From Lactobacillus panisapium (GTDB taxonomy: Bacteria > Bacillota > Bacilli > Lactobacillales > Lactobacillaceae), in assembly GCF_019469265.1 (NCBI RefSeq), contig NZ_CP048268.1, forward strand, positions 2,063,001 through 2,127,000: a stretch of DNA of 64,000 bases, written 5' to 3'. Of the stretch, positions 1 to 64,000 are shown one piece after another. Every line of letters starts with the position of its first letter. Position 1 is the stretch's first letter. A model generated the notes under the pieces. The model had not been told where the DNA came from and searched no databases. It saw only the letters and a program-made list of their open reading frames with translations. The position numbers and the translations under genes are program-made.

Positions 1-390
1 CTTAGCTAGTTCGTCAAACAAACTATAATCAGATGACCGCGCGCCAGTAATTAAGTAACCATCAAAATTACCTTCTTTGATTTGCTTGCGATCAGTGACT
101 AGCTGAATAGCGTATTGCTTTTTAGATAAACCTTGAGCAATACCGAAAAGCAGGTTCATGTAATAGGGCTCAGTTGTATCAATATCTTCAAGCGTAACGA
201 ACTTAACGACATTAGTCCGGTTATTTACTAGGGCTTGTGCAACATAATTCGGTTGGTAATTTAATTCCTGCATGGCCTGTTCAACTAATTCACGTAATTC
301 ATCTGTCACTTGTTCGGGGTGATTAATGACTCGCGAAACCGTCATCTTTGAAACATTGGCCTTTTTAGCGACATCAAGCAAAGTTACCAC
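1..390 (-). CDS. LacI-family transcriptional regulator (partial, C-terminus beyond window)
   Basis: The visible 130 residues begin with a LacI helix-turn-helix (LLDVAKKANVSKMTVSRVIN) followed by the hinge region and the start of the periplasmic-binding-protein-like sensor domain. The start is taken as GTG at 390, because an AGGGG ribosome site lies 9 nt upstream and no ATG fits. The frame stays open to base 1, so the C-terminal part is missing. It starts 12 bp after the stop of the phosphatase gene, so it is probably co-transcribed with glpK and the phosphatase. The family represses sugar genes; the effector cannot be told. Confidence 0.88.
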   Translation of the reverse strand, partial: MVTLLDVAKKANVSKMTVSRVINHPEQVTDELRELVEQAMQELNYQPNYVAQALVNNRTNVVKFVTLEDIDTTEPYYMNLLFGIAQGLSKKQYAIQLVTDRKQIKEGNFDGYLITGARSSDYSLFDELAK

Positions 391-402
391 TGATTTATGC
401 CC

Positions 403-1185
403 CTATTCTAAATACATTTGCCTTAATCTTGCCAAGTCGGCATCATTAAAGCCCAATTCTTTTTTAAAAAAGGTATCAAAGTCGCCCCAGCCACCACGGA
501 CAGTCTCGGTAATGCCACGAATAGCGATCCCTTCGCCTTTGGTTACATTCATTTTGGCAACCATCTGTGAAATTTCGTCATTGCTTGGCAATTGGCGTGA
601 AACGGCGAAGTCATATAATTTGTTAGTTAATAAATAGTCACGGGCAATTGTATCGTCATCAACACCTAGTGCCATTAAAATCAAAGCAGAAACCATCCCC
701 GTTCTGTCCTTACCGGCACTGCAATGATAAACAAGAGCTTCGTTAGCAGGCATTGCTAGTAATTCACTAAAAATGCGAGCAAACATCTTACGACTATGCT
801 CACTAAGCAAAGTCTGTTGGTAAATTTGACCAATAAAATTATTGCTTAAATCCGGAATATGATGAAGAAAACGATAAATTTTGTGACCATTGGGTCGGTC
901 CTCAGGGTTTTCTGAATAAACCGGTAAATCAAGATAATGAACATTTGGCCATGCTTTGTCCGGTGAAGAATGTTTTTCGTATTGTGAACGTAAATCACAA
1001 TCAATTGTGACATGCAATTCCGTCAGTTTTTCTTGATCAGCTTCCGTTAGGGTACTAAGTGAATCGGAGCGATAAATTTTATTCCACTTTATCTTTTGGC
1101 CATTTTGATTTTGGTAGCCACCAACATCCCTAAAATTTAACGGACCATCTAATTTAACAATTCGATCATGTGCCAATTTTCTCAC
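403..1185 (-). CDS. Tyrosine-protein phosphatase (Y_phosphatase3 family)
   Basis: 260 residues with the Cys-X5-Arg phosphatase loop HCSAGKDRTG at residues 154-163 (nucleophile C155). The N-terminal NFRDVGG motif is typical of lactobacillus/Listeria LipA-like and PTP-type enzymes. The family hydrolyses phosphotyrosine and sometimes phosphoinositides. No signal peptide is seen, so it is cytoplasmic. The start is ATG at 1185, with a GAGGTGA ribosome site 4 nt upstream. It lies between glpK and a lacI-type gene, all on the minus strand with short gaps. The physiological substrate is not evident. Confidence 0.88.
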   Translation of the reverse strand: MRKLAHDRIVKLDGPLNFRDVGGYQNQNGQKIKWNKIYRSDSLSTLTEADQEKLTELHVTIDCDLRSQYEKHSSPDKAWPNVHYLDLPVYSENPEDRPNGHKIYRFLHHIPDLSNNFIGQIYQQTLLSEHSRKMFARIFSELLAMPANEALVYHCSAGKDRTGMVSALILMALGVDDDTIARDYLLTNKLYDFAVSRQLPSNDEISQMVAKMNVTKGEGIAIRGITETVRGGWGDFDTFFKKELGFNDADLARLRQMYLE

Positions 1186-1208
1186 CTCACACTACTGTAT
1201 TCGCACTT

Positions 1209-2788
<1,580 letters not shown>

Positions 2789-2850
2789 TTACCCTTATTT
2801 TAAGTTATACTGTGAACATAAAGTTTCGATTAAAATGAGGATCCATAATA

Positions 2851-3663
2851 ATGAAAAAAGAAATTATCACTTTAACTATCGCTGGCAATGATAGCGATGG
2901 CAGCGCTGGAATGACAGCCGACCTGCATTCGTTTTATGCCAGACAGGTGTACGGTATGGGGCTCTTAACGGCTGCTGTTGCTGGCAACACTACCGGTATT
3001 TACGCACAAGAAGTAATGCCAGTGTCATTTATTCAAAAGCAATTTGACGTCCTAAATGACGACTTTAAAATTGCCGCTTTAAAGACGGGAATGCTAGCTA
3101 ATAAAGAAGTCATCGCCTGTGTAGCTGCCAATTTGCGCAAATACGATATGGGCAAAATTGTGCTTGATCCCGTAATTATGACCAAGCACGGGGACACGCT
3201 CTTGGATGATGATGCTTACCAAGCTTTTTTAGACGACTTAATGCCGCTTGCTGATATTATTACGCCCAACTTTTATGAACAACAAAAGTTAACTGGCATG
3301 CAACTAGATACTAAGGAAGAAATTCACCGCGGCGCCGAAAAATTGCAGAAGATGGGTGCTAAAAACGTCTTGATGAAGGGCCGACACGATAATGCTGCTC
3401 AAAGCGAAGTAACTGATATTCTCTTGGCTGAAGATGGTCAATTCTACGAATTTACTAAGCCATTTATCAACACAGAAAGAATTAACGGAACTGGTGACAC
3501 TTTATCCGCAGTTATTGCCGCCGAACTGGCTAAAGGCAGGTCAATTATTGCCAGTGTCCAAACGGCCAAAGACTTCACCTACGAAGCAATTGCCCACCCA
3601 ATTGAAGTTGGCTCTAAGTATGGCCCGATTAATCACTTTGCGGCGCAGGAAGATACGAAATAA
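2851..3663 (+). CDS. Hydroxymethylpyrimidine/pyridoxal kinase-like protein (ThiD/PdxK family)
   Basis: 270 residues of the ribokinase-like ThiD family, with the N-terminal TIAGNDSDGSAGMTADL substrate loop and the C-terminal NGTGDTLSA anion-hole/catalytic Asp motif. It is a paralogue of the thiD gene at 11967 but does not sit in the thiamine operon. Such stand-alone copies in lactobacilli are often annotated as pyridoxine/pyridoxal kinase or a second HMP kinase. Sequence alone does not decide between vitamin B6 and HMP as substrate. It is monocistronic, diverges from glpK, and is followed by a hairpin terminator. Confidence 0.8.
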   Translation: MKKEIITLTIAGNDSDGSAGMTADLHSFYARQVYGMGLLTAAVAGNTTGIYAQEVMPVSFIQKQFDVLNDDFKIAALKTGMLANKEVIACVAANLRKYDMGKIVLDPVIMTKHGDTLLDDDAYQAFLDDLMPLADIITPNFYEQQKLTGMQLDTKEEIHRGAEKLQKMGAKNVLMKGRHDNAAQSEVTDILLAEDGQFYEFTKPFINTERINGTGDTLSAVIAAELAKGRSIIASVQTAKDFTYEAIAHPIEVGSKYGPINHFAAQEDTK

Positions 3664-3701
3664 TTACATAATTTCGGCAATTACATTACTAATTAGTACA
3701 A

Positions 3702-3762
3702 AATTGTTCTGCTTTATTTTGACAATTCACACGGTCAGAATTTTAGTGGAACAATTTTTTCT
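3702..3762 (+). terminator. Rho-independent terminator after the ThiD/PdxK-like gene
   Basis: The outer arms AATTGTTC and GAACAATT enclose an inner TTTTGAC/GTCAGAA pairing and are followed by a run of T. This is a long stem with a U-tract on the plus strand. Confidence 0.55.
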
Positions 3763-3892
3763 TAAACAATTAATCTTTTAACGTGTTTGCTTATTTTATG
3801 TAAGTTTTTTTAAAAACGAGGAAAATAATTATCTTTTGCCCCTACTGCGCCTTTAAGATATACTTTAACAAGATAGTAGGAGCTGATGCACA

Positions 3893-4582
3893 ATGGCAAG
3901 CAAGACAATTAAAATTGCATACTTATATGAAGATTTAATGAATACCTATGGTGATTCCGGTGATGTCAAAATCATTCGGTTTTTACTTAAAAAACAGGGC
4001 TATTCTACTCAAATAGACAATATTTCCTTAGGTGATAAGTTCGATGCTTTTGACTATGACTTTGTCTTTTTTGGTGGTGGACAAGACTTCGAACAAACCG
4101 TGATTGCCAAAGACCTTCCACGTCATAAAGAAACTTTGACAAAGTATATTAATGACGGCAAACCAATGCTGGGCGTTTGTGGTGGCTATCAACTGGTTGG
4201 AACGTATTATAAGACCAACTCAGGCGTTACCATCAAAGGACTAGATATCTTGCCTTTCCATACCGTATTTAAAGCTGATAAACGGATGATTGGCGATACC
4301 CGCTACATGAGTGAGTGGGGTGAAGTCAGAGCCTTTGAAAATCACTCGGGACAAACTTATTTTGACGATCCCGATAAATTGCATCCTTTGGGCACAATGA
4401 TTGAAGGCTACGGCAACAACCCACAAGATCACGTTGAAGGTCTGCGCTACCGCAATTTTATCGGAACCTACTCTCATGGCCCAATTTTAAAAAATCTTAA
4501 CGTGGCAAATGCTATCGTTAAGATGATTTTAGAATGGCACGATGAGCGCATGAAAAAAGCAGCGGCTGATAAGGCGGTATAA
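3893..4582 (+). CDS. gatD: GatD-like glutamine amidotransferase (no adjacent murT)
   Basis: 229 residues, class I glutamine amidotransferase of the CobB/CobQ-like type. The nucleophile is C96 in MLGVCGGYQ and the catalytic His is H195 in TYSHGPIL. GatD releases ammonia from glutamine for MurT, which amidates the D-Glu of lipid II stem peptides. The start is ATG with an AGGAGCTGAT ribosome site. In most Firmicutes murT lies directly before gatD. Here the upstream gene is a ThiD/PdxK-like kinase 230 bp away and the downstream gene a LacI regulator, so the partner must be encoded elsewhere, or the protein has another partner. Confidence 0.82.
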   Translation: MASKTIKIAYLYEDLMNTYGDSGDVKIIRFLLKKQGYSTQIDNISLGDKFDAFDYDFVFFGGGQDFEQTVIAKDLPRHKETLTKYINDGKPMLGVCGGYQLVGTYYKTNSGVTIKGLDILPFHTVFKADKRMIGDTRYMSEWGEVRAFENHSGQTYFDDPDKLHPLGTMIEGYGNNPQDHVEGLRYRNFIGTYSHGPILKNLNVANAIVKMILEWHDERMKKAAADKAV

Positions 4583-4630
4583 TCGTTTTTAACGCTCATT
4601 AATTTAAGAAAATTCAGGCAGGTGATATTT

Positions 4631-5605
4631 GTGGCAACGGCAAAAGATGTCGCGGCACTAGCTGGTGTGTCAATTGGTTCAGTTTCGAATTATCTCAATG
4701 GCAGGCATCAAAGAAAAGCAACAGCTGAAAAAATCAAAACAGCGATGACGCAATTGGATTATCATCAAAACATTATTGCCAGTGGACTGAAGAAAAACAA
4801 AACCATGTCAATTGGGATTGTTATCAATCAGTTAACTGACTTTTTTTCTATGTCAATCGTTTCCGCTATCGAAGCTTATGTTGAAAAGTTCGGCTACAGC
4901 ATCATTGTGTGCGATTATCATGATGATAAAAAGCGCTTGGAACAAAAGATTGATTTTTTACTAAAACGCTCAATTGACGCAATTATTGTTTTTCACCAAG
5001 ATCAATCAACGCCAATGCTTGAAAAAATTGCTAATAGCAACATCCCGATTGTTGCTATCGATGCCCCCATTAATGGTCTTAAGACTGATGTTGTAGTCGT
5101 CAATAATTACGACTCTTCTAAAGCGGGCGTAAATTATTTGCTTAAGAAGGGCTACCGTCATATTGGCATTATCACCGGCTCATCTGAAAACTATATTGCG
5201 CAAAAAAGGCAGCAAGGTTATGAAGATGCCTTAAAAGAAAATGGTCTCACTGTAAAAAATAGTTATATTTGGTCGGGCGATTATACCATCAAGTCCGGAT
5301 ATGAAGGCTTTAACAGGCTGATTAAGCAAAATCCAGATCTCGATGCCATTTTTATCATTAATTACTACATGTCTTTAGGTGCCATTAAGGCCTACCGGGA
5401 AAAAAATCACCAGCCAAACATTGAGTTTCTTGTCTATGATCATTTCTTCGTAAATGATCTTTTCTTTCCAGAAATCAGTTCAATTGAACAGCCTGTAAAA
5501 CAGATTGGAACCACTGCTGGCAAACTGGTAATTGCCAAACTAACCAACCCTGCCGAAACAAGTTGTCAAACAGTTTACTGCCGTAACATTTTCCACCAAA
5601 TGTAG
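4631..5605 (+). CDS. LacI-family regulator of the downstream PTS/glycosidase operon
   Basis: 324 residues. The helix-turn-helix KDVAALAGVSIGSVSNYLNG occupies about residues 5-24, and a type I periplasmic-binding-protein-like sensor domain follows. GTG at 4631 is chosen, with AGGTGAT directly upstream, over GTG at 4622, which would overlap that ribosome site. It lies immediately upstream of a PTS IIB-IIC/GH170/IIA/GH29 operon. A 20-bp palindrome with a central CG at 5734-5753 is its likely operator. A cre overlaps the stop codon. The inducer is inferred to be the sugar carried by this PTS. Confidence 0.9.
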   Translation: MATAKDVAALAGVSIGSVSNYLNGRHQRKATAEKIKTAMTQLDYHQNIIASGLKKNKTMSIGIVINQLTDFFSMSIVSAIEAYVEKFGYSIIVCDYHDDKKRLEQKIDFLLKRSIDAIIVFHQDQSTPMLEKIANSNIPIVAIDAPINGLKTDVVVVNNYDSSKAGVNYLLKKGYRHIGIITGSSENYIAQKRQQGYEDALKENGLTVKNSYIWSGDYTIKSGYEGFNRLIKQNPDLDAIFIINYYMSLGAIKAYREKNHQPNIEFLVYDHFFVNDLFFPEISSIEQPVKQIGTTAGKLVIAKLTNPAETSCQTVYCRNIFHQM

Positions 5606-5617
5606 AAAGCGCTTGCT
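5604..5617 (+). promoter_or_regulatory. cre site (CcpA operator)
   Basis: AGAAAGCGCTTGCT matches the cre consensus WGNAANCGNWNNCW at every position. It overlaps the -35 hexamer (5613-5618) of the promoter for the sugar operon, a placement expected to repress by blocking RNA polymerase. CcpA binding itself is inferred. Confidence 0.75.
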
Positions 5618-5641
5618 TTTTTATCAACATGAGAATATAAT
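5613..5641 (+). promoter_or_regulatory. Sigma-A promoter of the PTS/GH170/GH29 operon
   Basis: TTGCTT at 5613-5618 and a perfect TATAAT at 5636-5641 are separated by 17 bp. It lies between the lacI-type gene and the PTS IIB gene. The resulting leader would be about 120 nt and contains the LacI-type palindrome. Confidence 0.7.
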
Positions 5642-5733
5642 TTAGCCTGAATTTGAAATGATTCATTTTTTAAAGAAGTACAGACTGCTTACTTTAAAAA
5701 GGCGGACTTTTTAGATTTTTTATTTTTTAGCTA

Positions 5734-5753
5734 AACTTGAACCGATTCAAGTT
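5734..5753 (+). promoter_or_regulatory. Putative LacI-type operator
   Basis: The arms AACTTGAA and TTCAAGTT are perfect inverted repeats around CCGA, with the central CG typical of LacI/GalR operators. It sits directly in front of the AAGGAGG ribosome site of the PTS IIB gene and downstream of the predicted transcription start. Repression by roadblock is therefore likely. Confidence 0.7.
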
Positions 5754-5767
5754 AAGGAGGAAAGATT

Positions 5768-6076
5768 ATGAATATTTTATTAGCCTGTGGTGGCGGTATG
5801 AGCTCATCTATTTTGGCAACTGCTTTAACTAAAGAAGCTGCTAAAAACCAGCAAAATTGGCACGTTCACGAAACCAGCATTGACAAGGTAGCTGATGACC
5901 TGAACGAAGGCGACTACCAATTGATTTTGCTAGCACCCCAAGTTTCTTTTAAAAAGAAGGACTTTGAAGAAGAAGCCGAGCAAAAACATGCCAAATTTAT
6001 TTTAATTCCAATGACGATGTACAACCCAGCTAAAGTAGATAAATTGTATGAACTAATTATCAAGGAGACAAAATAA
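5768..6076 (+). CDS. PTS lactose/cellobiose-family IIB component
   Basis: 102 residues. The phosphorylatable cysteine is C7 in the N-terminal loop LLACGGGMSSS, typical of CelA/LicB-type IIB proteins. It passes phosphate from IIA (8444) to the incoming sugar bound by IIC (6076). AAGGAGG lies 7 nt before the ATG. Its TAA stop overlaps the ATG of the IIC gene by one base, so the two are translationally coupled. Confidence 0.93.
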   Translation: MNILLACGGGMSSSILATALTKEAAKNQQNWHVHETSIDKVADDLNEGDYQLILLAPQVSFKKKDFEEEAEQKHAKFILIPMTMYNPAKVDKLYELIIKETK

Positions 6077-7371
6077 TGAACTTCGATACAGTTTCTGCAA
6101 AAATGGGCCAAATAGCTAACAATCGCTATTTAACCGCTATTAGAGACGGAATGTCGGTTATTATTCCGGTATCAATTATTGGCTCATTTTTCACTATTTT
6201 ACTGAACTTGCCAATTGATGCTTGGAAGAATTTTATTCAGCCATATGCCGCAATGTTATCCGTACCGATGTATTATTCCATCAACTTGATGGCAATTTAC
6301 TGTGTATTCTCGATAACTTCACATTTAGCTAAATACTATAAGATTGACCCAATCTCAACTAGTGTCTTAGCTGAAATGTCTTTCTTTATTCTAGCAATTG
6401 AACCAATTGTACTAGATAAGGCTAAAGCTGGCATGGCTCCTGGCACTTATATGTCAATTAGCAATATGGGTGCTCAAGGACTGTTTACTGCCATTTTATG
6501 TGCTATTTTCACCGTTGAAATTGTGCGCTTTTTCACCGAGCACAACTTGGTAATTAAAATGCCTGACGGTGTGCCTGCAGCAGTTGGTAAATCTTTCAGT
6601 GCCCTGCTACCAGGAATCTTAATTATTGTGATTTCGTTTGTGCTAAAAGAACTCTGCAACTTAGACATCAATAAGATTTTGATCTGGATTTTCTCACCGA
6701 TTGGCTACTTTGGTCGTGACACATTCTTATCAGCAATCGTGCCCGTTCTTTTAATTACCATTATCTGGTTGTTCGGGGTTCACGGAATGGTTATTGCTAC
6801 ACCAATTCTCTATCCTTACTGGTATGCCAACTTAAATGCCAATGTTACCGCTGTTGCTCATGGTCACGCTCCAGTTCACTTCATGACCGAACAATTTTTC
6901 CAATGGTTTGTTTGGGTTGGTGGTGCTGGTGCTACTCTTTCACTGGCAATCCTGTTATTAGTTTTAGGAAAATCTAAATTTAGTAAAACAATGGGTGCTG
7001 TCACTATCGTGCCCGCTATTTTCAATATCAATGAACCCCTGATTTTTGGTATTCCAATCATCATGAACCCGTATTTTGCCATTCCATTTGTCTTAGCGCC
7101 AACCGCAATGGCAGCTGTAACCTACGTAGCAATGAAGCTGCACTTAGTGGCTTATACAACAGCCGTTGCGCCTTGGACGCTGCCCGGACCAATCGGTGCT
7201 TGGATGGCAACCGGCTTTGACTGGCGCGCAATCGTTTTATGTCTTGTTAACATTCTGATTTCTCTCATTATCTATTACCCATTCTTCAAAATGTTTGACA
7301 ACAACCAAGTAAAATTAGAGAAAGAGGCTCAGGAAAATGAAGGGGATCTCAGTTTATCCGAACAAAACTAA
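6076..7371 (+). CDS. PTS lactose/cellobiose-family IIC permease
   Basis: 431 residues and polytopic, with about ten hydrophobic segments and the FNINEPLIFGIPIIMNPYFAIPF signature of the Lac/Cel IIC family. It forms the sugar channel in the membrane and releases the sugar as a 6-phosphate. Its 3' end overlaps the GH170 gene by 35 bp, which ties the hydrolase to this transporter. The substrate is not predictable from sequence. The neighbouring GH170 and GH29 enzymes point to an amino-sugar or fucose-containing glycoside. Confidence 0.93.
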   Translation: MNFDTVSAKMGQIANNRYLTAIRDGMSVIIPVSIIGSFFTILLNLPIDAWKNFIQPYAAMLSVPMYYSINLMAIYCVFSITSHLAKYYKIDPISTSVLAEMSFFILAIEPIVLDKAKAGMAPGTYMSISNMGAQGLFTAILCAIFTVEIVRFFTEHNLVIKMPDGVPAAVGKSFSALLPGILIIVISFVLKELCNLDINKILIWIFSPIGYFGRDTFLSAIVPVLLITIIWLFGVHGMVIATPILYPYWYANLNANVTAVAHGHAPVHFMTEQFFQWFVWVGGAGATLSLAILLLVLGKSKFSKTMGAVTIVPAIFNINEPLIFGIPIIMNPYFAIPFVLAPTAMAAVTYVAMKLHLVAYTTAVAPWTLPGPIGAWMATGFDWRAIVLCLVNILISLIIYYPFFKMFDNNQVKLEKEAQENEGDLSLSEQN

Positions 7372-8431
7372 AGTCGATGACTGTCTTGAATACATTGATC
7401 GTGCTGCTCAACTTGGCTACCAAAGGCTTTTTACAAGCTTATTAGAGCTAAATGATGACAAAGAAATGGTCTTACAAAAGTTTAAAACCGTTTTAAGCTA
7501 TGCCCATGAAAAAGGGATGTGGGTCAGCTTAGATGTTAATCCGGGCCTTTTTACAAACTTAAACATTAGTTACAATGACCTGTCTTTTTTTAAAAAACTA
7601 GGTGCCGACATCGTACGATTAGATTCAAATTTCGATGGTATGCCAGAGTCAATTATGACTTATAATTCCGAGAACTTAACGATTGAGGTCAATATTAGCA
7701 ACGATACTGGTAATATTGCGAATATTCTCACCTACCGACCGCTTAAGGACAAAATCATCGGTTGTCATAATTTTTATCCGCAACGATACACGGGACTAGA
7801 TACAGATTATTTTTTAAAGACTACGCGGAAATATCATGACCTAGGTTTGCGGACAGCCGCTTTTATCTCATCAAATCATGGTGCAATTGGACCGCATCCC
7901 TATAATGCTGGTTTACCAACGTTAGAAATCCATCGCGGTTTACCCCTTGAAAAACAGGCGCAGTATTTAATTAATACCCAGCTAATTGATGACATTATTA
8001 TTGGGAATGCATTTGCCAGTGATGACGAATTAGTTAAAGTGGCCAACTTGGAGGCAAAAATACCACAGTTTTTTGTCAAGTTTGCCCCTAACGCAACCAC
8101 TTTAGAAAAAGAAATTGTCTTAGCCAATTTGCACTTTAACCGGGGAGATATCAATAGCTATGCGATTCGTTCGACCTTCGTTAAGCTGAAATATAATAAA
8201 CGCGACATACCGGTCAATAACCCTGTCAACACTTTGACCCGGGGAATGATTACAATTGGCAATAATGACTTTGACCAGTACAAGGGCGAGCTTAACATTG
8301 TCAAGCAGGATATGGACAACCACGACCACCGCAAAAACGTTGTTGCGCAAATTGTCCCTAGTGATTTGCAGTTTATTGCCTTCATTCAGCCATGGGACAA
8401 ATTTAAGTTTATTGATGTAGATAATTATTAA
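7337..8431 (+). CDS. GH170 (DUF871, MupG-like) phospho-glycosidase
   Basis: 364 residues, full length for the DUF871 family. The best-known member, Staphylococcus aureus MupG, is a 6-phospho-N-acetylmuramidase (GH170) that splits MurNAc-6P-GlcNAc taken up by a PTS. The N-terminal KGISVYPN strand begins a TIM-barrel, and the C-terminal part has the small cyclophilin-like fold of the family. The ATG at 7337 lies inside the IIC gene with AGGAAA upstream. Unlike the S. aureus locus there is no murQ or murR here but a fucosidase, so the substrate may differ. It is cytoplasmic. Confidence 0.85.
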   Translation: MKGISVYPNKTKVDDCLEYIDRAAQLGYQRLFTSLLELNDDKEMVLQKFKTVLSYAHEKGMWVSLDVNPGLFTNLNISYNDLSFFKKLGADIVRLDSNFDGMPESIMTYNSENLTIEVNISNDTGNIANILTYRPLKDKIIGCHNFYPQRYTGLDTDYFLKTTRKYHDLGLRTAAFISSNHGAIGPHPYNAGLPTLEIHRGLPLEKQAQYLINTQLIDDIIIGNAFASDDELVKVANLEAKIPQFFVKFAPNATTLEKEIVLANLHFNRGDINSYAIRSTFVKLKYNKRDIPVNNPVNTLTRGMITIGNNDFDQYKGELNIVKQDMDNHDHRKNVVAQIVPSDLQFIAFIQPWDKFKFIDVDNY

Positions 8432-8443
8432 AGAAAGGCCGCT

Positions 8444-8779
8444 ATGGAAGGTTTAGAAGAAATTAGTTTTGAAATTATTAGTCATTCGGGGCAAGCAAAA
8501 GCAGAAATTATGGAGGCAGTTACCTGCTCTAAGTCTGACGCTAAAGACCCTGAGCCATTGCTGAAAGACGCCAAAGAAGAACTAAAGCAGGCGCAAAACT
8601 TGCACTTAAAGGTTTTAGCTGATTTTGCTAAAACTGGTAATAACAAAATTGACCCGTTATATATGCATGCTGAAGATCAAATGATTACAGCAGAAAGTTT
8701 TTTAGACTTTGCCACCGAGTTGATTAAGACCAACCAAGAATTGGTCAAATTGCGGCAAGAAGTAGCTAAAAAACAGTAA
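8444..8779 (+). CDS. PTS lactose/cellobiose-family IIA component
   Basis: 111 residues, all-helical Lac-type IIA. The active-site histidine is H75 in LYMHAEDQMI, with the metal-binding Asp three residues on, as in LacF/CelC. It takes phosphate from HPr and hands it to the IIB encoded at 5768. It lies 12 bp after the GH170 gene and so belongs to the same operon, an IIB-IIC-hydrolase-IIA order. Confidence 0.93.
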   Translation: MEGLEEISFEIISHSGQAKAEIMEAVTCSKSDAKDPEPLLKDAKEELKQAQNLHLKVLADFAKTGNNKIDPLYMHAEDQMITAESFLDFATELIKTNQELVKLRQEVAKKQ

Positions 8780-8843
8780 TTTTTCGTTTAAGTTAGTAGC
8801 AATTGACCAGATGATAATATAAGCAATTGAAAGTATATAGATA

Positions 8844-10073
8844 ATGAAGATAGAAACAAAAATAAGCAATTTTGAAAAGATGGGGATTGGCCTCTTCGTC
8901 CATTGGGGACTCTACTCTAAATTTGCCAAGGGCGAATGGTCACAGAACATCTTAAATATTCCGACCTATCAGGCGGCGTTTAATGAATTCAACCCAAAAG
9001 AAGAAAATATTCGCAGCTTAGTTAGACTAGCTAAGAAGTGCGGCTTTAAGTATATTGTTCTTACTGCCAAACATCATGATGGCTTTTACCTCTTTGATAC
9101 CAAGAATATTAATAACTTTGACAGCGTCCATACCCCATTTCACAAAGATGTTATCAAAATTTTTACCGATGAATGTCACCGGCAAAAGATTGCTCCCTTT
9201 ATCTATTACGCTACTTATGATTGGAATAACGTTAAGTACCGCGACGACTTTAACGGCTATTTAGCCGAAATGCGTCAACTAATTAAACTTTTATGCACTA
9301 ATTACGGCGAAATTGGTGGTTTCTGGTTCGATGGTAATTGGGATAAGCCACATGCAGATTGGCAAGAAGATTTGCTTTACCAAGAAATCCGGCAATTACA
9401 ACCTAATGCCATTATTACCAATAATACCGGACTAGAAAAACAAGGCGTAACGGAAGGGCGAGAAGTTGACGTATTAACATTTGAGCGTGGTAATCCAACT
9501 GCAATTAAGCATGTTCAAAACCAACGCTATTTAGCCGCTGAAACTTCGCTAACACTCAATAAACACTGGGGCAATGCCCAAAATGACCTTAATTATCTTT
9601 CTGGGCACCAGTTAATTGAGCAAATTTGCCGGACGCGCATGGTCGGCGCTAACCTATTAATTAATGTTGGACCAGAATTTGATGGTTCACTGAATATCCA
9701 CTGTCGTTCACTAATCGAACTAGTTGGTCAATGGATGGCTATCAACCATGAAGCAATTTACCATACCAATAATTATGAGCATTCAACCTACTCCACTATT
9801 TCTAATGACCATGATTTTATTAAAGGTAATTACTTATTTGTTGATGACCTAGGAAATATTGGCAACAGCAACGTCGTTCTAGGTGGCGAACAGGCACGTG
9901 AATTAGTTTTCACTAATTTTGCAAAACAAAAAATTGACCATATCGCTTGGCTAGACAACCAAAAGCCATTAGCATTTAAACAAGATCAAGCAGCTAACAC
10001 ACTTAAAATTGCAGCTGATGGCTTTGAATATGGCACTAATTTAGTCGAGCGCGTGGCCAAAATCTATTATTAA
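8844..10073 (+). CDS. GH29 alpha-L-fucosidase, intracellular
   Basis: 409 residues without a signal peptide. GH29 features are FVHWGLYS (residues 18-25), the KHHDGF motif (76-81) and the nucleophile D163 in GGFWFDGNW. It is shorter than many fucosidases and ends soon after the catalytic barrel with a small beta-rich tail. It would remove alpha-linked fucose from a sugar imported by the PTS in the same operon. The ribosome site is weak, and the gap to IIA is 64 bp. The linkage (alpha-1,2/1,3/1,4/1,6) and whether a phosphorylated substrate is accepted cannot be read from sequence. Confidence 0.88.
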   Translation: MKIETKISNFEKMGIGLFVHWGLYSKFAKGEWSQNILNIPTYQAAFNEFNPKEENIRSLVRLAKKCGFKYIVLTAKHHDGFYLFDTKNINNFDSVHTPFHKDVIKIFTDECHRQKIAPFIYYATYDWNNVKYRDDFNGYLAEMRQLIKLLCTNYGEIGGFWFDGNWDKPHADWQEDLLYQEIRQLQPNAIITNNTGLEKQGVTEGREVDVLTFERGNPTAIKHVQNQRYLAAETSLTLNKHWGNAQNDLNYLSGHQLIEQICRTRMVGANLLINVGPEFDGSLNIHCRSLIELVGQWMAINHEAIYHTNNYEHSTYSTISNDHDFIKGNYLFVDDLGNIGNSNVVLGGEQARELVFTNFAKQKIDHIAWLDNQKPLAFKQDQAANTLKIAADGFEYGTNLVERVAKIYY

Positions 10074-10129
10074 AAACTCTCTTACTATATTTTTCGTTCA
10101 AATCAAGCACTAATTATTATGCGCTCTCC

Positions 10130-10170
10130 AAGCTTAGCTTTGCTATTCGTAGTGAAGCTAGGCTTTTTTA
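10130..10170 (+). terminator. Rho-independent terminator of the GH29 operon
   Basis: The arms AAGCTTAGCTT and AAGCTAGGCTT pair with one G-T wobble around a 14-nt loop and are followed by a T tract. This ends the 5.7-10.1 kb operon. Confidence 0.8.
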
Positions 10171-10197
10171 ATTAAAAAAATTCTTTAAGGCAGAAAA

Positions 10198-10860
10198 CTA
10201 TTGCCACTGCTCTTGCTCATACGCCATTTGCCAAAACCGGCATTCATAATAGCTGCTACGCACAAAGGCTTTCTGCATCTGCCCACGCTCTCGTTCTGAA
10301 GCTTGCGCAGCTAAGTCATTGGTCAACTTTAACATGCGACTAACATTGACGTCATACCAGTCGCTATCATAGGTCTCAATCCATTTCTGGTAAAGTGCAA
10401 CCGGTGAACCCGTTTGCGCCAATGCTTGACCAATTTCCTGGTAAAGCCAGTAGCAAGGCAAAATGGCACAGACACAAGGTGCAAGACCATCTTTTTCAAG
10501 CGTTTTAAACAGATGATTGACATAGGCATACGCCGTTGGTGCTGCGTCAGTTTCTTTAATTTCATTGGATGTGACTTTTAATTCCGCTAAAAAATGCTGT
10601 TGCATCGTTATTTCACATTCTTGCAAATCTTGGGCACCTGCCAGCAAGAATCGTTGCACTTCTTGACTAGTAGTTTTCTTTGCCATTAGCCGGTGAATTT
10701 TGCTAAATTCAGCTAAATAGTACCTGTCTTGCAATAAGTAAAACCGAAAAGTAGCCAATGGCAATTGGCCACTTTGCAGTTCTTTAACAAAGGGCTGCTC
10801 CATGCTTTTTTCCCACAAATCCTTTGCCGCATAACGCAATTGTGCTGTAAATTCAGTCAT
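10198..10860 (-). CDS. tenA: Thiaminase II / aminopyrimidine aminohydrolase
   Basis: 220 residues of the TenA family. The catalytic cysteine is C136 in ILPCYWLYQEIG, the conserved Asp is D45 in LLQDRYYL and the C-terminal Glu lies in SYYECRFW. TenA hydrolyses amino-HMP from degraded thiamine to HMP for re-use by ThiD. It diverges from the riboswitch-thiM-thiD-thiE operon and has no TPP aptamer of its own in the gap, so its control differs from that of the operon. Confidence 0.93.
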   Translation of the reverse strand: MTEFTAQLRYAAKDLWEKSMEQPFVKELQSGQLPLATFRFYLLQDRYYLAEFSKIHRLMAKKTTSQEVQRFLLAGAQDLQECEITMQQHFLAELKVTSNEIKETDAAPTAYAYVNHLFKTLEKDGLAPCVCAILPCYWLYQEIGQALAQTGSPVALYQKWIETYDSDWYDVNVSRMLKLTNDLAAQASERERGQMQKAFVRSSYYECRFWQMAYEQEQWQ

Positions 10861-10952
10861 TATTATCTCCCTCGCCCAATTAATAGTTGCGTGTTTTTTA
10901 GTAGTTAGTTTACCTTAGTCGAGTCACTGCAGCAATTCGGTTAAATTAGTTA

Positions 10953-10981
10953 TTGTCTTGCCCAGCAAAAGTCGCTATAAT
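10953..10981 (+). promoter_or_regulatory. Promoter of the thiM-thiD-thiE operon
   Basis: TTGTCT (10953-10958) and TATAAT (10976-10981) are separated by exactly 17 bp. The predicted start falls just before the TPP aptamer at 10992. Confidence 0.75.
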
Positions 10982-10991
10982 TGAAACCGAT

Positions 10992-11078
10992 AACACGAGG
11001 GGTGCCTTTTTGAAGGCTGAGATGGCGAATAGCCAGACCCTTTGAACCTGTAAGCTAATTCTTGCGTAGGAACGTGTC
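10992..11078 (+). promoter_or_regulatory. TPP riboswitch (THI element)
   Basis: The conserved blocks are present in order: GAGGGGTGCC, GGCTGAGA, ACCCTTTGAACCTG and CTTGCGTAGGAA. The closing P1 helix pairs ACACG (10993-10997) with CGTGT (11073-11077). It controls thiM-thiD-thiE by transcription termination; the expression platform follows at 11074-11122. Confidence 0.96.
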
Positions 11079-11122
11079 AAAATCCACTTATGCTTTGACA
11101 CAAATATGTCAAAGCTTTTTTA
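11074..11122 (+). terminator. TPP-controlled intrinsic terminator with competing antiterminator
   Basis: GCTTTGACA (11092-11100) pairs with TGTCAAAGC (11107-11115), followed by six T: a terminator. GTGTCAAA (11074-11081) can instead pair with TTTGACAC (11094-11101), breaking the terminator. CGTGT in that antiterminator strand is also the 3' side of aptamer P1. TPP binding should therefore free the terminator and switch the operon off. Confidence 0.85.
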
Positions 11123-11163
11123 TTGACCTAAAATCGGCGCAGGAGATTTTTAAAGGAGAGATT

Positions 11164-11952
11164 ATGAAACTAGATCTGTTAGCTAAATTACGTGAAACTA
11201 ATCCAATTGTCCTTAATGCCGCCAATTTTGTGACCGTTCAAGATGTCGCTAACGGCTTAAATGCGCTGGGTGCCTCGCCCATCATGAGTAAGGAAATTGC
11301 TGAGGTCGAAGAAATGGTTCAGATGGCATCAAGCATTGCCATCAACCTCGGGACTTTGACTAAATTGCAAATTATGCAAATGAAAGAAATGGGGCTACTT
11401 GCCGCGCAAGCTCAGAAACCGATTGTCCTTGATCCCGTTGCCGTTGGCGCAGTCAATTACCGCCTGCAAACCGCACAAAAATTGCTAGAAGCTTTCCCAG
11501 CTACAATCATTCGTGGCAACGCTGGTGAAATTGCCGCTTTAGGTGGTTTTGCCTGGAATGCCAAAGGTATTGATGCGGGTTCAGGCAGTGGCGATCTTGA
11601 CGAAATTACGCGTAAAACCGCGCAAAAATTGCATTGTACAATTATTGCCAGTGGCGTAACAGACACAATTAGCGATGGCCAAAATATCGCTCATGTTTAC
11701 AATGGTACCCCGCTATTTCAGGCACACGTTGGTTCAGGTGACATGCTCTCAAGCATTGTTGCCGCCTTTGCGGCCGTCTGCGATAATTCTTTTGAAGCTG
11801 CGCAAACAGCTTGCCTAGTTTTTGCAGCTACTGGAGAATTGCTCGTTAATGATCATCCTGAAGTAGGCCCTGGCACATTTAGCATGTATTTGATGGATTA
11901 TTTAGCTAAAGTCAAAGAAACCGAGATTACAGCTATTGCTAAATTTGATTAA
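11164..11952 (+). CDS. thiM: Hydroxyethylthiazole kinase
   Basis: 262 residues. It phosphorylates the thiazole alcohol (THZ) in thiamine salvage. It is a ThiM ribokinase-like fold with NAANFVTVQDVANG and the C-terminal loop HVGSGDMLSS. Many ThiM proteins have Cys in that GxGC position; here it is Asp, as in the wider ribokinase family, which is compatible with catalysis. ATG at 11164 is chosen (AAGGAGAG upstream). An earlier in-frame ATG lies inside the riboswitch and is not credible. First gene of thiM-thiD-thiE. Confidence 0.94.
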   Translation: MKLDLLAKLRETNPIVLNAANFVTVQDVANGLNALGASPIMSKEIAEVEEMVQMASSIAINLGTLTKLQIMQMKEMGLLAAQAQKPIVLDPVAVGAVNYRLQTAQKLLEAFPATIIRGNAGEIAALGGFAWNAKGIDAGSGSGDLDEITRKTAQKLHCTIIASGVTDTISDGQNIAHVYNGTPLFQAHVGSGDMLSSIVAAFAAVCDNSFEAAQTACLVFAATGELLVNDHPEVGPGTFSMYLMDYLAKVKETEITAIAKFD

Positions 11953-11966
11953 GGAGGTTAGCAATA

Positions 11967-12776
11967 ATGACAGAAGAACTAAATTCATTTCCCCAAGTTT
12001 TGACCATTGCTGGGACTGATTCCGGTGGTGGAGCCGGAATTATGGCGGATCTAAAAACTTTTCAGATGCAACATGTTTTTGGGACAGCGGTGGTTGTAGC
12101 TGTGACTGCCCAAAATACGCTCGGAGTCCAAGACTCGTTTTTATTACCACTTGAAATGGTCGATGCCCAATTTGCGTCATTAGCCTCAGACTTTAAGATT
12201 AAGGCTTGTAAAACGGGGATGTTGGGAGATGCAGCGCACGTCCATCAAGTAGCTCTTAATCTGCAAAAATATGACTTTGGTCCGGTAACCATCGACCCAG
12301 TTATGGTGGCTAAAGGCGGTGCGCCTCTTCTTAGCCAAGATGCTATTGCCACCGTTAAAAATGAGCTATTGCCGCTAGCTAACCTCATTACGCCTAACTT
12401 GCCTGAAGCAGAAGCTCTTACCGGAATTAAGGCTACTAGTGAACAAGAATATCCCCAATTAGCACGAAGCTTGCAAAAAATGGGTGTAGAAAACGTGCTT
12501 ATTAAAGGCGGACATTCTAACGCTGAAGTTGTGCGCGATTACGCTTTATTAGCAGATGGCACCGACTTTTGGGTTAGCAGTCCACGGACGCACACTAACA
12601 GGACTCACGGTACTGGTGATACTCTTGCAGCCGCCATTACTGCTCAATTAGCTCTGGGCCATACTCTCAGTGAAGCAATTAAAATCGGCAAACAGTATGT
12701 CACCAAGGCGATTGAACAAACGATTCAGGTTGGTCACGGTCATGGACCACTTAATCATTGGGTTAAGGTAGATTAG
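11967..12776 (+). CDS. thiD: Hydroxymethylpyrimidine/phosphomethylpyrimidine kinase
   Basis: 269 residues. It performs two successive phosphorylations of HMP to HMP-PP. The N-terminal TIAGTDSGGGAGIMADLKTF and C-terminal THGTGDTLAAAI motifs are complete. AAGGAGG lies before the ATG, and the gap to thiM is 14 bp. Together with ThiM and ThiE it joins salvaged HMP and thiazole to thiamine phosphate. No de novo genes (thiC, thiG) are nearby, so the locus is a salvage operon. Confidence 0.95.
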   Translation: MTEELNSFPQVLTIAGTDSGGGAGIMADLKTFQMQHVFGTAVVVAVTAQNTLGVQDSFLLPLEMVDAQFASLASDFKIKACKTGMLGDAAHVHQVALNLQKYDFGPVTIDPVMVAKGGAPLLSQDAIATVKNELLPLANLITPNLPEAEALTGIKATSEQEYPQLARSLQKMGVENVLIKGGHSNAEVVRDYALLADGTDFWVSSPRTHTNRTHGTGDTLAAAITAQLALGHTLSEAIKIGKQYVTKAIEQTIQVGHGHGPLNHWVKVD

Positions 12777-12785
12777 GAGGAGATT

Positions 12786-13442
12786 ATGGCTCAATTTAAC
12801 GCAACACAATTAACCGCATATTTCGTCTGCGGGACACAAGACTTGCCAGCCGGAAAGACTTTACCTAAATTAGTCGAAGAAGCTTTAGAAGCAGGTATCA
12901 CTGCTTATCAGTTTCGTGATAAAGGACCAAAGTCAACGTTAAACGAAGATGACCGCTTACCAATGGCAAAAGAGCTTCATGAACTTTGCCAAAAATACCA
13001 TGTTCCTTTCTTCGTTGATGATGATGTCAAACTTGCCCAAAAGGTTGGTGCCGAAGGAATTCATGTTGGACAAGACGATGAAGATATTTCCCGGGTAATA
13101 AAAGATGTGCAAGGAAAAATGATTGTCGGTTATTCTTGTTCAACAAGTGCTGAAATAAGTCTTGCGGATCATATTAGCGGAATTGATTATTACGGTAGTG
13201 GTCCCATCTTTGCTACTCAGTCTAAAGATGATGCTGATCCAGAAATTGGAATTGCTGGACTGACAAAATTGGTCCAACAAACTGACCGTCCAATTGTTGC
13301 AATTGGGGGTATTACAGAAAAAGATTTAACCCAAATTGCGGGTACTAAAGCTGCCGGCGCCGCTGTTATTTCAATGATTGCACAAAGCAGTAATATTGCA
13401 GAAACTGTGGCCGCAATGCTAAACACTAATTGGCAGCATTAA
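12786..13442 (+). CDS. thiE: Thiamine-phosphate synthase
   Basis: 218 residues. It couples HMP-PP with thiazole phosphate to form thiamine phosphate. TIM-barrel motifs are visible: YQFRDKGP, FFVDDDVKLA, GIHVGQDDED, YYGSGPIFAT and AIGGI. GGAGG lies 7 nt before the ATG, and the gap to thiD is 9 bp. It is the last gene of the riboswitch-controlled operon, followed by a strong terminator. Confidence 0.95.
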   Translation: MAQFNATQLTAYFVCGTQDLPAGKTLPKLVEEALEAGITAYQFRDKGPKSTLNEDDRLPMAKELHELCQKYHVPFFVDDDVKLAQKVGAEGIHVGQDDEDISRVIKDVQGKMIVGYSCSTSAEISLADHISGIDYYGSGPIFATQSKDDADPEIGIAGLTKLVQQTDRPIVAIGGITEKDLTQIAGTKAAGAAVISMIAQSSNIAETVAAMLNTNWQH

Positions 13443-13466
13443 AACTGCCCGCTATTTTAAGCACAC

Positions 13467-13496
13467 AAAAACTCCGTTTATTAGCGGAGTTTTTTA
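13467..13496 (+). terminator. Rho-independent terminator of the thi operon
   Basis: ACTCCG (13471-13476) and CGGAGT (13485-13490) form the stem, flanked by A and T tracts, so it may act in both directions. Confidence 0.8.
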
Positions 13497-13556
13497 TTGA
13501 TTTAATTTTAAATAATTAACTACTGTCTCATATTACTTTAGCCCTAATATTCTTAT

Positions 13557-14416
13557 TTACACATTTTTTAAATAAGTTTCATAGACCGGACACAGTTCAA
13601 AGGCATAATTACGGTAAGTTCTTGTTGCCAACTTATCTGTTGAGTCAAATTCACCAGTTAAAGTCTGATATCTTGCTTGCGCCCAGCTTAATTGCCGTTG
13701 TTGTAAAAAATCTAGTAGTTCTGGTTTTACTGCTCCCATCCAGCCCCACGTTAATTCATGCGGATGATCTTCAAAGGTAAAACAGTAGGCAATAAGCTGA
13801 TTTTTTACTCTTAAAACTAGTGGCGCCTCTAGCAACTGATCGGCATAAATAACTTCTTGCCACTTTTCTAAAGAAAGATCAGCCACTGGGTTAGCCCGGT
13901 GATTTTCTTGGTAATCGGCATAACTTTGTCGCGTTAATTCCGCTAATTGTTCTGGACATTTTTTAAAGCGGTCAGACTTAAGAGCTCAAAATCACTTGCA
14001 ATTTTAATAGCTTTGGTCTGATCTAAAGCTATCGCTAAGGACATTTTCGGCATAACCGTCGTTCTAATTAAGTTAAAGCCATTGTCCTTGGCCAGAGTAT
14101 TAAAGACTAGTTGCGGAGCATAATCATAAGTAATTAGGGCTTTCTTTTGCTTTTTGCGAGCAACTTGCTCTAGTTCTTCGATCATTTGCTGAAAGAACCG
14201 TTCTTGTTCAGCTAAGGCTACTTGAGGTGAAAGATAAGCAGCAAAATTAAGAGCAGTCGGATGAAAGTCGTTAATCCAATAGATGCTGGTCCCAATCGTT
14301 TTTCCCGCTAAAAAGTAATTTTGTTGATGTTGGGAAAATTTACCCATCATTTCTTTAATCATACGATCAGCGGCCACGTTTTTAAGTAGGTCTTTGCTCA
14401 TTTTGATAACTCTCAT
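13557..14416 (-). pseudogene. GNAT-like acetyltransferase, split by a one-base frameshift
   Basis: Two adjacent minus-strand frames form one protein: an N-terminal part (14416-13943) ending SLTALKNVQNN-stop and a C-terminal part reading KKCPEQLAELTRQSYADYQ and on to 13557. They join at the run of six A at 13959-13964 (minus sense). A seventh A would restore one frame of about 286 residues reading LTALKKCPEQL. The start overlaps the LiaF-like stop as TAATG. The protein resembles two-domain GNAT acetyltransferases only loosely. Pseudogene, phase-variable tract and sequencing error are all possible. Confidence 0.7.
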
Positions 14417-15177
14417 TAAACATAATTAATCGTCACTTCACCAAATTTGCTTGATCCCTGCAAAAGCACTTTAGGACCACCGCCGGTAGAAGTACCATTG
14501 ATTTCAACTTCACCAAAAACAGCTGCTAAATGATCTTCTATTCGCCAAGATAATGGCAGATAAATTACTACTTCACTCATTGAAGCATTCAGATTAATGA
14601 CCACCGTATCACCAGCGACCTTAGCAGAATCAAGATAAACATTAGTTTCACCTAAAGTAGAATTAATCGTCACACTTTCTAAATTTTGTGAATGAACGTA
14701 ACGTGAGACCTCAGATAAACGCTGATTAATGACAATATTGCGGTCGTTTTCATCCCTACTTCTAGAAGAAAAGTTATTACCTGTCGTTTTAAACTCACCA
14801 TCTTCCCAGATTTGGTCATATTTATTTTGGTGATGATTAATGCGAAATAGCGTATCACGACGCCAACCTTTAGCAAAAATCAGGCATAAGCCAACATATA
14901 CCAAACATGCGGCCAGTAATAAGGTCCACGGGACAATTTTAGTAATATGAAGCGGCCCAGCATAAACAATTAGTAAAAATGTTACTGAAAAAACCATTCC
15001 AAAAATGCTTTTACCAGCAATGCTATTAATCAGTAAAATGCCAAAAACGGCTGTCCAAAAAATTGTTCCTAAGCCTAAATGAAATGATAAAAGGTGCATT
15101 TGGTTCATAACAATATAGACTGCTGCAGCAACTAACCCAATGCCCCAAAGTATTTCCTTAATTTTTTGTTTTCTCAT
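14416..15177 (-). CDS. LiaF-like membrane protein (DUF2154 / cell-wall stress type)
   Basis: 253 residues. About four hydrophobic helices occupy residues 8-105, followed by a soluble beta-rich C-terminal domain ending GSSKFGEVTINYV. This matches the C-terminal LiaF/toast-rack fold. LiaF-type proteins inhibit cell-envelope stress regulators. ATG at 15177 overlaps the stop of the LytTR gene (TAATG), and its own stop overlaps the next ATG the same way. The context suggests it is the membrane inhibitor of the LytTR regulator; that is inference. Confidence 0.8.
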   Translation of the reverse strand: MRKQKIKEILWGIGLVAAAVYIVMNQMHLLSFHLGLGTIFWTAVFGILLINSIAGKSIFGMVFSVTFLLIVYAGPLHITKIVPWTLLLAACLVYVGLCLIFAKGWRRDTLFRINHHQNKYDQIWEDGEFKTTGNNFSSRSRDENDRNIVINQRLSEVSRYVHSQNLESVTINSTLGETNVYLDSAKVAGDTVVINLNASMSEVVIYLPLSWRIEDHLAAVFGEVEINGTSTGGGPKVLLQGSSKFGEVTINYV

Positions 15178-15641
15178 TATGATGACCTTCTCTCGTTTAA
15201 TCGATCACTTAAACTGTGATAATAGCGGCGCGATACATAGACGGTTTTATATGAATCCCGAAAGTGAACCTGACAATTTGAAATTGACCTTGTTAACGCA
15301 TAGATCTGTTTTAAATTTAAAATTGTTGATTTTGAAATCCTCATAAATTGGCTGCTCAACAAATTTTCTAATTCATAAAGTTTGTAATTGACAGTAAAAG
15401 CTTCCGTTTTCGTATGCGCGATTACCTGCCGCCCCTCAGTTTCAAAAAACAAAATATCCGCTAGATTTACATAATAGGTTAATTCATCTTTATGACACTC
15501 AAGCTGATCAGGTCGTCCATCCAATTCTTGCAATTGGCGATAAATTTGTTCCACTTCGGGGGACAATTCCCGTGCATGAATGGTCACTGACGGTTCTTCT
15601 TGTTCTGGGTCAAGCTCAATTTTCACCTTCAAGATTCTCAC
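15177..15641 (-). CDS. LytTR-type DNA-binding regulator without receiver domain
   Basis: Up to 154 residues. The C-terminal ~100 form a LytTR domain (FETEGRQVIAHTKTEAFTV, YELENLL, FMRISKSTILNL, VYVSRRYYHSL). The N-terminal part is short and has no phosphoacceptor Asp domain. The start is uncertain among GTG 15641, TTG 15632 and GTG 15626; TTG 15632 has AGGTGA at good spacing. It is co-transcribed with a membrane protein, the layout of streptococcal LytTR Regulatory Systems. Two direct repeats upstream are its probable site. Confidence 0.87.
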   Translation of the reverse strand: MRILKVKIELDPEQEEPSVTIHARELSPEVEQIYRQLQELDGRPDQLECHKDELTYYVNLADILFFETEGRQVIAHTKTEAFTVNYKLYELENLLSSQFMRISKSTILNLKQIYALTRSISNCQVHFRDSYKTVYVSRRYYHSLSDRLNERRSS

Positions 15642-15701
15642 CTGCCTTTCATCTGATATTTTTATTAAACGCTAATTAATTTTTAAAAGCCAGTTTATTT
15701 T

Positions 15702-15732
15702 CTCAAGTGGTCACTTTTTTTGCTTAAGTGGT
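15702..15732 (-). promoter_or_regulatory. LytTR-type direct-repeat operator
   Basis: Read on the minus strand, ACCACTTAAG and ACCACTTGAG repeat with a 21-bp period (9-bp units, 12-bp spacer), the geometry of LytTR sites. The downstream copy runs into TTGAGA, a possible -35. It lies about 60 bp upstream of the LytTR gene, so autoregulation is likely. Confidence 0.65.
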
Positions 15733-15761
15733 TAAACAAAAAGAGTTAAACTGCCGGACGC

Positions 15762-15804
15762 AAAAAGCACTCATACTGCTAGTAAGAGCTAACACGATGA
15801 GTGC
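15762..15804 (-). terminator. Rho-independent terminator of purA-purB
   Basis: On the minus strand GCACTCAT and ATGAGTGC form an 8-bp stem followed by TTTTT, with a small inner GCT/AGC pairing. It lies 17 bp after the purB stop. Confidence 0.75.
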
Positions 15805-15820
15805 AAAGATTTAACCTACT

Positions 15821-17116
15821 TTATTCTAAACCGACTTTTTTAAAAATATCGTCAACGTGGCGCAAGTGATAGTGGTAATCAAAAGCATCCGCAACATCAT
15901 CTTCTGAAAGATAATTCATAATTTTACTGTTCTCAACTAATTTTCTAAATGAAATTCCTTCATTCCAAGATTTAGTTGTCAGCTGTTGCACCATATCATA
16001 TGCGTCTTCACGAGAAAGCCCTGCTTCATCGATTAGTTTAAGCAGCAGTCTTTGTGAATAAATTAAGCCATAAGTTTTATCCATATTCTTGAGCATGGTT
16101 TCGGGGAAAACATCAAGATTGGTCAAAATTCGGTTAAACCGATTTAACATATAATCAATGCCAATCGTGGTATCAGGCAAAATAATTCGTTCGGCACTTG
16201 AATGCGAAATATCGCGTTCGTGCCAAAGAGTGACATCCTCATACGCCGTTACAATGTGTCCACGCAAAACCCGCGCCATTCCGCACAGATTTTCTGAACC
16301 AATTGGATTGCGTTTATGCGGCATCGCGGATGAACCCTTTTGACCCGCACGGAAATGCTCTTCAACTTCATGAATTTCCGACCGTTGCAAGCTGCGAATC
16401 TCTGTTGCCCAATTTTCAATGCTAGTGGCAATTAAGGCTAGTGTAGCAATGTATTCTGCGTGCAAATCGCGGGGCAAAATTTGACTTGTAATCGGCTGTT
16501 GAGTCAGCCCAAGCTGTTGAAGCACACTAGTTTCAATTTCTGGTGGCACATTCGCAAAAGTACCAACCGCACCAGAAATTTTACCGGATTCTACGCCTTT
16601 AGCAGCATGTTCAAAGCGATCAATATCGCGGTTGATTTCTGCATACCAGCGAGCCAGTTTTAAACCAAAAGTAGTAGGTTCAGCTTGCACACCATGCGTG
16701 CGACCCATTTCAACGGTATTTTTGTATTTACGCGCTTTTTCTGCAATCGTCTTTTTCAATTCCTGCAAGTCTTGCCTAATGATTTCATCGGCTTGTTTGA
16801 GAATATAACCTTGGGCAGTATCAACAACATCAGTTGAAGTCAGGCCAAAGTGAACCCACTTTTTCTCCGGGCCAAGGCTTTCAGAAACCGTTCTAGTAAA
16901 TGCGACAACATCATGATGCGTTACTTGTTCGAGCTCAGCCACTCTTTCGGCTGTAAAACGAGCATTTTGCGCAATTTTGGCAGCATCTTCTCGTGGCACT
17001 TCGCCGATTTCGCTCCAAGCATTTGTCGCAGCAATCTCAACTTTTAGCCAAGCCGCATATTTATTTTCATCTGACCATATTTTGCCCATTTCAGGGCGAG
17101 TGTATCGTTCTAACAT
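15821..17116 (-). CDS. purB: Adenylosuccinate lyase
   Basis: 431 residues. It cleaves SAICAR and adenylosuccinate, releasing fumarate, in purine synthesis. The fumarase/aspartase signature GSSAMPHKRNPIGSENL and the N-terminal VEIAATNAWSEIG helix are intact. ATG at 17116 lies one codon after a TTG and directly follows the purA stop. The purA-purB pair converts IMP to AMP. Confidence 0.96.
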   Translation of the reverse strand: MLERYTRPEMGKIWSDENKYAAWLKVEIAATNAWSEIGEVPREDAAKIAQNARFTAERVAELEQVTHHDVVAFTRTVSESLGPEKKWVHFGLTSTDVVDTAQGYILKQADEIIRQDLQELKKTIAEKARKYKNTVEMGRTHGVQAEPTTFGLKLARWYAEINRDIDRFEHAAKGVESGKISGAVGTFANVPPEIETSVLQQLGLTQQPITSQILPRDLHAEYIATLALIATSIENWATEIRSLQRSEIHEVEEHFRAGQKGSSAMPHKRNPIGSENLCGMARVLRGHIVTAYEDVTLWHERDISHSSAERIILPDTTIGIDYMLNRFNRILTNLDVFPETMLKNMDKTYGLIYSQRLLLKLIDEAGLSREDAYDMVQQLTTKSWNEGISFRKLVENSKIMNYLSEDDVADAFDYHYHLRHVDDIFKKVGLE

Positions 17117-17119
17117 CAA

Positions 17120-18415
<1,296 letters not shown>

Positions 18416-18450
18416 TCACCTCATTAAAAATCTACAAATATCACGTAAAT

Positions 18451-18479
18451 AGTCTAGCAATTTAAGCTATCATAGTCAA
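18451..18479 (-). promoter_or_regulatory. Promoter of purA-purB
   Basis: On the minus strand TTGACT (18479-18474) and TAGACT (18456-18451) are 17 bp apart. They lie about 40 bp upstream of the purA start. Confidence 0.6.
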
Positions 18480-18484
18480 ATTTA

Positions 18485-18527
18485 AATGCGAATTATTCCG
18501 ACTAATCTATTTTAGATAGTTCGATTT
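18485..18527. promoter_or_regulatory. Candidate PurR boxes between purA and guaC
   Basis: The minus-strand sequence AAATCGAACTAT (18527-18516) fits the PurBox pattern WWWWCGAACWWT exactly. AATGCGAATTAT on the plus strand (18485-18496) is a degenerate opposite-facing copy. The gap is 19 bp, slightly longer than the usual 16-17. PurR control of this divergent pair is inferred. Confidence 0.35.
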
Positions 18528-18532
18528 TTATA

Positions 18533-18561
18533 TTGACAAAAATATGCTTTTTGATTATAGT
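18533..18561 (+). promoter_or_regulatory. Promoter of guaC
   Basis: A perfect TTGACA (18533-18538) and TATAGT (18556-18561) are separated by 17 bp, 45 bp upstream of the guaC start. Confidence 0.75.
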
Positions 18562-18606
18562 AACTTGGTTTGGAAAAGAGATATTTAAATAGGAGCCGAT
18601 TTACTT

Positions 18607-19599
18607 ATGAGTAATTATTTTAGTGTAGAAGCCTTTGATTACGATGATATTCAACTTGTTCCTAACAAAGGAATCATCAAAAGCCGTCATGATGCGGATA
18701 CTAGTGTTAAGTTTGGAAACCGAACATTTAAAATCCCGGTTGTTCCAGCTAACATGGAGAGCGTCATTAATGACGAGTTGGCTATTTGGCTTGCGCAAAA
18801 CGGCTATTACTATGTAATGCACCGCTTTCAACCTGAAAAGCGGCTCGATTTCATCAAAATGATGCATGAAAAAGGCCTTTTTGCTTCAATTTCTGTCGGT
18901 ATTAAAAAGGACGAATATAACTTTATTGATCAATTAGCAGCTGAAAAAATCGTTCCCGAATACATTACGATTGATGTTGCACACGGCCATTCCGTCTATG
19001 TCATTGACATGATTAAATACATTAAAGAAAAATTACCAGATACTTTCTTAACCGCGGGAAACATTGCCACCCCAGAAGCTGTTCGTGAACTAGAAAACGC
19101 TGGTGCTGATGCTACCAAAGTTGGTGTTGGTCCTGGACGTGCATGTATTACGAAACTTAAAACCGGTTTTGGTACTGGTGGCTGGCAGCTAGCTGCTCTT
19201 AGAATGTGCAGTAAAGTTGCCAGCAAGCCACTAATCGCTGATGGCGGTATCCGTTATAACGGCGATATAGCAAAATCTGTTCGCTTTGGTGCAACAATGG
19301 TCATGATTGGTTCAATGCTAGCTGGCCACGAAGAATCCCCAGGTAACGTTATTAAGATTGACGGTAAAACCTACAAGCAATATTGGGGCTCCGCATCTGA
19401 AGTTCAAAAAGGAGCCTACCGCAACGTTGAGGGTAAACAAATGCTTGTACCATATCGGGGCTCAATTGCCGATACTTTGACCGAAATGCAGGAAGACTTG
19501 CAATCTTCTATCTCTTATGCCGGTGGTAAAACGCTTAGTTCAATTAAGCTTGTTGATTATGTTATCGTTAAAAACACCATTATGAGCGGTGATAAATAA
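18607..19599 (+). CDS. guaC: GMP reductase
   Basis: 330 residues. It reduces GMP to IMP with NADPH. The IMPDH/GMPR barrel shows the catalytic loop GPGRACIT (C180), the phosphate loop [14 protein letters not shown] and [12 protein letters not shown]. It lacks the CBS insert of IMP dehydrogenase. Beside purA-purB it completes a route from guanine to adenine nucleotides. It has its own promoter and terminator. Confidence 0.95.
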
Positions 19600-19666
19600 T
19601 TGCTATTTTATCCAGATAAGTAATTTGTTATAGCATTAATTAACTATTTCCGTTAAAATAATGAAT

Positions 19667-19704
19667 ATCCCAGTGCGGTTAGGTAGCAGCACTGGGATTT
19701 TTTG
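19667..19704 (+). terminator. Rho-independent terminator of guaC
   Basis: ATCCCAGTGC and GCACTGGGAT form a perfect 10-bp stem followed by a T tract. Confidence 0.88.
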
Positions 19705-19889
19705 TTTTAGCTAATAATTAAACCTTAAAAAATCACTATTTGAGCCATAATCTAGCAGATCTTTGAATGTCATAACAATAACCAAACAATAATATATTTT
19801 AAAATTTTTCTTGAAAATCATTTTAATTGCCCTTACGATTGGTTTTGTCAAAGCTTGATAAGATATTTTGATGTAGGAGGTTCAAAGCA

Positions 19890-20345
19890 TTGATGAAAGA
19901 AAAATTTAGCGGTATTGAAGAATTTAAGGATATTGAAATCGCATATATGCGGAGAACGGGTGCTTATGGCCCGGGAAATAATCAATTAATGGATGATTTC
20001 AAAGCGCACTTAAAAGAGCATAACTTACTCACAGACAATAGCACCATACTTGGGATAGCAATGGATGATCCAATCCAAACGCCACCAGAAAAGCAAAGAT
20101 ATGATGTAGGCATTATTATCACCGATGGCGAAAAAAAGATTGATTTACCTACTCGTAAGATTCCTGACGGACGTTACGCAATCTTTGAAGTTGCTCATAC
20201 CGTTGGGGGAGTATCACATTTTTGGGAAAACATTCAAAATTTAACGAGTGATTTACCAGTAGATAACACTAAACCAATAATTGAGCGGTATGCTTCTTCA
20301 AAAGTTTCAGCACACTTATGCGAATTTTGTGTTCCTGTGAGATAA
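19890..20345 (+). CDS. GyrI-like small-molecule-binding domain protein
   Basis: 151 residues covering a single GyrI-like (SbmC/AraC-effector-binding) domain. Visible pieces are the N-terminal YMRRTGAYGP strand-loop, the central YDVGIII, and RYAIFEVAHTVGG. Such domains bind small hydrophobic or cationic compounds; free-standing copies may sequester or hydrolyse toxic molecules. AGGAGG at 19875-19880 favours TTG at 19890 (9 nt) slightly over ATG at 19893 (12 nt). The ligand is unknown. Confidence 0.8.
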   Translation: MMKEKFSGIEEFKDIEIAYMRRTGAYGPGNNQLMDDFKAHLKEHNLLTDNSTILGIAMDDPIQTPPEKQRYDVGIIITDGEKKIDLPTRKIPDGRYAIFEVAHTVGGVSHFWENIQNLTSDLPVDNTKPIIERYASSKVSAHLCEFCVPVR

Positions 20346-20369
20346 ATTAATGAAAAAGGTAAGTTATTA

Positions 20370-20558
20370 ATGGAAAAACAATCATGGGTATTATGTCCTA
20401 CTTGCAATAGCAAGACCCGAATTAAGGTACGTGAAGATACGGAGCTATTAAGGTTTCCACTATTCTGTCCCAAGTGTAGACACGAAAATCTAATTAATCT
20501 AAAACATGGAATTATTACAGTTATTAAAGAGCCAGACGCGAAGACGCAGACCCAATAA
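20370..20558 (+). CDS. Cysteine-rich KTR-type zinc-ribbon protein
   Basis: 62 residues with two CPxC knuckles (CPTCNSKTR and CPKCRHEN) that should hold one zinc. The C-terminal VIKEPDAKTQTQ is characteristic of the KTR family. Members are very frequent in conjugative transposons of Firmicutes. No integrase, relaxase or other mobile gene is beside it here. It follows the GyrI-like gene by 24 bp and may be co-transcribed. Function unknown. Confidence 0.78.
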   Translation: MEKQSWVLCPTCNSKTRIKVREDTELLRFPLFCPKCRHENLINLKHGIITVIKEPDAKTQTQ

Positions 20559-20600
20559 TTTGTAGGAATTACTCTTACAGATTATTGGCTCTTTAATTTT
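20549..20600 (+). terminator. Terminator overlapping the KTR gene stop codon
   Basis: CCCAATAATTTGTA pairs with TACAGATTATTGG (one wobble and a C/C mismatch at the base) around an 11-nt loop. It is followed by CTCTTTAATTTTT. The 5' arm includes the stop codon. Confidence 0.6.
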
Positions 20601-20686
20601 TGCATGTGATATTTAATTGATTTCACACTAAGTTGCCAAAGATTGTTACCAGATACTAGCCTAGCAATTCATTAAAAAATAATAAG

Positions 20687-20716
20687 GCCCCGAAGTTAGA
20701 ACAACTTCGGGGCTTT
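20687..20716. terminator. Bidirectional terminator before the GH172 gene
   Basis: GCCCCGAAGTT and AACTTCGGGGC form a perfect 11-bp stem. T-rich runs flank it in both directions, so it can end the KTR side (plus) and the GH172/PTS operon (minus). Confidence 0.8.
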
Positions 20717-20800
20717 TATTATGACTAAATTAAGATCTTAAATCTTTGACACAACTATCAAACCGTATTCATAGAATCGGGGCTCTATTATACCAATGCC

Positions 20801-21925
20801 TTATCTTGGCAGTCTGTCTGCTCTTGCTAAAAATGGCCGAAATGGGCTGTGGGGCTCCGTTTGGTACCAATAGGCAACCGTCGAAATATCATCTGAGCGC
20901 TCATATAAGCCAATATCATCATTGCCAATATCCTGAAAAGTTACTTTTAACCGGTTGGAAAAAGCGATGGGATCTGACAAGTGCCAGCGGTACAAGCCAT
21001 GCTGGGGCAGTCCATCATTGCCACAAGCATGAACAGAATTAGGATCGGGTTTTCCAGCGCTGAACAGGTCACGGGTGTGATCCTGCGTTTCATGGAATGG
21101 ATAGCCCTGAAACGCCGTAGAATAAGTGTAAGTTTGTGGCAATTGACCGTATTCCTGCTTTTGAAAGGCCCACGCACCACCAAAATAATCCTCTGCGCCG
21201 GTTGAGGTAACAGTCGGGAACTGCTCATCATCGTCTAGGTAAAATTTAAACTCACCTTCACCCCACCAATATCTTTGCAATGCACAAATCGCCATGTAAG
21301 TACCAACATAATAACCTTGGCCTTGAACACCATCAATCAAGGTATAATCACGCCCTTTTTTAACCGGATCTTCCCGATTCCAGAAAGCATGAAAGTATAA
21401 CAATTCAGGATCTTCCTGGGGCTTTTCAACATAATTAATCGTGTAGAAGAAATGCTTGATAAAACCAGGATGCTCGTTAGTGATTGTGATTTTAGCATGG
21501 TGATTAAAGGGCATTTTAAAGTAGGAATTCATTCCTCCAAATGGATTGACGACAATTGGTACCGAATTAACCAAGCACCGACTGGCAAAACCATTACAAA
21601 AGAAGTCGCCCAGCGGAACCTCAACTGACGGGTTTTCTTCATTATCCCAGTACATTCTTAGAACCAAATCCCGTAAAACAAAGCTACCCTTAGTCGTTTT
21701 ATCCGTTACGGTAAACCACATGTGCCTAATTTCACCGGGGCCCTGAATATCGGCCAAAGTAACGGTTTCGCCTTGGTCAAGCGAAATATCAGCGCTACCC
21801 TTTCTTTGCGGGCCCAATTTTCCCGTGGCCATTGCAGCCCTTCCTGGCTCGCCAGTTTTGTTTTCAGCCGAAATTGTCCTGCTTTTTTCATTTTTAAAAT
21901 GTAATACGTCATCTAAAGTACTCAT
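20801..21925 (-). CDS. GH172 family protein (DUF2961), probable fructofuranosidase or arabinofuranosidase type
   Basis: 374 residues covering the whole DUF2961/GH172 domain without a signal peptide. Characterised GH172 enzymes act on alpha-D-fructofuranosides/difructose dianhydride I and on D-arabinofuranans, using two Glu. Candidates here are E223/E225 in WGEGEFKFYL and E245 in STGAEDYFGG. It is the last gene of a mannose-class PTS operon under a LevR-type regulator. An intracellular glycosidase for the imported, perhaps phosphorylated, sugar is therefore likely. The exact substrate is inference. Confidence 0.85.
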   Translation of the reverse strand: MSTLDDVLHFKNEKSRTISAENKTGEPGRAAMATGKLGPQRKGSADISLDQGETVTLADIQGPGEIRHMWFTVTDKTTKGSFVLRDLVLRMYWDNEENPSVEVPLGDFFCNGFASRCLVNSVPIVVNPFGGMNSYFKMPFNHHAKITITNEHPGFIKHFFYTINYVEKPQEDPELLYFHAFWNREDPVKKGRDYTLIDGVQGQGYYVGTYMAICALQRYWWGEGEFKFYLDDDEQFPTVTSTGAEDYFGGAWAFQKQEYGQLPQTYTYSTAFQGYPFHETQDHTRDLFSAGKPDPNSVHACGNDGLPQHGLYRWHLSDPIAFSNRLKVTFQDIGNDDIGLYERSDDISTVAYWYQTEPHSPFRPFLARADRLPR

Positions 21926-21934
21926 TATGCTTAC

Positions 21935-22336
21935 CTATTCATCGTTATCATCATTAGTGTCTGTTATTGTTACTTGAAAAAGCTGCTGTCTTGCAGCCGC
22001 AATCATTTGGTCAAGATCAATTGGCTGCTTATTTTTAACCGCCAAGGCTAATTCAAGTGTGAAGGGCAAATTGATGCCCGTAATCACGTGAATATTATTT
22101 GCTAAAAACTGGCTAACAACTTGATTCACACTGCCAAAGCCCAAGTCCGTTAATAAATAGAACTCATCATCTGGATTAAGCAAAACACTTATTTGCGCTT
22201 TTAATTCCTCTGTTCCCTCATTATGCATATAGGCACAGACAGATGTCACAATTTCTTGGTCACCCGTCAGACCGGCAAGCGTTTCTTGGTAGCCACGTGC
22301 CAACTTATAATGAGTGATTACAATTATTTTTTTCAT
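21935..22336 (-). CDS. PTS mannose/fructose-class IIA component
   Basis: 133 residues of the ManX/LevD-type IIA fold. The phosphorylatable histidine is H9 in IIVITHYKLARG. ATG at 22336 is chosen because AGGGA lies 6 nt upstream, while the ATG two codons earlier abuts it. It lies 9 bp after the IID stop. It accepts phosphate from HPr and transfers it to the IIB encoded first in the operon. Confidence 0.92.
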   Translation of the reverse strand: MKKIIVITHYKLARGYQETLAGLTGDQEIVTSVCAYMHNEGTEELKAQISVLLNPDDEFYLLTDLGFGSVNQVVSQFLANNIHVITGINLPFTLELALAVKNKQPIDLDQMIAAARQQLFQVTITDTNDDNDE

Positions 22337-22345
22337 AAACATTCC

Positions 22346-23164
22346 CTATTTCAAAAACCCGAAAGCCGCACCAAACATTGCAATAACAATGAATAATAGA
22401 ATTACCCAAGTCATGCTTAGCTTTTTCGATTTTAAAAGTTTGTATGCCAATAAAACTAATAAAGCAGGAATCATTTGCGGCAGAATTTTATCAAGCATCG
22501 GCTGAATCTGCATTGAAACCTTGCCAAACTGAAATTTTAATGGTGAAGTAACGGAAATAACCGAGCCAATTAGGGCGCCAACCACAGTAATTCCCAAAAC
22601 TGAAGCTGCTTCCGTTAAATAATTGATTTTATCGCCATATTCAGTGATAATCTTTGAACCTTGACGATAACCAAATTCAAAACAATGCATCCGTAAGAAA
22701 AAGATTACTGCAATTAAAATTCCCCAAAGCAAAATGCCAAACGGATTATTTTGTAGTGCCATGTAAGCAGCAATCGAACCCATGATAGTCGGAATCATTG
22801 TCATTAAAAGTGAGTCACCAATTCCTGCTAAAGGACCCATTGTCCCCACTTTAAAATCATTGATGGCACTTTTTGCTGCCAGTCCCTGCTTTTCCTCCAT
22901 GGCAACACATGCACCAAGAACAATTGCGGCTAACCAAGGTTGGGTATTATAGTATTGAAAATGATTGTCGAGTGCTTCAACGTAGTCGTCATCGTTACGA
23001 TAAATTTTTCGTAAAATCGGTGACAAGGCATATGCAACAGAGGCCCCTTGCTGAGTTTCATAGTTAAAGGTTTCAACACTCATTAACCAGCGGTAATTTG
23101 CCTTGTGCAGATCCTTTTTAGTTACGATTGGCCCGTATATTTTCTGGTCATTTTTCTTTGTCAT
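22346..23164 (-). CDS. PTS mannose/fructose-class IID component
   Basis: 272 residues, ManZ/LevG family. The N-terminal cytosolic part has LYNTQPWLAAIVLGA-like signatures (here YYNTQPWLAAIVLG), and KVGTMGPLAGIGDSL precedes the membrane helices. With IIC it forms the membrane translocator. Its start overlaps the IIC end (stop and ATG interlaced), so the two are translationally coupled. Confidence 0.94.
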   Translation of the reverse strand: MTKKNDQKIYGPIVTKKDLHKANYRWLMSVETFNYETQQGASVAYALSPILRKIYRNDDDYVEALDNHFQYYNTQPWLAAIVLGACVAMEEKQGLAAKSAINDFKVGTMGPLAGIGDSLLMTMIPTIMGSIAAYMALQNNPFGILLWGILIAVIFFLRMHCFEFGYRQGSKIITEYGDKINYLTEAASVLGITVVGALIGSVISVTSPLKFQFGKVSMQIQPMLDKILPQMIPALLVLLAYKLLKSKKLSMTWVILLFIVIAMFGAAFGFLK

Positions 23165-23165
23165 C

Positions 23166-23954
23166 TTATTCGTCCTCTCCTATGCCAGCAGTATTTACTG
23201 CACTAGCAGCTGCTCTATTTTGTCCTTCTTTTTCAGCCTGCTTATACGTTGCAAACGCAGCCGCAAAGCCAATAATTGCTGCACCAATAATCGGTACTTT
23301 CAAAAAGGCGGCTAAGAAGAAGCCAATTAACAAATAATTAACCAGTTTTCCCGTAGGCATATAATTTAGCAGCATTGCAATTCCAACTGCTGGTAACATT
23401 TCACCGGCAATTGTTAAACCGCTCATAAACCATTTGGGCATTACCTGTAAAATAAAGTTTACTGCCGATTGACCTAAAGTTACTGCAATAAAAACGGGAA
23501 TGGCAGCCGATAAACCAAAGAACAACGGTCCAAGCCAAGTTACGGCGGTCATTTTTTTAAACTGATGCGCATCCGCATAGCTTTTAGCTTTTTTAGCAAC
23601 AAAGCCATTTAGGATTTTAACAATGACATCTAATTGGACACCCAGCATCCCAACTGGTAATCCAATTGCTAACCCAGCACTTTTACCCATCGACACACCA
23701 AATGCGGTCGCAATAATTGCGGTTGTCCCATAATCTGGAACTGATGAGCCACCAAAGCCAGCAACACCCAATGACATTAATTGAACCGTTCCACCAACTA
23801 GTAAGCCGGTCTGAATATCACCCATGATAATGCCCGTGAAAAGGCCCCAAAATACTGGATAGTTAACAAAAAGCATTGGGATACCGTAATAATCAACGTG
23901 CTTAATGAATGCAAGAAGTGTTAAAAGAATAATTTGTAATATTGTAAAGTGCAT
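23166..23954 (-). CDS. PTS mannose/fructose-class IIC component
   Basis: 262 residues, ManY/LevF family, highly hydrophobic. It shows the class signature GGTVQLMSLGVAGFGGSSVP and ends in a charged tail with GIGEDE. It builds the sugar channel with IID. It lies 5 bp after the IIB gene. The sugar specificity cannot be read; the GH172 partner suggests a furanose-containing oligosaccharide. Confidence 0.94.
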   Translation of the reverse strand: MHFTILQIILLTLLAFIKHVDYYGIPMLFVNYPVFWGLFTGIIMGDIQTGLLVGGTVQLMSLGVAGFGGSSVPDYGTTAIIATAFGVSMGKSAGLAIGLPVGMLGVQLDVIVKILNGFVAKKAKSYADAHQFKKMTAVTWLGPLFFGLSAAIPVFIAVTLGQSAVNFILQVMPKWFMSGLTIAGEMLPAVGIAMLLNYMPTGKLVNYLLIGFFLAAFLKVPIIGAAIIGFAAAFATYKQAEKEGQNRAAASAVNTAGIGEDE

Positions 23955-23959
23955 TTTAG

Positions 23960-24451
23960 TTATCTCGCTCTACTTTCTAAAAATTCTTTGGTCACATTAA
24001 CTTCTTTGTCTGCCGGAACATATTGCGACACTAGTTCTACTCCAGCATCTAAAAGTGCTTCATAGTCGGCAACTTCATCCTTATCAGCAAAGGCTCTTTT
24101 GGATAACTCAATGCCATTTTCACGTGCAGTTGTCCCACCAATAATTAACTTAGTAATTTTTACGCCACTATTAACTAAGTCTAAAAAGGTTTTTGGTTCT
24201 TTTGCCAAAACTAAGAGTTTTTCTGGATCATATTTACCGCTCTTAAAATTAGTTAAGGCCTTTTCTTCCGTAATAATCGAAATCGCATTACCCGCTGGCC
24301 GAGCCATTTTCATTGTTGCCTTGCTGATCGGGTCATTTGCAGTGGCATCATCGATGACCATTACTCGATTTGAGCCCGATTCTGGTGCCCACTGCGTAAC
24401 AATAATTCCATGTAGTAAGCGGTTGTCAATTCTGGCTAACACAACACTCAT
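23960..24451 (-). CDS. PTS mannose/fructose-class IIB component
   Basis: 163 residues, LevE-type. The phosphorylated histidine is H14 in ARIDNRLLHGIIVTQW. It is the first gene of the IIB-IIC-IID-IIA-GH172 operon, with AGGAGGAAG before the ATG. The operon is preceded by a sigma-54 promoter, fitting the LevR-type activator encoded upstream. Confidence 0.94.
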   Translation of the reverse strand: MSVVLARIDNRLLHGIIVTQWAPESGSNRVMVIDDATANDPISKATMKMARPAGNAISIITEEKALTNFKSGKYDPEKLLVLAKEPKTFLDLVNSGVKITKLIIGGTTARENGIELSKRAFADKDEVADYEALLDAGVELVSQYVPADKEVNVTKEFLESRAR

Positions 24452-24504
24452 TTTTCTTCCTCCTTAAAAGCAACTAGCTTTTTTACTTGTTTCACTTACC
24501 TATT

Positions 24505-24520
24505 AGCAATTTTTATGCCA
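24505..24520 (-). promoter_or_regulatory. Sigma-54 (-24/-12) promoter of the PTS/GH172 operon
   Basis: On the minus strand TGGCAT-N5-TTGCT fits the sigma-54 consensus TGGCAC-N5-TTGCW with one change in the last base of the -24 block. The GG and GC spacing is correct. It lies about 55 bp upstream of the IIB start and downstream of the gene for a GAFTGA-containing activator. Confidence 0.85.
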
Positions 24521-24543
24521 AGTTAGTGTCCAAAAAACAGCAA

Positions 24544-24568
24544 TTGAATAACTTCTGCGTGTTATCAA
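24544..24568 (-). promoter_or_regulatory. Candidate upstream activator site for the LevR-type regulator
   Basis: TTGAATAAC and GTTATCAA form an imperfect inverted repeat with an 8-bp spacer, 24-48 bp upstream of the -24 element. Its use by the LevR-type protein is inferred from position only. Confidence 0.35.
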
Positions 24569-24632
24569 GCTATTTTTTATTAATTACCACAATTGCAACT
24601 GTCATTTTTGCCACTAAGCAAATAGCAATAGT

Positions 24633-27365
24633 CTACTGTCTAAGCTTAATTTTATTGCCCGAATTAAAAATTAATTCGTAAATATAGGCAATTTCCGTTA
24701 GTGGTATTTTAATGTTGTATATTTCCTCAAGTGGAGCAAATGAGCTGTGAATGACCGCCATTCCCTGGCGCTTTTTTGGGCTATCGTGAAAATTACGTGG
24801 GCTATTCTCAAGTGATTGGTTCCGAATAATTCGTTCAATCATGCAACTGACATGGACATATAGCGCCATAACAATTTGGTTTGGCAAGCGCGGTGTCAAA
24901 TAATTATTTAGGTGCCCAACGCACTGGCTAATATTTTTAATTACCGCCTTAGTATCCAAAATGGTTAGCGAGTTGATTACCCGTTCAATACTAAAGTTTT
25001 TTAAGACGGCATCATTGAAATTATCCAGGTCTTGGCTCGTGAGGTCATTTTTTAGAGCTTCTTTTAAAACGTTTAGCTTAGAGCCGTTTACCAGCTGGTC
25101 AATCGAGATAAAGGGGATATTCTGATAATTAGGATTAGCGGTGCCAATAATTGTTAAAATATTATACTTGCGCTTGAGCACATCTTCCTGATCATCAATT
25201 TTTAAAGCATCATATGAATACGCCTTAATCATTACCTTAGTCTTAGCCGGTAAGCTTTCTTTGATCATGTCTTTAATCTTAATTGCTGTACCTACACCTG
25301 TCGTGCAACAAACGATGATTACGTCTTGTTTAATCATTTTGGGAAAAATCGTCCGGTAATCATTATGAATATTTTGGTTCATATTCTGCGCCATTGCTTC
25401 AATTGGGCGTCGCTTCTTTAAGTAATCAGCCGCAAACAGTGCTAACTGCGTTGATACATTATTAAAAATTACAATTGGAAAGCTAATGTCTAGTTCTAGT
25501 AACTCGGGAATTTTTTCAAGTGAGCCCATGTCGGCCATCAGCACTAAACCATTATTGACATGCCGCACTCGGATGTAGTCAGCCACCTTTTGTGCAATAG
25601 CCGCTGGTTCAATATCAATAGGCATATCAAAAGAGTCAAGCAGAGGCTCGCCCATAATTTTATTAACTGCATCTGCGATGCTGCTTGCAGTTGAATAGCC
25701 ATGCGCTAAGAGAATGCAGTGAACAATGTCGGTGCTTTTTTCGCGTTGGATATTTTCAAGATAAAGCGTCAAAAACAGGCGGTCAACTTCATCAGTATAA
25801 AGATTCAAAAGATTGTTAACCGTATCCAAAATCAGCTGCACGACTGGCTTAACGTAAGTAGTTTCATTTAGTTTAGCCACAATCTCGTCCGCCATCTTGC
25901 CTTCCGCAACGGAAATAGGCCAAGATTTTTCTTGACGAAAATAAAAATAGGAGGAGATTGCCACAATAATATTGCCATTAAATTCATTTGTTTGATCATT
26001 TTGCAAGTAGCCGACTTTTTGATCGAGTGTCTTTTTAATTAGGGCTAGTGGCAATTCACCAATTTTTAAATCATCTTTTTTAAAAATCAAATAGTCACAC
26101 AAAGAATTAATGGCCTCAATCGCTTTTGCCTTAAATGATGAAAACTTTTCTTGGCGGTACAATAGAAAAATTTTTTGGATAGTTTTTTGAATATAATTTA
26201 ACCGTTGCGGACTACCCAAAAAGGAACTGACTTTACTATCCGGCTTAATTAACAAATCACTTTTATTTGCGGGTAAAACTACTCCTTCATCCAGATTGGC
26301 TAATAGTAATTCCTGTGGTAAATCGGCAAGTTTGATATTAACTTGTGTCGCTTGTGGATTTTTTTCTAAGCTACTTGCGACAGAAAGAAGCACGTCATTT
26401 TTTAACTGGCCAATATTGTTGGCAAAACTGGCACTCGTGAGTGCTAAAAACGCCTGACTGTTAATGCTAATGGCTTTATTAATCTTTTTGGCATGCTCAA
26501 TATAAAAATAGATGATTAGGGCCCGAATTTCGCTAGTAGTTCGCTTTTTTAGCGGCGGCATGGTAATTTGAACCGGCATTCGCCGAATAAAAGTTACCAA
26601 AAAACTGCTTTTAATTTCTTCGGTTGTTGCGCAGACTAGGCGGACATTAACCTTTTTATTTTTACCAGCAGCGCCCAATGGAGAAATCATGCCAGTATCA
26701 AGGTAAGAAAACAGCTTTTCCTGCCCCTTGGCATCGAGTCGATGAACTTCATCCAAAAAAAGCATCCCACCATCTGCTTGATCGAATAACCCCGCGTGAT
26801 CTTGCTCAGCTCCGGTAAAAGCGCCTTTAACATAGCCAAATAAAGTACTAGTCAACAGTTCCGGATTATCGGCATATTCAGCACAATTGAAACTGATGAA
26901 TTTACTATCAGGTGCAAGATAGTTTTCTGCCACACAATAATCAAAGTATTTTTTTGCCAGATAGCTTTTACCCGTCCCAGTCTGACCATTAATTAAAACT
27001 GGCAAACTACCAGGATACGAAGCAGCAGCTTTGAGCTTTTTTATCTGGCTGTACAGCGATTTATCATTACCAATAACGGTTGCAAAAACATCTTCGCCTT
27101 TTAAGTGCTGCAAAGTAGCCAAACTATCATATTCGCTAGCCAGTTCACGGCCTGCTTCTTGTTCCGCCTTCTTTTTAGCAAGAAAAATCGCCGGACGTGT
27201 ATTAACTTTAATTAGCTTGTTTTCTTTGACCAGCTCGTTTAAATAATGACTGACCGTATTGCGTTTAAGCGCTAATTTATCAGCCAATTCTTGGGTTGAC
27301 AGATAATGATCCTTTTCTTGGCTATCTTGCTCAATTAACGACAGTAATTTTTCTTTTACACTCAT
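24633..27365 (-). CDS. levR: LevR-type sigma-54-dependent activator with PTS regulation domains
   Basis: 910 residues. Order: N-terminal winged HTH (about 20-60), AAA+ domain with Walker A GQTGTGKS (127-134), the sigma-54 contact loop GAFTGA (181-186) and Walker B MLFLDE (201-206). A PRD, an EIIA-mannose-like domain (CILLAHGYSTASS), an EIIB-like segment (VIIVCCTTGVGTA) and a terminal PRD follow. ATG at 27365 is chosen with GAGG upstream; a longer N-terminus has no ribosome site. PTS phosphorylation of the PRDs sets activity in the family. It should activate the neighbouring PTS/GH172 operon. Confidence 0.92.
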   Translation of the reverse strand: MSVKEKLLSLIEQDSQEKDHYLSTQELADKLALKRNTVSHYLNELVKENKLIKVNTRPAIFLAKKKAEQEAGRELASEYDSLATLQHLKGEDVFATVIGNDKSLYSQIKKLKAAASYPGSLPVLINGQTGTGKSYLAKKYFDYCVAENYLAPDSKFISFNCAEYADNPELLTSTLFGYVKGAFTGAEQDHAGLFDQADGGMLFLDEVHRLDAKGQEKLFSYLDTGMISPLGAAGKNKKVNVRLVCATTEEIKSSFLVTFIRRMPVQITMPPLKKRTTSEIRALIIYFYIEHAKKINKAISINSQAFLALTSASFANNIGQLKNDVLLSVASSLEKNPQATQVNIKLADLPQELLLANLDEGVVLPANKSDLLIKPDSKVSSFLGSPQRLNYIQKTIQKIFLLYRQEKFSSFKAKAIEAINSLCDYLIFKKDDLKIGELPLALIKKTLDQKVGYLQNDQTNEFNGNIIVAISSYFYFRQEKSWPISVAEGKMADEIVAKLNETTYVKPVVQLILDTVNNLLNLYTDEVDRLFLTLYLENIQREKSTDIVHCILLAHGYSTASSIADAVNKIMGEPLLDSFDMPIDIEPAAIAQKVADYIRVRHVNNGLVLMADMGSLEKIPELLELDISFPIVIFNNVSTQLALFAADYLKKRRPIEAMAQNMNQNIHNDYRTIFPKMIKQDVIIVCCTTGVGTAIKIKDMIKESLPAKTKVMIKAYSYDALKIDDQEDVLKRKYNILTIIGTANPNYQNIPFISIDQLVNGSKLNVLKEALKNDLTSQDLDNFNDAVLKNFSIERVINSLTILDTKAVIKNISQCVGHLNNYLTPRLPNQIVMALYVHVSCMIERIIRNQSLENSPRNFHDSPKKRQGMAVIHSSFAPLEEIYNIKIPLTEIAYIYELIFNSGNKIKLRQ

Positions 27366-27502
27366 GCCAATTCCCTCATCACATAACTTTATGACTATGT
27401 TAGCGATTTTATGTAAACGGTTCAAGCAGAATTAAGTTGTCCAAGCTCGGCTATTCTATCAATTCGGCAGTGCTGCACAAAGCAGCAAAATCACTTGAAC
27501 AC

Positions 27503-27545
27503 AAAAAAGCAAGCACCGAAGATTTCTTTTCTGCTTGCTTTTTAA
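27503..27545 (-). terminator. Terminator after the flavoprotein gene
   Basis: AAAAAGCAAGCA and TGCTTGCTTTTT form the stem, with A/T tails on both sides. On the minus strand it ends the MFS-flavoprotein transcript. Confidence 0.75.
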
Positions 27546-27566
27546 CTATTAATAAAAATAATGCAT

Positions 27567-29048
27567 TTAGTTAGCCGCCTGCTGACCAGCTAGTCTGCCA
27601 AATGTCTGAGCATGACTAGCCGTTAAACCAGGCACATGATCCGGATATGAGCCCCAGAAAAAGCCCCCACTAGCATTACCTGCCGCATATAGATGCGGAA
27701 TGACCTGTCCCTGTGTATTCAAGACTTGCATTTTAGTGTTAATTCTAAGACCATCCAAAGTAGCCAATAAGCGTCCGCCATAGATAGCACCATAATAAGC
27801 ACCAGTCTTAATTGGCACCAGTCTGAAATCTTCTTTACCAAATTGGGTATCTTGGCCTTGCTCGCACATTTGATTATAACTGGCAACACTATTTTGCACA
27901 TTTTCAACTGGCAAATGCAGTTTTTGCGCTAATTCTGCAATTGAGTTAGCTTTTTGAATAAAGCCTTCTTTTACCCGGTTATTAATTTCTTCTTTATTCT
28001 CGTCAGTATTATAAAAACCGGGCCAATTAAGTCGAGCACAACCTAAGGTATGAAACTGTTTTAAATTATTCATCGTTGCATCATCCCACAGAGCTACTTG
28101 CAAGTAGCCTGGTTGCTTAGTGGCCCGATTCATGTCAAATTCATAGGGCGCACTTTCATTACCAACACGTTCACCATTTAAGTTTAGTTTTAACAGCGGA
28201 TAACTGCCTAGCCAAAAGTAACCAACATCTTCCCATGATTTCACATAATAATCATTTGTATTAGTGCCAACCGGTACAGCTCCCCGGTCAAAAATAATTT
28301 CAGCAGGTTCTTCATCGCGCCAAGCACCAATTTCTACTGCCGCAAGCTGACCCGAACCATCATCACGCGGACTATCAGAATAAACATTTTTCTTTAAGCC
28401 TAATGGATTCCATTTTTGCATTAAAGCTTCGTTTGAGCCATATCCACCCGTACAAATGATTACGCCTTTTTTAGCCCTTAATTCAAGCACTTCTGAAGTT
28501 GCCATCTTCTTAGCAATTAGTCCGGTAACCACACCGTTTTCCGTAATTAAATGTTCAAGCTTAGTTTGCCACAAAAAATCTGCACCTAATTCTTGGGCTT
28601 TTTCAATGACCCAATTTCCGTAAAAAATATCTTCATGCTGCTTATTAGTAACATCATGTTCAGTTGGAAAGGCCGTGTTAATTAAAGTTTGGTAATGTGC
28701 ATCTTTTTGCGCATAAAGATGTGCACCATGAGGTTTTAGAACATTATCTTCAAGCCAGTCAACCGTAGCGGCACTATTATTAACCCAGGTCCACAAAAGC
28801 TTTTGATCAACATTATCCTGCGCAAAAGCACATAAATAGTTAATTAACTGGTACTTATCAATGTCAATTCCAGCTTTTTTCTGGGCCTTAGTCCCAACAG
28901 CAGCAAGCGACAAGCGGTATAAATAGTGGGTACTTTTCATCTTATCAATCACTAAGACTTTGGCACCTTTTTCGGCAGCTGCACACGCGGCCATCCCGCC
29001 AGAATTACTTGCTCCAATAACGATCACATCATATTCATTTACTTTCAT
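27567..29048 (-). CDS. FAD-dependent oxidoreductase (FAD_binding_2, fumarate reductase-like flavoprotein)
   Basis: 493 residues. The N-terminal dinucleotide fold is VIVIGASNSGGMAACAAAEKG; a second nucleotide motif GVIICTGGYGSN and the C-terminal LYAAGNASGGFFWGSYP loop follow. It belongs to the fumarate reductase/3-ketosteroid dehydrogenase flavoprotein superfamily. It has no N-terminal FMN-attachment domain and no secretion signal, so it acts in the cytosol. The MFS carrier 9 bp upstream and the divergent LysR regulator suggest that it reduces or oxidises an imported organic acid. The substrate is unknown. Confidence 0.82.
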   Translation of the reverse strand: MKVNEYDVIVIGASNSGGMAACAAAEKGAKVLVIDKMKSTHYLYRLSLAAVGTKAQKKAGIDIDKYQLINYLCAFAQDNVDQKLLWTWVNNSAATVDWLEDNVLKPHGAHLYAQKDAHYQTLINTAFPTEHDVTNKQHEDIFYGNWVIEKAQELGADFLWQTKLEHLITENGVVTGLIAKKMATSEVLELRAKKGVIICTGGYGSNEALMQKWNPLGLKKNVYSDSPRDDGSGQLAAVEIGAWRDEEPAEIIFDRGAVPVGTNTNDYYVKSWEDVGYFWLGSYPLLKLNLNGERVGNESAPYEFDMNRATKQPGYLQVALWDDATMNNLKQFHTLGCARLNWPGFYNTDENKEEINNRVKEGFIQKANSIAELAQKLHLPVENVQNSVASYNQMCEQGQDTQFGKEDFRLVPIKTGAYYGAIYGGRLLATLDGLRINTKMQVLNTQGQVIPHLYAAGNASGGFFWGSYPDHVPGLTASHAQTFGRLAGQQAAN

Positions 29049-29057
29049 TTTCTTCTC

Positions 29058-30311
29058 CTACTTTGTTAAACGGCTAGCCCGGTTTTCGCCAATAATAACG
29101 GCCAATAACACAACTACTTCACAAATTGCGACGATGCCAACAACGATATTCCAGTTATGGGTCGCATCGGCGATATTGCTCAAAACCGGTGTGGCAAAAG
29201 CACTGACCACGTAAGTTAGCGAGCTAGCATACGAATAACCCGCATCAAAATTTTTACCTAATATGTCTTTGGCAAAAACTTGTTCACCCGAACCCATCAC
29301 AACCGAAATAGCATCTGCCGGCACGGCTGCAACAAGTGCTAATGACGCTAATCTAGCTTGATTAGCAACGATCATCAAAACGGGGGCTAAAATTGCTAAA
29401 AACAGCCACCAAGGTAATGCTTTTCTGCCGCCAAAGCGATCAGTCGTTATACCAAATAAAGGTGTCAAAATAAGATCCGCAACGGTAATAATTGTTGCGA
29501 TTGCGCCGCCAGTTCCTGCACCGAAACCGACTGCTTCCGCAAATGACGGCCAAAGTGAGGTAATGTTGCCCGCAAATTCATTAAAACAAAAGAAAATTAA
29601 AACTAGGACAAAGGAAAGTGAAAAAATCACTTTACTCGTGCCTGAATTATTGCTCTTTTCTGCACCATCACCTTCAGCAGAATTAGTTAGTTCAGCTTGC
29701 GAAGACACTCCATAAGGCAAAAGGCCAATCTTAGCTGGTTCTACCTTGGTTAAAAAGGCACATGGTAAGCCAATAACTAGCATAATAATGGCCAAAATAA
29801 TAAATGCTCTGCGCCAGCCATTTGCCTGGATTATCTGTGAGGAAACTGGGGTAATAATTGCTAAAAAGATGGTGTTAAAAAAGGCACCTGCAGTAAAGGC
29901 AAAGTTCTTTTTCTTCACAAACCAATTATTAATCACTACACCTTGAACAACATAACCACTAAACCCGCAACAAATACCAACAATTGCAGCTAAAAGATAG
30001 AACGCAATGACATTTGTTGCTGTTGAAAATAACCAAGTCGCTGCTGCTGATACGATAATAGCCCCTATCAAGATCAGTGAAACATTAACTTGGTGGATAA
30101 ACTTGCCAACAAGCGTAGTCCCAATCGCCATTGCTAGGATTAAGACCGTGTAGTAATAAGAAACTGACCCTAATTTGCCGCCACCAATTGAATTGGCTAA
30201 TGGCGTCAAAAAGAGTCCCATTACTTGGGTAAAAACACCGGCGACAACCCCACACAACAAGCCAGTTGTGACAATCATCAACCACGGATAAATTTTTTGC
30301 TTTTTCTTCAT
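29058..30311 (-). CDS. MFS transporter (oxalate/formate antiporter-like)
   Basis: 417 residues with about 12 membrane segments split by a charged central loop (SAEGDGAEKSNNSGTSK). The N-terminal GLLCGVVAGVFTQVMGLFLTP resembles bacterial organic-acid MFS carriers. ATG at 30311 with AAGGAG upstream is used; TTG one codon earlier is possible. It is the first gene of a two-gene operon with the flavoprotein. It probably imports the flavoprotein's substrate or exchanges it for the product. Confidence 0.85.
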   Translation of the reverse strand: MKKKQKIYPWLMIVTTGLLCGVVAGVFTQVMGLFLTPLANSIGGGKLGSVSYYYTVLILAMAIGTTLVGKFIHQVNVSLILIGAIIVSAAATWLFSTATNVIAFYLLAAIVGICCGFSGYVVQGVVINNWFVKKKNFAFTAGAFFNTIFLAIITPVSSQIIQANGWRRAFIILAIIMLVIGLPCAFLTKVEPAKIGLLPYGVSSQAELTNSAEGDGAEKSNNSGTSKVIFSLSFVLVLIFFCFNEFAGNITSLWPSFAEAVGFGAGTGGAIATIITVADLILTPLFGITTDRFGGRKALPWWLFLAILAPVLMIVANQARLASLALVAAVPADAISVVMGSGEQVFAKDILGKNFDAGYSYASSLTYVVSAFATPVLSNIADATHNWNIVVGIVAICEVVVLLAVIIGENRASRLTK

Positions 30312-30389
30312 CAACTCTGCTCCTTTTTTGCTTTATTCAAATTTATGGTAGCATTGAGTTAAGCACTTTCAGCAGACATTAAAGAAATC

Positions 30390-30412
30390 AGCTTTGCCAA
30401 ATTGGCAAAGCT
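30390..30412. promoter_or_regulatory. 23-bp perfect palindrome, probable LysR operator
   Basis: AGCTTTGCCAA and TTGGCAAAGCT are exact inverted repeats around a single A. They lie between the divergent LysR and MFS genes (25 bp before lysR, 79 bp before MFS). No U-tract follows, so it is not a terminator. Confidence 0.7.
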
Positions 30413-30436
30413 CATACATAACTTTTGGTAATTAAA

Positions 30437-31354
30437 ATGAATACTAACCAAATAAAGTATTTTTTATCGCTTGTTCGAACAAAAAATATTACCCAAACGG
30501 CTAATCAGATGTTTGTTTCTCCTTCAACCGTTTCTAAGAATATTCATAAATTAGAAACATTCCTAGGAACCAAGTTGATTAAGCCAGGTCGCCGCGGAAT
30601 TGAACTAACCACAAGTGGTGAATTTTTTTACGTCAAGGCAAAAAGGATCTACCAAGACATTGATGATACCGTAACTGATATTAAAAACAGCAATTTAAAA
30701 GCTTTAGAGCCAATTACCATTGCTTTTACTGGTTCATTATTTGAAATTGAGTTTTTATCCCAATTTATTCAAAATCTAGATGAAAAACTGCAGCCAAGAA
30801 TTAACCTGGAAATTTTCGATCCTAATGACGGTAACGGAATTTCAACCGCATTAATTCAGGGTAAGTATGACTTCGTCTTATACCAAAAAGACTTTTTTAT
30901 TGATAAAAAAGAAATAACTTTTAAGCCGGTATTTGCCACGGGCTTATCCGTTATTACGTCAAAGAAAAATCTTTTAAGCCAAAAAAGGGCGATTAGTATT
31001 AAAGATCTTTTTAAGCAAAACGTTTATATTTGGAATTCGGTTCCACCCCTCCCTTTAATCAATCACTTTAAGTTTGAACTGTCACTGAAATATCCCGAAT
31101 TTAACTTTAAGAGTATCAGCGATGAGGTTGTTTTAGAAATTCTTTGTGCAAGTAACCGCTGTGTGGGAATCATCCCTAGCATTCTTTACGATAAGGTTAA
31201 CGAAAATCTCAATTTTATTTTGCTAGATTATAAATTGGCATTTGAGAACGGTATCGCCTACCGAAAGGGTTACGAAAAAAAGGCTTATTTTAAACCAGTT
31301 TTTCACACCCTTAAAAATGCGGAACTAACAGAAAAGGCCAAATGGATTGATTAA
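30437..31354 (+). CDS. LysR-family transcriptional regulator
   Basis: 305 residues. The N-terminal winged HTH is FLSLVRTKNITQTANQMFVSPSTVSKNIHKLE, of the usual LysR type; a type 2 periplasmic-binding fold follows. ATG at 30437 is used; the ribosome site is weak. It diverges from the MFS-flavoprotein operon and is separated from it by a perfect palindrome, the usual LysR arrangement. The inducer is unknown. Confidence 0.9.
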   Translation: MNTNQIKYFLSLVRTKNITQTANQMFVSPSTVSKNIHKLETFLGTKLIKPGRRGIELTTSGEFFYVKAKRIYQDIDDTVTDIKNSNLKALEPITIAFTGSLFEIEFLSQFIQNLDEKLQPRINLEIFDPNDGNGISTALIQGKYDFVLYQKDFFIDKKEITFKPVFATGLSVITSKKNLLSQKRAISIKDLFKQNVYIWNSVPPLPLINHFKFELSLKYPEFNFKSISDEVVLEILCASNRCVGIIPSILYDKVNENLNFILLDYKLAFENGIAYRKGYEKKAYFKPVFHTLKNAELTEKAKWID

Positions 31355-31380
31355 GGGATTTTTTACGCACAATACACAAT

Positions 31381-31415
31381 AAAAAACGGCGAGAAAAAAT
31401 TCTCACCGTTTTTAA
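31381..31415. terminator. Bidirectional terminator between lysR-type gene and asd
   Basis: AAAAACGG..GAGAA pairs with TTCTC..CCGTTTTT with one internal mismatch. A and T tails flank it, so it can end both converging transcripts. Confidence 0.75.
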
Positions 31416-31444
31416 TTACCCAATTTTTGGTTTAACCAGAATTA

Positions 31445-32509
31445 TTAATCTTGGGGCACCCGAACCAAATTATCGCGCACCAAGCACTCAGCAATTTCAA
31501 CCGTGTTGCTGGCAGCACCACGTAACAAGTTATCGGCCACTACCCACATGTGGAACGCTCCGGCGTTTTCTTCATCGGCACGGATTCGACCCACAAAGGT
31601 TTCACGCTTGCCCGCTGCTTGTAGTGGCTGCGGATAAAGCTGCTTTGACGGGTCATCTTGTAAAACTAAGCCCGCTGTTTGCGTAATTATTTGCTGAATT
31701 GCCTTAACGCTTGCAGCATGATCTTTCACAACAAAATAGACAGTTTCACCATGACCAATTTCAACCGGAACCCTGACACAAGTTGCGGTAACTTTAATTT
31801 GACTGGAGTCCTGGTCATTAAACAAAATTTTCTTGGTTTCATGAATCATTTTCCATTCTTCGTGAGTGTAACCGTCATTTTCAAAGACATCAATCTGGGG
31901 TAGCAAATTAAAGGCCAAAGGATAGTGCTTGCGATCAGCCCCGGTTGGCAAAATTTGGGCTTGGGGCTGTTGCCCATTCAATAAGTCTTGAGCCTGCTGC
32001 AGCATTTCATCCCAAGCAGCTTTTCCAGCACCGGACACCGCCTGATAAGTTGAAACAATTATCTGGCTTAAGCCAAAACGCTGAAAAATAGGATACAACG
32101 CAGCTACCATTTGAATAGTTGAACAATTGGGATTGGCAATGATGCCATGATGATGGGCTAATTGCTCATCGTTTACTCCAGGAATAATTAGTGGTACGTC
32201 ATCGTCCATCCTGAATGCACTTGTATTATCGACGCAAACCGCACCGCGCTTAACCGCTTCTGGCAATAATTTTTGAGAAACTGCACCACCGGCTGAAGAT
32301 AAAACCAAATCAACCCCGGTAAATGATTCAGGCGTAGCCTCTTCGACGGTGATTTCACGTCCCTTGAACTGCAATTTTTTCCCGGCGGAACGCTTTGAAG
32401 CCAGTAGTTTAACTTGTTTAACCGGAATATTCGCCTGTTCAAGCTCACTAATTAAACGCTGACCAACCGCACCGGTTGCTCCTAGTATTGCAACGACGTA
32501 TTCTCTCAT
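31445..32509 (-). CDS. asd: Aspartate-semialdehyde dehydrogenase
   Basis: 354 residues. It reduces aspartyl phosphate to the semialdehyde with NADPH. The N-terminal ILGATGAVGQRLI Rossmann loop and the active-site cysteine C129 in ANPNCSTIQ are present. The ATG overlaps the stop of the aminotransferase gene (ATGA). It is the last gene of the L-box lysine operon. Confidence 0.95.
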   Translation of the reverse strand: MREYVVAILGATGAVGQRLISELEQANIPVKQVKLLASKRSAGKKLQFKGREITVEEATPESFTGVDLVLSSAGGAVSQKLLPEAVKRGAVCVDNTSAFRMDDDVPLIIPGVNDEQLAHHHGIIANPNCSTIQMVAALYPIFQRFGLSQIIVSTYQAVSGAGKAAWDEMLQQAQDLLNGQQPQAQILPTGADRKHYPLAFNLLPQIDVFENDGYTHEEWKMIHETKKILFNDQDSSQIKVTATCVRVPVEIGHGETVYFVVKDHAASVKAIQQIITQTAGLVLQDDPSKQLYPQPLQAAGKRETFVGRIRADEENAGAFHMWVVADNLLRGAASNTVEIAECLVRDNLVRVPQD

Positions 32510-33696
32510 TTGTTATCATCCTTTGTTACTAAAAAATTCTTAATTCTGTTTACGGCCTCATGTAAGTCTGCATCACTAGCAGCATAAGAAAAGCGGACAT
32601 GTCCCTCTCCTCCGGGACCAAATGCACTGCCGGGGGTACCGCCGACTTTAGCTTGCCGCGCTAAGTCAAGTGCAAATTTTTCATCGTCTGTCCCGTATTC
32701 AGCCGGAATTTGGGTAAAAACATAAAATGCCCCCTCGCTGGTCATCGTCTTTAAGCCCAAATCATTAAGAGCTTTAACCAGGTAGTCACGCCTTTTTTGA
32801 TAAATTGGGCGCGCCTGTGCTGGATCATAATCGCCATGTTCTAGCGCTTCTGCAGCCGCTGCCTGGGCCGGATTAGACGGAGCTGTCACTAAAAAAGCAT
32901 GCATTTTAGCAATTGGACTGATCAAATTAGCCGGACCCGCAATATAGCCGATGCGGTAGCCTGTCATCGCGTGTGACTTAGATAAGCCATTAATTAAGAG
33001 GGTACGGTCGGGCAAATAACGGGCAATGGAAGTATGCTTAATGCCATAAGTCAGTTCACCATAAATCTCATCAGAAATTACATATAAGTGATTTTCTGCA
33101 ATAATCGGGGCCAGCTGAGCCAAAACGCTGCTAGAACATTCGCGACCGGTAGGATTGGTCGGATAATTGAGCAAAATTGCTTTGGCATGAGGATGCTGCC
33201 GTAATGTGTCTTTCAAGGCTTCCGGCGTCAGAACGAAATCGGTTTTAGCGGTATTAATTGGCACCAATTTTGCTTTAGTAAATTGAATTAGCGGAAAATA
33301 TAAGGCATAAGATGGGGTCGGCACAATAATTTCATCCCCTGGCTGAAACAACGCCAGCATCGCGCAAGCAATCGCTTCTGTCGCACCAACCGTAACAATG
33401 ACTTCAGTTTCGGGATCATAAGACAAATTTTGTTTGCGTTTTAAATAGGCGCTTATTGCTCGACGCAATTTTGGAGTACCCTTTTGGGCCGAATAATGGG
33501 AATCATTATCTAAAATGCTTTGAACAGCTGCTTGTTTAACGTGTTCAGGTGTATTTAAATCTGGTTCTCCTAAAGTTAATTTAATTAAACCCGGAATATC
33601 ATCAACTTTTTGGGCAAACGCACGAATCCCTGAAGGTGGTATTTCGGCCAAGGGCGTGGCAGTTATTGCAGTTAAATCAGCAGCTAAATGAGGCAT
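32506..33696 (-). CDS. patA: Aminotransferase, probable N-acetyl-L,L-diaminopimelate aminotransferase
   Basis: 396 residues, fold-type I PLP enzyme. The Schiff-base lysine lies in INGLSKSHAMTGYRIGY, and SYPTNP-like (here NYPTNPTGRE) and the C-terminal RFSYA arginine motif are present. The family includes aspartate aminotransferases. Its place between dapB and asd in an operon with the acetyltransferase and deacetylase makes the N-acetyl-DAP transamination step its likely role. That assignment rests on context. Confidence 0.85.
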   Translation of the reverse strand: MPHLAADLTAITATPLAEIPPSGIRAFAQKVDDIPGLIKLTLGEPDLNTPEHVKQAAVQSILDNDSHYSAQKGTPKLRRAISAYLKRKQNLSYDPETEVIVTVGATEAIACAMLALFQPGDEIIVPTPSYALYFPLIQFTKAKLVPINTAKTDFVLTPEALKDTLRQHPHAKAILLNYPTNPTGRECSSSVLAQLAPIIAENHLYVISDEIYGELTYGIKHTSIARYLPDRTLLINGLSKSHAMTGYRIGYIAGPANLISPIAKMHAFLVTAPSNPAQAAAAEALEHGDYDPAQARPIYQKRRDYLVKALNDLGLKTMTSEGAFYVFTQIPAEYGTDDEKFALDLARQAKVGGTPGSAFGPGGEGHVRFSYAASDADLHEAVNRIKNFLVTKDDNK

Positions 33697-33714
33697 TTTA
33701 ATTACTCCTTTTCT

Positions 33715-34473
33715 TTATAAGATTTTATCTAAACCAACAATTAATTCATCCAGATCCATGATTTTAGCTAATGCTACTTTTACTCCTTGCATGAACGAGG
33801 AGCGGTCAAAAGAATCTTGCCTAATGGTCAGGGCTTCGCCTGGTCCACCAAATAAAACTTGTTCATGAGCAACATAGCCCGGTAAGCGAACCGCATGAAC
33901 GGGAACGCCAGCACAATTGGCACCACGCGCTGGATTATCGTCGCAGCTATCAGCTTGGGGCTGCTTTTTGCGGCTTTGGGCAATTAATTTAGCAGTGGCG
34001 CTTGCCGTACCGGATGGTGCGTCAAGTTTATCGGCATGATGCATCTCAATAACTTCTGCATCCGGAAAATACTGAGCTGCTTCTTGAGCAAATTTCATTA
34101 ATAAAACGGCCGATAGTCCAAAGTTAGGAACAATAATTCCACCCATTTTTTGTTTACGCGCAATTTCTTGTAATTGTTTTATTTGTTCATCACTTAATCC
34201 GCTAGTACCAATGATTGGGCGCATATGATGCTCCAAGGCAAACTTCGTATTAGCGTAAACGGCACTTGGAGTAGTAAAGTCAATCCAAACATCCGCACTA
34301 AGATTAATATCTGCTAGTTGCGTAAAGCGAGCTACCGAAGCACTCACTTCACCACTAGTCGTTGCATCTGGTGCCAAAACGCCAACTAATTCACAGTCAG
34401 GTAGTTGCGCAATTAAGTGGGCAACCTTTTTTCCCATTGAACCTGTTGCACCAGCAAGTAAAATTTTTTTCAT
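33715..34473 (-). CDS. dapB: 4-hydroxy-tetrahydrodipicolinate reductase
   Basis: 252 residues. It has the N-terminal LLAGATGSMGKKVA nucleotide loop, the catalytic EMHHADKLDAPSGTA motif and the C-terminal dimer region. It reduces the DapA product with NAD(P)H. It lies 2 bp after dapA and is part of the lysine operon. Confidence 0.96.
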   Translation of the reverse strand: MKKILLAGATGSMGKKVAHLIAQLPDCELVGVLAPDATTSGEVSASVARFTQLADINLSADVWIDFTTPSAVYANTKFALEHHMRPIIGTSGLSDEQIKQLQEIARKQKMGGIIVPNFGLSAVLLMKFAQEAAQYFPDAEVIEMHHADKLDAPSGTASATAKLIAQSRKKQPQADSCDDNPARGANCAGVPVHAVRLPGYVAHEQVLFGGPGEALTIRQDSFDRSSFMQGVKVALAKIMDLDELIVGLDKIL

Positions 34474-34475
34474 GA

Positions 34476-35399
34476 TTAATTCACTCCTAATTCTTTAGGC
34501 AAGCGGTTAAACAAAGCCGTTTCATTTAAGCCTAGATGACAGGCTAACTGTTGTTTTTCTTCCTTATTTAAAGTAACGATTGGCAACCGGCATCCCCCGG
34601 CAGCTAATCCTTGTGCATTCAAGACCGCTTTTACCGGTGACGGTGACGGATACATAAATAAAGCCTGCATTTTAGGCACTAATTGTCGTTGCAGCTTACC
34701 GGCGCGAGCAATATTGCCCCGAGCTAATTCATCATACATTTGCCGCATAACTTGGCCGTAAATGTGGGAGGCAACTGAAATTACGCCATGTGCTCCAAGC
34801 ATCTTGGCAGCTAAAGCCTGCACGTCCTCACCCGTATAAATTAAAAAGTCATCTGCAGTGTGCTCGATAATATACTCTAAATCTTCCAGTTCCGTGCATT
34901 GCTTGACACCGGCAATTTGCGGATTTTGTGCTAATTCCACAATTGTTTCTTTTGCAATCGTAATTCCTGTTCTGCCGGGAATGTTATAAATCATTAGCGG
35001 AATTTGCGCCTTTTTGGCTACAGCCTCAAAATGGGCCTTAATGCCACGCTGGTTAGGCTTGTTGTAATAAGGTGCAACCACTAAAGCTAAATCAATTCCA
35101 GGAATTTGACTGACCTCTGCAGTAAATTCCGCGGTTTGTGCCGTGTTATTGCTACCCGTGCCGGCGATGACTGGTACACGGTTATTAACTATCTGTGCAA
35201 ATTTGGTGTAAAGCTGAATTTTTTCATCATGGGTCATTGTGGCTGTCTCACCAGTTGTGCCGCCAATGACAAATCCCCGGCTGCCCGTTTTGAGCAAATG
35301 CTCGGTTAATTCTTCTAAGCCAGGATAATCAACCTCACCTTGTTCATTAAATGGCGTAATGATTGCTGTCATTAAGTCTGCTTGCGTAAAATCCGTCAT
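34476..35399 (-). CDS. dapA: 4-hydroxy-tetrahydrodipicolinate synthase
   Basis: 307 residues. It condenses pyruvate with aspartate semialdehyde. The barrel motifs [14 protein letters not shown] and YNIPGRTGI and the Schiff-base lysine in AGVKQC are intact. ATG at 35399 (AAGGAAG upstream) is used; a 40-residue upstream extension has no ribosome site and overlaps the preceding gene. Downstream of the deacetylase gene in the L-box operon. Confidence 0.96.
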
Positions 35400-35421
35400 C
35401 TTGTTCTTCCTTTCAATAGAG

Positions 35422-36561
35422 TTACATGTGTTGCTTAAAGAAACCGACAATTGCATCAATTCCGACTTTAATAGCTTCTTCTTGCGGACTAAAAGTTGCC
35501 GAATGAAGCTGTGAATCATCCTGCACGCCTAGCCAAAACATGCTGCCCGGAATTTTAGCTAGTAAATAGCCGAAATCTTCTCCCGTCATTGCTGGCTCCG
35601 TTTCTTGATAATTAACAGCAGAATCGTTTTTTAAATAGGTAATCAACTGAGCAGTTATCTCCGGATCATTTTCAACTGGCCAATAGCCACCCTGATTAAT
35701 CTCCAATTTAACTTTTGCTTGAAAACTTTGACCTATACCGGTAGTTACTTCACGTAAACGTTGTTCAATGCGTTCAATCATCGTTTGCGTTAATCCACGA
35801 ATTGTTCCTTCTAAACGTGCATGTCCAGCGATTGCGTTTCTAATCGTCCCCGCCTGGATCTTGCCAATCGTGATTACCCCACCAGCAATTGGATCAATGC
35901 TGCGGGAAATAACGGTTTGCACTTGCTCAATTAGAGCTGCCGCAGCCACAACCATGTCATTTGCCCGTTGAGGATAAGCTGCATGCCCATCTTGCCCGTA
36001 TAAATCGATGTTAACTTCTGCTGCTCCGGCAAATAAAGTGCCATTGCGGCAGCCAATTGTTCCAGTAGGCAAGTCAGGGGTAACATGAAGTGCAAAAAAT
36101 TCATCAGGACGCCACTGACCAGTGAAGACCCCTTGCTCGTAAGCAAGTTTGCCCCCATTTTTGCTCTCTTCTGCTGGTTGAAAAAAGAACAGCAAATTAT
36201 CTTTTGGCTGGTGCTCACTAAAATAGTTAAGAACACCCAGGGCTACGGTCATATGGATGTCATGCCCACAGGCATGCATTTGACCATCATGTTTTGAAGA
36301 AAAAGGCAACCCCGTTTTTTCTGTTACCGGTAAGCCGTCAATGTCAGCGCGATAGCCAATGGTTTTAGTGGGATTGCTTCCCTTGACTCTGACTAAAATA
36401 GCAGTTGGCAATTCAGACACAGTCTTAATTTCCAAATAGTCTTGCCGAAATTGGTGGATAACTTGTAACAAGTACTTTTGCGTTTGTTTTTCTTCTAGGG
36501 CTAATTCCGGTATTTGATGTAAATCACGGCGGATTTGGATTAATTGCTCATTTGTTAGCAT
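35422..36561 (-). CDS. N-acetyldiaminopimelate deacetylase (M20 family)
   Basis: 379 residues of the M20D amidohydrolase family. It has the metal motifs [10 protein letters not shown] and PAEE, and [19 protein letters not shown] near the C-terminus. It removes acetate from N-acetyl-L,L-DAP to give L,L-DAP. Hippurate hydrolase-like relatives are close in sequence. The neighbours dapH and dapA settle the role with good probability. It starts 4 bp after dapH. Confidence 0.9.
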
Positions 36562-36565
36562 TGGC

Positions 36566-37276
36566 TTACAGCTTTCTTAAATCTTGTTCAATCTTGGTCT
36601 TACTTGTGGTTTTTTCATCCCGCTGCTTAATAATTTTAGCTGGGACACCGGCTACTACCGCATTTGCTGGCACATCAGCAGTAACAACTGCTCCGGCAGC
36701 AATAACTGCGTTATCACCAACTTGAACTCCTTCTAAGACAACGGCATTGGCGCCAACTAAAACGTTTTGGCCGATTCTAACCGGTTTAGCAGAAGCCGGT
36801 TCAACCACGCCAGCAATAACCGCGCCCGCACCAACATGAGTATTGGCACCAATAATTGCGCGCCCACCAAGGACAGCATTCATGTCGATCATGGCATTTT
36901 CACCGATTTCCGCGCCAATATTGATTACTGCTCCCATCATAATTACTGCATTAGCACCAATACTTACTTGTTGGCGAATCAACGCACCAGGTTCGATCCG
37001 GGCCGAAACATTTTTTAAATCCAATAAGGGAACGGCTGAATTGCGGCTACAATTTTCTACTTGATAATCATTGATCTTAGCCGCATTGGTTCTTAAAAAT
37101 GGTACTAAATCCGCCCAGTCACCGAAAACCACCCCAACATGATCATTTACAAAGGGTCTTACTTCTACTGGCCAGTCTAATTTTGCCAGGTCACCTTTTA
37201 CATAAACCTTAACTGGCGTTTTCTTGGGTGCATTGGCAATAAAATCAATTATTTCTGTCGCTGACATATTTTTCAT
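36566..37276 (-). CDS. dapH: 2,3,4,5-tetrahydropyridine-2,6-dicarboxylate N-acetyltransferase
   Basis: 236 residues. An N-terminal DapH domain of about 90 residues precedes a left-handed beta-helix of hexapeptide repeats ([20 protein letters not shown] and similar). It acetylates tetrahydrodipicolinate with acetyl-CoA, which defines the acetylase branch of lysine synthesis. Full length, second gene of the operon. Confidence 0.95.
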
Positions 37277-37288
37277 TTGAATTCCTCA

Positions 37289-38596
37289 CTATTCTTGATA
37301 AAAACGATCATGACTGACTAAATCTTCATTGGTTTCACGTGTAACAACTTCTTGTGCGTGACCATTTTCTGCAAACACAACAGCTGGCCGAGGCACCCGG
37401 TTATAGTTCGATGCCATGCTGTAACCATAAGCACCAGTTGCTAGCATTGCAATTACATCACCTGCTTTGGTCGCTGGCAGCGGCAGTTTTTTGATTAACA
37501 AGTCCCCTGATTCACAATAGCGCCCAGCCAAGTGGACTGTTTCGCTAGGTTGAGCAGCGGGATCACGGGCAAGAAGTGCTTCATAATCAGCTTGGTAAAG
37601 AGCCGGCCTAATATTGTCACCCATACCGCCATCTACTGCTACATAGGGCATTAATCCGGGAACATCTTTACGTGCGCCAATCGTATACAAACTGTAGCCC
37701 GCGCTACCGACGATTGAGCGACCAGGTTCAACCCAAACAGCTGGAACTTTCAGTTGATATTCTTCAGCTAACTGGCGAAGAGTTGTCACAATCTGTTCAA
37801 CAAAAGTTCCTAAAGCCAATACTTGGTCTTGGGCGGTATAACGAATACCAAAGCCGCCCCCAAGATTTAAGATTTGGGGCTGATAATCATATTTTTTGGC
37901 CCATTCACGGACAAGTAGCATCAGTTTTTTAACTTCAAGCTTAAAGCCAGTCGTTTCTAAAATTTGGGAACCAATATGTGCATGAAGGCCAATTAAAGTC
38001 ATCTGTTCACTAGCCTGTACTTGTAAAAAAGCCTGCTCGGCTTGCCCAGATTTGACGTCAAAGCCAAACTTACTGTCTTCTTGACCGGTCTGATCATATT
38101 CATGAGTATGTGCCGTAACGCCGGGGGTAATTCTTAACATGACCTGAATATGACTTTTAGTATCAGCAAGAACTTCCTCAAGAAGTTTAATTTCATGAAA
38201 GTTATCCAGAATAATTACGCCAACATGATTTTGCACCGCCATTAAAAGTTCTGCCCTAGTTTTGTTATTTCCGTGAAAACTGATTTTGCTACTTGGAAAG
38301 CCAGCTTTAAGGGCGGTAAACAATTCACCGCCTGAAACGACATCAATATGGCCGTGTTCTTGATTGACCACCTGATACATCGCAATGGTGGCAAAAGCTT
38401 TGCTAGCGTAACTGATTGCATAATCGATGTGCTGTTTGGTAAAGGCTTGCTGCAAAGCCCGAAACTGTTGCCGAATTTGAGTAACATCGTAAACTACAAG
38501 CGGCGTGCCGTATTCACGGGCTAAATCTAGTGCATCAACCCCACCGATCGTTAAGTGTCCTTGATCATTAGTCTCGTAATAATCATCTGCTGGCAT
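37289..38596 (-). CDS. lysA: Diaminopimelate decarboxylase
   Basis: 435 residues, fold-type III PLP enzyme. The PLP-lysine lies in ISYASKAFATIAM; HIGSQ, GGGFGIRY, EPGRSIV and the C-terminal CESGD and GAYGYSM motifs are complete. It makes L-lysine from meso-DAP. ATG at 38596 with GGAGGG upstream is used; the longer frame runs into the riboswitch terminator. First gene after the L-box. Confidence 0.96.
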   Translation of the reverse strand: MPADDYYETNDQGHLTIGGVDALDLAREYGTPLVVYDVTQIRQQFRALQQAFTKQHIDYAISYASKAFATIAMYQVVNQEHGHIDVVSGGELFTALKAGFPSSKISFHGNNKTRAELLMAVQNHVGVIILDNFHEIKLLEEVLADTKSHIQVMLRITPGVTAHTHEYDQTGQEDSKFGFDVKSGQAEQAFLQVQASEQMTLIGLHAHIGSQILETTGFKLEVKKLMLLVREWAKKYDYQPQILNLGGGFGIRYTAQDQVLALGTFVEQIVTTLRQLAEEYQLKVPAVWVEPGRSIVGSAGYSLYTIGARKDVPGLMPYVAVDGGMGDNIRPALYQADYEALLARDPAAQPSETVHLAGRYCESGDLLIKKLPLPATKAGDVIAMLATGAYGYSMASNYNRVPRPAVVFAENGHAQEVVTRETNEDLVSHDRFYQE

Positions 38597-38621
38597 CTGG
38601 TAACCCTCCGTTTTCTTGAAT

Positions 38622-38667
38622 AAAAAAGGACTCTTTTGTGTGCGCTTAGCATACAAAAGAGTCCTTC
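38622..38667 (-). terminator. L-box intrinsic terminator
   Basis: On the minus strand GGACTCTTTTGT and ACAAAAGAGTCC form a 12-bp stem followed by six T. It lies between the lysine aptamer and lysA and is the expression platform of the switch. Confidence 0.88.
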
Positions 38668-38689
38668 AAAAATTAAAATTAATTATTAT

Positions 38690-38872
38690 CTGGTTCAATT
38701 TTGACGAGCGCTCCGCAAATTATTAACTTGCGACAGTCCGTAATCTCTTAAATTACGTCCCAGCCAATTAATTACCGCAATAATTAACGCTTCGGCAACC
38801 GCCCCTTTCACTGGTTTCTTAGTTTTTGCAGAAACTCCACCAGCTACTCTTGTTGGTCGCGACCTCTTCGAT
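38690..38872 (-). promoter_or_regulatory. Lysine riboswitch (L-box)
   Basis: Read on the minus strand the conserved blocks appear in order: AGAGGTCGC, AAGAGTA, GTGAAAGGGGCG, GTTGCCGAAGC, GGCTGGGACG and CTGTCGCA. The closing bases then precede the terminator at 38622-38667. Lysine binding should end transcription before lysA-dapH-deacetylase-dapA-dapB-patA-asd. Confidence 0.94.
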
Positions 38873-38880
38873 TAATAAAA

Positions 38881-38909
38881 ATCTTATTATTAATCATAGC
38901 CGATGTCAA
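38881..38909 (-). promoter_or_regulatory. Promoter of the lysine operon
   Basis: On the minus strand a perfect TTGACA (38909-38904) and TAAGAT (38886-38881) are 17 bp apart. The predicted start is just before the L-box. Confidence 0.7.
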
Positions 38910-38968
38910 CATTTTTTCATAAATAATTCACTTGCCTAATTTAAATACGCGCTAAATCGCCTTTTCGG

Positions 38969-38996
38969 TTGCAGATTAAAATTAAAATGTTAAAAT
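38969..38996 (+). promoter_or_regulatory. Candidate lysC-dapF promoter
   Basis: TTGCAG (38969-38974) and TAAAAT (38991-38996) are 16 bp apart, 48 bp upstream of lysC. No lysine aptamer is present on this side. Confidence 0.45.
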
Positions 38997-39043
38997 GCGT
39001 TACTATCAAACTTAAAATAATTTAATCAAGCAGGTGATCGAGA

Positions 39044-40396
39044 ATGAAAGTTGTTAAATTTGGTGGTAGTTCTCTGGCAAACGGAGAACAATTTCAAAAA
39101 GTGCTTAATATTATAAATGCTGATCCAACCAGAAAAGTAATTGTTACTTCAGCACCAGGAAAAAGATTTGAGCAGGATACCAAGGTGACTGACTTATTAA
39201 TTGACTATGCTAAAAAAACGATCAAGCACCAAGACTGTGCCGTAATCGTTCAACAAATTTGGGCCAGATATAGCGAAATTGCACAATTTTTTGACTTAAG
39301 TCCGGACACAATTGCACCTTTACACCAGGAATTGTGCGACTTACCCACAATTTCGTATCCAGACAATGATTTTCTCATGGCTGCATTTAAAGCCCACGGT
39401 GAAAAGCTCAACGCTCAGCTGCTAGCCCTTCTTTTACAACAAAAAAATTTTCCGGCGCGCTTTCTCGATCCCCAAGAAGCCGGCTTTTTAGTCAGCAATG
39501 TCGCTAATGATGCTCAAGTTCTGGAAGAAACCTACCAAAATCTCTCTCGCTGGCGCGACATACCTGAAATTCTTGTTGTTCCGGGATTTTACGGTGTTAC
39601 CCCAACTGGCAGCATTGCAACCTTTTCACGGGGTGGTTCAGATATCACCGGCGCAATTTGGGCCCGAGGAACTGCTGCCGACTTGTACGAGAATTTTACT
39701 GATGTTAATGCCATTTATGCTGCTGATCCAAGAATTGTGACCAAGCCGCACCCAATCAAAATCATGACCTACCGAGAATTACGGGAATTATCTTATGCCG
39801 GGTTTTCGGTTTTCCATGATGAGGCACTAATTCCGGCGATTCAAGGTCAGGTATATATCAACGTGAAAAATACTAACCACCCTGAGCTTCCGGGTACGCT
39901 AATTGTTCCCGAAAAGAATTTTCATCCCAAAAATATTATTACCGGTGTCGCAAGTTCCAATCACTTTGCCGCTTTATACTTACATCGATATTTACTTAAT
40001 AAAGAAACTGGTTTTACGTTAAAACTACTAAAAATATTTTACCAGTTTAATATCTCATATGAGCATATGCCATCTGGAATTGACGACTTAACCGTTATTT
40101 TTGACAAACGCCAGTTTACTGAAAAACTGCGCCAACAAATGTGTGCCGAGATTAAGCGAGTTCTCCAGCCTGATCAATTAGAATGGATTGATGATTATGC
40201 CATCATCATGGTTGTCGGCGAAGGCATGCGTAACAAAATCGGTGCCATGCAAAACATCACTACCCCACTGGCCCAAAGGCACGTTGCAATTCATATGATT
40301 AATCAAGGGGCTTCCCGTATTTCAATAATGCTGGGAACTAAAAAAGAGGATGCGGCTGCCGCCGTTACCCAGATTTACCACCAATTTTTCAAATAA
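39044..40396 (+). CDS. lysC: Aspartate kinase
   Basis: 450 residues, monofunctional LysC/ThrA-type kinase. The N-terminal VVKFGGSSLA nucleotide motif and FSRGGSDITGAIWA are present, and about 150 C-terminal residues contain two ACT domains for feedback control. It phosphorylates aspartate, the first committed step. GCAGGTGATCGAG lies before the ATG. It diverges from the L-box operon and is followed by dapF. Confidence 0.94.
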   Translation: MKVVKFGGSSLANGEQFQKVLNIINADPTRKVIVTSAPGKRFEQDTKVTDLLIDYAKKTIKHQDCAVIVQQIWARYSEIAQFFDLSPDTIAPLHQELCDLPTISYPDNDFLMAAFKAHGEKLNAQLLALLLQQKNFPARFLDPQEAGFLVSNVANDAQVLEETYQNLSRWRDIPEILVVPGFYGVTPTGSIATFSRGGSDITGAIWARGTAADLYENFTDVNAIYAADPRIVTKPHPIKIMTYRELRELSYAGFSVFHDEALIPAIQGQVYINVKNTNHPELPGTLIVPEKNFHPKNIITGVASSNHFAALYLHRYLLNKETGFTLKLLKIFYQFNISYEHMPSGIDDLTVIFDKRQFTEKLRQQMCAEIKRVLQPDQLEWIDDYAIIMVVGEGMRNKIGAMQNITTPLAQRHVAIHMINQGASRISIMLGTKKEDAAAAVTQIYHQFFK

Positions 40397-40417
40397 TTTT
40401 CAAGGGAGTTCAAACAA

Positions 40418-41401
40418 ATGGTTTACATGCAAAAAGTTCATGGTTCGCAGAACACTTTTTTCTTACTCGATCAAACACAGTTAAAGCAGACACTTTCACA
40501 AGCAGAATTAGTTCGGCTGGCAAAGCAATTGACCAATGCCAAAACGGGCCTATTGGGTGGAGCAGATGGTCTTTTGGTAGTCAGTTCATCAAGCCACCAA
40601 AATGTTCTTGGAAAAATGCAGGTTATTAACGCAGATGGGTCGATTGCCTCCATGTGCGGTAATGGTCTTAGGACCGTTGGGCGCTATTTAGCCGAAAAAT
40701 ATCACCAAAATTCGTTTAAAGTTGAGACCCAGCAAGCGGATCTCAAGGTGAGTGTTGAACCCGACTGGGCAGAGAGCGTCAAAGCGATTAGTGTTGAAAT
40801 CAGCCCCGTCAGCTTTGCCAAGCAGGATCTACCTTTTGCACAGTTGAATTGCAGTAAGCTCATTAATCAAGAAGTACCCGCTTTTGCCCCGGGCCTAAAG
40901 TTTACTGCTGTGGCTGTCCCCAACCCGCATTTAATCAGCATTGTTTCTGCGGAAGTTTTAGCCAGTTCCTTATTAGAAAAACTCGGCACCAAGCTCAATC
41001 AACCGAATCCATATTTTCCCGATGGCGTGAATGTCAGCTTTGCCCAAGTGATTGATTCACGGCACCTCTTTGTCCGTACTTTTGAGCGTGGGGTTGGTTT
41101 TACTAATGCTTGTGGCACGGGAATGTCGGCCGCCAGTTTGGTATTTGCACTAACGCACCAGCAGGAAAAAGGTTTTAATCACTTACTCACCGTTTCCAAT
41201 CCAGGCGGCTTCGTTCAAACTAGAGTACACCAGCAAGAAAATCATTATTGGATTGAGCTCATCGGTAACGCTACCGTCACACATAATATCAATGCTGACG
41301 AAAGTTTATTTCACCAGGATTTGCCGGACTTCAGTCTTTTTCAAGTTGAGCAGACCTCAGAAAATGCGGCATATCAAGCCTTTATTTCAAATAATAAATA
41401 G
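40418..41401 (+). CDS. dapF: Diaminopimelate epimerase
   Basis: 327 residues, somewhat longer than the usual ~275. The two catalytic cysteines are C80 in SMCGNGLRTVGRY and C232 in TNACGTGMSA. It converts L,L-DAP to meso-DAP for LysA and, where used, the cell wall. AAGGGAG lies before the ATG, and the gap to lysC is 21 bp, so the pair is one transcript. The extra length is mainly in the C-terminal tail after the second domain. Confidence 0.95.
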   Translation: MVYMQKVHGSQNTFFLLDQTQLKQTLSQAELVRLAKQLTNAKTGLLGGADGLLVVSSSSHQNVLGKMQVINADGSIASMCGNGLRTVGRYLAEKYHQNSFKVETQQADLKVSVEPDWAESVKAISVEISPVSFAKQDLPFAQLNCSKLINQEVPAFAPGLKFTAVAVPNPHLISIVSAEVLASSLLEKLGTKLNQPNPYFPDGVNVSFAQVIDSRHLFVRTFERGVGFTNACGTGMSAASLVFALTHQQEKGFNHLLTVSNPGGFVQTRVHQQENHYWIELIGNATVTHNINADESLFHQDLPDFSLFQVEQTSENAAYQAFISNNK

Positions 41402-41555
41402 TAAGCAAGCTTGCCCTTAAATTGGCAATTTTGTATTTATATAATAATGTTTTACTTAAAAATATGGCTCGGCAAAAATAAGTAATTCAGTTAATCATAA
41501 TCTGGTAAAATAAGTTGAATTATTTTTAGATTTTGATCAAGAAAGTTGTATAAAA

Positions 41556-42392
41556 ATGAAAAAGAAAGCATTAAAGCTAATATTACCCGCCATCCTCGTT
41601 TTGCTTAGTTGTGGAAAGCTTGCGGGCACACCTAAAGTCCAAGCAGCGGTCACAACTGCCAACATTTCTGCTATGTCGCCGAGTAAAAACGCAGCCAATT
41701 TCATGGATTTTATTGCCAAAAAGAAATCACTGACATCTGCGCAGAAAAATGAGGCCAAAAAAGCAGCTAAGTTGCTTAGAACAGGTAAGCTTGGCGCTAC
41801 AGCGGCTCCTTCTTGGTTTACTACAACTGTCAAATTTGGTAGTCCTGATGATGCAACTAGTGCGGCTAATATTGCTGCATCCCTTCCCAACTTGACTAGT
41901 CTTAACCAAAAAAGGGCTAAGCTTGGTGAGAAGCGGCTAAAGATTTCTCTTATTTCAACCGCAATCTCAATGATTGATAGTGACTACCAAAAGCGTGGCG
42001 GACTCGCACATCCGCAATACTATCATTATGCTGGTAACCTAGAAAATCTAGCTGCTGGTGGTAATCCAGTTACTATGTGGCTGGGTGAAAAAGCAAACTG
42101 GAAGTGGGATGTTAAGAAAACGCCGAATCTTGCTCGCTATCAATTTGCACCCAATTGGAGCAATAAGAAATACACGCACGCAGTTCTAGGAACAAATGGT
42201 TACAAAACCGCTGGACATTATACTAATGTCGTTAACAAAAATCATCGGGTGATGGGAATGGCTCACATGACGCAAAGCCCTGACTATGGCTATGTTGATG
42301 CCTACAATGCCACAAATAAAGGAACCAAGAGCGCCATTACACTAACTAAATATCGCGCCTTAGTAAAAGAATGGTTAGCTAAAAAAGGATAA
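41556..42392 (+). CDS. Secreted protein with SEC10/PgrA-type (CAP-like) domain
   Basis: 278 residues. The Sec signal peptide covers about residues 1-30 (KKK, hydrophobic core, likely cut after KVQA). The C-terminal half resembles the SEC10/PgrA surface-exclusion domain found in lactobacillus surface proteins: LNQKRAKLGEKRLKIS, ENLAAGG, GHYTNVVNKNHRVMGMA. No LPXTG motif or membrane tail is present, so it is released or held non-covalently. Function unknown. It is monocistronic, followed by a terminator. Confidence 0.75.
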   Translation: MKKKALKLILPAILVLLSCGKLAGTPKVQAAVTTANISAMSPSKNAANFMDFIAKKKSLTSAQKNEAKKAAKLLRTGKLGATAAPSWFTTTVKFGSPDDATSAANIAASLPNLTSLNQKRAKLGEKRLKISLISTAISMIDSDYQKRGGLAHPQYYHYAGNLENLAAGGNPVTMWLGEKANWKWDVKKTPNLARYQFAPNWSNKKYTHAVLGTNGYKTAGHYTNVVNKNHRVMGMAHMTQSPDYGYVDAYNATNKGTKSAITLTKYRALVKEWLAKKG

Positions 42393-42416
42393 AAGCTTTT
42401 TAAAGCAATGAACAAA

Positions 42417-42442
42417 AGTCTGCCAGATTTGGTAGGCTTTTT
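42417..42442 (+). terminator. Rho-independent terminator of the secreted-protein gene
   Basis: AGTCTGCC and GGTAGGCT (one wobble) form the stem with loop AGATTT, followed by six T. Confidence 0.75.
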
Positions 42443-42566
42443 TACTAACATTAATTTTAAAAAGGCCTTATCTGCCAGTTTGAGGTGCTTTTCTGGACTT
42501 TCTTTTTCTTTTTGATGAAGTACAATGTTTTTAGTAAAGCGATTACATATAAAAGGAGTGCTAGAT

Positions 42567-43463
42567 ATGGCAGAACCAGATTATCAAAAATTAGTCAATG
42601 ATATGCGTAAAGAATTTAAGGAGGGTGATGACAAGCGTGACGCAGGCTTGCCGACCCACATTCCCGAAGTGGAGCGTTTCGATAATATTCCTTATGGCAA
42701 AGATCCTAAATATCAGATATTAGATGTTTATTTACCAAGTAAGCGCACCGAGGCTAAATTACCTGTCATCGTCAATATTCACGGGGGCGGCTGGGTTTAT
42801 GGCACCAAAGAAACATATCAATTTTACTGTATGGCACTGGCTAAAGAGGGTTTTGCCGTTGTAAATGCAAATTATCGGTTAGCTCCTGATGTTGTTTATC
42901 CAGGTGAACTTGATGATGTTAATCGCGTTTTTCATTGGGTAGCAGACACTGCTAATGCCCAAAAATACCAGTTTGACCTTGATAACGTCTTCATCGTCGG
43001 CGATAGTGCTGGCGGTCAAATGGGAGAACAAATTTTAGCAATTTATACCAATGAGAATTACCGCAAATACTTTGGCTATGCGTTACCACAACTAACAATT
43101 AAGGCGGCTGCACTTAATTGTGGTGCTTATTTCTTAACGGAAATCAATTCAATCGCAGGAGCACCAGAAGCATATTTTCGGCCAGAAATTCGCTTAACTG
43201 AACATGAGCAGCTAAACGTTGAACAATTTTTAACAAAAGACTTGCCGCCAATTTACCTAATGACTTGTACGGATGACTTTTTACGCGACAATGCCTATAT
43301 GCTTTCGGGTTACTTACATGCTAAGGGCATCTTCCATGAAATTCACTTTTACGGTGATGCTGAGCACCGCCGCGAGCACGTTTTCCATGTGAACCAAAGA
43401 GACGATCTAGCTAAAAAATGTAACTTAGATGAATTAAACTTTTTCCGTAAGTATTTAAATTAG
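42567..43463 (+). CDS. Alpha/beta hydrolase (HSL-type esterase/lipase)
   Basis: 298 residues, cytosolic. The oxyanion motif is VNIHGGGWVYG, the nucleophile elbow GDSAGGQ and the catalytic His in GDAEHRREHVF; a DD pair precedes it (CTDDFLRD). This is the hormone-sensitive-lipase-like family that hydrolyses short acyl or carbamoyl esters. ATG at 42567 with AAAAGGAG is used rather than an upstream frame start without a ribosome site. Confidence 0.87.
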   Translation: MAEPDYQKLVNDMRKEFKEGDDKRDAGLPTHIPEVERFDNIPYGKDPKYQILDVYLPSKRTEAKLPVIVNIHGGGWVYGTKETYQFYCMALAKEGFAVVNANYRLAPDVVYPGELDDVNRVFHWVADTANAQKYQFDLDNVFIVGDSAGGQMGEQILAIYTNENYRKYFGYALPQLTIKAAALNCGAYFLTEINSIAGAPEAYFRPEIRLTEHEQLNVEQFLTKDLPPIYLMTCTDDFLRDNAYMLSGYLHAKGIFHEIHFYGDAEHRREHVFHVNQRDDLAKKCNLDELNFFRKYLN

Positions 43464-43485
43464 AATTTCATCTCGTTGTAAAATA

Positions 43486-43521
43486 ATGGTTGAACTAACA
43501 AGGTAGTTCAATCATTTTTTT
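43486..43521 (+). terminator. Rho-independent terminator of the esterase gene
   Basis: ATGGTTGAACTA and TAGTTCAATCAT pair (one G-T wobble) around ACAAGG and are followed by a T tract. Confidence 0.85.
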
Positions 43522-43541
43522 GACTAAAGGAGGAGTTTCTA

Positions 43542-44417
43542 GTGCCTGATAAACACGAACTGGTCCAGTTAGATAAACTACCGCTATACATTGAAATTCA
43601 CCAGCAAAACAATGAGTCAGACGTGGCGCCGCATTGGCACCAAAGTATAGAACTCAGTTTTACCATGCGTGGTCAAATTGCTCACTTTATTATTAACGGT
43701 GTCGATCATCATACACATCCAGGCGAGATCTTAGTGATAAATTCCCAAGTTGTTCACAGCGTCCGAAGCAGTACATCCTCTTGCTCGGACTTGATGCTTA
43801 CCATGCTTTTTCCTTATTCACTGGTTTTACAAGTATTTCCTGAAATGGATCAATATATGATTGACCTTAAACCACTAGCCGAATTATCAGTGGAACAAAT
43901 CGCTCAATATCACCACTTACAAGCTCTACTTAGCCGGATTACCGAGACAAAGTTAGCTAATGACAGCGAATTTCAAAACTTGGAACTAACAATTCTGAGC
44001 TATCAGGTGTTAGAAATTTTACTTAAGTATTTTTTACGGACTCGCGACAATAATAGCCAGCTATCAAGCAATCTATTAATTACTGGGCACTTAAGGCGAG
44101 CATTAGATTTCATTCAGGATCATTATCAAGAACCATTTTCATTGCAGGATATTGCAGATAGCTGCCATTTAGCACGACAATATTTACAACGAATTTTTCG
44201 GCAAAACATGGGCATTACTTTGGGTAAATATATTAGAAATTATCGTGCTCAACGTGCCTATCAAGAATTATGCGGTACTTCTCACACGCTAACAGCCGTT
44301 GCCATGAATAACGGCTTTAGTGGTGTCAGATCTTTGAATCGGGCGATGGTCGCTAATTATGGGCAGACCGGTATGCAAATTCGCAAAGGTTCCTCAGCGC
44401 CAGATTCAGGCGACTGA
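43542..44417 (+). CDS. AraC-family transcriptional regulator
   Basis: 291 residues. The N-terminal cupin-type ligand domain has HWHQSIELSFTMRG. The C-terminal double HTH (about 195-285) begins ALDFIQDHYQEPFSLQDIADSCHLARQYLQRIFRQ. GTG start with AAAGGAGG upstream. It precedes an MFS carrier gene by 76 bp on the same strand and probably regulates it. The ligand is not known. Confidence 0.9.
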   Translation: MPDKHELVQLDKLPLYIEIHQQNNESDVAPHWHQSIELSFTMRGQIAHFIINGVDHHTHPGEILVINSQVVHSVRSSTSSCSDLMLTMLFPYSLVLQVFPEMDQYMIDLKPLAELSVEQIAQYHHLQALLSRITETKLANDSEFQNLELTILSYQVLEILLKYFLRTRDNNSQLSSNLLITGHLRRALDFIQDHYQEPFSLQDIADSCHLARQYLQRIFRQNMGITLGKYIRNYRAQRAYQELCGTSHTLTAVAMNNGFSGVRSLNRAMVANYGQTGMQIRKGSSAPDSGD

Positions 44418-44493
44418 AAGCGTTATTTCAAATGGAAAAAGCAAGTATAATATTAACGAAAACGATTTATAGCTGAAGAAATGAGGAGCTAGT

Positions 44494-45675
44494 ATGAAAA
44501 AAGTTAATCCAAAATCTGGATTGTTCAAAGTTGCCTTATTATCAATTTCTTTATTATTGATGATAGCGCCACAAATTTCATCGGTACTGCCATTAATGTA
44601 CTCATCATTCCCAGATGTCTCACGTGCAGCCGTTGAAACTTTAAGTACTATTCCAAATATTGGAATAGTTGTTGGCTTAGTATTAAGCCCATTTTTAATC
44701 AAATTATTGGGTACCAAAACAACCGTAATTACGGGTCTTATTATTGCACTTCTAGCCGGAACTTATCCGATGTATGCTACTGGCTATACCCTAATTTTGG
44801 TATCACGTTTCTTACTGGGTGCTGGAATTGGTCTATTTAATTCCCTTGCAGTTAGCTTATTATCCAAATTCTATGCGGGCGATGAACTATCAACAATGCT
44901 GGGTTTCCAAAATTCAATGGGTAGTGTAGGAGCAGCTATTTTTTCATTTTGTGTCGGCATATTAGCAGTTAATGGCTGGCACGCAACCTTCGCTATTTAC
45001 CTAGCAGCTTTGCCTATTCTACTGTTGTTCGGCTTTGTGGTTAAATTACCTGATCAACAACAAACTGATAGTACTGACCAATCAGCTAACCGGGAAGAAA
45101 ACAAAATTAATGCCAGCGTGATTGAAATCGCCATCGTTATGTTCTTTATGTATGTTTTCTTTATGCCAATGTCTTTCAAACTACCGCAATTGGCAACAAG
45201 CCAGAAAATTGCAAATGTTAGCCAAATCGCTTTCGTTTCAAGTGTAGTTACACTTATTGGAATTCCTGTAGGCATGTGCTACGGCTTTTTGAAAAAGAAA
45301 CTGCATGATTTGATTCTGCCGATCGGTTTGTTTTTACAAGTTGCCGGCTTGCTTGCAATTGCATATGCTGTTAACTTGCCAATGTTATTTGTAGCCGTTA
45401 TCGTCTTAGGTGCTGGCTTTGGCCTATCAGTTCCTTATATTTTTAACTGGCTGGATGAAGCAGCCCCGAAAAATTCCGTTAACTTTGCTACAACAATTAC
45501 CCTAGTATTAGTAAACATTGGCTGTGCTGTTTCACCAACTATCATTAACTGGCTTGGTGCCACTTTGGGTTCAGGTACTCCACGTTCTGACATGACAATG
45601 GCTGGAATTGGAATGGCAATTTTGTTCTGCTACAGTATTGTGCACTACTTCCAAATTAAAAAACAGCATAAATAA
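44494..45675 (+). CDS. MFS transporter
   Basis: 393 residues with 12 predicted membrane segments. RFLLGAGIGLFNSLAVSLLS carries the motif-4-like region, and a short charged central loop follows residue 185. AGGAGCT lies before the ATG. A TATAAT at about 44446 suggests a promoter of its own. The substrate is unknown; the AraC regulator upstream is the likely controller. Confidence 0.85.
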   Translation: MKKVNPKSGLFKVALLSISLLLMIAPQISSVLPLMYSSFPDVSRAAVETLSTIPNIGIVVGLVLSPFLIKLLGTKTTVITGLIIALLAGTYPMYATGYTLILVSRFLLGAGIGLFNSLAVSLLSKFYAGDELSTMLGFQNSMGSVGAAIFSFCVGILAVNGWHATFAIYLAALPILLLFGFVVKLPDQQQTDSTDQSANREENKINASVIEIAIVMFFMYVFFMPMSFKLPQLATSQKIANVSQIAFVSSVVTLIGIPVGMCYGFLKKKLHDLILPIGLFLQVAGLLAIAYAVNLPMLFVAVIVLGAGFGLSVPYIFNWLDEAAPKNSVNFATTITLVLVNIGCAVSPTIINWLGATLGSGTPRSDMTMAGIGMAILFCYSIVHYFQIKKQHK

Positions 45676-45680
45676 AGCAA

Positions 45681-45712
45681 AAAACGACATTCTTGTTAGA
45701 ATGTCGTTTTTA
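45681..45712 (+). terminator. Rho-independent terminator of the MFS gene
   Basis: AAAACGACATTCT and AGAATGTCGTTTT are exact inverted repeats around TGTT. Confidence 0.85.
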
Positions 45713-45740
45713 GTTACACATTTACTATGATTATGAACAT

Positions 45741-45783
45741 AAAAACCGTGAGTTAAAGATTTAACTTTAATTGACGGTTTGTT
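45741..45783. terminator. Terminator of the permease operon
   Basis: AAACCGT/ACGGTTT outer arms and AGTTAAA/TTTAACT inner arms form a long hairpin. A T tract follows in both directions. On the minus strand it lies 15 bp after the permease stop. Confidence 0.7.
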
Positions 45784-45797
45784 TTTTACTCAAATAA

Positions 45798-47198
45798 TTA
45801 CTGCTTATTTTTTTGCCACCGTGAAAACCAAAACATCAACAATGGCAAAATGATAAAGCCAAACACCATCATGAATATCGCGTACCAATTGACACCAACG
45901 ACTTTGCCATTTTCAATAATGCCAAATTGTGCTTGCCAATTGTACTTCACTAATAGAAAAATGACTAAAGCAATCGATAAAAGCGGTACGATGATGTCTG
46001 TCCAAATGTTCTTTGGCGCTGGCAAAATTGGTTCCTTGTTCTTACCAAAGTAAAAACAAATGACCGCTAGGGGCACAATCATAAAGCCTAGAAACCGCAC
46101 CATTGCACTCAGTGTAATCAAATTTACCATATTATATTGAAAAGCAAGTGGAACTAAGATTGCTAAAGCCTCAGAAATAAAGAAGGTTCTAACAGGAAAG
46201 TTTCTTTTGGTTCTTTTCGTGAGTGAAGAAGGCAACTGATTTTCACGCGCCATCGCTTCTAAAATCCGGGGTGCATTAAAGCTTGAGGCCACATTGATGC
46301 CCAGCATTGATACTAATGCTCCTACCAAGATTACATCGCGCAAGATTTCATTATTAAAAATTGCACTGATTGCTACTACCTGTTTAGTCGTCATCAATGC
46401 TTTCGGATTTAGCATCAAAGCAACAGCCACTACCCCAATATAAATTGCAGCAATAATAAAAATTGCCAGCGGAATAGCCTTAGGCAGGTTCTTTTCTGGC
46501 TCCTGCATATCATCAGACCCAGAAGCCACCGATTCAAAACCGGTAAAAGCGTAAAAAGCAGAAACAACAGCCATCACAAAACCTGTGGTTGTCAGTGTCG
46601 GAACAATTCTGTGGCCATTTTGCGTGATTTGGTCAACCATTGTTAAGTTGTGTGACGCCCCCGTCGTAATCAAAAGTACTACGCCAGCGACAATAATTAG
46701 CACTAATGCAAACAGCTTTCCTGCTGTCGCGAGGTTCATTACCAACTTGACAAATTTTTGACCAAATAAGTTAATCACTGAAATTATTAACATTAAAACC
46801 AAAAAGCCAATGGTTACATTTAATACGCTGTCTGGATTACCACCGAAGATAGAAATCGTTGACTTAATCACACCTACTGCCATTACTCCCCAAGCAACAC
46901 TAGCGGAAAAATAGCGCAGAATGCCGACATAAAAGCCAACATTTTCACCAAAAGCAGCCTTTGTGTACGCATACGAAGCACCAGACTTAGTCACATATTT
47001 GGCCGCAGCCGAAAATGAAATGGCCAAAATCGCCGCAAAAATTGCTGCAATTAAGTAAACAATCAAAGACTTGCTGCCTGCCTGAGTAACAACACTTCCG
47101 GGAGTTAAAAAAATACCGGAACCAATAATTGAGTTAATTGCTAAAAGTACAATCGACCAAAAGCCTAACTTGTCATTTGCCTTCTCATTTGTGTTCAT
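45798..47198 (-). CDS. APC-family amino acid permease
   Basis: 466 residues and about 12 membrane segments. The family start LGFWSIVLLAINSIIGSGIFLTPG contains the GSGIF substrate loop of APC transporters, and SAFYAFTGFESVASGSDDMQEPEKNLP is the TM6-loop signature. It lies 12 bp after a C26 amidohydrolase gene, so it probably brings in the amino acid or gamma-glutamyl compound that enzyme uses. Specificity unknown. Confidence 0.9.
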   Translation of the reverse strand: MNTNEKANDKLGFWSIVLLAINSIIGSGIFLTPGSVVTQAGSKSLIVYLIAAIFAAILAISFSAAAKYVTKSGASYAYTKAAFGENVGFYVGILRYFSASVAWGVMAVGVIKSTISIFGGNPDSVLNVTIGFLVLMLIISVINLFGQKFVKLVMNLATAGKLFALVLIIVAGVVLLITTGASHNLTMVDQITQNGHRIVPTLTTTGFVMAVVSAFYAFTGFESVASGSDDMQEPEKNLPKAIPLAIFIIAAIYIGVVAVALMLNPKALMTTKQVVAISAIFNNEILRDVILVGALVSMLGINVASSFNAPRILEAMARENQLPSSLTKRTKRNFPVRTFFISEALAILVPLAFQYNMVNLITLSAMVRFLGFMIVPLAVICFYFGKNKEPILPAPKNIWTDIIVPLLSIALVIFLLVKYNWQAQFGIIENGKVVGVNWYAIFMMVFGFIILPLLMFWFSRWQKNKQ

Positions 47199-47210
47199 AA
47201 TTATCTTCTT

Positions 47211-47939
47211 TTACTTTGCATTCTCAATAACGAACTTAAACAAATTATTTTGGAATTTAGTATCTGGATTTTTGTGAAGCATTTCTGGATGCCATTGAAC
47301 AGCCAAAACATTGCCAGCCTTGTTTTCCAAGCCCTCAATAACACCATCACTTGCATGGGCAACTTCAATTAAGTCCGGTGCGACCTTATTAATTAGCTGA
47401 TGATGGAAAGAATTTACCATAAATTCTGTCTTGCCTAATGTTTGAGCAAGTACACTTCCCTCTTTTACTTTCATTCCATGCGTTGGCAAATCTGGCGTAT
47501 GCTGTTGATCATGCTTGAGCGTCTGTTCTTTGCGGTAAGCCACATCTTGATACAGGCTGCCACCATGAGCAACATTAATAATTTGCGCACCCCGACAGAT
47601 TCCCAACACCGGCTTACCCATTTCTTCGGCCAACTTTAAAAGAAGCATATCAAAATGATCACGGGCGGGCCAAATTTCACCAATATTAGGCTTGAGTTCT
47701 TCACCGTATAGGTGCGGATCGACATCATGCCCACCAGATAAAATCAACCCTTGAACATGTTCCATTTGTGCTTTAACTACATCATCATTGCCAGTAAACG
47801 GAATAACATATGGCACACCACCATTTTGAACCACTGAATCAACGTAATCTTCATTAATATAGCTACGGCGATACCCGAGAAAAAGGCCCTCAGTATCAAT
47901 CATTTCCGAGCCAGCAATTCCAATAATCGGTTTTGTCAT
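47211..47939 (-). CDS. Gamma-glutamyl-gamma-aminobutyrate hydrolase-like protein (peptidase C26)
   Basis: 242 residues, class I amidotransferase fold used as a hydrolase. The nucleophile Cys lies in VLGICRGAQIINVA and the His/Glu pair in VQWHPEML; LILSGGHDVDP is the oxyanion strand. The family (PuuD) cleaves gamma-glutamyl amides. GGAG lies before the ATG. It is first in a two-gene operon with an APC permease. Confidence 0.9.
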   Translation of the reverse strand: MTKPIIGIAGSEMIDTEGLFLGYRRSYINEDYVDSVVQNGGVPYVIPFTGNDDVVKAQMEHVQGLILSGGHDVDPHLYGEELKPNIGEIWPARDHFDMLLLKLAEEMGKPVLGICRGAQIINVAHGGSLYQDVAYRKEQTLKHDQQHTPDLPTHGMKVKEGSVLAQTLGKTEFMVNSFHHQLINKVAPDLIEVAHASDGVIEGLENKAGNVLAVQWHPEMLHKNPDTKFQNNLFKFVIENAK

Positions 47940-47978
47940 TTTCTTCTCCTACTTTTTTAACTCTAATTTTCTATTTTT

Positions 47979-47987
47979 ATTATAGCA
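47979..47987 (-). promoter_or_regulatory. Extended -10 promoter of the C26-permease operon
   Basis: The minus-strand bases are TGCTATAAT; the start would fall about 33 nt before the ATG. No clear -35 is seen. Confidence 0.5.
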
Positions 47988-48087
47988 ATAAATTTAAGTT
48001 TAAAGGGAAAATCTGTTTGCCAATTGGTTTAGCCTATTAACGTTAATAATTAGTTGCCTTCATCTTAAAGCTATTATTTTCACTTGA

Positions 48088-48113
48088 GTTAATATTTCCT
48101 GGGAAATATTAAC
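48088..48113. repeat. 26-bp perfect palindrome (shared TATTTCC-N2-GGAAATA motif, copy 1)
   Basis: GTTAATATTTCC and GGAAATATTAAC are exact inverted repeats around TG. No U-tract follows. The core recurs at 58184-58199 and, with one mismatch, near 59949. Confidence 0.6.
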
Positions 48114-48227
48114 CGCGAATTTGGTTAGCAGATAGTAGGTTAGAGTTAAAGTCTTAACTCTTGAGTGTCCTTATTAAAAATTGGTTTAGCCAATTTTTCC
48201 GTTTTATACTAAGCACCTACTTTTTAT

Positions 48228-48275
48228 TAAAGAAAAACACTGCTAATTAGATTACCTACAATCTAATTGGCAGTG
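48228..48275 (-). terminator. Terminator of the GNAT-cdd-ASCH operon
   Basis: On the minus strand CACTGCCAATTAGATT pairs with AATCTAATTAGCAGTG (one wobble), loop GTAGGT, and is followed by TTTTTCTTT. It lies about 145 bp after the ASCH stop. Confidence 0.7.
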
Positions 48276-48418
48276 GATAAAAAGCAGTATTAAATAAAAT
48301 AAGTTTCAGGTAAAATTCAGTCCTTAAGTTCAGAGCTATTAGCAAAATACTGTATCAACGGCACTAGTCTGTTAGCAACAGTTTTCGCCCACTTTTTAAC
48401 TTTATTTCATTTCAAAGT

Positions 48419-48850
48419 TTATTCAACTTTTTCAAAAACCTCACAAACCATTGGCGCTTGCGGATAAAAAACGCGTTTTTTACTTTCATATTCTTTCTTG
48501 AAAAAATCATCGTGAATTTGTCGCCAATTTTTGTAGGTACCATCGCCTTCATGATAAGCATGTTCAGCGGAAATCTGATTGTAGGGGACAATCTCCACAA
48601 CTTTTTCACGAACCACGCAAACTGGTTTACCAGCCTCATCAAGAATAACACTCAATTCCCCCACTTGAGGCAATGGCCTATCTTCGTAAAATTCATAAGC
48701 AAAGGTAGTCGCAGTTTTGATACCACGGTTGACTTTATCAGCTAAACCGTTTTTGTCTGTACCAAATGACCAAGCATCAAACTTGGTACTCTCATCCCAA
48801 TTATGCTTTTGACAAAAATTACGCCAAAATTCTTTTACTTCTTGTTTCAT
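48419..48850 (-). CDS. ASCH domain protein
   Basis: 143 residues. The ASCH fold shows KTATTFAYEFY, LPQVGELSVILDEAGKPVCVV and the conserved WRQIHDDFF. ASCH domains relate to PUA folds and bind RNA or modified nucleosides; some members are amidohydrolases of N4-acylcytidine. ATG at 48850 overlaps the cytidine deaminase stop (TAATG). That coupling fits a role in cytidine-derivative salvage. Confidence 0.85.
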   Translation of the reverse strand: MKQEVKEFWRNFCQKHNWDESTKFDAWSFGTDKNGLADKVNRGIKTATTFAYEFYEDRPLPQVGELSVILDEAGKPVCVVREKVVEIVPYNQISAEHAYHEGDGTYKNWRQIHDDFFKKEYESKKRVFYPQAPMVCEVFEKVE

Positions 48851-49242
48851 TATAACCACCATTCTGGCGTCAATTCGCTCATTTTTACTACCCTATCATG
48901 CCGATAATCCATCATTACTTCAACATTCTGGTAATCTTTTTCCATCAACTGGACGATAAATTCACGGCATGCTCCGCATGGCGCGCCATTTTTGCCATTT
49001 GACATTAGGGCTAAGACACGGGACACCTTCGTTTCGCCCTGCGTAATCATGTTAAAAAGAGCATTTCGTTCAGCACATACTCCAAGACCACATGCCGTAT
49101 CAACGCAAACTCCTGTATAAATTTTTCCTGACTCACTTAAAACAGCTGCAGCTACCCCGCCAGCTTCCATATGTTCGCCAATTTGATGAAACCTCTGCAC
49201 TTGGCTAGCAGCTTCATACATTTTTTGCCATTGCTGATCCAT
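48850..49242 (-). CDS. cdd: Cytidine deaminase
   Basis: 130 residues, the small zinc enzyme. Zinc and catalytic residues lie in GLGVCAERNALF and GAPCGACREF (three Cys ligands, catalytic Glu in AER). It deaminates cytidine/deoxycytidine. It is translationally coupled to an ASCH protein downstream and preceded by a GNAT gene 24 bp away. Confidence 0.88.
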   Translation of the reverse strand: MDQQWQKMYEAASQVQRFHQIGEHMEAGGVAAAVLSESGKIYTGVCVDTACGLGVCAERNALFNMITQGETKVSRVLALMSNGKNGAPCGACREFIVQLMEKDYQNVEVMMDYRHDRVVKMSELTPEWWL

Positions 49243-49266
49243 TATTGTAATTCTTTCAAAATATTC

Positions 49267-49752
49267 TTATTTCTTTATTTCTTTTGCCATTAAAATAAAG
49301 CGATAAATACCGCCATTAGAAGCCTCGTCTTCTGACCCAGTAATGCGATAGCCTGCTCGTTGGTAAACTTTTTGCGCCCGCTTATTGAATTCAGCAACCG
49401 ATAAAATAATTTTATGGTACTTTCCGATTTGCTTCACATAGTCTTCAATCATTTGCATTAACTTTATGCCAAGGCCATGTCCCGTTAACTCCGGCGCCAT
49501 TCCTAGTCCAACTTCAACCTGACCATTCCTATCTTCAATCGGATCTAAACAAAAGAAGGCTGTCAGCTGGCCATCATCTGCCAAAACTTCAAAGTAATGT
49601 TTTCGCAATTCAGGCGTAATAATTTCATCGTAATCTTCCTGGTCATTTTCCATATCATAAAAGGAATATTCACCATCATAATGCCATTTAGTAGCAATTA
49701 TTTCTGCATTTTTTTGCGATAATTGCTGAATTTGGCTAAAAACTATTTTCAT
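49267..49752 (-). CDS. GNAT-family N-acetyltransferase
   Basis: 161 residues, a single GNAT domain. The acetyl-CoA loop is in VGLGMAPELTGHGLGIKLM, and the C-terminal strands show VAEFNKRAQKVYQRAGYRITG, of the RimI-like type. The substrate is unknown. The ribosome site is weak. First gene of the group ending with cdd and the ASCH gene. Confidence 0.85.
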   Translation of the reverse strand: MKIVFSQIQQLSQKNAEIIATKWHYDGEYSFYDMENDQEDYDEIITPELRKHYFEVLADDGQLTAFFCLDPIEDRNGQVEVGLGMAPELTGHGLGIKLMQMIEDYVKQIGKYHKIILSVAEFNKRAQKVYQRAGYRITGSEDEASNGGIYRFILMAKEIKK

Positions 49753-49908
49753 TTTAAAAAATCTTTCAATTATAGTAATAAAATAAGGTTTAAGATAAGT
49801 TAATTATACTATAGAATTTTGCTTAAATATAGATAAGATCTTAATTGGTTTATTTTAATAATCAATCGTTTTTTTCATTAAACTGGAAAATTGTAAAAAT
49901 TAGACATG

Positions 49909-49952
49909 CAAAAACGCTTCTGCCTGCATTACAAGTAGAAGCGTTTTTTAGT
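49909..49952 (-). terminator. Terminator after the SDR gene
   Basis: On the minus strand AAACGCTTCT and AGAAGCGTTT form the stem around a 15-nt loop and are followed by T-rich sequence. It lies 12 bp after the SDR stop. Confidence 0.75.
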
Positions 49953-49963
49953 AATAATATCTT

Positions 49964-50854
49964 TTACAAATTAATTCCTTGTCCACCAGTTGCACCATAT
50001 ACTTGACCAGTAACATAACTAGCCAAATTGGATGCTAAGAAGATATAAATAGGAGCTAATTCATCAGGTTGACCTGCTCTATCGAGTGGCTCTTCATGAC
50101 CAAAGCTAGGTACACCAGATTTTGGCTGACCACCACAAACTTGTAATGGTGTCCAAATAGGACCAGGAGCAACACTGTTAACCCGAATTCCCTTTGAAGC
50201 AAGTTCTTGTGCAAGGTTAATTGAAAAGTTAGCAATCGCTGCCTTGGTGGAAGCATAATCCAATAAAATTGGCGTTGGCCGGAATCCTTGAACTGAAGTA
50301 GAAGTTAAAATGACACTACCTGGTTTCATATGTGGAACTGCAGCCTTTGTCATTTCAAACATCGAAATAATATTAACTTCAAAAGTATCATGGACGCTAT
50401 CAAGGGACAGTTCTTCTAAACTGTCAGAGTGTTGCTGGATGGCAGCATTCATAACCAATAATTCCAAGCTACCAAATTCTTTTACAGCATCATTAACAAC
50501 ACGTTCAGCTTCACCGCGTTTACGTAAATCTGCTGGAAGCAAAACTGCCTTGCGACCGGCCTTTTCGATCAACTCGGCAACTTCTTTGGCATCTTCTTCC
50601 TCATCTGGCAAGAATGAAATAGCAACATCAGCGCCTTCTTTAGCAAAACCAATTGCTACCGCACGACCAATTCCGGAATCGCCGCCAGTTACTAGAGCGT
50701 GGCGCCCAATTAGTAATTCATGACCTTCATAATCAGCCATATCACCATCAGGTTTAGGATCCATCTTGCTTTGAAGTCCAGGGTAGTCTTGTGATTGCTC
50801 TGAAAATTCTTCATTGCGGTAGCGAGTTAACGGGTTTGATAAATTATTATCCAT
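49964..50854 (-). CDS. SDR-family oxidoreductase (general stress protein 39-like)
   Basis: 296 residues. An N-terminal extension of about 45 residues (QDYPGLQSKMDPKPDGDMADYEG) precedes the Rossmann motif ALVTGGDSGIGRA. The catalytic Ser-Tyr-Lys set is seen in TSTSVQG and DYASTKAA. The extended form matches the YdaD/YhdF stress dehydrogenases. GGGAG lies before the ATG. The substrate is unknown. Confidence 0.88.
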   Translation of the reverse strand: MDNNLSNPLTRYRNEEFSEQSQDYPGLQSKMDPKPDGDMADYEGHELLIGRHALVTGGDSGIGRAVAIGFAKEGADVAISFLPDEEEDAKEVAELIEKAGRKAVLLPADLRKRGEAERVVNDAVKEFGSLELLVMNAAIQQHSDSLEELSLDSVHDTFEVNIISMFEMTKAAVPHMKPGSVILTSTSVQGFRPTPILLDYASTKAAIANFSINLAQELASKGIRVNSVAPGPIWTPLQVCGGQPKSGVPSFGHEEPLDRAGQPDELAPIYIFLASNLASYVTGQVYGATGGQGINL

Positions 50855-51015
50855 ACTATGATCTCCCTTCTTAAAAATCCACCTTCAATTTACAGCGTTT
50901 GCATACGCAAAACAAAATATATGCTTACAATATTTAACAAATCATATTCTTTGATGTATTAAATTTTTTGTTTTATGATGGTGTTGATAATACTGTAGTC
51001 AAGGAGGCTATACCT

Positions 51016-51377
51016 ATGATTATACGTATAAGAAATTTTGGAAAAATATTTTCAACTTTTCTGGGGTTGCAAGTTTGGGTGAATATTGGATTCCCGTAAT
51101 TATTAACACACTTCTAGGATTTGTTTTAACCTGGATTGTGCAAACAATTTTAGGTCATTCCATTGAAGATATTTATACTTGGGGTGACTGGAGTGCTAAG
51201 ACAGGTTCACTAGTTATTAGTTTTATTGTTTGGCTTGCCACTTTATCACTAAGCATTCGGCGTTTACATGATACTAACCGCACGGGTTGGTGGATTTTAA
51301 TTAATATCCTGCCGTTTATCGGCCAGATCTGGTTTGTGATATTAATGCTCTGGCCTTCACTTCCAAATAATTATTAA
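51016..51377 (+). pseudogene. DUF805 membrane protein, frameshifted near its start
   Basis: A perfect AAGGAGG (51001-51007) lies 8 nt before ATG at 51016. That frame stops after 26 codons. The family sequence (YTYKKFWKNIFNFSG, LGEYW, SIRRLHDTNRTGWW) continues in another frame to 51377. One added T near 51021 would give a normal DUF805 start. The in-frame alternative, TTG at 51075, lacks a ribosome site and loses the N-terminal motif. It is either an indel mutation or a read error. Confidence 0.65.
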
Positions 51378-51380
51378 TAA

Positions 51381-51435
51381 AAAACGACTCAAATTAAATG
51401 TACGTAATTGACACAGTTAATTTGGGTCGTTTTTA
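51381..51435. terminator. Bidirectional terminator between DUF805 and merR-type gene
   Basis: AAAACGAC.CAAATTAA pairs with TTAATTTG.GTCGTTTT (one mismatch) and is flanked by A and T tracts. Confidence 0.7.
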
Positions 51436-51483
51436 TTTATTAAAGATTGTCTTTATCAAGTGCAAACTTACTTTAATGGTGAG

Positions 51484-51924
51484 TTATTGCACTTTTTCTT
51501 TTCCAGCCAAAATTCCTTCTAACCATTTTTTGCGGTCATCGCGGCAAACATCTAAGCTCTGCTCTTTAATTGCTTCATCATAAAAATTAATTTTGCGATC
51601 TATTATTTTCATTGATTTTTTTAAAGCAGCGATCTCTTCCGTTACCTTTTGTCGTTGCTGCAGAAACATTGCTTTTCGCTGCTCAGCCGTATCAATACCC
51701 TCTCCAACTAGCTTTAGGTATTTTTTGATTTCTTTTAGTGGCATACCGGTTTGTTTCAGGCAAATAATGGTATTGATAGTAATTAAGTCGCTGGCTTCAA
51801 ATTCACGAACACCACTTTTATTTCGCTTTACAAAGTTGAGTAAACCAATTTTCTCATAATAGCGCAAAGTGTAAGTACTAACTCCGAGCAAATCACTTAC
51901 ATCCTTGATTTGGTATTTTTTCAT
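51484..51924 (-). CDS. MerR-family regulator, NmlR/AdhR type
   Basis: 146 residues. The N-terminal MerR HTH is YQIKDVSDLLGVSTYTLRYYE. A Cys lies in IICLKQTGMPL at residue 55, where NmlR/AdhR regulators carry their aldehyde-sensing cysteine. A coiled-coil dimer helix follows. ATG at 51924 (AGGAG, 6 nt) is preferred to the preceding ATG. It diverges from an NmrA-like/zinc-ADH operon whose promoter has the 19-bp spacer that MerR activators remodel. Confidence 0.88.
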   Translation of the reverse strand: MKKYQIKDVSDLLGVSTYTLRYYEKIGLLNFVKRNKSGVREFEASDLITINTIICLKQTGMPLKEIKKYLKLVGEGIDTAEQRKAMFLQQRQKVTEEIAALKKSMKIIDRKINFYDEAIKEQSLDVCRDDRKKWLEGILAGKEKVQ

Positions 51925-52029
51925 CATGTTCTCCTGCCACTATTTACCAATCATAATTAACTTACTAAAAATAACTACTTTATCTTTAATATTAACACTT
52001 TCTATCAACTAATAAACTAGCAAAAAAAT

Positions 52030-52060
52030 TTGACTTAGAGTTGCTCGAAGGCAATATACT
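52030..52060 (+). promoter_or_regulatory. MerR-controlled promoter with 19-bp spacer and dyad
   Basis: TTGACT (52030-52035) and TATACT (52055-52060) are 19 bp apart. Between them CTTAGAG and CTCGAAG face each other around TTG (52034-52050), fitting the CTTxGAG dyad of NmlR/AdhR-type operators. Confidence 0.8.
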
Positions 52061-52090
52061 TTGTATTAATTAGAAAAAGAGGTGTTTTCA

Positions 52091-52735
52091 ATGAAATTAT
52101 TAATTTTAGCAGCAAACGGTCAAATAGCACGTTTAGTTGAAAATCGTCTTTTAACTGAGCCAGAATTCCAAGATATCAATTTGACGGTTGGCTTGCGCAA
52201 CGCCCAAAGACTGGCAAATTTAAAACCTAAGGTAAAAGTAATGGAAGTTGACTTAACTAATGCTAACGAAGTAAATGATGCCGTCAACGGCCAAGACATG
52301 GTTTTTGTAGCAGTAGTTGATCATACCGCGGGCAATGTTATTACTAAAAATGTAATTAGTGCCATGAAAAATAACCATGTTTCACGTGTAATATTTACTA
52401 ATATTTTGGGCATTTACAATGAAGTTGGCGGCGAATTTGGTCGGTGGAATCACGAATACACATTGCCCGGTTTGCAAACTGCAATTAATTCGGATAAGCT
52501 GCTTGCCGAGTCCGGCCTGCAGTATACTACCCTGCGTTTGCCATGGCTCAATGATCGAAATGAAATTAAATATACCATTACTACTCATGATGAACCGTAT
52601 GTAGGTGTTTCGGGTTCTCGTCAAAGCATTGCAGACGCTATTTTAAAAATAATTCGGGACCCAAATCTCTACGTTAACGATAGTATTGGCATTGCTGATC
52701 CAGCAACCCAAGGTGAAGATCGACCAGTATATTAA
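52091..52735 (+). CDS. NAD(P)-binding NmrA-like protein (atypical SDR)
   Basis: 214 residues. The N-terminal MKLLILAANGQIARLVENRL Rossmann loop, KVMEVDLTNANEV and TLRLPWLNDRNE match NAD(P)H-binding NmrA/YwnB-like proteins. These serve as redox sensors or quinone/aldehyde reductases. GAGGTG lies before the ATG. First gene under the MerR promoter and followed by a zinc alcohol dehydrogenase. Confidence 0.85.
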   Translation: MKLLILAANGQIARLVENRLLTEPEFQDINLTVGLRNAQRLANLKPKVKVMEVDLTNANEVNDAVNGQDMVFVAVVDHTAGNVITKNVISAMKNNHVSRVIFTNILGIYNEVGGEFGRWNHEYTLPGLQTAINSDKLLAESGLQYTTLRLPWLNDRNEIKYTITTHDEPYVGVSGSRQSIADAILKIIRDPNLYVNDSIGIADPATQGEDRPVY

Positions 52736-52748
52736 GGAGAAAATCAAA

Positions 52749-53789
52749 GTGAAAGCAGGAACATTTATTAAACCAGGCAAAGTAGAATTAAAAGACTACC
52801 CGATGCCAGAATTAAAATTAGAAAATGATGCAATTATCAAAATCGTCCGCTCTTGTGTCTGTGGCTCAGACTTGTGGTGGTTCCGTGGCATATCGCAGCG
52901 CAAGGCAAATTCGACTACCGGACACGAAGCAATTGGTATTGTTGAGCAAGTTGGTGCTGAAGTAACTCAAGTTAAACCCGGCGATTTTGTTATCGCCCCT
53001 TTTACGCACGGATGTGGACATTGTGCCGCATGCTTAGCAGGGTTTGATGGTAATTGTTTTAATCAGGGAAACGAAATTAACGGTGGTTACCAAGGAGAAT
53101 ACCTCAAGTTTCACAATGCTAATTGGGCCCTAGTAAAAATCCCCGGCAAGCCTTCTGATTATACTGCTGAGCAGCTAAATGACTTTTTAGCATTAGCAGA
53201 TGTCATGGCTACTGGCTACCATGCAGCTGCTAGCGCAGAAGTAAAAACTGGCGACACAACAGTCGTTTTCGGTGATGGTGCAGTTGGCTTATGCGGTGTA
53301 ATCGCAGCTAAACTACGTGGTGCAAAACGAATCATTGCCATGAGTAGGCACCAAGATCGGCAAAAATTAGCTGTTGAATTTGGTGCAACTGATATTGTGC
53401 CAGAGCGTGGTGACGAGGCTGTCAAGCGGGTATTAGAGCTAACTAACGGTAATGGCGCCGATTCGGTTTTAGAATGCGTTGGTACAAAACAGTCAATTCA
53501 AACTGCACTGCAAGTTGGTCGTCCTGGCGCAATTGTTGGCCGTGTAGGTGTGCCTCAGAACCCAGCAATTGATACAACCGCTTTATTCTGGAAAAATATT
53601 GGTTTGCGTGGTGGTATTGCCCCCGTTACTACTTATGACCGCGATATTCTGCTTGATGCGGTTTTAAGCGGTAAAATTCATCCCGGTAGAGTTTTTACCA
53701 AGAGTTTTAAATTGGCACAAATCCAAGAAGCCTATGAAGCAATGGATCAACGTGAAGCAATTAAATCTTTATTAATCGTTAACCAATAA
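52749..53789 (+). CDS. Zinc-dependent alcohol dehydrogenase
   Basis: 346 residues of the MDR superfamily. Catalytic zinc ligands lie in SCVCGSDLWWF and TTGHEAIG. The structural zinc loop is GCGHCAACLAGFDGNC, and the NAD loop GDGAVGLCG. GTG at 52749 follows AAGGAG and is chosen over upstream frames inside the NmrA-like gene. AdhR/NmlR regulators classically control such dehydrogenases, so it probably detoxifies an aldehyde. Confidence 0.92.
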   Translation: MKAGTFIKPGKVELKDYPMPELKLENDAIIKIVRSCVCGSDLWWFRGISQRKANSTTGHEAIGIVEQVGAEVTQVKPGDFVIAPFTHGCGHCAACLAGFDGNCFNQGNEINGGYQGEYLKFHNANWALVKIPGKPSDYTAEQLNDFLALADVMATGYHAAASAEVKTGDTTVVFGDGAVGLCGVIAAKLRGAKRIIAMSRHQDRQKLAVEFGATDIVPERGDEAVKRVLELTNGNGADSVLECVGTKQSIQTALQVGRPGAIVGRVGVPQNPAIDTTALFWKNIGLRGGIAPVTTYDRDILLDAVLSGKIHPGRVFTKSFKLAQIQEAYEAMDQREAIKSLLIVNQ

Positions 53790-53819
53790 GTTAATTACTC
53801 TTATTTTGGAAGGGAAGTA

Positions 53820-54248
53820 ATTAAAATTAACATCGTTTTTATTAACGCTAGTCAAAACCGTTCAGGAACTACTAGTCGCATGGGTCAAAATTATTTAAAT
53901 GGCCGAAAATACCAGCAAATCAATCTTGTTGATTATAAAATCTACCAAATTAATCAAAGCTATTCTGACGACCAATTTGACGAGGTTTTTGCAAAATTAC
54001 AACAAGCTGATTGGATTATTCTCGGTACCCCAGCCTATTGGCACTATATGAGCGGCTATCTAAAAACATTCATTGAAAGAATCGGTCAAAGCAAAGATTT
54101 TAATACTTTAGCCGGTAAAAAAATTTCTGTTTTTATCCAAGGGACTGATCCAACAGATGCCATTAAGCCAGTAACTGATGTTATCGCCCGTTTTGCCTCT
54201 GTTGCCAACATGAACTTTGTTGATATTCAAGAACAATTTATTAATTAA
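53820..54248 (+). CDS. Flavodoxin-fold NAD(P)H oxidoreductase-like protein with ATT start
   Basis: 142 residues if begun at ATT 53820: KINIVFINASQNRSGTTSRMGQ supplies the first strand and flavin-phosphate loop of the fold. ILGTPAYWHYMSGYLKTFIER is the NADPH-quinone reductase-like signature. The only ATG, at 53880, would cut off that loop. AAGGGAAG lies just upstream of the ATT codons. The start is therefore either a rare non-AUG codon or a mutated one. It is about as similar to the next gene as a tandem duplicate would be. Confidence 0.65.
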   Translation: MKINIVFINASQNRSGTTSRMGQNYLNGRKYQQINLVDYKIYQINQSYSDDQFDEVFAKLQQADWIILGTPAYWHYMSGYLKTFIERIGQSKDFNTLAGKKISVFIQGTDPTDAIKPVTDVIARFASVANMNFVDIQEQFIN

Positions 54249-54250
54249 AA

Positions 54251-54272
54251 ACGTGAATAGAATGTTTCACGT
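54251..54272. repeat. Inverted repeat between the two flavodoxin-fold genes
   Basis: ACGTGAA and TTCACGT surround 8 bp. There is no U-tract. It may be an RNA hairpin or an operator; nothing decides. Confidence 0.35.
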
Positions 54273-54305
54273 AAAACAATTTGACACTATTAGGAGGTAA
54301 GAAAA

Positions 54306-54926
54306 ATGAATAAGAAGTTTAATCTGCTGAAAAAACTGGCAATTTTTTTAGCAATCATTGGCCTAGTAGCAGGAACAGCCGTAATCACAACACGCTTAAA
54401 TTCTGATTCTAGTTCTGTTACGGCCAAATCCAAAGCAAAAAAGAAATTTGTTAAGCCGCGCCAAACTAATCAAGGTGCCAGACGGGTATTTATTAACGCT
54501 AGTCAAAATAAAGATGGTAATACGGCCAATCTTGCCAAAAAACTATTTGGAAGCAGCTCATACAAACAAATTAATTTAGTCGATTACCGCATTCCCCAAA
54601 TCGGCCAAGGAGATGGCGACTTCCCTAAAGTATGGAACCAATTAAAAGGTGCCGATGTTATCGTTATCGGAACTCCTGTTTATTGGTCAAATATGTCGGG
54701 CTATTTAAAAACTTTTATTGACCACCTAAACATCAATAATGACCTTAAAGGCAGTGATTTATACGTTATTGTCCAAGGAGCTGACAGTAACCAAACTTTG
54801 GCTATTAATTCAACTTATGGAACACTAAACCGTGTTTCTAAAAGATTTGGTCTGAATTTTGTTGGTATCGCACAGACAAACTCACAGGCAAATACTTTAC
54901 ACAATAAGATGATTGGCAAAAAATAA
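54306..54926 (+). CDS. Membrane-anchored flavodoxin-fold protein
   Basis: 206 residues. A basic N-terminus and one hydrophobic segment (about 11-30) are followed by a Lys-rich linker (SVTAKSKAKKKFVKPRQ). A flavodoxin-like domain then starts RRVFINASQNKDGNTANLAK, with VIGTPVYWSNMSGYLKTFIDH. The domain is a paralogue of the preceding gene. AGGAGG lies before the ATG. The layout predicts a signal-anchored protein whose flavin domain faces outside, unusual for this fold. A cytosolic orientation cannot be ruled out. Confidence 0.75.
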   Translation: MNKKFNLLKKLAIFLAIIGLVAGTAVITTRLNSDSSSVTAKSKAKKKFVKPRQTNQGARRVFINASQNKDGNTANLAKKLFGSSSYKQINLVDYRIPQIGQGDGDFPKVWNQLKGADVIVIGTPVYWSNMSGYLKTFIDHLNINNDLKGSDLYVIVQGADSNQTLAINSTYGTLNRVSKRFGLNFVGIAQTNSQANTLHNKMIGKK

Positions 54927-54982
54927 TTTGATAACGATTACACATAACTAAAACGCATCCCTTGTGTAACAACGTTTATCTC

Positions 54983-55020
54983 AGTCACAATAGTTCTTAT
55001 AACTGCTGTGACTTTTTGTT
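54983..55020 (+). terminator. Terminator of the MerR-controlled operon
   Basis: AGTCACA and TGTGACT form the stem with an inner AGTT/AACT pairing, followed by TTTTGTTTT. It ends transcription after the anchored flavodoxin gene. Confidence 0.75.
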
Positions 55021-55167
55021 TTAACACTTTTTTATTCACTCTTAAATAAGCTAATTAATTATAATAAGATGTTATAAAAACTAAATGTACCGCCACAATT
55101 TTTCTGAGCGTATCAAACCAATCTCTATTATGCCCTTGCTATAATGAGGTAACAGGAGGTGTATTTT

Positions 55168-55719
55168 ATGCACATTGAAAAATACTTCGTTAATTGGTCA
55201 CAAACTTTATTACGCGCCAAACCAACACAGCAAATATTAAAACAAATTGGCCAAACAACCAGTCATATGCCAAAAATATGGCAGGAATTGCACACCAAAA
55301 ATTATTCTTGGACTCAGGCTGGATTGGAGCAAGTGCAGAACTTATTGCAATACTGTGCGGGCCACAGCAAAAAGGTTCAAGTGCAATTAAAGCAACTCTC
55401 TCATGAAGCCAGTGCCCAGTTAATCCCCGTTTTTAAAAACCAAAATTTCTTAAAAATTTTAGCAGACAAAATGAAACTGCCGCCGCAAACTGTTAAAACA
55501 ATCCAAAATCTGCTAAATAAGTTTACTAACAATGGTAGTCCCTTCTCACCCGCAAGCTTGTTGATAATCGTGTTATTCATTGCCATGGGTGCGCAAGTAC
55601 CGCTGCTTTTCAAAGGATCATTTAGCGGTAAAAAAGTCTTAGTGACTGTCACTACCATTTTAGATTATGTTGCAACGGCACTACAATTGGCTCAACATTT
55701 TCAAAAAAATAAAAATTAA
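55168..55719 (+). CDS. Uncharacterised protein with C-terminal hydrophobic segments
   Basis: 183 residues, family not recognised. The N-terminal 130 residues are helical and basic (many Gln, Lys and Leu). They are followed by FSPASLLIIVLFIAMGAQVPLLF and a second apolar stretch VLVTVTTILDYVATALQL, so the C-terminus is probably a membrane hairpin. ATG at 55168 with AGGAGGTG is used. It is monocistronic, with a terminator on either side. Confidence 0.65.
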   Translation: MHIEKYFVNWSQTLLRAKPTQQILKQIGQTTSHMPKIWQELHTKNYSWTQAGLEQVQNLLQYCAGHSKKVQVQLKQLSHEASAQLIPVFKNQNFLKILADKMKLPPQTVKTIQNLLNKFTNNGSPFSPASLLIIVLFIAMGAQVPLLFKGSFSGKKVLVTVTTILDYVATALQLAQHFQKNKN

Positions 55720-55825
55720 GGAAATCGGTCATTACGACTGAGAATTTAAAAGCACCTCTACTTTTTTAAAATCAAACAAAGGCACTTGTAACGGCTCAAT
55801 AGTAGATTAGAAGCCAAAAAGTGAA

Positions 55826-55865
55826 ACATGATTCCGGTAATTTACCAGAGTCATGTATTTTTTTG
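55826..55865 (+). terminator. Terminator after the uncharacterised membrane protein gene
   Basis: ACATGA and TCATGT enclose an inner CGGTAA/TTTACC pairing and are followed by ATTTTTTT. Confidence 0.65.
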
Positions 55866-55885
55866 CAAAAAAACTTTCTAGTCAT

Positions 55886-55914
55886 GCAAAAACCCCATAA
55901 TTAATTATGGGGCT
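55886..55914 (-). terminator. Terminator of the DUF3737-malY operon
   Basis: CCCCATAATTAATTATGGGG (55893-55912) is a perfect 20-bp palindrome followed on the minus strand by TTTTTGC. It lies about 50 bp after the aminotransferase stop. Confidence 0.75.
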
Positions 55915-55964
55915 TAACTTCATTATAAATACTTCGTTAGAGCAGTTTAATTAGTGGGTTAACA

Positions 55965-57152
55965 TTATTTGCTGGATTTTTTATTACTTTGATATTTCTT
56001 TATGCCATCACTTAAGCGCTGCAAACCGTCTTGAACCATTGCTAGTGGACAAGCCAAGTTAATCCGCAAAAAGTCAGCGCCATTACCACGATAAATATTC
56101 CCTGGTGAAACAATTAGTCCAGTTTCCTGGCGTAAGAACTGCGCTAATTCTGCTGAATTATGACTAACTTGTTGAACATCAAGCCACATTAAATACGTGG
56201 CATCTCCCGTAATTACCTTAAGCTCAGGTAGATTTTTGGCAATAAAATTAGTGGCATAGGTGAAATTATCGTTAAGCTGAGCGATTAAAGCTTGGCGCCA
56301 GCTCTGCCCCTCAGTATAGGCGGCAATAGTACCTGGAATTGCAAGTAAATTTGGCTCAGCCAATTCATCGCTATTAAGACCCCGATTAACAATTTCACGT
56401 AAATTATCATTAGGGATAATCACAGTCGCTGCATGAAGTGCTGCAACGTTAAAAGTTTTACTAGGAGAAACTAGCGAAATAATGTTTTCACGTGAAACAC
56501 CATTAACAGCAAACGCCGGTGTATAATCTTTGCCAGTTCTGATTAGATCGCCATGGATTTCATCTGACAAAAGTACCACGTGATGCTTAAGACATAAATC
56601 TGCTATTTTTTGAACTTCTTGCTTTGTCCAGACCTTGCCAATCGGATTATGCGGATTACAAAAAATCATTAGCGTTGTTAATGGTAATGCCAGCTTTTGC
56701 TCAAGGTCCTGCCAATCAATCTGATAATTTTCACCAGTAAAATGCAAATCACTTGCTAGAACGTGACGACCATTGTTTTCAATCGAATTGTAAAAGACAT
56801 TATAAACCGGTTCTTGTACTAAGATATTATCGCCTAGGTGGCTAACACGACGTACAATTGAAGAAATAGCGGGCACAACGCCAGTTGTAAAAATCATCCA
56901 ATCAGGATCAGGGCGGTGGCTGTGCTCTTTATCATACCAATCTGCAACGGCATTGAAATAAGCAGCACCAGGCCATTCATAGCCAAATGCTTTTAAGTTA
57001 ATTTTTTCCTTCATCGCTGCAATAATTTCCGGAGCGGTTTGAAAATCCATATCAGCCAAAGACATTGGTAGTTCTCCTGGCTCAACATCCCACTTAATAG
57101 AATCCGTCTTGCTTCTGTCCGGTGCATTGGTAAAATCGTAATTTGTTTGCAT
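55965..57152 (-). CDS. malY: PatB/MalY-type aminotransferase (cystathionine beta-lyase)
   Basis: 395 residues, fold-type I PLP enzyme of the MalY/PatB group. It has MSLADMDFQTAPEI at the N-terminus, the FCNPHNPIGKVW loop, LLSDEIHGDL, and the PLP-lysine in SLVSPSKTFNVAALH. Family members cleave cystathionine or other C-S bonds. ATG at 57152 (AAGGA, 6 nt) is preferred; an ATG at 57158 overlaps the DUF3737 stop. The two genes are coupled. Confidence 0.9.
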   Translation of the reverse strand: MQTNYDFTNAPDRSKTDSIKWDVEPGELPMSLADMDFQTAPEIIAAMKEKINLKAFGYEWPGAAYFNAVADWYDKEHSHRPDPDWMIFTTGVVPAISSIVRRVSHLGDNILVQEPVYNVFYNSIENNGRHVLASDLHFTGENYQIDWQDLEQKLALPLTTLMIFCNPHNPIGKVWTKQEVQKIADLCLKHHVVLLSDEIHGDLIRTGKDYTPAFAVNGVSRENIISLVSPSKTFNVAALHAATVIIPNDNLREIVNRGLNSDELAEPNLLAIPGTIAAYTEGQSWRQALIAQLNDNFTYATNFIAKNLPELKVITGDATYLMWLDVQQVSHNSAELAQFLRQETGLIVSPGNIYRGNGADFLRINLACPLAMVQDGLQRLSDGIKKYQSNKKSSK

Positions 57153-57154
57153 AT

Positions 57155-58045
57155 TCATTCCTTTGGTTTCTGATTTTGATCTGAACGAGCTACTTTTACT
57201 TCAATCTTAGCACAGTTTATTTTAGTCTTCGCAGGATTTATTTTAGCCGGATCCATAATCAATTTACCTATGCATGGCGCAGCTATTTTACCAGAAATTG
57301 GGTTTTTTACACTATCGATTTTAGTCACAATATCCGCATCAAGGTTAGAAACATATTCAAAGGCTAAATCAGTATGAGTCAGACTTACATTCGTCAAGAC
57401 CAAATTGTCGATATAATTTAGTCCCTGACTGCTTTGAATTTTACAGTTAATAAATTTGACGTTTTTACTATTCCAGGCTAGATATTCACCATCAATAGTT
57501 GAATCATAGACCGTTACGTTTTCACAATTCCAAAAAGCATCCTTAGAAATAAAAGTCGAATTGTGAACCTCAATGTTTTTGGCACCATCAAAAACGTAAT
57601 TGCCTACTACACTAACATTATCTAAATAAATGTCACTGCTGTCTTTGCCGAAATAGTCCCCGTTAATTTGACTATTAGTGACTTTAATTTTTCGGCACGT
57701 CCACATCGTTTCTTCAGCATTGGCAAAGTGCACACGGTCAAGAACAATTTTTTCAGAACGCCGAAACAATTTAGGAGCTTGCATAGCTGAATTATAAATT
57801 GAGATATTTTTGGTATACCAAATACCACTGCGAGCCATCGTTTCAAAAACCGTGTTTTCAACCCTAATATCATTGTCATACCATAAAGGATATTTCCATT
57901 TAAAAACGGAATTCTTTAGTTTAATCCCTTTTGCTTCTTTAAGCGGCGATTCGCCATGACCAAAAGTAACATTTTCTATTTCACTGTTACTCAAGCCAAA
58001 AAGAATTCTTTCACCCTCAAAATAGTGGTCTCTAATATTATTCAT
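57155..58045 (-). CDS. DUF3737 family protein (parallel beta-helix-like)
   Basis: 296 residues. A series of imperfect ~20-residue repeats (IKLKNSVF, IRVENTVF, ISIYNSAM, IKVTNSQI, IEVHNSTF, VKFINCKI) predicts a right-handed beta-helix. The C-terminal 40 residues are Lys-rich. ATG at 58045 with AGGAAAG is used. Function unknown. Its stop overlaps the malY start region, which suggests linked expression with the C-S lyase. Confidence 0.8.
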   Translation of the reverse strand: MNNIRDHYFEGERILFGLSNSEIENVTFGHGESPLKEAKGIKLKNSVFKWKYPLWYDNDIRVENTVFETMARSGIWYTKNISIYNSAMQAPKLFRRSEKIVLDRVHFANAEETMWTCRKIKVTNSQINGDYFGKDSSDIYLDNVSVVGNYVFDGAKNIEVHNSTFISKDAFWNCENVTVYDSTIDGEYLAWNSKNVKFINCKIQSSQGLNYIDNLVLTNVSLTHTDLAFEYVSNLDADIVTKIDSVKNPISGKIAAPCIGKLIMDPAKINPAKTKINCAKIEVKVARSDQNQKPKE

Positions 58046-58183
58046 TACTGCTTCTTTCCTAAGTCTTAAAGTTACTAATCTTATACTGCTATTATTTATC
58101 AAAATAGTAAAAATTAAAAATACTTATTATTAAGGCTTTTCAATTACTATTAGTTATCACAACTTAAGTACGGATTAGAAATT

Positions 58184-58199
58184 TATTTCCTAGGAAATA
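58184..58199. repeat. Palindrome TATTTCC-TA-GGAAATA (motif copy 2)
   Basis: Perfect 16-bp palindrome about 140 bp upstream of the DUF3737 start. Its core matches the palindrome at 48088-48113. Confidence 0.55.
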
Positions 58200-58267
58200 G
58201 GGAGATAGATTGTGACTTAATTATCGAGCAACTTTAATTAGCATTGTAAATACGCAAACTATCACAC

Positions 58268-58567
58268 TTAGTTTTTAGTTTCCATTTCAATAAATTCAGT
58301 AAAGCCACCCTTTTCAGCTCGTTTTTGACCAACTATTTTTAGAAATTCCTCTTGGCTAACACCCTTAAACTCCAAATAGGCCCTGATAACTTCATAAACA
58401 TCACCTAGCTCTTCAATCAAATTAGTCCCACTTGTTGCGTTGACAACTTCTCCAGTTTCTTCAATCAATTTTTTCTTTAGAGCTGGTTCAATTTCACTTT
58501 GTGTAAGATGACGATAATTAGCATCTTTAGCAAATTCAGGTATTTTATCTCTAACTAATTTTTTCAT
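58268..58567 (-). CDS. MazG-like nucleotide pyrophosphohydrolase-type protein
   Basis: 99 residues. KLVRDKIPEFAKDA at the N-terminus and KKKLIEETGEVVNA..NLIEELGDVYEVIRAYLE carry the EExxE-12-ExxD metal motif of all-alpha NTP pyrophosphatases (phosphoribosyl-ATP pyrophosphohydrolase-like). It is probably a house-cleaning enzyme for modified nucleotides. Monocistronic. Confidence 0.82.
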   Translation of the reverse strand: MKKLVRDKIPEFAKDANYRHLTQSEIEPALKKKLIEETGEVVNATSGTNLIEELGDVYEVIRAYLEFKGVSQEEFLKIVGQKRAEKGGFTEFIEMETKN

Positions 58568-58630
58568 ATTTATTCACCCTCTTATTAAAATCATTATACT
58601 ATTTAGTTAGTTTAGTTTTACATCTTTTTA

Positions 58631-58659
58631 TTGACATATATATCGGGCCACGATATATT
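58631..58659 (+). promoter_or_regulatory. Promoter of the padR-DUF2812 operon
   Basis: A perfect TTGACA (58631-58636) and TATATT (58654-58659) are 17 bp apart. Operator 1 fills the spacer and -10. Confidence 0.75.
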
Positions 58660-58681
58660 TAATATATCGACATCCGATATA
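58638..58681 (+). promoter_or_regulatory. Two tandem PadR operators
   Basis: Site 1: ATATATCG-N5-CGATATAT (58638-58658). Site 2: TATATCG-N5-CGATATA (58663-58681). Their centres are 24 bp apart. Site 1 overlaps the promoter and site 2 lies just downstream of the -10. Autorepression by the PadR protein is inferred. Confidence 0.7.
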
Positions 58682-58710
58682 CTTTATCTGGAGAAAGAGC
58701 ATCACTCACA

Positions 58711-59052
58711 ATGAACAAACAACAAAATGCTTTAACTGAAGCATACTATTACATATTATTGTCTCTATTTAAGCCGCTTCATGGCTATGGCATTATGAAA
58801 AAGATAGCAACAATGACTAATGGTCGTATCAACATAGCCGCTGGTACATTATATGGCGCACTTAGCAAGTTAGAACAGTACCAATGGATTAGTGCTTTGC
58901 CAACTAGCAGCTCTGAACAAAGAAAGCAGTATATTATTACTGACAAAGGAAAGGACGTTATTTTAGCTGAATTTAAGCGACTAAAAGAATTAGTCAAAAA
59001 TGGACATTTGATAATTGAGGGAGAAAACCAAAATGGAAAAGAAACGAATTAG
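58711..59052 (+). CDS. PadR-family transcriptional regulator
   Basis: 113 residues, a PadR winged helix. It shows YYILLSLFKPLHGYGIMKKIATMTNGRINIAAGTLYGALSKLEQ in pieces typical of the family (LHGYGI, AGTLYGALSKLE), and a short C-terminal dimer helix. It overlaps the DUF2812 gene by 20 bp, the common padR-DUF2812 pairing. Its likely sites are the two palindromes in its own promoter. Confidence 0.92.
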   Translation: MNKQQNALTEAYYYILLSLFKPLHGYGIMKKIATMTNGRINIAAGTLYGALSKLEQYQWISALPTSSSEQRKQYIITDKGKDVILAEFKRLKELVKNGHLIIEGENQNGKETN

Positions 59053-59572
59053 GTGGTTTTTACCAAGCAAATACCATCAAGAAGAAGATCGGCTTAATAG
59101 AATGGCAGAACAAGGCTGGCAACTGAAAAAAGTCTCTGGTCTAATTTACACTTTTACTGATACCGAGCCTGCTTACACTTACCGTCTAGATTTTAAGGCA
59201 AAACTATCAAAGAGCAAACGTCAAGACTACTATAGTTTCTTAGCAGATACCGGAATTGAAAAAATTGGTCAGAGGGGTAAGTGGACATACTTTCGCAAAC
59301 TCAAGTCAGAAGGTGCATTTGATCTCTATTCAGATCAAAAATCCAAGTTACAGTTTTTGTTTCGCATCTCTAATCACCTGTCAAACCTGTTCATAATACC
59401 CCTTTTTCTTTTTACCGTATTTATTTCAGAAATTATTAGCGGGATTACTGATCAGCCTGCATTAATTGGAGCGATTGCCTGTTGTATAATTTTCTTTGTC
59501 TTTGATTTCTGTCTGATCATCCAAATAATAGAGCTAAAAATTCAGAGAGATCAAATAAAGCAGAAAGGATAA
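59033..59572 (+). CDS. DUF2812 membrane protein
   Basis: 179 residues. The N-terminal soluble DUF2812 domain has RWFLPSKYHQEEDRLNRMAEQGWQLKKVSG and YTYRLDF. Two hydrophobic helices follow near residues 115-165. ATG at 59033 is used, inside the padR gene with a GGGAG upstream. DUF2812 proteins usually pair with PadR regulators; the function is not known. Confidence 0.85.
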   Translation: MEKKRIRWFLPSKYHQEEDRLNRMAEQGWQLKKVSGLIYTFTDTEPAYTYRLDFKAKLSKSKRQDYYSFLADTGIEKIGQRGKWTYFRKLKSEGAFDLYSDQKSKLQFLFRISNHLSNLFIIPLFLFTVFISEIISGITDQPALIGAIACCIIFFVFDFCLIIQIIELKIQRDQIKQKG

Positions 59573-59578
59573 GAGTGA

Positions 59579-59842
59579 CAAAGTCCTAATTTCAACTTAA
59601 TAGGGCTTAGTCATATTAAAATAGAGATTCAATTCAAAGCAATATTACGAAAACACCAATTGTTAGCCACTGAATTTGATGATGCTCAATCACAATTACT
59701 AGCTAGTCGATGCGGACGTGATCTGTTAATTGGAGATATTATTAATGTCGGGACTGGTTGGTTTTCTGACAAATCAATTTCAGCTGATACCAGTTTTCAA
59801 GAACTGCTAATTGCTAATTTAAAACTGATTAAGCAAAAATAA
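59579..59842 (+). pseudogene. Probable gene fragment without start codon
   Basis: An open frame of about 87 codons follows a stop at 59576. It reads IKIEIQFKAILRKHQLLATEFDD, split at position 59660 by a TTG, and ends FQELLIANLKLIKQK. There is no ATG/GTG and no ribosome site before the conserved-looking part; the first possible start is TTG at 59660. It looks like the C-terminal remnant of a gene; the family is not recognised. Confidence 0.35.
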
Positions 59843-59883
59843 TGTTCTCACTGAAATATAAAACTATTAGTGGTCCACAAAAA

Positions 59884-59930
59884 GCGATCAAACTTTTACC
59901 AGATGTTAAAGTTTGATCACTTTATTTTTT
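59884..59930 (+). terminator. Rho-independent terminator after the gene fragment
   Basis: GCGATCAAACTTT and AAAGTTTGATCAC pair (one wobble) around 11 nt, followed by TTTATTTTTT. It probably ends the padR-DUF2812 transcript. Confidence 0.8.
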
Positions 59931-59947
59931 ATTACTAATATTCGTTC

Positions 59948-59963
59948 TATTACCCGGGAAATA
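59948..59963. repeat. Near-palindrome TATTACC-CG-GGAAATA (motif copy 3)
   Basis: It differs at one base from the TATTTCC-N2-GGAAATA palindromes at 48088 and 58184. It lies about 50 bp upstream of the extended -10 at 60007. Confidence 0.4.
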
Positions 59964-60006
59964 ACCACTTCGCTCTACTTAATTAGCCTGCTTCAAGGAT
60001 CGTTTC

Positions 60007-60016
60007 TTGCTATAAT
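60007..60016 (+). promoter_or_regulatory. Extended -10 promoter of the lectin-like gene
   Basis: TTGCTATAAT lies about 105 bp upstream of the next gene. No good -35 is seen, and the leader would be about 98 nt. Confidence 0.5.
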
Positions 60017-60121
60017 CAGTCTAAAGGGCCACATTCTTATCCTAATATAGCCTTAACTGCAGAAGCAGGAATAAAGACATGGTTGTCATGAGTAATTGCA
60101 ACCACGTAGAAGGGACAGCAA

Positions 60122-60724
60122 ATGAATAGCGATCAACTAAAAGTAATACCTATTAATACCAAAGCTAAACTAGTTTCTATCAACCATGAGCCTACACTTT
60201 GCGTAATCAAAGCACAAAAGCTCTACGAGTTTGACAAAAACACTTATGCCAAATTAGCCGGGTGTGACTTTCATAACGGTACAATTGAAGTACAGGTACT
60301 TAGCCAACTTTTGCCAGATGCTCCAGATTTTGCTCGCGGTTTTATCGGCTTAGCATTTCGTATTAATGAAGATGATTCAGCATTTGAATCTTTTTACATT
60401 AGACCTACTAATGGTCAAACAACCGATCCGGTAAGAAAGCAGCATGCAGTCCAATATTTTTCCTACCCCAAATATAACTTTGAATATTTCCGCACTCATC
60501 ACATTACAGACTTTGAAGGACCAGCAAATATTGCTCTTAACCAATGGATTGATTTACGTGCAGAAATAAAGGATGAAACTGGTAAATTTTATCTTAATGA
60601 CCGTCTTGTTTTGAAAGTCGATCATTTAAAAAACGGTGCATCACCTCGGGGAACTATTGGTTTCTTTGTTGATATTGGCACCAAAGGTTTCTTCAAAAAT
60701 TTGCAGATTACGCCAGCTGATTAA
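60122..60724 (+). CDS. Concanavalin-like (DUF1080/lectin-fold) protein
   Basis: 200 residues, cytosolic by lack of a signal peptide. FARGFIGLAFRINEDDSAFESFYIRPTNG in pieces (FIGLAFRI, SFYIRPTNG), NQWIDLRAEIKDETGKFYLND and GTIGFFVDIGTKGFFKNLQI match the jelly-roll fold of DUF1080-type glycan-binding or hydrolase domains. AGAAGGGACA lies before the ATG. No catalytic partner is adjacent; it may bind or act on a sugar. Function unknown. Confidence 0.6.
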   Translation: MNSDQLKVIPINTKAKLVSINHEPTLCVIKAQKLYEFDKNTYAKLAGCDFHNGTIEVQVLSQLLPDAPDFARGFIGLAFRINEDDSAFESFYIRPTNGQTTDPVRKQHAVQYFSYPKYNFEYFRTHHITDFEGPANIALNQWIDLRAEIKDETGKFYLNDRLVLKVDHLKNGASPRGTIGFFVDIGTKGFFKNLQITPAD

Positions 60725-60768
60725 GTTATTCTAGCAATTATTTTTGCTTGGTCTGACTATCTTTTGTA

Positions 60769-61626
60769 CTATTCATCATCAGAACTATTTTCAATTTGTT
60801 TTAAATGAATAACTAAGTATAAACGCTCACTGCTATTTAGCTGATACTTCATTTCTTGGTAAAAATAGTCCTGCAGTTTTTTTAGAGTCCCCTTTAATTC
60901 AGGAAACTGCTTCAGAAATGCGGCCAAAATTGTTTGATTATCAGCTGAAGTTACAGGAAGATAATCCTGATTATTTTGTATTTGCGTAATTAAAAATCTT
61001 AAATGAACCGTTAGGCGCTCAAGTGTTGTTGGCTGCTCTGGATAGCCTAAGTCTGCTATTATGATTTGAAGAACTTTACTTAAATGCAAACTCGTGGCAT
61101 TTTCACTTAACTGCTGTTTTTCATTGATGGGCGTTATTTCATTTTCCACAAAATGAATTGCAATTAATCCCGCTTCACCGGATGGCAAATTAACGTTAAA
61201 AGTTGAGTTAATCCAGTTAACACTTTCAAGTGCTTCACTATACTCCAAAGGATACACATTTTTCACGCTGACCAAGGAAGAAACATCATTTCTTTTATTT
61301 CTTTTAACGGCAAAATAAATATGGTCTGCCAAGCTAATAATTAAAAACTGATTGAAAGTCGTATTGAGCTTTTTCTCGGCATGATCAACAATATTTTTAG
61401 AAACGGCTAAATATTCCAGCGGTACATTTTCTAGTAAACTCGATAACGAATTAAGCCATTCAGGGTCCTTGATATTTTTAATAAAAGTCTGAACCCCCTT
61501 AGTCTTAACAACTTCATCCCCTGGCTGTTTCTTAAAACCGATGCCATTACCAAAAAGTATTGCCTGTTCATGTTTTTCATCATCGACCAAAACAACGTTA
61601 TTATTAAAGACTTTAATAATCTTCAT
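60769..61626 (-). CDS. BglG/LicT-family transcriptional antiterminator
   Basis: 285 residues. The N-terminal RNA-binding domain (IIKVFNNNVVLVDDEKHEQAI, GNGIGFKKQPGDEV) is followed by two PRDs with conserved His (ADHIYFAVKRN, IAIHFVENE, LTVHLRFLI, LVIHLKQIE). It binds a RAT hairpin to prevent termination when the PRDs are suitably phosphorylated. ATG at 61626 with AAGGA is used. It lies at the 3' end of a mannose-class PTS operon, an unusual place. The RAT must lie outside the window. Confidence 0.9.
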   Translation of the reverse strand: MKIIKVFNNNVVLVDDEKHEQAILFGNGIGFKKQPGDEVVKTKGVQTFIKNIKDPEWLNSLSSLLENVPLEYLAVSKNIVDHAEKKLNTTFNQFLIISLADHIYFAVKRNKRNDVSSLVSVKNVYPLEYSEALESVNWINSTFNVNLPSGEAGLIAIHFVENEITPINEKQQLSENATSLHLSKVLQIIIADLGYPEQPTTLERLTVHLRFLITQIQNNQDYLPVTSADNQTILAAFLKQFPELKGTLKKLQDYFYQEMKYQLNSSERLYLVIHLKQIENSSDDE

Positions 61627-61637
61627 ACTCACATTCC

Positions 61638-62054
61638 TTATTCATCATCAGCTTCATTTTCGCTTGCATAATCATTCATATAAATCATTTGTTCTTTAGC
61701 CTCATTAACTAATGCGGCTATTTTTTTAGCAGAAAGGTGGTCGCTGGGATCCAGTACAATTGACAATGCCAATGCTAAATTAGCGCCAGTAATAACGTTT
61801 ATCCTTGGATTTTTGATTAATTGGGTACAATTTTGATTAACACTGCCACCCAATAAATCGGTAAGGAGAAAAATCTGTTCTTGTGGTTCAAATGTAGCAA
61901 TCAAATTGGTTAATTCTTTAATTGGAAAATTATTTTTGCCATTACGATAAGCACAAATATAGTGCAAATTGGGTATATCGCCAGCAAAAAAATTAATTGT
62001 ATCGGCCATTCCCTGAGCCATCGTTTTGTGAGAAATAATTACTATTTGTTTCAT
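61638..62054 (-). CDS. PTS mannose/fructose-class IIA component (second system)
   Basis: 138 residues. The active His is H9 in IVIISHKTMAQG. TDLLGGSVNQ and the C-terminal acidic tail SENEADDE are typical. It lies 1 bp after IID and before the antiterminator gene. It is distinct from the system at 21.9-24.5 kb. Confidence 0.92.
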   Translation of the reverse strand: MKQIVIISHKTMAQGMADTINFFAGDIPNLHYICAYRNGKNNFPIKELTNLIATFEPQEQIFLLTDLLGGSVNQNCTQLIKNPRINVITGANLALALSIVLDPSDHLSAKKIAALVNEAKEQMIYMNDYASENEADDE

Positions 62055-62055
62055 A

Positions 62056-62874
62056 TCAAGCCTTAAATATTCCTAATGCTGCGCCGACCATTGCAATAAC
62101 AATTACCATTAAAATTAGGGTGGTCATTTTTCGCCCCTTTTTCAGCATCCAGTACAGCAAGCCAGTTAATAATACCGGCAGTAGTCCCGGCATAATTTGA
62201 TCTAAAATTTGTTGACCCGTAAGTGAGACACCTGCCTGACTAAATTTCAAAGCTAATTTAAAATTCACTGTCGAAGGTACTATAGCGCCAATGACCGCGA
62301 TTCCTAATACTGATACGGCATCAGTTAAAGCAGCAAGCTGATCACTCATATTGGTCATTAAAGATGCACCTGAGTCATAGCCAAGTTGGTAAAGAAATGA
62401 ACGTAAAAAGAAAAATAATACATAAACGGCAAAGTAAATCCACATGCCGATACTATTGCCATGCTTTCCCATCGAAGCAGCAATTGCGCCTAAAACCGTT
62501 GGGAATAATACCCAAATTAAGGCATCACCAATTCCCGAAAAAGGCCCCATCAAGGCAGTTTTTAAATCCTGAACAGCTTGCAATGATTTGGTTTTACCTT
62601 TTTCTTCTACGGCCAAGGTTGCACCAGTAATAATGGGCGACATCCATGGATTACAATTATAAAATTTAAATTGATTATCGATTGAAGCTTGTAAGCCATC
62701 TGGATCGCCACGATAAATTTTACTGAGCGCTGGAAACAACTCCCAAACCAAGGTTGCTGCAAAGCCACTATCATAGTTATATGTACTAATAGCAAGGTAG
62801 TGTCGTCTCATTGCCCGCCAAATATCTTTTTTCGTTAGAATTCTGCTGTCTTGTTTTGCCGTGGTATTATTCAT
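62056..62874 (-). CDS. PTS mannose/fructose-class IID component (second system)
   Basis: 272 residues, same family as the protein at 22346. FYNCNPWMSPIITGATLAVEE, LKTALMGPFSGIGDALIW and the C-terminal membrane helices are intact. It overlaps the IIC gene by 8 bp. Confidence 0.93.
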   Translation of the reverse strand: MNNTTAKQDSRILTKKDIWRAMRRHYLAISTYNYDSGFAATLVWELFPALSKIYRGDPDGLQASIDNQFKFYNCNPWMSPIITGATLAVEEKGKTKSLQAVQDLKTALMGPFSGIGDALIWVLFPTVLGAIAASMGKHGNSIGMWIYFAVYVLFFFLRSFLYQLGYDSGASLMTNMSDQLAALTDAVSVLGIAVIGAIVPSTVNFKLALKFSQAGVSLTGQQILDQIMPGLLPVLLTGLLYWMLKKGRKMTTLILMVIVIAMVGAALGIFKA

Positions 62875-63664
62875 CTTCCATATCCTCCTGAGTTAAACCA
62901 GTAGCACTTGCTGCAGCACTAGTTTGATTTGTTTTATTTGAATAATTCATAAATGTTGGGATGGCGCCAGCAACGCCAATTAAGGCTACCCCTAAGACAG
63001 GCATTTTTAAATAGGCAGATAAAGCAAAACCAACTAATAGCCAATAGCCATACTTTTTTAATGGCATGTATGATAACAGCATAGCCATTCCAACTGCTGG
63101 TAGCATTCCTCCGGCAACATTTAAGCCAACCGTAAACCAGGTAGGCATCAAGTTCAAAATGCTATTAACAACTGTTTTTCCAAATAACACTGCAATAAAA
63201 ACGGGAACAGCTGATTCAAGTGGCATTAAAGCCGTCATTACCGGAATTAACATTCTCATTTTGCGATATTGCCGGTTATTGGCTAATTCGTGCGCTTTAT
63301 TGGTAATAAATGAATTGAGAATTTTAAGTAAAACATCCAGTTGTATGCAAAGCATTCCTACGGGTACACCTAGTGCCAAACCGGCTGCCATTCCTTTACC
63401 AGTTCCGATTGCTACAGCAGTTGAAATCATTGCACTAACAGCATAATCCGGTGCAGAACTACCACCTAACGCCGCTACTCCTAATGACATTAACTGGATC
63501 GTTGCACCAACAACTAATCCCATTTGAAAATCGCCTAAAATCGCACCAACTATACATGACCAAAACATATAATTCATTGGTACAATTTGCGTTGTTTCAA
63601 AATCTAGTCTCTGAAGATAAGCTAAAATTGTAACCAAAATTACTTGTCCAATTGTGAAACCCAT
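62867..63664 (-). CDS. PTS mannose/fructose-class IIC component (second system)
   Basis: 265 residues with GATIQLMSLGVAALGGSSAP and about eight membrane segments; the C-terminal tail ends TGLTQEDMEDE. It lies 2 bp after IIB. The same gene order IIB-IIC-IID-IIA as in the first system suggests ancient duplication. Confidence 0.93.
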   Translation of the reverse strand: MGFTIGQVILVTILAYLQRLDFETTQIVPMNYMFWSCIVGAILGDFQMGLVVGATIQLMSLGVAALGGSSAPDYAVSAMISTAVAIGTGKGMAAGLALGVPVGMLCIQLDVLLKILNSFITNKAHELANNRQYRKMRMLIPVMTALMPLESAVPVFIAVLFGKTVVNSILNLMPTWFTVGLNVAGGMLPAVGMAMLLSYMPLKKYGYWLLVGFALSAYLKMPVLGVALIGVAGAIPTFMNYSNKTNQTSAAASATGLTQEDMEDE

Positions 63665-63666
63665 TG

Positions 63667-64000
63667 TTAAGCACCCGCTTTTCTATTTTTCAAAATTTTA
63701 GCAACGTCAACACTTTCATCTTGCGGAACATATTTAGAAATCACTTTACAGCCCGCATCTAAAATGGCCTGGTAAGTTTCTATTTGATTCGGCTTGATAT
63801 AGGCCCTATTCGTTACTTTAAGTGCTTCAGTGTAAGTTAACGTTCCGCCTAACACGAGCTCTTTGATATCCTCGCCTTGCTCAAGTAATGCCAAGAAAAC
63901 ATCAGGTGTCTGAGAGACGATAAAAACTTTCTGCCGGTCATATTTATGCGCCTTAAAATTAGTTAATGCCGTTTGTTTAGAAATTATGGATACAGCCATG
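63667..64000 (-). CDS. PTS mannose/fructose-class IIB component (partial, N-terminus beyond window)
   Basis: The visible 111 residues are the C-terminal two-thirds of a LevE/ManX-type IIB (SIISKQTALTNFKAHKYDRQ, ELVLGGTLTY, YVPQDESVDV). The frame is open to the window edge. The active-site His region lies outside, as do the promoter and any RAT/antiterminator target. Confidence 0.9.
   Translation of the reverse strand, partial: MAVSIISKQTALTNFKAHKYDRQKVFIVSQTPDVFLALLEQGEDIKELVLGGTLTYTEALKVTNRAYIKPNQIETYQAILDAGCKVISKYVPQDESVDVAKILKNRKAGA

Follow-up and report, generated by a model that had tools for sequence, protein, structure and literature searches.

GH170 has one biochemically characterized member, MupG, and a second, ChbE, assigned by mutants (PMC12791066). 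MupG, whose catalytic residues were unknown as of 2018 (PMC6262408), is 26% identical to ChbE, which is encoded in a cellobiose-class PTS operon of L. paracasei and is needed for growth on N,N'-diacetylchitobiose (PMC12791066). Among fucosidases, the GH29 enzyme AlfB acts on Fuc-α1,3-GlcNAc (PMC6109692), and the GH151 enzyme ALfuk2 is represented by PDB entry 6TVK; GH151 activity is reported on fucosyl disaccharides, not trisaccharides, with Fuc accepted on Gal or GlcNAc (PMC10154630). The literature searched held no description of a PTS–GH170–fucosidase pairing, and the portions of the bee-gut literature searched for terms did not mention 'fucos'. Here we analyse such a pairing in a 64-kb stretch of Lactobacillus panisapium DNA (hereafter the window; GC, 36–44%). 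The most likely reading, at a little better than even odds, is an operon under LacI control that catabolizes a small α-L-fucosylated GlcNAc oligosaccharide, with core-fucosylated N,N'-diacetylchitobiose as the favoured candidate.

Operon layout and candidate regulatory DNA

The operon occupies positions 4631–10073, with all genes on the forward strand. ORFs and domain matches bear out the predicted order of LacI followed by IIB–IIC–GH170–IIA–GH29, including the 35-bp overlap of IIC and GH170 (7337–7371). The LacI-family regulator (4631–5605; GTG start; PF00532/PF00356) is presumably a local repressor. IIB (5768–6076; PF02302), IIC (6076–7371; PF02378, TIGR00410 above cut-off and tree position) and IIA (8444–8779; PF02255) are of the lactose/cellobiose class, and IIB Cys7 and IIA His75 (in HAEDQ) are invariant in their respective 13-row alignments. 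The GH170 gene (7337–8431) encodes a putative cytoplasmic 6-phosphoglycosidase, assigned by PDB matches, trees and two domains that together span its full length: MupG_N (PF19200, residues 3–236, 2.9e-85) and MupG_C (PF05913, residues 244–358, 1.3e-35). The last gene (8844–10073; PF01120, 5.2e-55; PDB 8ozu, 371.5 bits) encodes a GH29 α-L-fucosidase that looks AlfB-like, with no signal peptide apparent by eye. Its Asp163 and Glu214, invariant in 10 aligned rows, would be the catalytic residues, and PDB 8ozt has Gln at the position of Glu214. Judged from these alignments, the active-site residues of IIB, IIA and GH29 are likely to be intact.

The original prediction suggested looking for the same order in Lactobacillaceae, and we find the six-gene block in four other Lactobacillus genomes (L037–L040), in another genus (L129) and, from IIB onward, in L036, whose contig begins at IIB. 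LacI–IIB–IIC–GH170–IIA–GH29 is thus a conserved unit, beyond chance. The IIC/GH170 overlap itself means little, since IIC is shorter and the overlap is absent in L037 and L129. Other clusters are rearranged: LacI-GH29-IIB-IIC-GH170-IIA in L048, GH29-IIB-IIC-GH170-IIA-kinase-murQ in L130, and IIB-IIC-IIA-GH29-GH170 in L045, with GH170 cut by the contig end; in L041 and L047, GH29 is convergent with GH170, outside a single operon. LacI relatives precede the PTS/GH170 genes, with identities of 75–78% in L037–L040, 63% in L129, 43% in L048 and 44% in L171.

The DNA around the PTS genes contains candidate control elements. A cre-like box, GAAAGCGCTTGCTT (5605–5618), lies at the LacI stop codon and may be a CcpA site. 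Its core, AAGCGCTTGC, has the same place in L037–L040 and L048, and L129 also has a cre-like box. Putative operator 1, TGAAATGATTCA (5654–5665), has the form TGAA-N4-TTCA and the same offset in L037–L040. Putative operator 2, AACTTGAACCGATTCAAGTT (5734–5753), is an inverted repeat kept in L037 and L038, with TGAAACGATTCA as its counterpart in L039 and L040. The TGAA-N4-TTCA form recurs twice in L129 and once ahead of GH29 in L048; the region upstream of IIB in L171 yielded no such site. Downstream of GH29, an intrinsic-terminator-like hairpin on the forward strand (10130–10165; a 16-pair stem, then a T-run) would end the operon. The terminator scan returned six such sites against a mean of 5.1 in shuffles, and this one has the longest stem of the six, with no other lying on the forward strand outside a gene.

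Fucosidase partners and GH170 relatives

In Lactobacillaceae, every one of the 28 strong GH29 relatives that we inspected lies next to a PTS, a count that covers neither weaker matches nor a GH29 fragment in L143 (G135, 158 aa), near which no PTS gene was recognized. For 12 of the 28 the neighbours are a lactose/cellobiose-class PTS and GH170; for the other 16 the PTS is of the mannose class, the arrangement published for L. casei alfB. Scanning genome contigs with the GH29 alignment gave at least 593 relatives, of which the best 80 were kept and the four with E < 1e-90 inspected; two of these (L049 and L050) repeat loci already inspected, with a mannose PTS. The other two, L051 (39%) and L068 (44%), come from Clostridia bins, and their surroundings gave neither a PTS nor a GH170 match, the L068 contig starting 175 bp upstream of GH29. 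Among the matches listed in plasmid searches there was no operon copy and no GH29 match of ≥60% identity. Latilactobacillus curvatus plasmids carry a truncated GH29 beside IS30.

The window clade forms a separate deep branch of the GH29 tree. The tree needs just two label changes and so does not show many independent pairings. Kinship of the window GH29 with AlfB is read through 8ozu, which the PDB table lists without an organism and for which a literature text search returned no fucosidase paper by title; at 86% identity over 306 residues, the 8ozu stretch matches a GH29 that Lacticaseibacillus chiayiensis carries next to a mannose PTS, so 8ozu is likely to be AlfB itself or a close relative.

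The Enterococcaceae cluster L171 has the order LacI (44% identical to the window)–IIB (41%)–IIC (59%)–GH170 (53%)–688-aa protein–IIA (34%), and GH29 is absent. The 688-aa protein matches the α-L-fucosidase of PDB 6tvk at 7.5e-130, and similarity between GH29 and GH151 here is faint (22–27% over 118–173 residues). In L171 the GH29 fucosidase is replaced by a GH151-type α-L-fucosidase rather than lost. The gene set that the original prediction could match to no characterized pathway is thus conserved but not exclusive: its order varies, and its fucosidase can be of GH151 type. In Cetobacterium, the cluster around a GH151 relative is a fucose cluster with an ABC transporter instead of a PTS.

Candidate same-contig pairs were identified indirectly, as identical contig sizes between the top-120 lists of GH170, GH29 and GH151. 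Same-size pairs numbered 18 for GH170/GH151 (0.41 when shifted) and eight for GH170/GH29 (0.48 when shifted); the single GH151/GH29 pair (2360 bases) is at chance level. In the GH170 tree, the window protein falls inside a 46-row clade (support 100/99) comprising 19 GH151-linked, 16 GH29-linked, five murQ-linked and six unknown rows, 25 of the 46 having been picked because of a contig match to a fucosidase list. P0032, the one GH29 row from a 5.7-kb contig that falls within a GH151 group, may owe its match to chance. The GH170 trees lack L160, lost to an overlapping ORF, and the L045 GH170 (150 aa), and the 46-row-clade tree also leaves out the 2p0o-type GH170 of L035 (end branch 9.43 in an earlier tree). 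Outside Lactobacillaceae, sequence was retrieved around seven of the nine top-scoring GH170 places, G494 and G453 not among them. A fucosidase accompanies the one with 53% identity; for the six with 45–48%, the 17 kb examined contains no GH29 and no GH151. Both the GH170 and the IIC of the window fall outside the DUF3284-linked (chb-type) clades, which are separate in both trees. With these trees and a genome search for DUF3284 (PF11687) that gave no match, we rejected a chb identity for the operon.

Proposed pathway and alternatives

A fucoside as the operon substrate is well supported, and the comparative evidence favours the proposal that PTS, GH170 and fucosidase serve one pathway for a fucosylated amino-sugar glycoside. 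We infer the exact glycan, its source and linkage, the phosphorylation site and the order of cleavage. The candidate substrate is GlcNAc-β-1,4-(Fuc-α-1,3 or 1,6)-GlcNAc. Core-fucosylated chitobiose occurs at the innermost end of N-glycans in plants, insects and animals, and the fucosylated N-glycan core is a common host and food glycan. IIA, IIB and IIC would import the glycan and phosphorylate it at C6 of the non-reducing GlcNAc, not on fucose, which has no 6-OH. GH170 would cut the β-glycosidic bond, giving GlcNAc-6P and fucosyl-GlcNAc, and GH29 would split the latter into fucose and GlcNAc, although the two enzymes could act in reverse order. GlcNAc-6P could enter glycolysis through NagA and NagB; the genome has a nagA (277.2 bits, over the cut-off) and a nagB-like gene (224.6 bits, just under the cut-off of 236.9). 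Fucose would probably be excreted, since no fucose isomerase was found in the genome (no PF07881 match). Given the reported GH151 preference for disaccharides over trisaccharides, the glycan could be another fucosyl-GlcNAc.

Under the same operon logic, the substrate might instead be a different fucosyl oligosaccharide, of Lewis type or otherwise, such as Gal-β-(Fuc-α)GlcNAc, with GH170 as a 6-phospho-β-galactosidase. We consider this unlikely. A lactose-class PTS with a fucosidase would fit it, as would the activity of AlfB on the Fuc-α1,3-GlcNAc of Lewis X (PMC6109692) and the Gal or GlcNAc acceptance of GH151 enzymes noted above; however, the GH170 precedents consulted act on amino-sugar disaccharides (MupG by biochemistry, ChbE by mutants), and the ORF and domain search of 4631–10073 found no additional sugar-metabolism gene.

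Less probable still is MupG-like peptidoglycan recycling (of MurNAc-GlcNAc or GlcNAc-MurNAc), with GH29 a passenger or removing something else. The window IIC is 54–59% identical to those of seven clusters with murQ and a BadF kinase (L151–L157), and its GH170 is 52–53% identical to five of these and 39–40% to L153 and L156. GH29, kinase and murQ share one block in L130, L133 has GH29, a mannose PTS and murQ, and five murQ-linked rows sit inside the GH170 clade. Against this, the window's clade goes with fucosidases of two families, and the operon has no murQ, murR or kinase. The predicted absence of murQ holds for the operon but not for the genome, which carries murQ at 1815818–1816687, about 250 kb away; that murQ, however, adjoins its own EIICBA and a 2p0o-type GH170 (L035). 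Gene content and tree thus removed a MupG/peptidoglycan operon as first choice, although a MurNAc link is possible from the IIC and GH170 likeness and from L130. Improbable above all are two independent activities under a shared promoter, PTS/GH170 on plain diacetylchitobiose and GH29 on fucosyl-GlcNAc imported unphosphorylated by another carrier: ChbE (PMC12791066) and the L. casei mannose PTS, which carries Fuc-α1,3-GlcNAc uncoupled from phosphorylation (PMC6109692), are precedents, but the genome has a separate chb-type GH170 and IIC (L035), the window IIC is just 27–33% identical to DUF3284-linked IICs, and the L171 fucosidase is replaced, not lost.

Returning to the core-fucosylated chitobiose reading, we tentatively propose, at somewhat under even odds, a third GH170 specificity class, in which a clade of 6-phosphoglycosidases would act with a lactose/cellobiose-class PTS and an interchangeable α-L-fucosidase (GH29 or GH151) in the use of this sugar. 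Reducing-end genes would define the substrate: a fucosidase for fucosyl-GlcNAc, a MurNAc/anhydroMurNAc kinase with MurQ for muropeptide sugars, and neither for plain chitobiose. L130, with a fucosidase and kinase/murQ, would then bridge both sets. The fucosidase-linked clade offers a concrete, testable prediction for a group of lactic acid bacterial enzymes currently annotated as 'MupG family' or 'DUF871', for which the label MupG could be misleading. Were the reading true, the operon would add to the permease route known from L. paracasei (AlfH) a PTS-based one for a fragment of the fucosylated N-glycan core.

Comparison with described systems

The L. paracasei chb operon (ChbR, PTS ChbABC, ChbD, ChbE; PMC12791066) resembles the window operon in its lactose/cellobiose-class PTS, GH170, local repressor and, presumably, amino-sugar disaccharide substrate, but it has the DUF3284 protein ChbD and no fucosidase. 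DUF3284-linked relatives form a separate clade, with GH170s 40–44% identical to that of the window, in a comparison that did not include ChbE itself. The L. casei alfB/alfR/alfEFG locus (PMC6109692) likewise places a GH29 of apparently the same subfamily beside a PTS and its own regulator; in contrast to the lactose/cellobiose-class PTS and LacI of the window, however, its PTS is of the mannose class and does not phosphorylate on transport, GH170 is absent, and the regulator of the alf-like locus L134 is of GntR type. The S. aureus mupG-murQ-murP-murR system (PMC6262408) also combines a PTS with GH170 acting on a β-linked amino-sugar disaccharide phosphate, but the window operon lacks murQ, murP and murR, and its GH170 is nearer PDB 1x7f (340.8 bits) than 2p0o (104.7 bits), MupG itself being outside the sequence comparison. 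MupG, named originally as the model GH170 enzyme, is not the sole guide, ChbE being another (PMC12791066). A homologue of ALfuk2 occupies the place of GH29 in L171, although the two belong to different CAZy families. The operon is thus a variant of known PTS/phosphoglycosidase operons.

Architecture and regulation of the operon

Gene calls and domain searches bear out the six-gene set of the original prediction: the genes encoding LacI (window 4631–5605), PTS IIB (5768–6076), PTS IIC (6076–7371), GH170 (7337–8431), PTS IIA (8444–8779) and GH29 (8844–10073) all run in the same direction. IIC scores 354.4 bits against the lactose/cellobiose IIC model TIGR00410 (cut-off 236), and GH170 contains both Pfam domains of MupG, the Staphylococcus aureus GH170 enzyme. 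Cys7 of IIB and His75 of IIA, which we take to be the phosphorylated residues, are each conserved in 13 of 13 aligned rows. Asp163 and Glu214 of GH29 are invariant in a ten-row alignment; at the Glu214 position the PDB entry 8ozt has Gln, and looks like an acid/base mutant. Inspection by eye found no signal peptide in GH170 or GH29, and we therefore take both as cytoplasmic.

Two TGAA-N4-TTCA boxes lie between LacI and IIB (5654–5665 and 5738–5749, the latter inside an inverted repeat at 5734–5753), and a cre-like box is positioned at the stop codon of LacI. These three elements recur at L037–L040, Lactobacillus loci with the same six-gene block; L129, which carries this block in another genus, has a pair of TGAA-N4-TTCA boxes plus a cre-like one; at L048, one operator-like and one cre-like box lie ahead of GH29. 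A terminator scan found no plus-strand terminator-like site between the operon genes. A strong, terminator-like hairpin with a T-run lies at 10130–10165, distinguished by position and stem length alone, the total of such sites being at shuffle level. We infer that the operon genes are co-transcribed. Further along the window are a minus-strand TENA/THI-4 gene (10201–10860), a TPP riboswitch (10988–11089, 77.2 bits) ahead of genes that by eye look thiamine-related, and a minus-strand mannose-class PTS (IIA, IID, IIC, IIB; 21938–27425) accompanied by a sigma-54-type activator with a PRD domain.

Fucosidases linked to GH170

The GH29–PTS–GH170 association put forward in the original prediction recurs across Lactobacillaceae. 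A genus sample (75 genomes; 14 GH29 matches above 380 bits) and a family sample (397 genomes; 16 matches above 500 bits), which share the G000 and G049 matches, gave 28 loci, and the surroundings of all 28 were read; a GH29 fragment, L143, was set aside. Twelve have a lactose/cellobiose-class PTS and GH170 (the window, L036–L041, L045, L047, L048, L129 and L130), with GH29 on the opposite strand in L041 and L047, GH170 cut by the contig end in L045 and the L036 contig beginning at IIB. The other 16 (L042–L044, L046 and L131–L142) have a mannose-class PTS, and the window genes that match their PTS genes are mannose-class by Pfam. The GH29 of L039/L040 is 99.8% identical to P0253 from Lactobacillus helsingborgensis. 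In the Clostridia relatives L051 and L068 neither a PTS nor a GH170 match lies near GH29, so our evidence for the pairing is confined to Lactobacillaceae.

The closest PDB relatives of the window GH29 are 8ozu (371.5 bits), 8ozt (370.2) and 9hyj (367.3). Over 306 residues, the 8ozu stretch shares 86% identity with a Lacticaseibacillus chiayiensis GH29 (P0329, locus L140) that adjoins a divergent mannose-class PTS, an arrangement matching the layout of Lacticaseibacillus casei alfB with alfEFG as published. AlfB is reported to be intracellular and to act on Fuc-alpha1,3-GlcNAc (PMC6109692). Because the window GH29 forms a separate deep branch in the GH29 tree, with 43–49% identity to mannose-PTS-linked and other non-window-type members, an AlfB-like linkage specificity is a lead rather than a result. 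AlfB-like GH29 and mannose PTS genes at L133 (88–5378) and L142 (35–6228) are joined by beta-lactamase-family proteins, with murQ in L133 and an MR_MLE-family enzyme in L142, hinting at muropeptide links. On two Latilactobacillus curvatus plasmids (L180 7938–8666, L181 3620–4120), an IS30 element adjoins a truncated GH29 with 58% identity.

Among 105 Enterococcaceae genomes, GH29 gave two matches at E <= 1e-60 (221 and 209.5 bits), both far below those of the 28 loci. Locus L171 (genome G490) of this family has the order LacI–IIB–IIC–GH170–(688 aa)–IIA, with identities to the window of 44% (LacI), 41% (IIB), 59% (IIC), 53% (GH170) and 34% (IIA); the TGAA-N4-TTCA box is absent from the two stretches inspected. 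The 688-aa protein has one PDB match, 6tvk 'Alpha-L-fucosidase' (7.5e-130), which a review lists as the GH151 fucosidase ALfuk2 (PMC10154630). GH29 and GH151 are here different families of faint similarity. Judged by sequence, this one directly read locus would keep the alpha-L-fucosidase role with a different enzyme, and it provides our strongest argument for fucose removal being part of the pathway.

Longest-contig sizes were compared for exact equality among the best 120 each of 1223 GH170, 3176 GH151 and 1023 GH29 homologues, giving 18 GH170/GH151 pairs (14 on contigs <=40 kb) and 8 GH170/GH29 pairs (7 on contigs <=40 kb), against control means of 0.41 and 0.48 with sizes shifted by 1–50 bases. 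These equalities suggest shared contigs, not adjacency; about one may be chance, and the test is uninformative on the remaining 94 GH170 proteins in the best-120 list. A less selected test took the nine highest-ranking GH170 places from outside the family, of which seven were read (G494 and G453 omitted): the single place at 53% identity carries the fucosidase described above, and at the six with 45–48% identity the 17 kb examined contain no GH29 and no GH151.

Relatives of IIC and GH170 and the muropeptide alternative

The window IIC clusters (100/98) with 11 further GH29-linked and 7 murQ-linked IICs, distant from the DUF3284-linked IICs typical of chb, the Lacticaseibacillus paracasei diacetylchitobiose operon. 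In the 68-row GH170 tree, a 46-row clade (100/99) comprises 19 GH151-linked, 16 GH29-linked, 6 unknown and 5 murQ-linked rows, a fucosidase-linked share biased upward by 25 'contig'-labelled rows picked for their size match. GH29-linked and GH151-linked rows fall mostly in separate groups; P0032, labelled GH29 by a single contig-size match, lies inside a GH151 group. The L041/L047 GH170 proteins lie outside the clade, alongside murQ-linked L158/L159.

A muropeptide is a possible GH170 substrate, since the murQ/kinase clusters L151–L157 are close to the window in both proteins (IIC 54–59% identity; GH170 52–53% in five clusters, 39–40% in L153 and L156). The L130 block of Companilactobacillus sp. 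RD055328 (7513–13672; GH29, IIB, IIC, GH170, IIA, BadF-type kinase and murQ), whose GH170 groups with the five murQ-linked rows (100/93), possibly bridges the two kinds of system. The window's own genome has two further GH170 genes, both at L035: one is of the chb type and has a separate IIC, the other is nearer the GH170-type structure 2p0o and beside EIICBA and murQ. Dedicated genes thus seem to serve the chitobiose-type and MurNAc-type routes, which would leave the window GH170 with a third role. This genome has one GH29 gene, nagA and a nagB-like gene scoring just below the model cut-off, and searches of it returned no fucose isomerase match and no DUF3284. The L035 stretch (3804–11284; genome 1815803–1823283) holds tandem GH170 paralogues of two types, chb-type IIC, EIICBA, isochorismatase and murQ.

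Elsewhere, L172, L175 and L176 combine GH170, a lactose-class PTS, murQ and a BadF-type kinase; Pfam confirms AnmK at L172, and L175 and L176 have a start resembling it. This gene set points to GlcNAc-6P-(anhydro)MurNAc as the GH170 substrate, with the two sugars in the opposite order to that cleaved by MupG. Borreliella americana cp26 encodes an 'alpha3-beta1 integrin-binding protein' (L182 3989–5086) that is related to DUF871/GH170, with 42.5% identity to the window GH170. It adjoins genes for PTS IIC, IIA and IIB with cellobiose or lactose/cellobiose annotations, and may be their phospho-disaccharide hydrolase. L045 (5032–12815) and L177 (3937–10673) carry a SelA-like PLP enzyme beside GH170/PTS genes, with a KDGP aldolase too in L045, to us reminiscent of D-glucosaminate pathways.

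Proposed route and comparison with known systems

The route proposed here, fucose removal from a PTS-imported glycan, draws on the lactose/cellobiose-class PTS, AlfB and two GH170 precedents: MupG, described as acting on MurNAc-6P-GlcNAc (PMC6262408), and ChbE, assigned to diacetylchitobiose by mutants (PMC12791066). A fucosyl-GlcNAc disaccharide contains nothing for GH170 to cleave; the combination of PTS, GH170 and fucosidase therefore calls for a substrate with an alpha-fucosyl as well as a beta-glycosidic bond. The smallest common glycan we can name with this pair of bonds would be GlcNAc-beta1,4-(Fuc)GlcNAc; we infer the phosphate position and linkage. N-glycans of plants and invertebrates are reported to carry core alpha1,3-fucose, attached to the innermost GlcNAc (PMC10154630). 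GH170 would probably cut before the fucosidase, because AlfB and GH151 enzymes have reported activity on fucosyl disaccharides. L. paracasei BL23 is described as leaving fucosyl-alpha1,6-diacetylchitobiose unused unless the AlfR2 repressor gene is inactivated, whereupon the AlfH permease transports it (PMC12791066). In agreement with the earlier view that no characterised pathway is known with exactly this set, the literature searched, which covered few subscription papers, gave no description of a GH170–GH29 pairing, and we regard the operon as a fresh variation on PTS/phosphoglycosidase operons already known.
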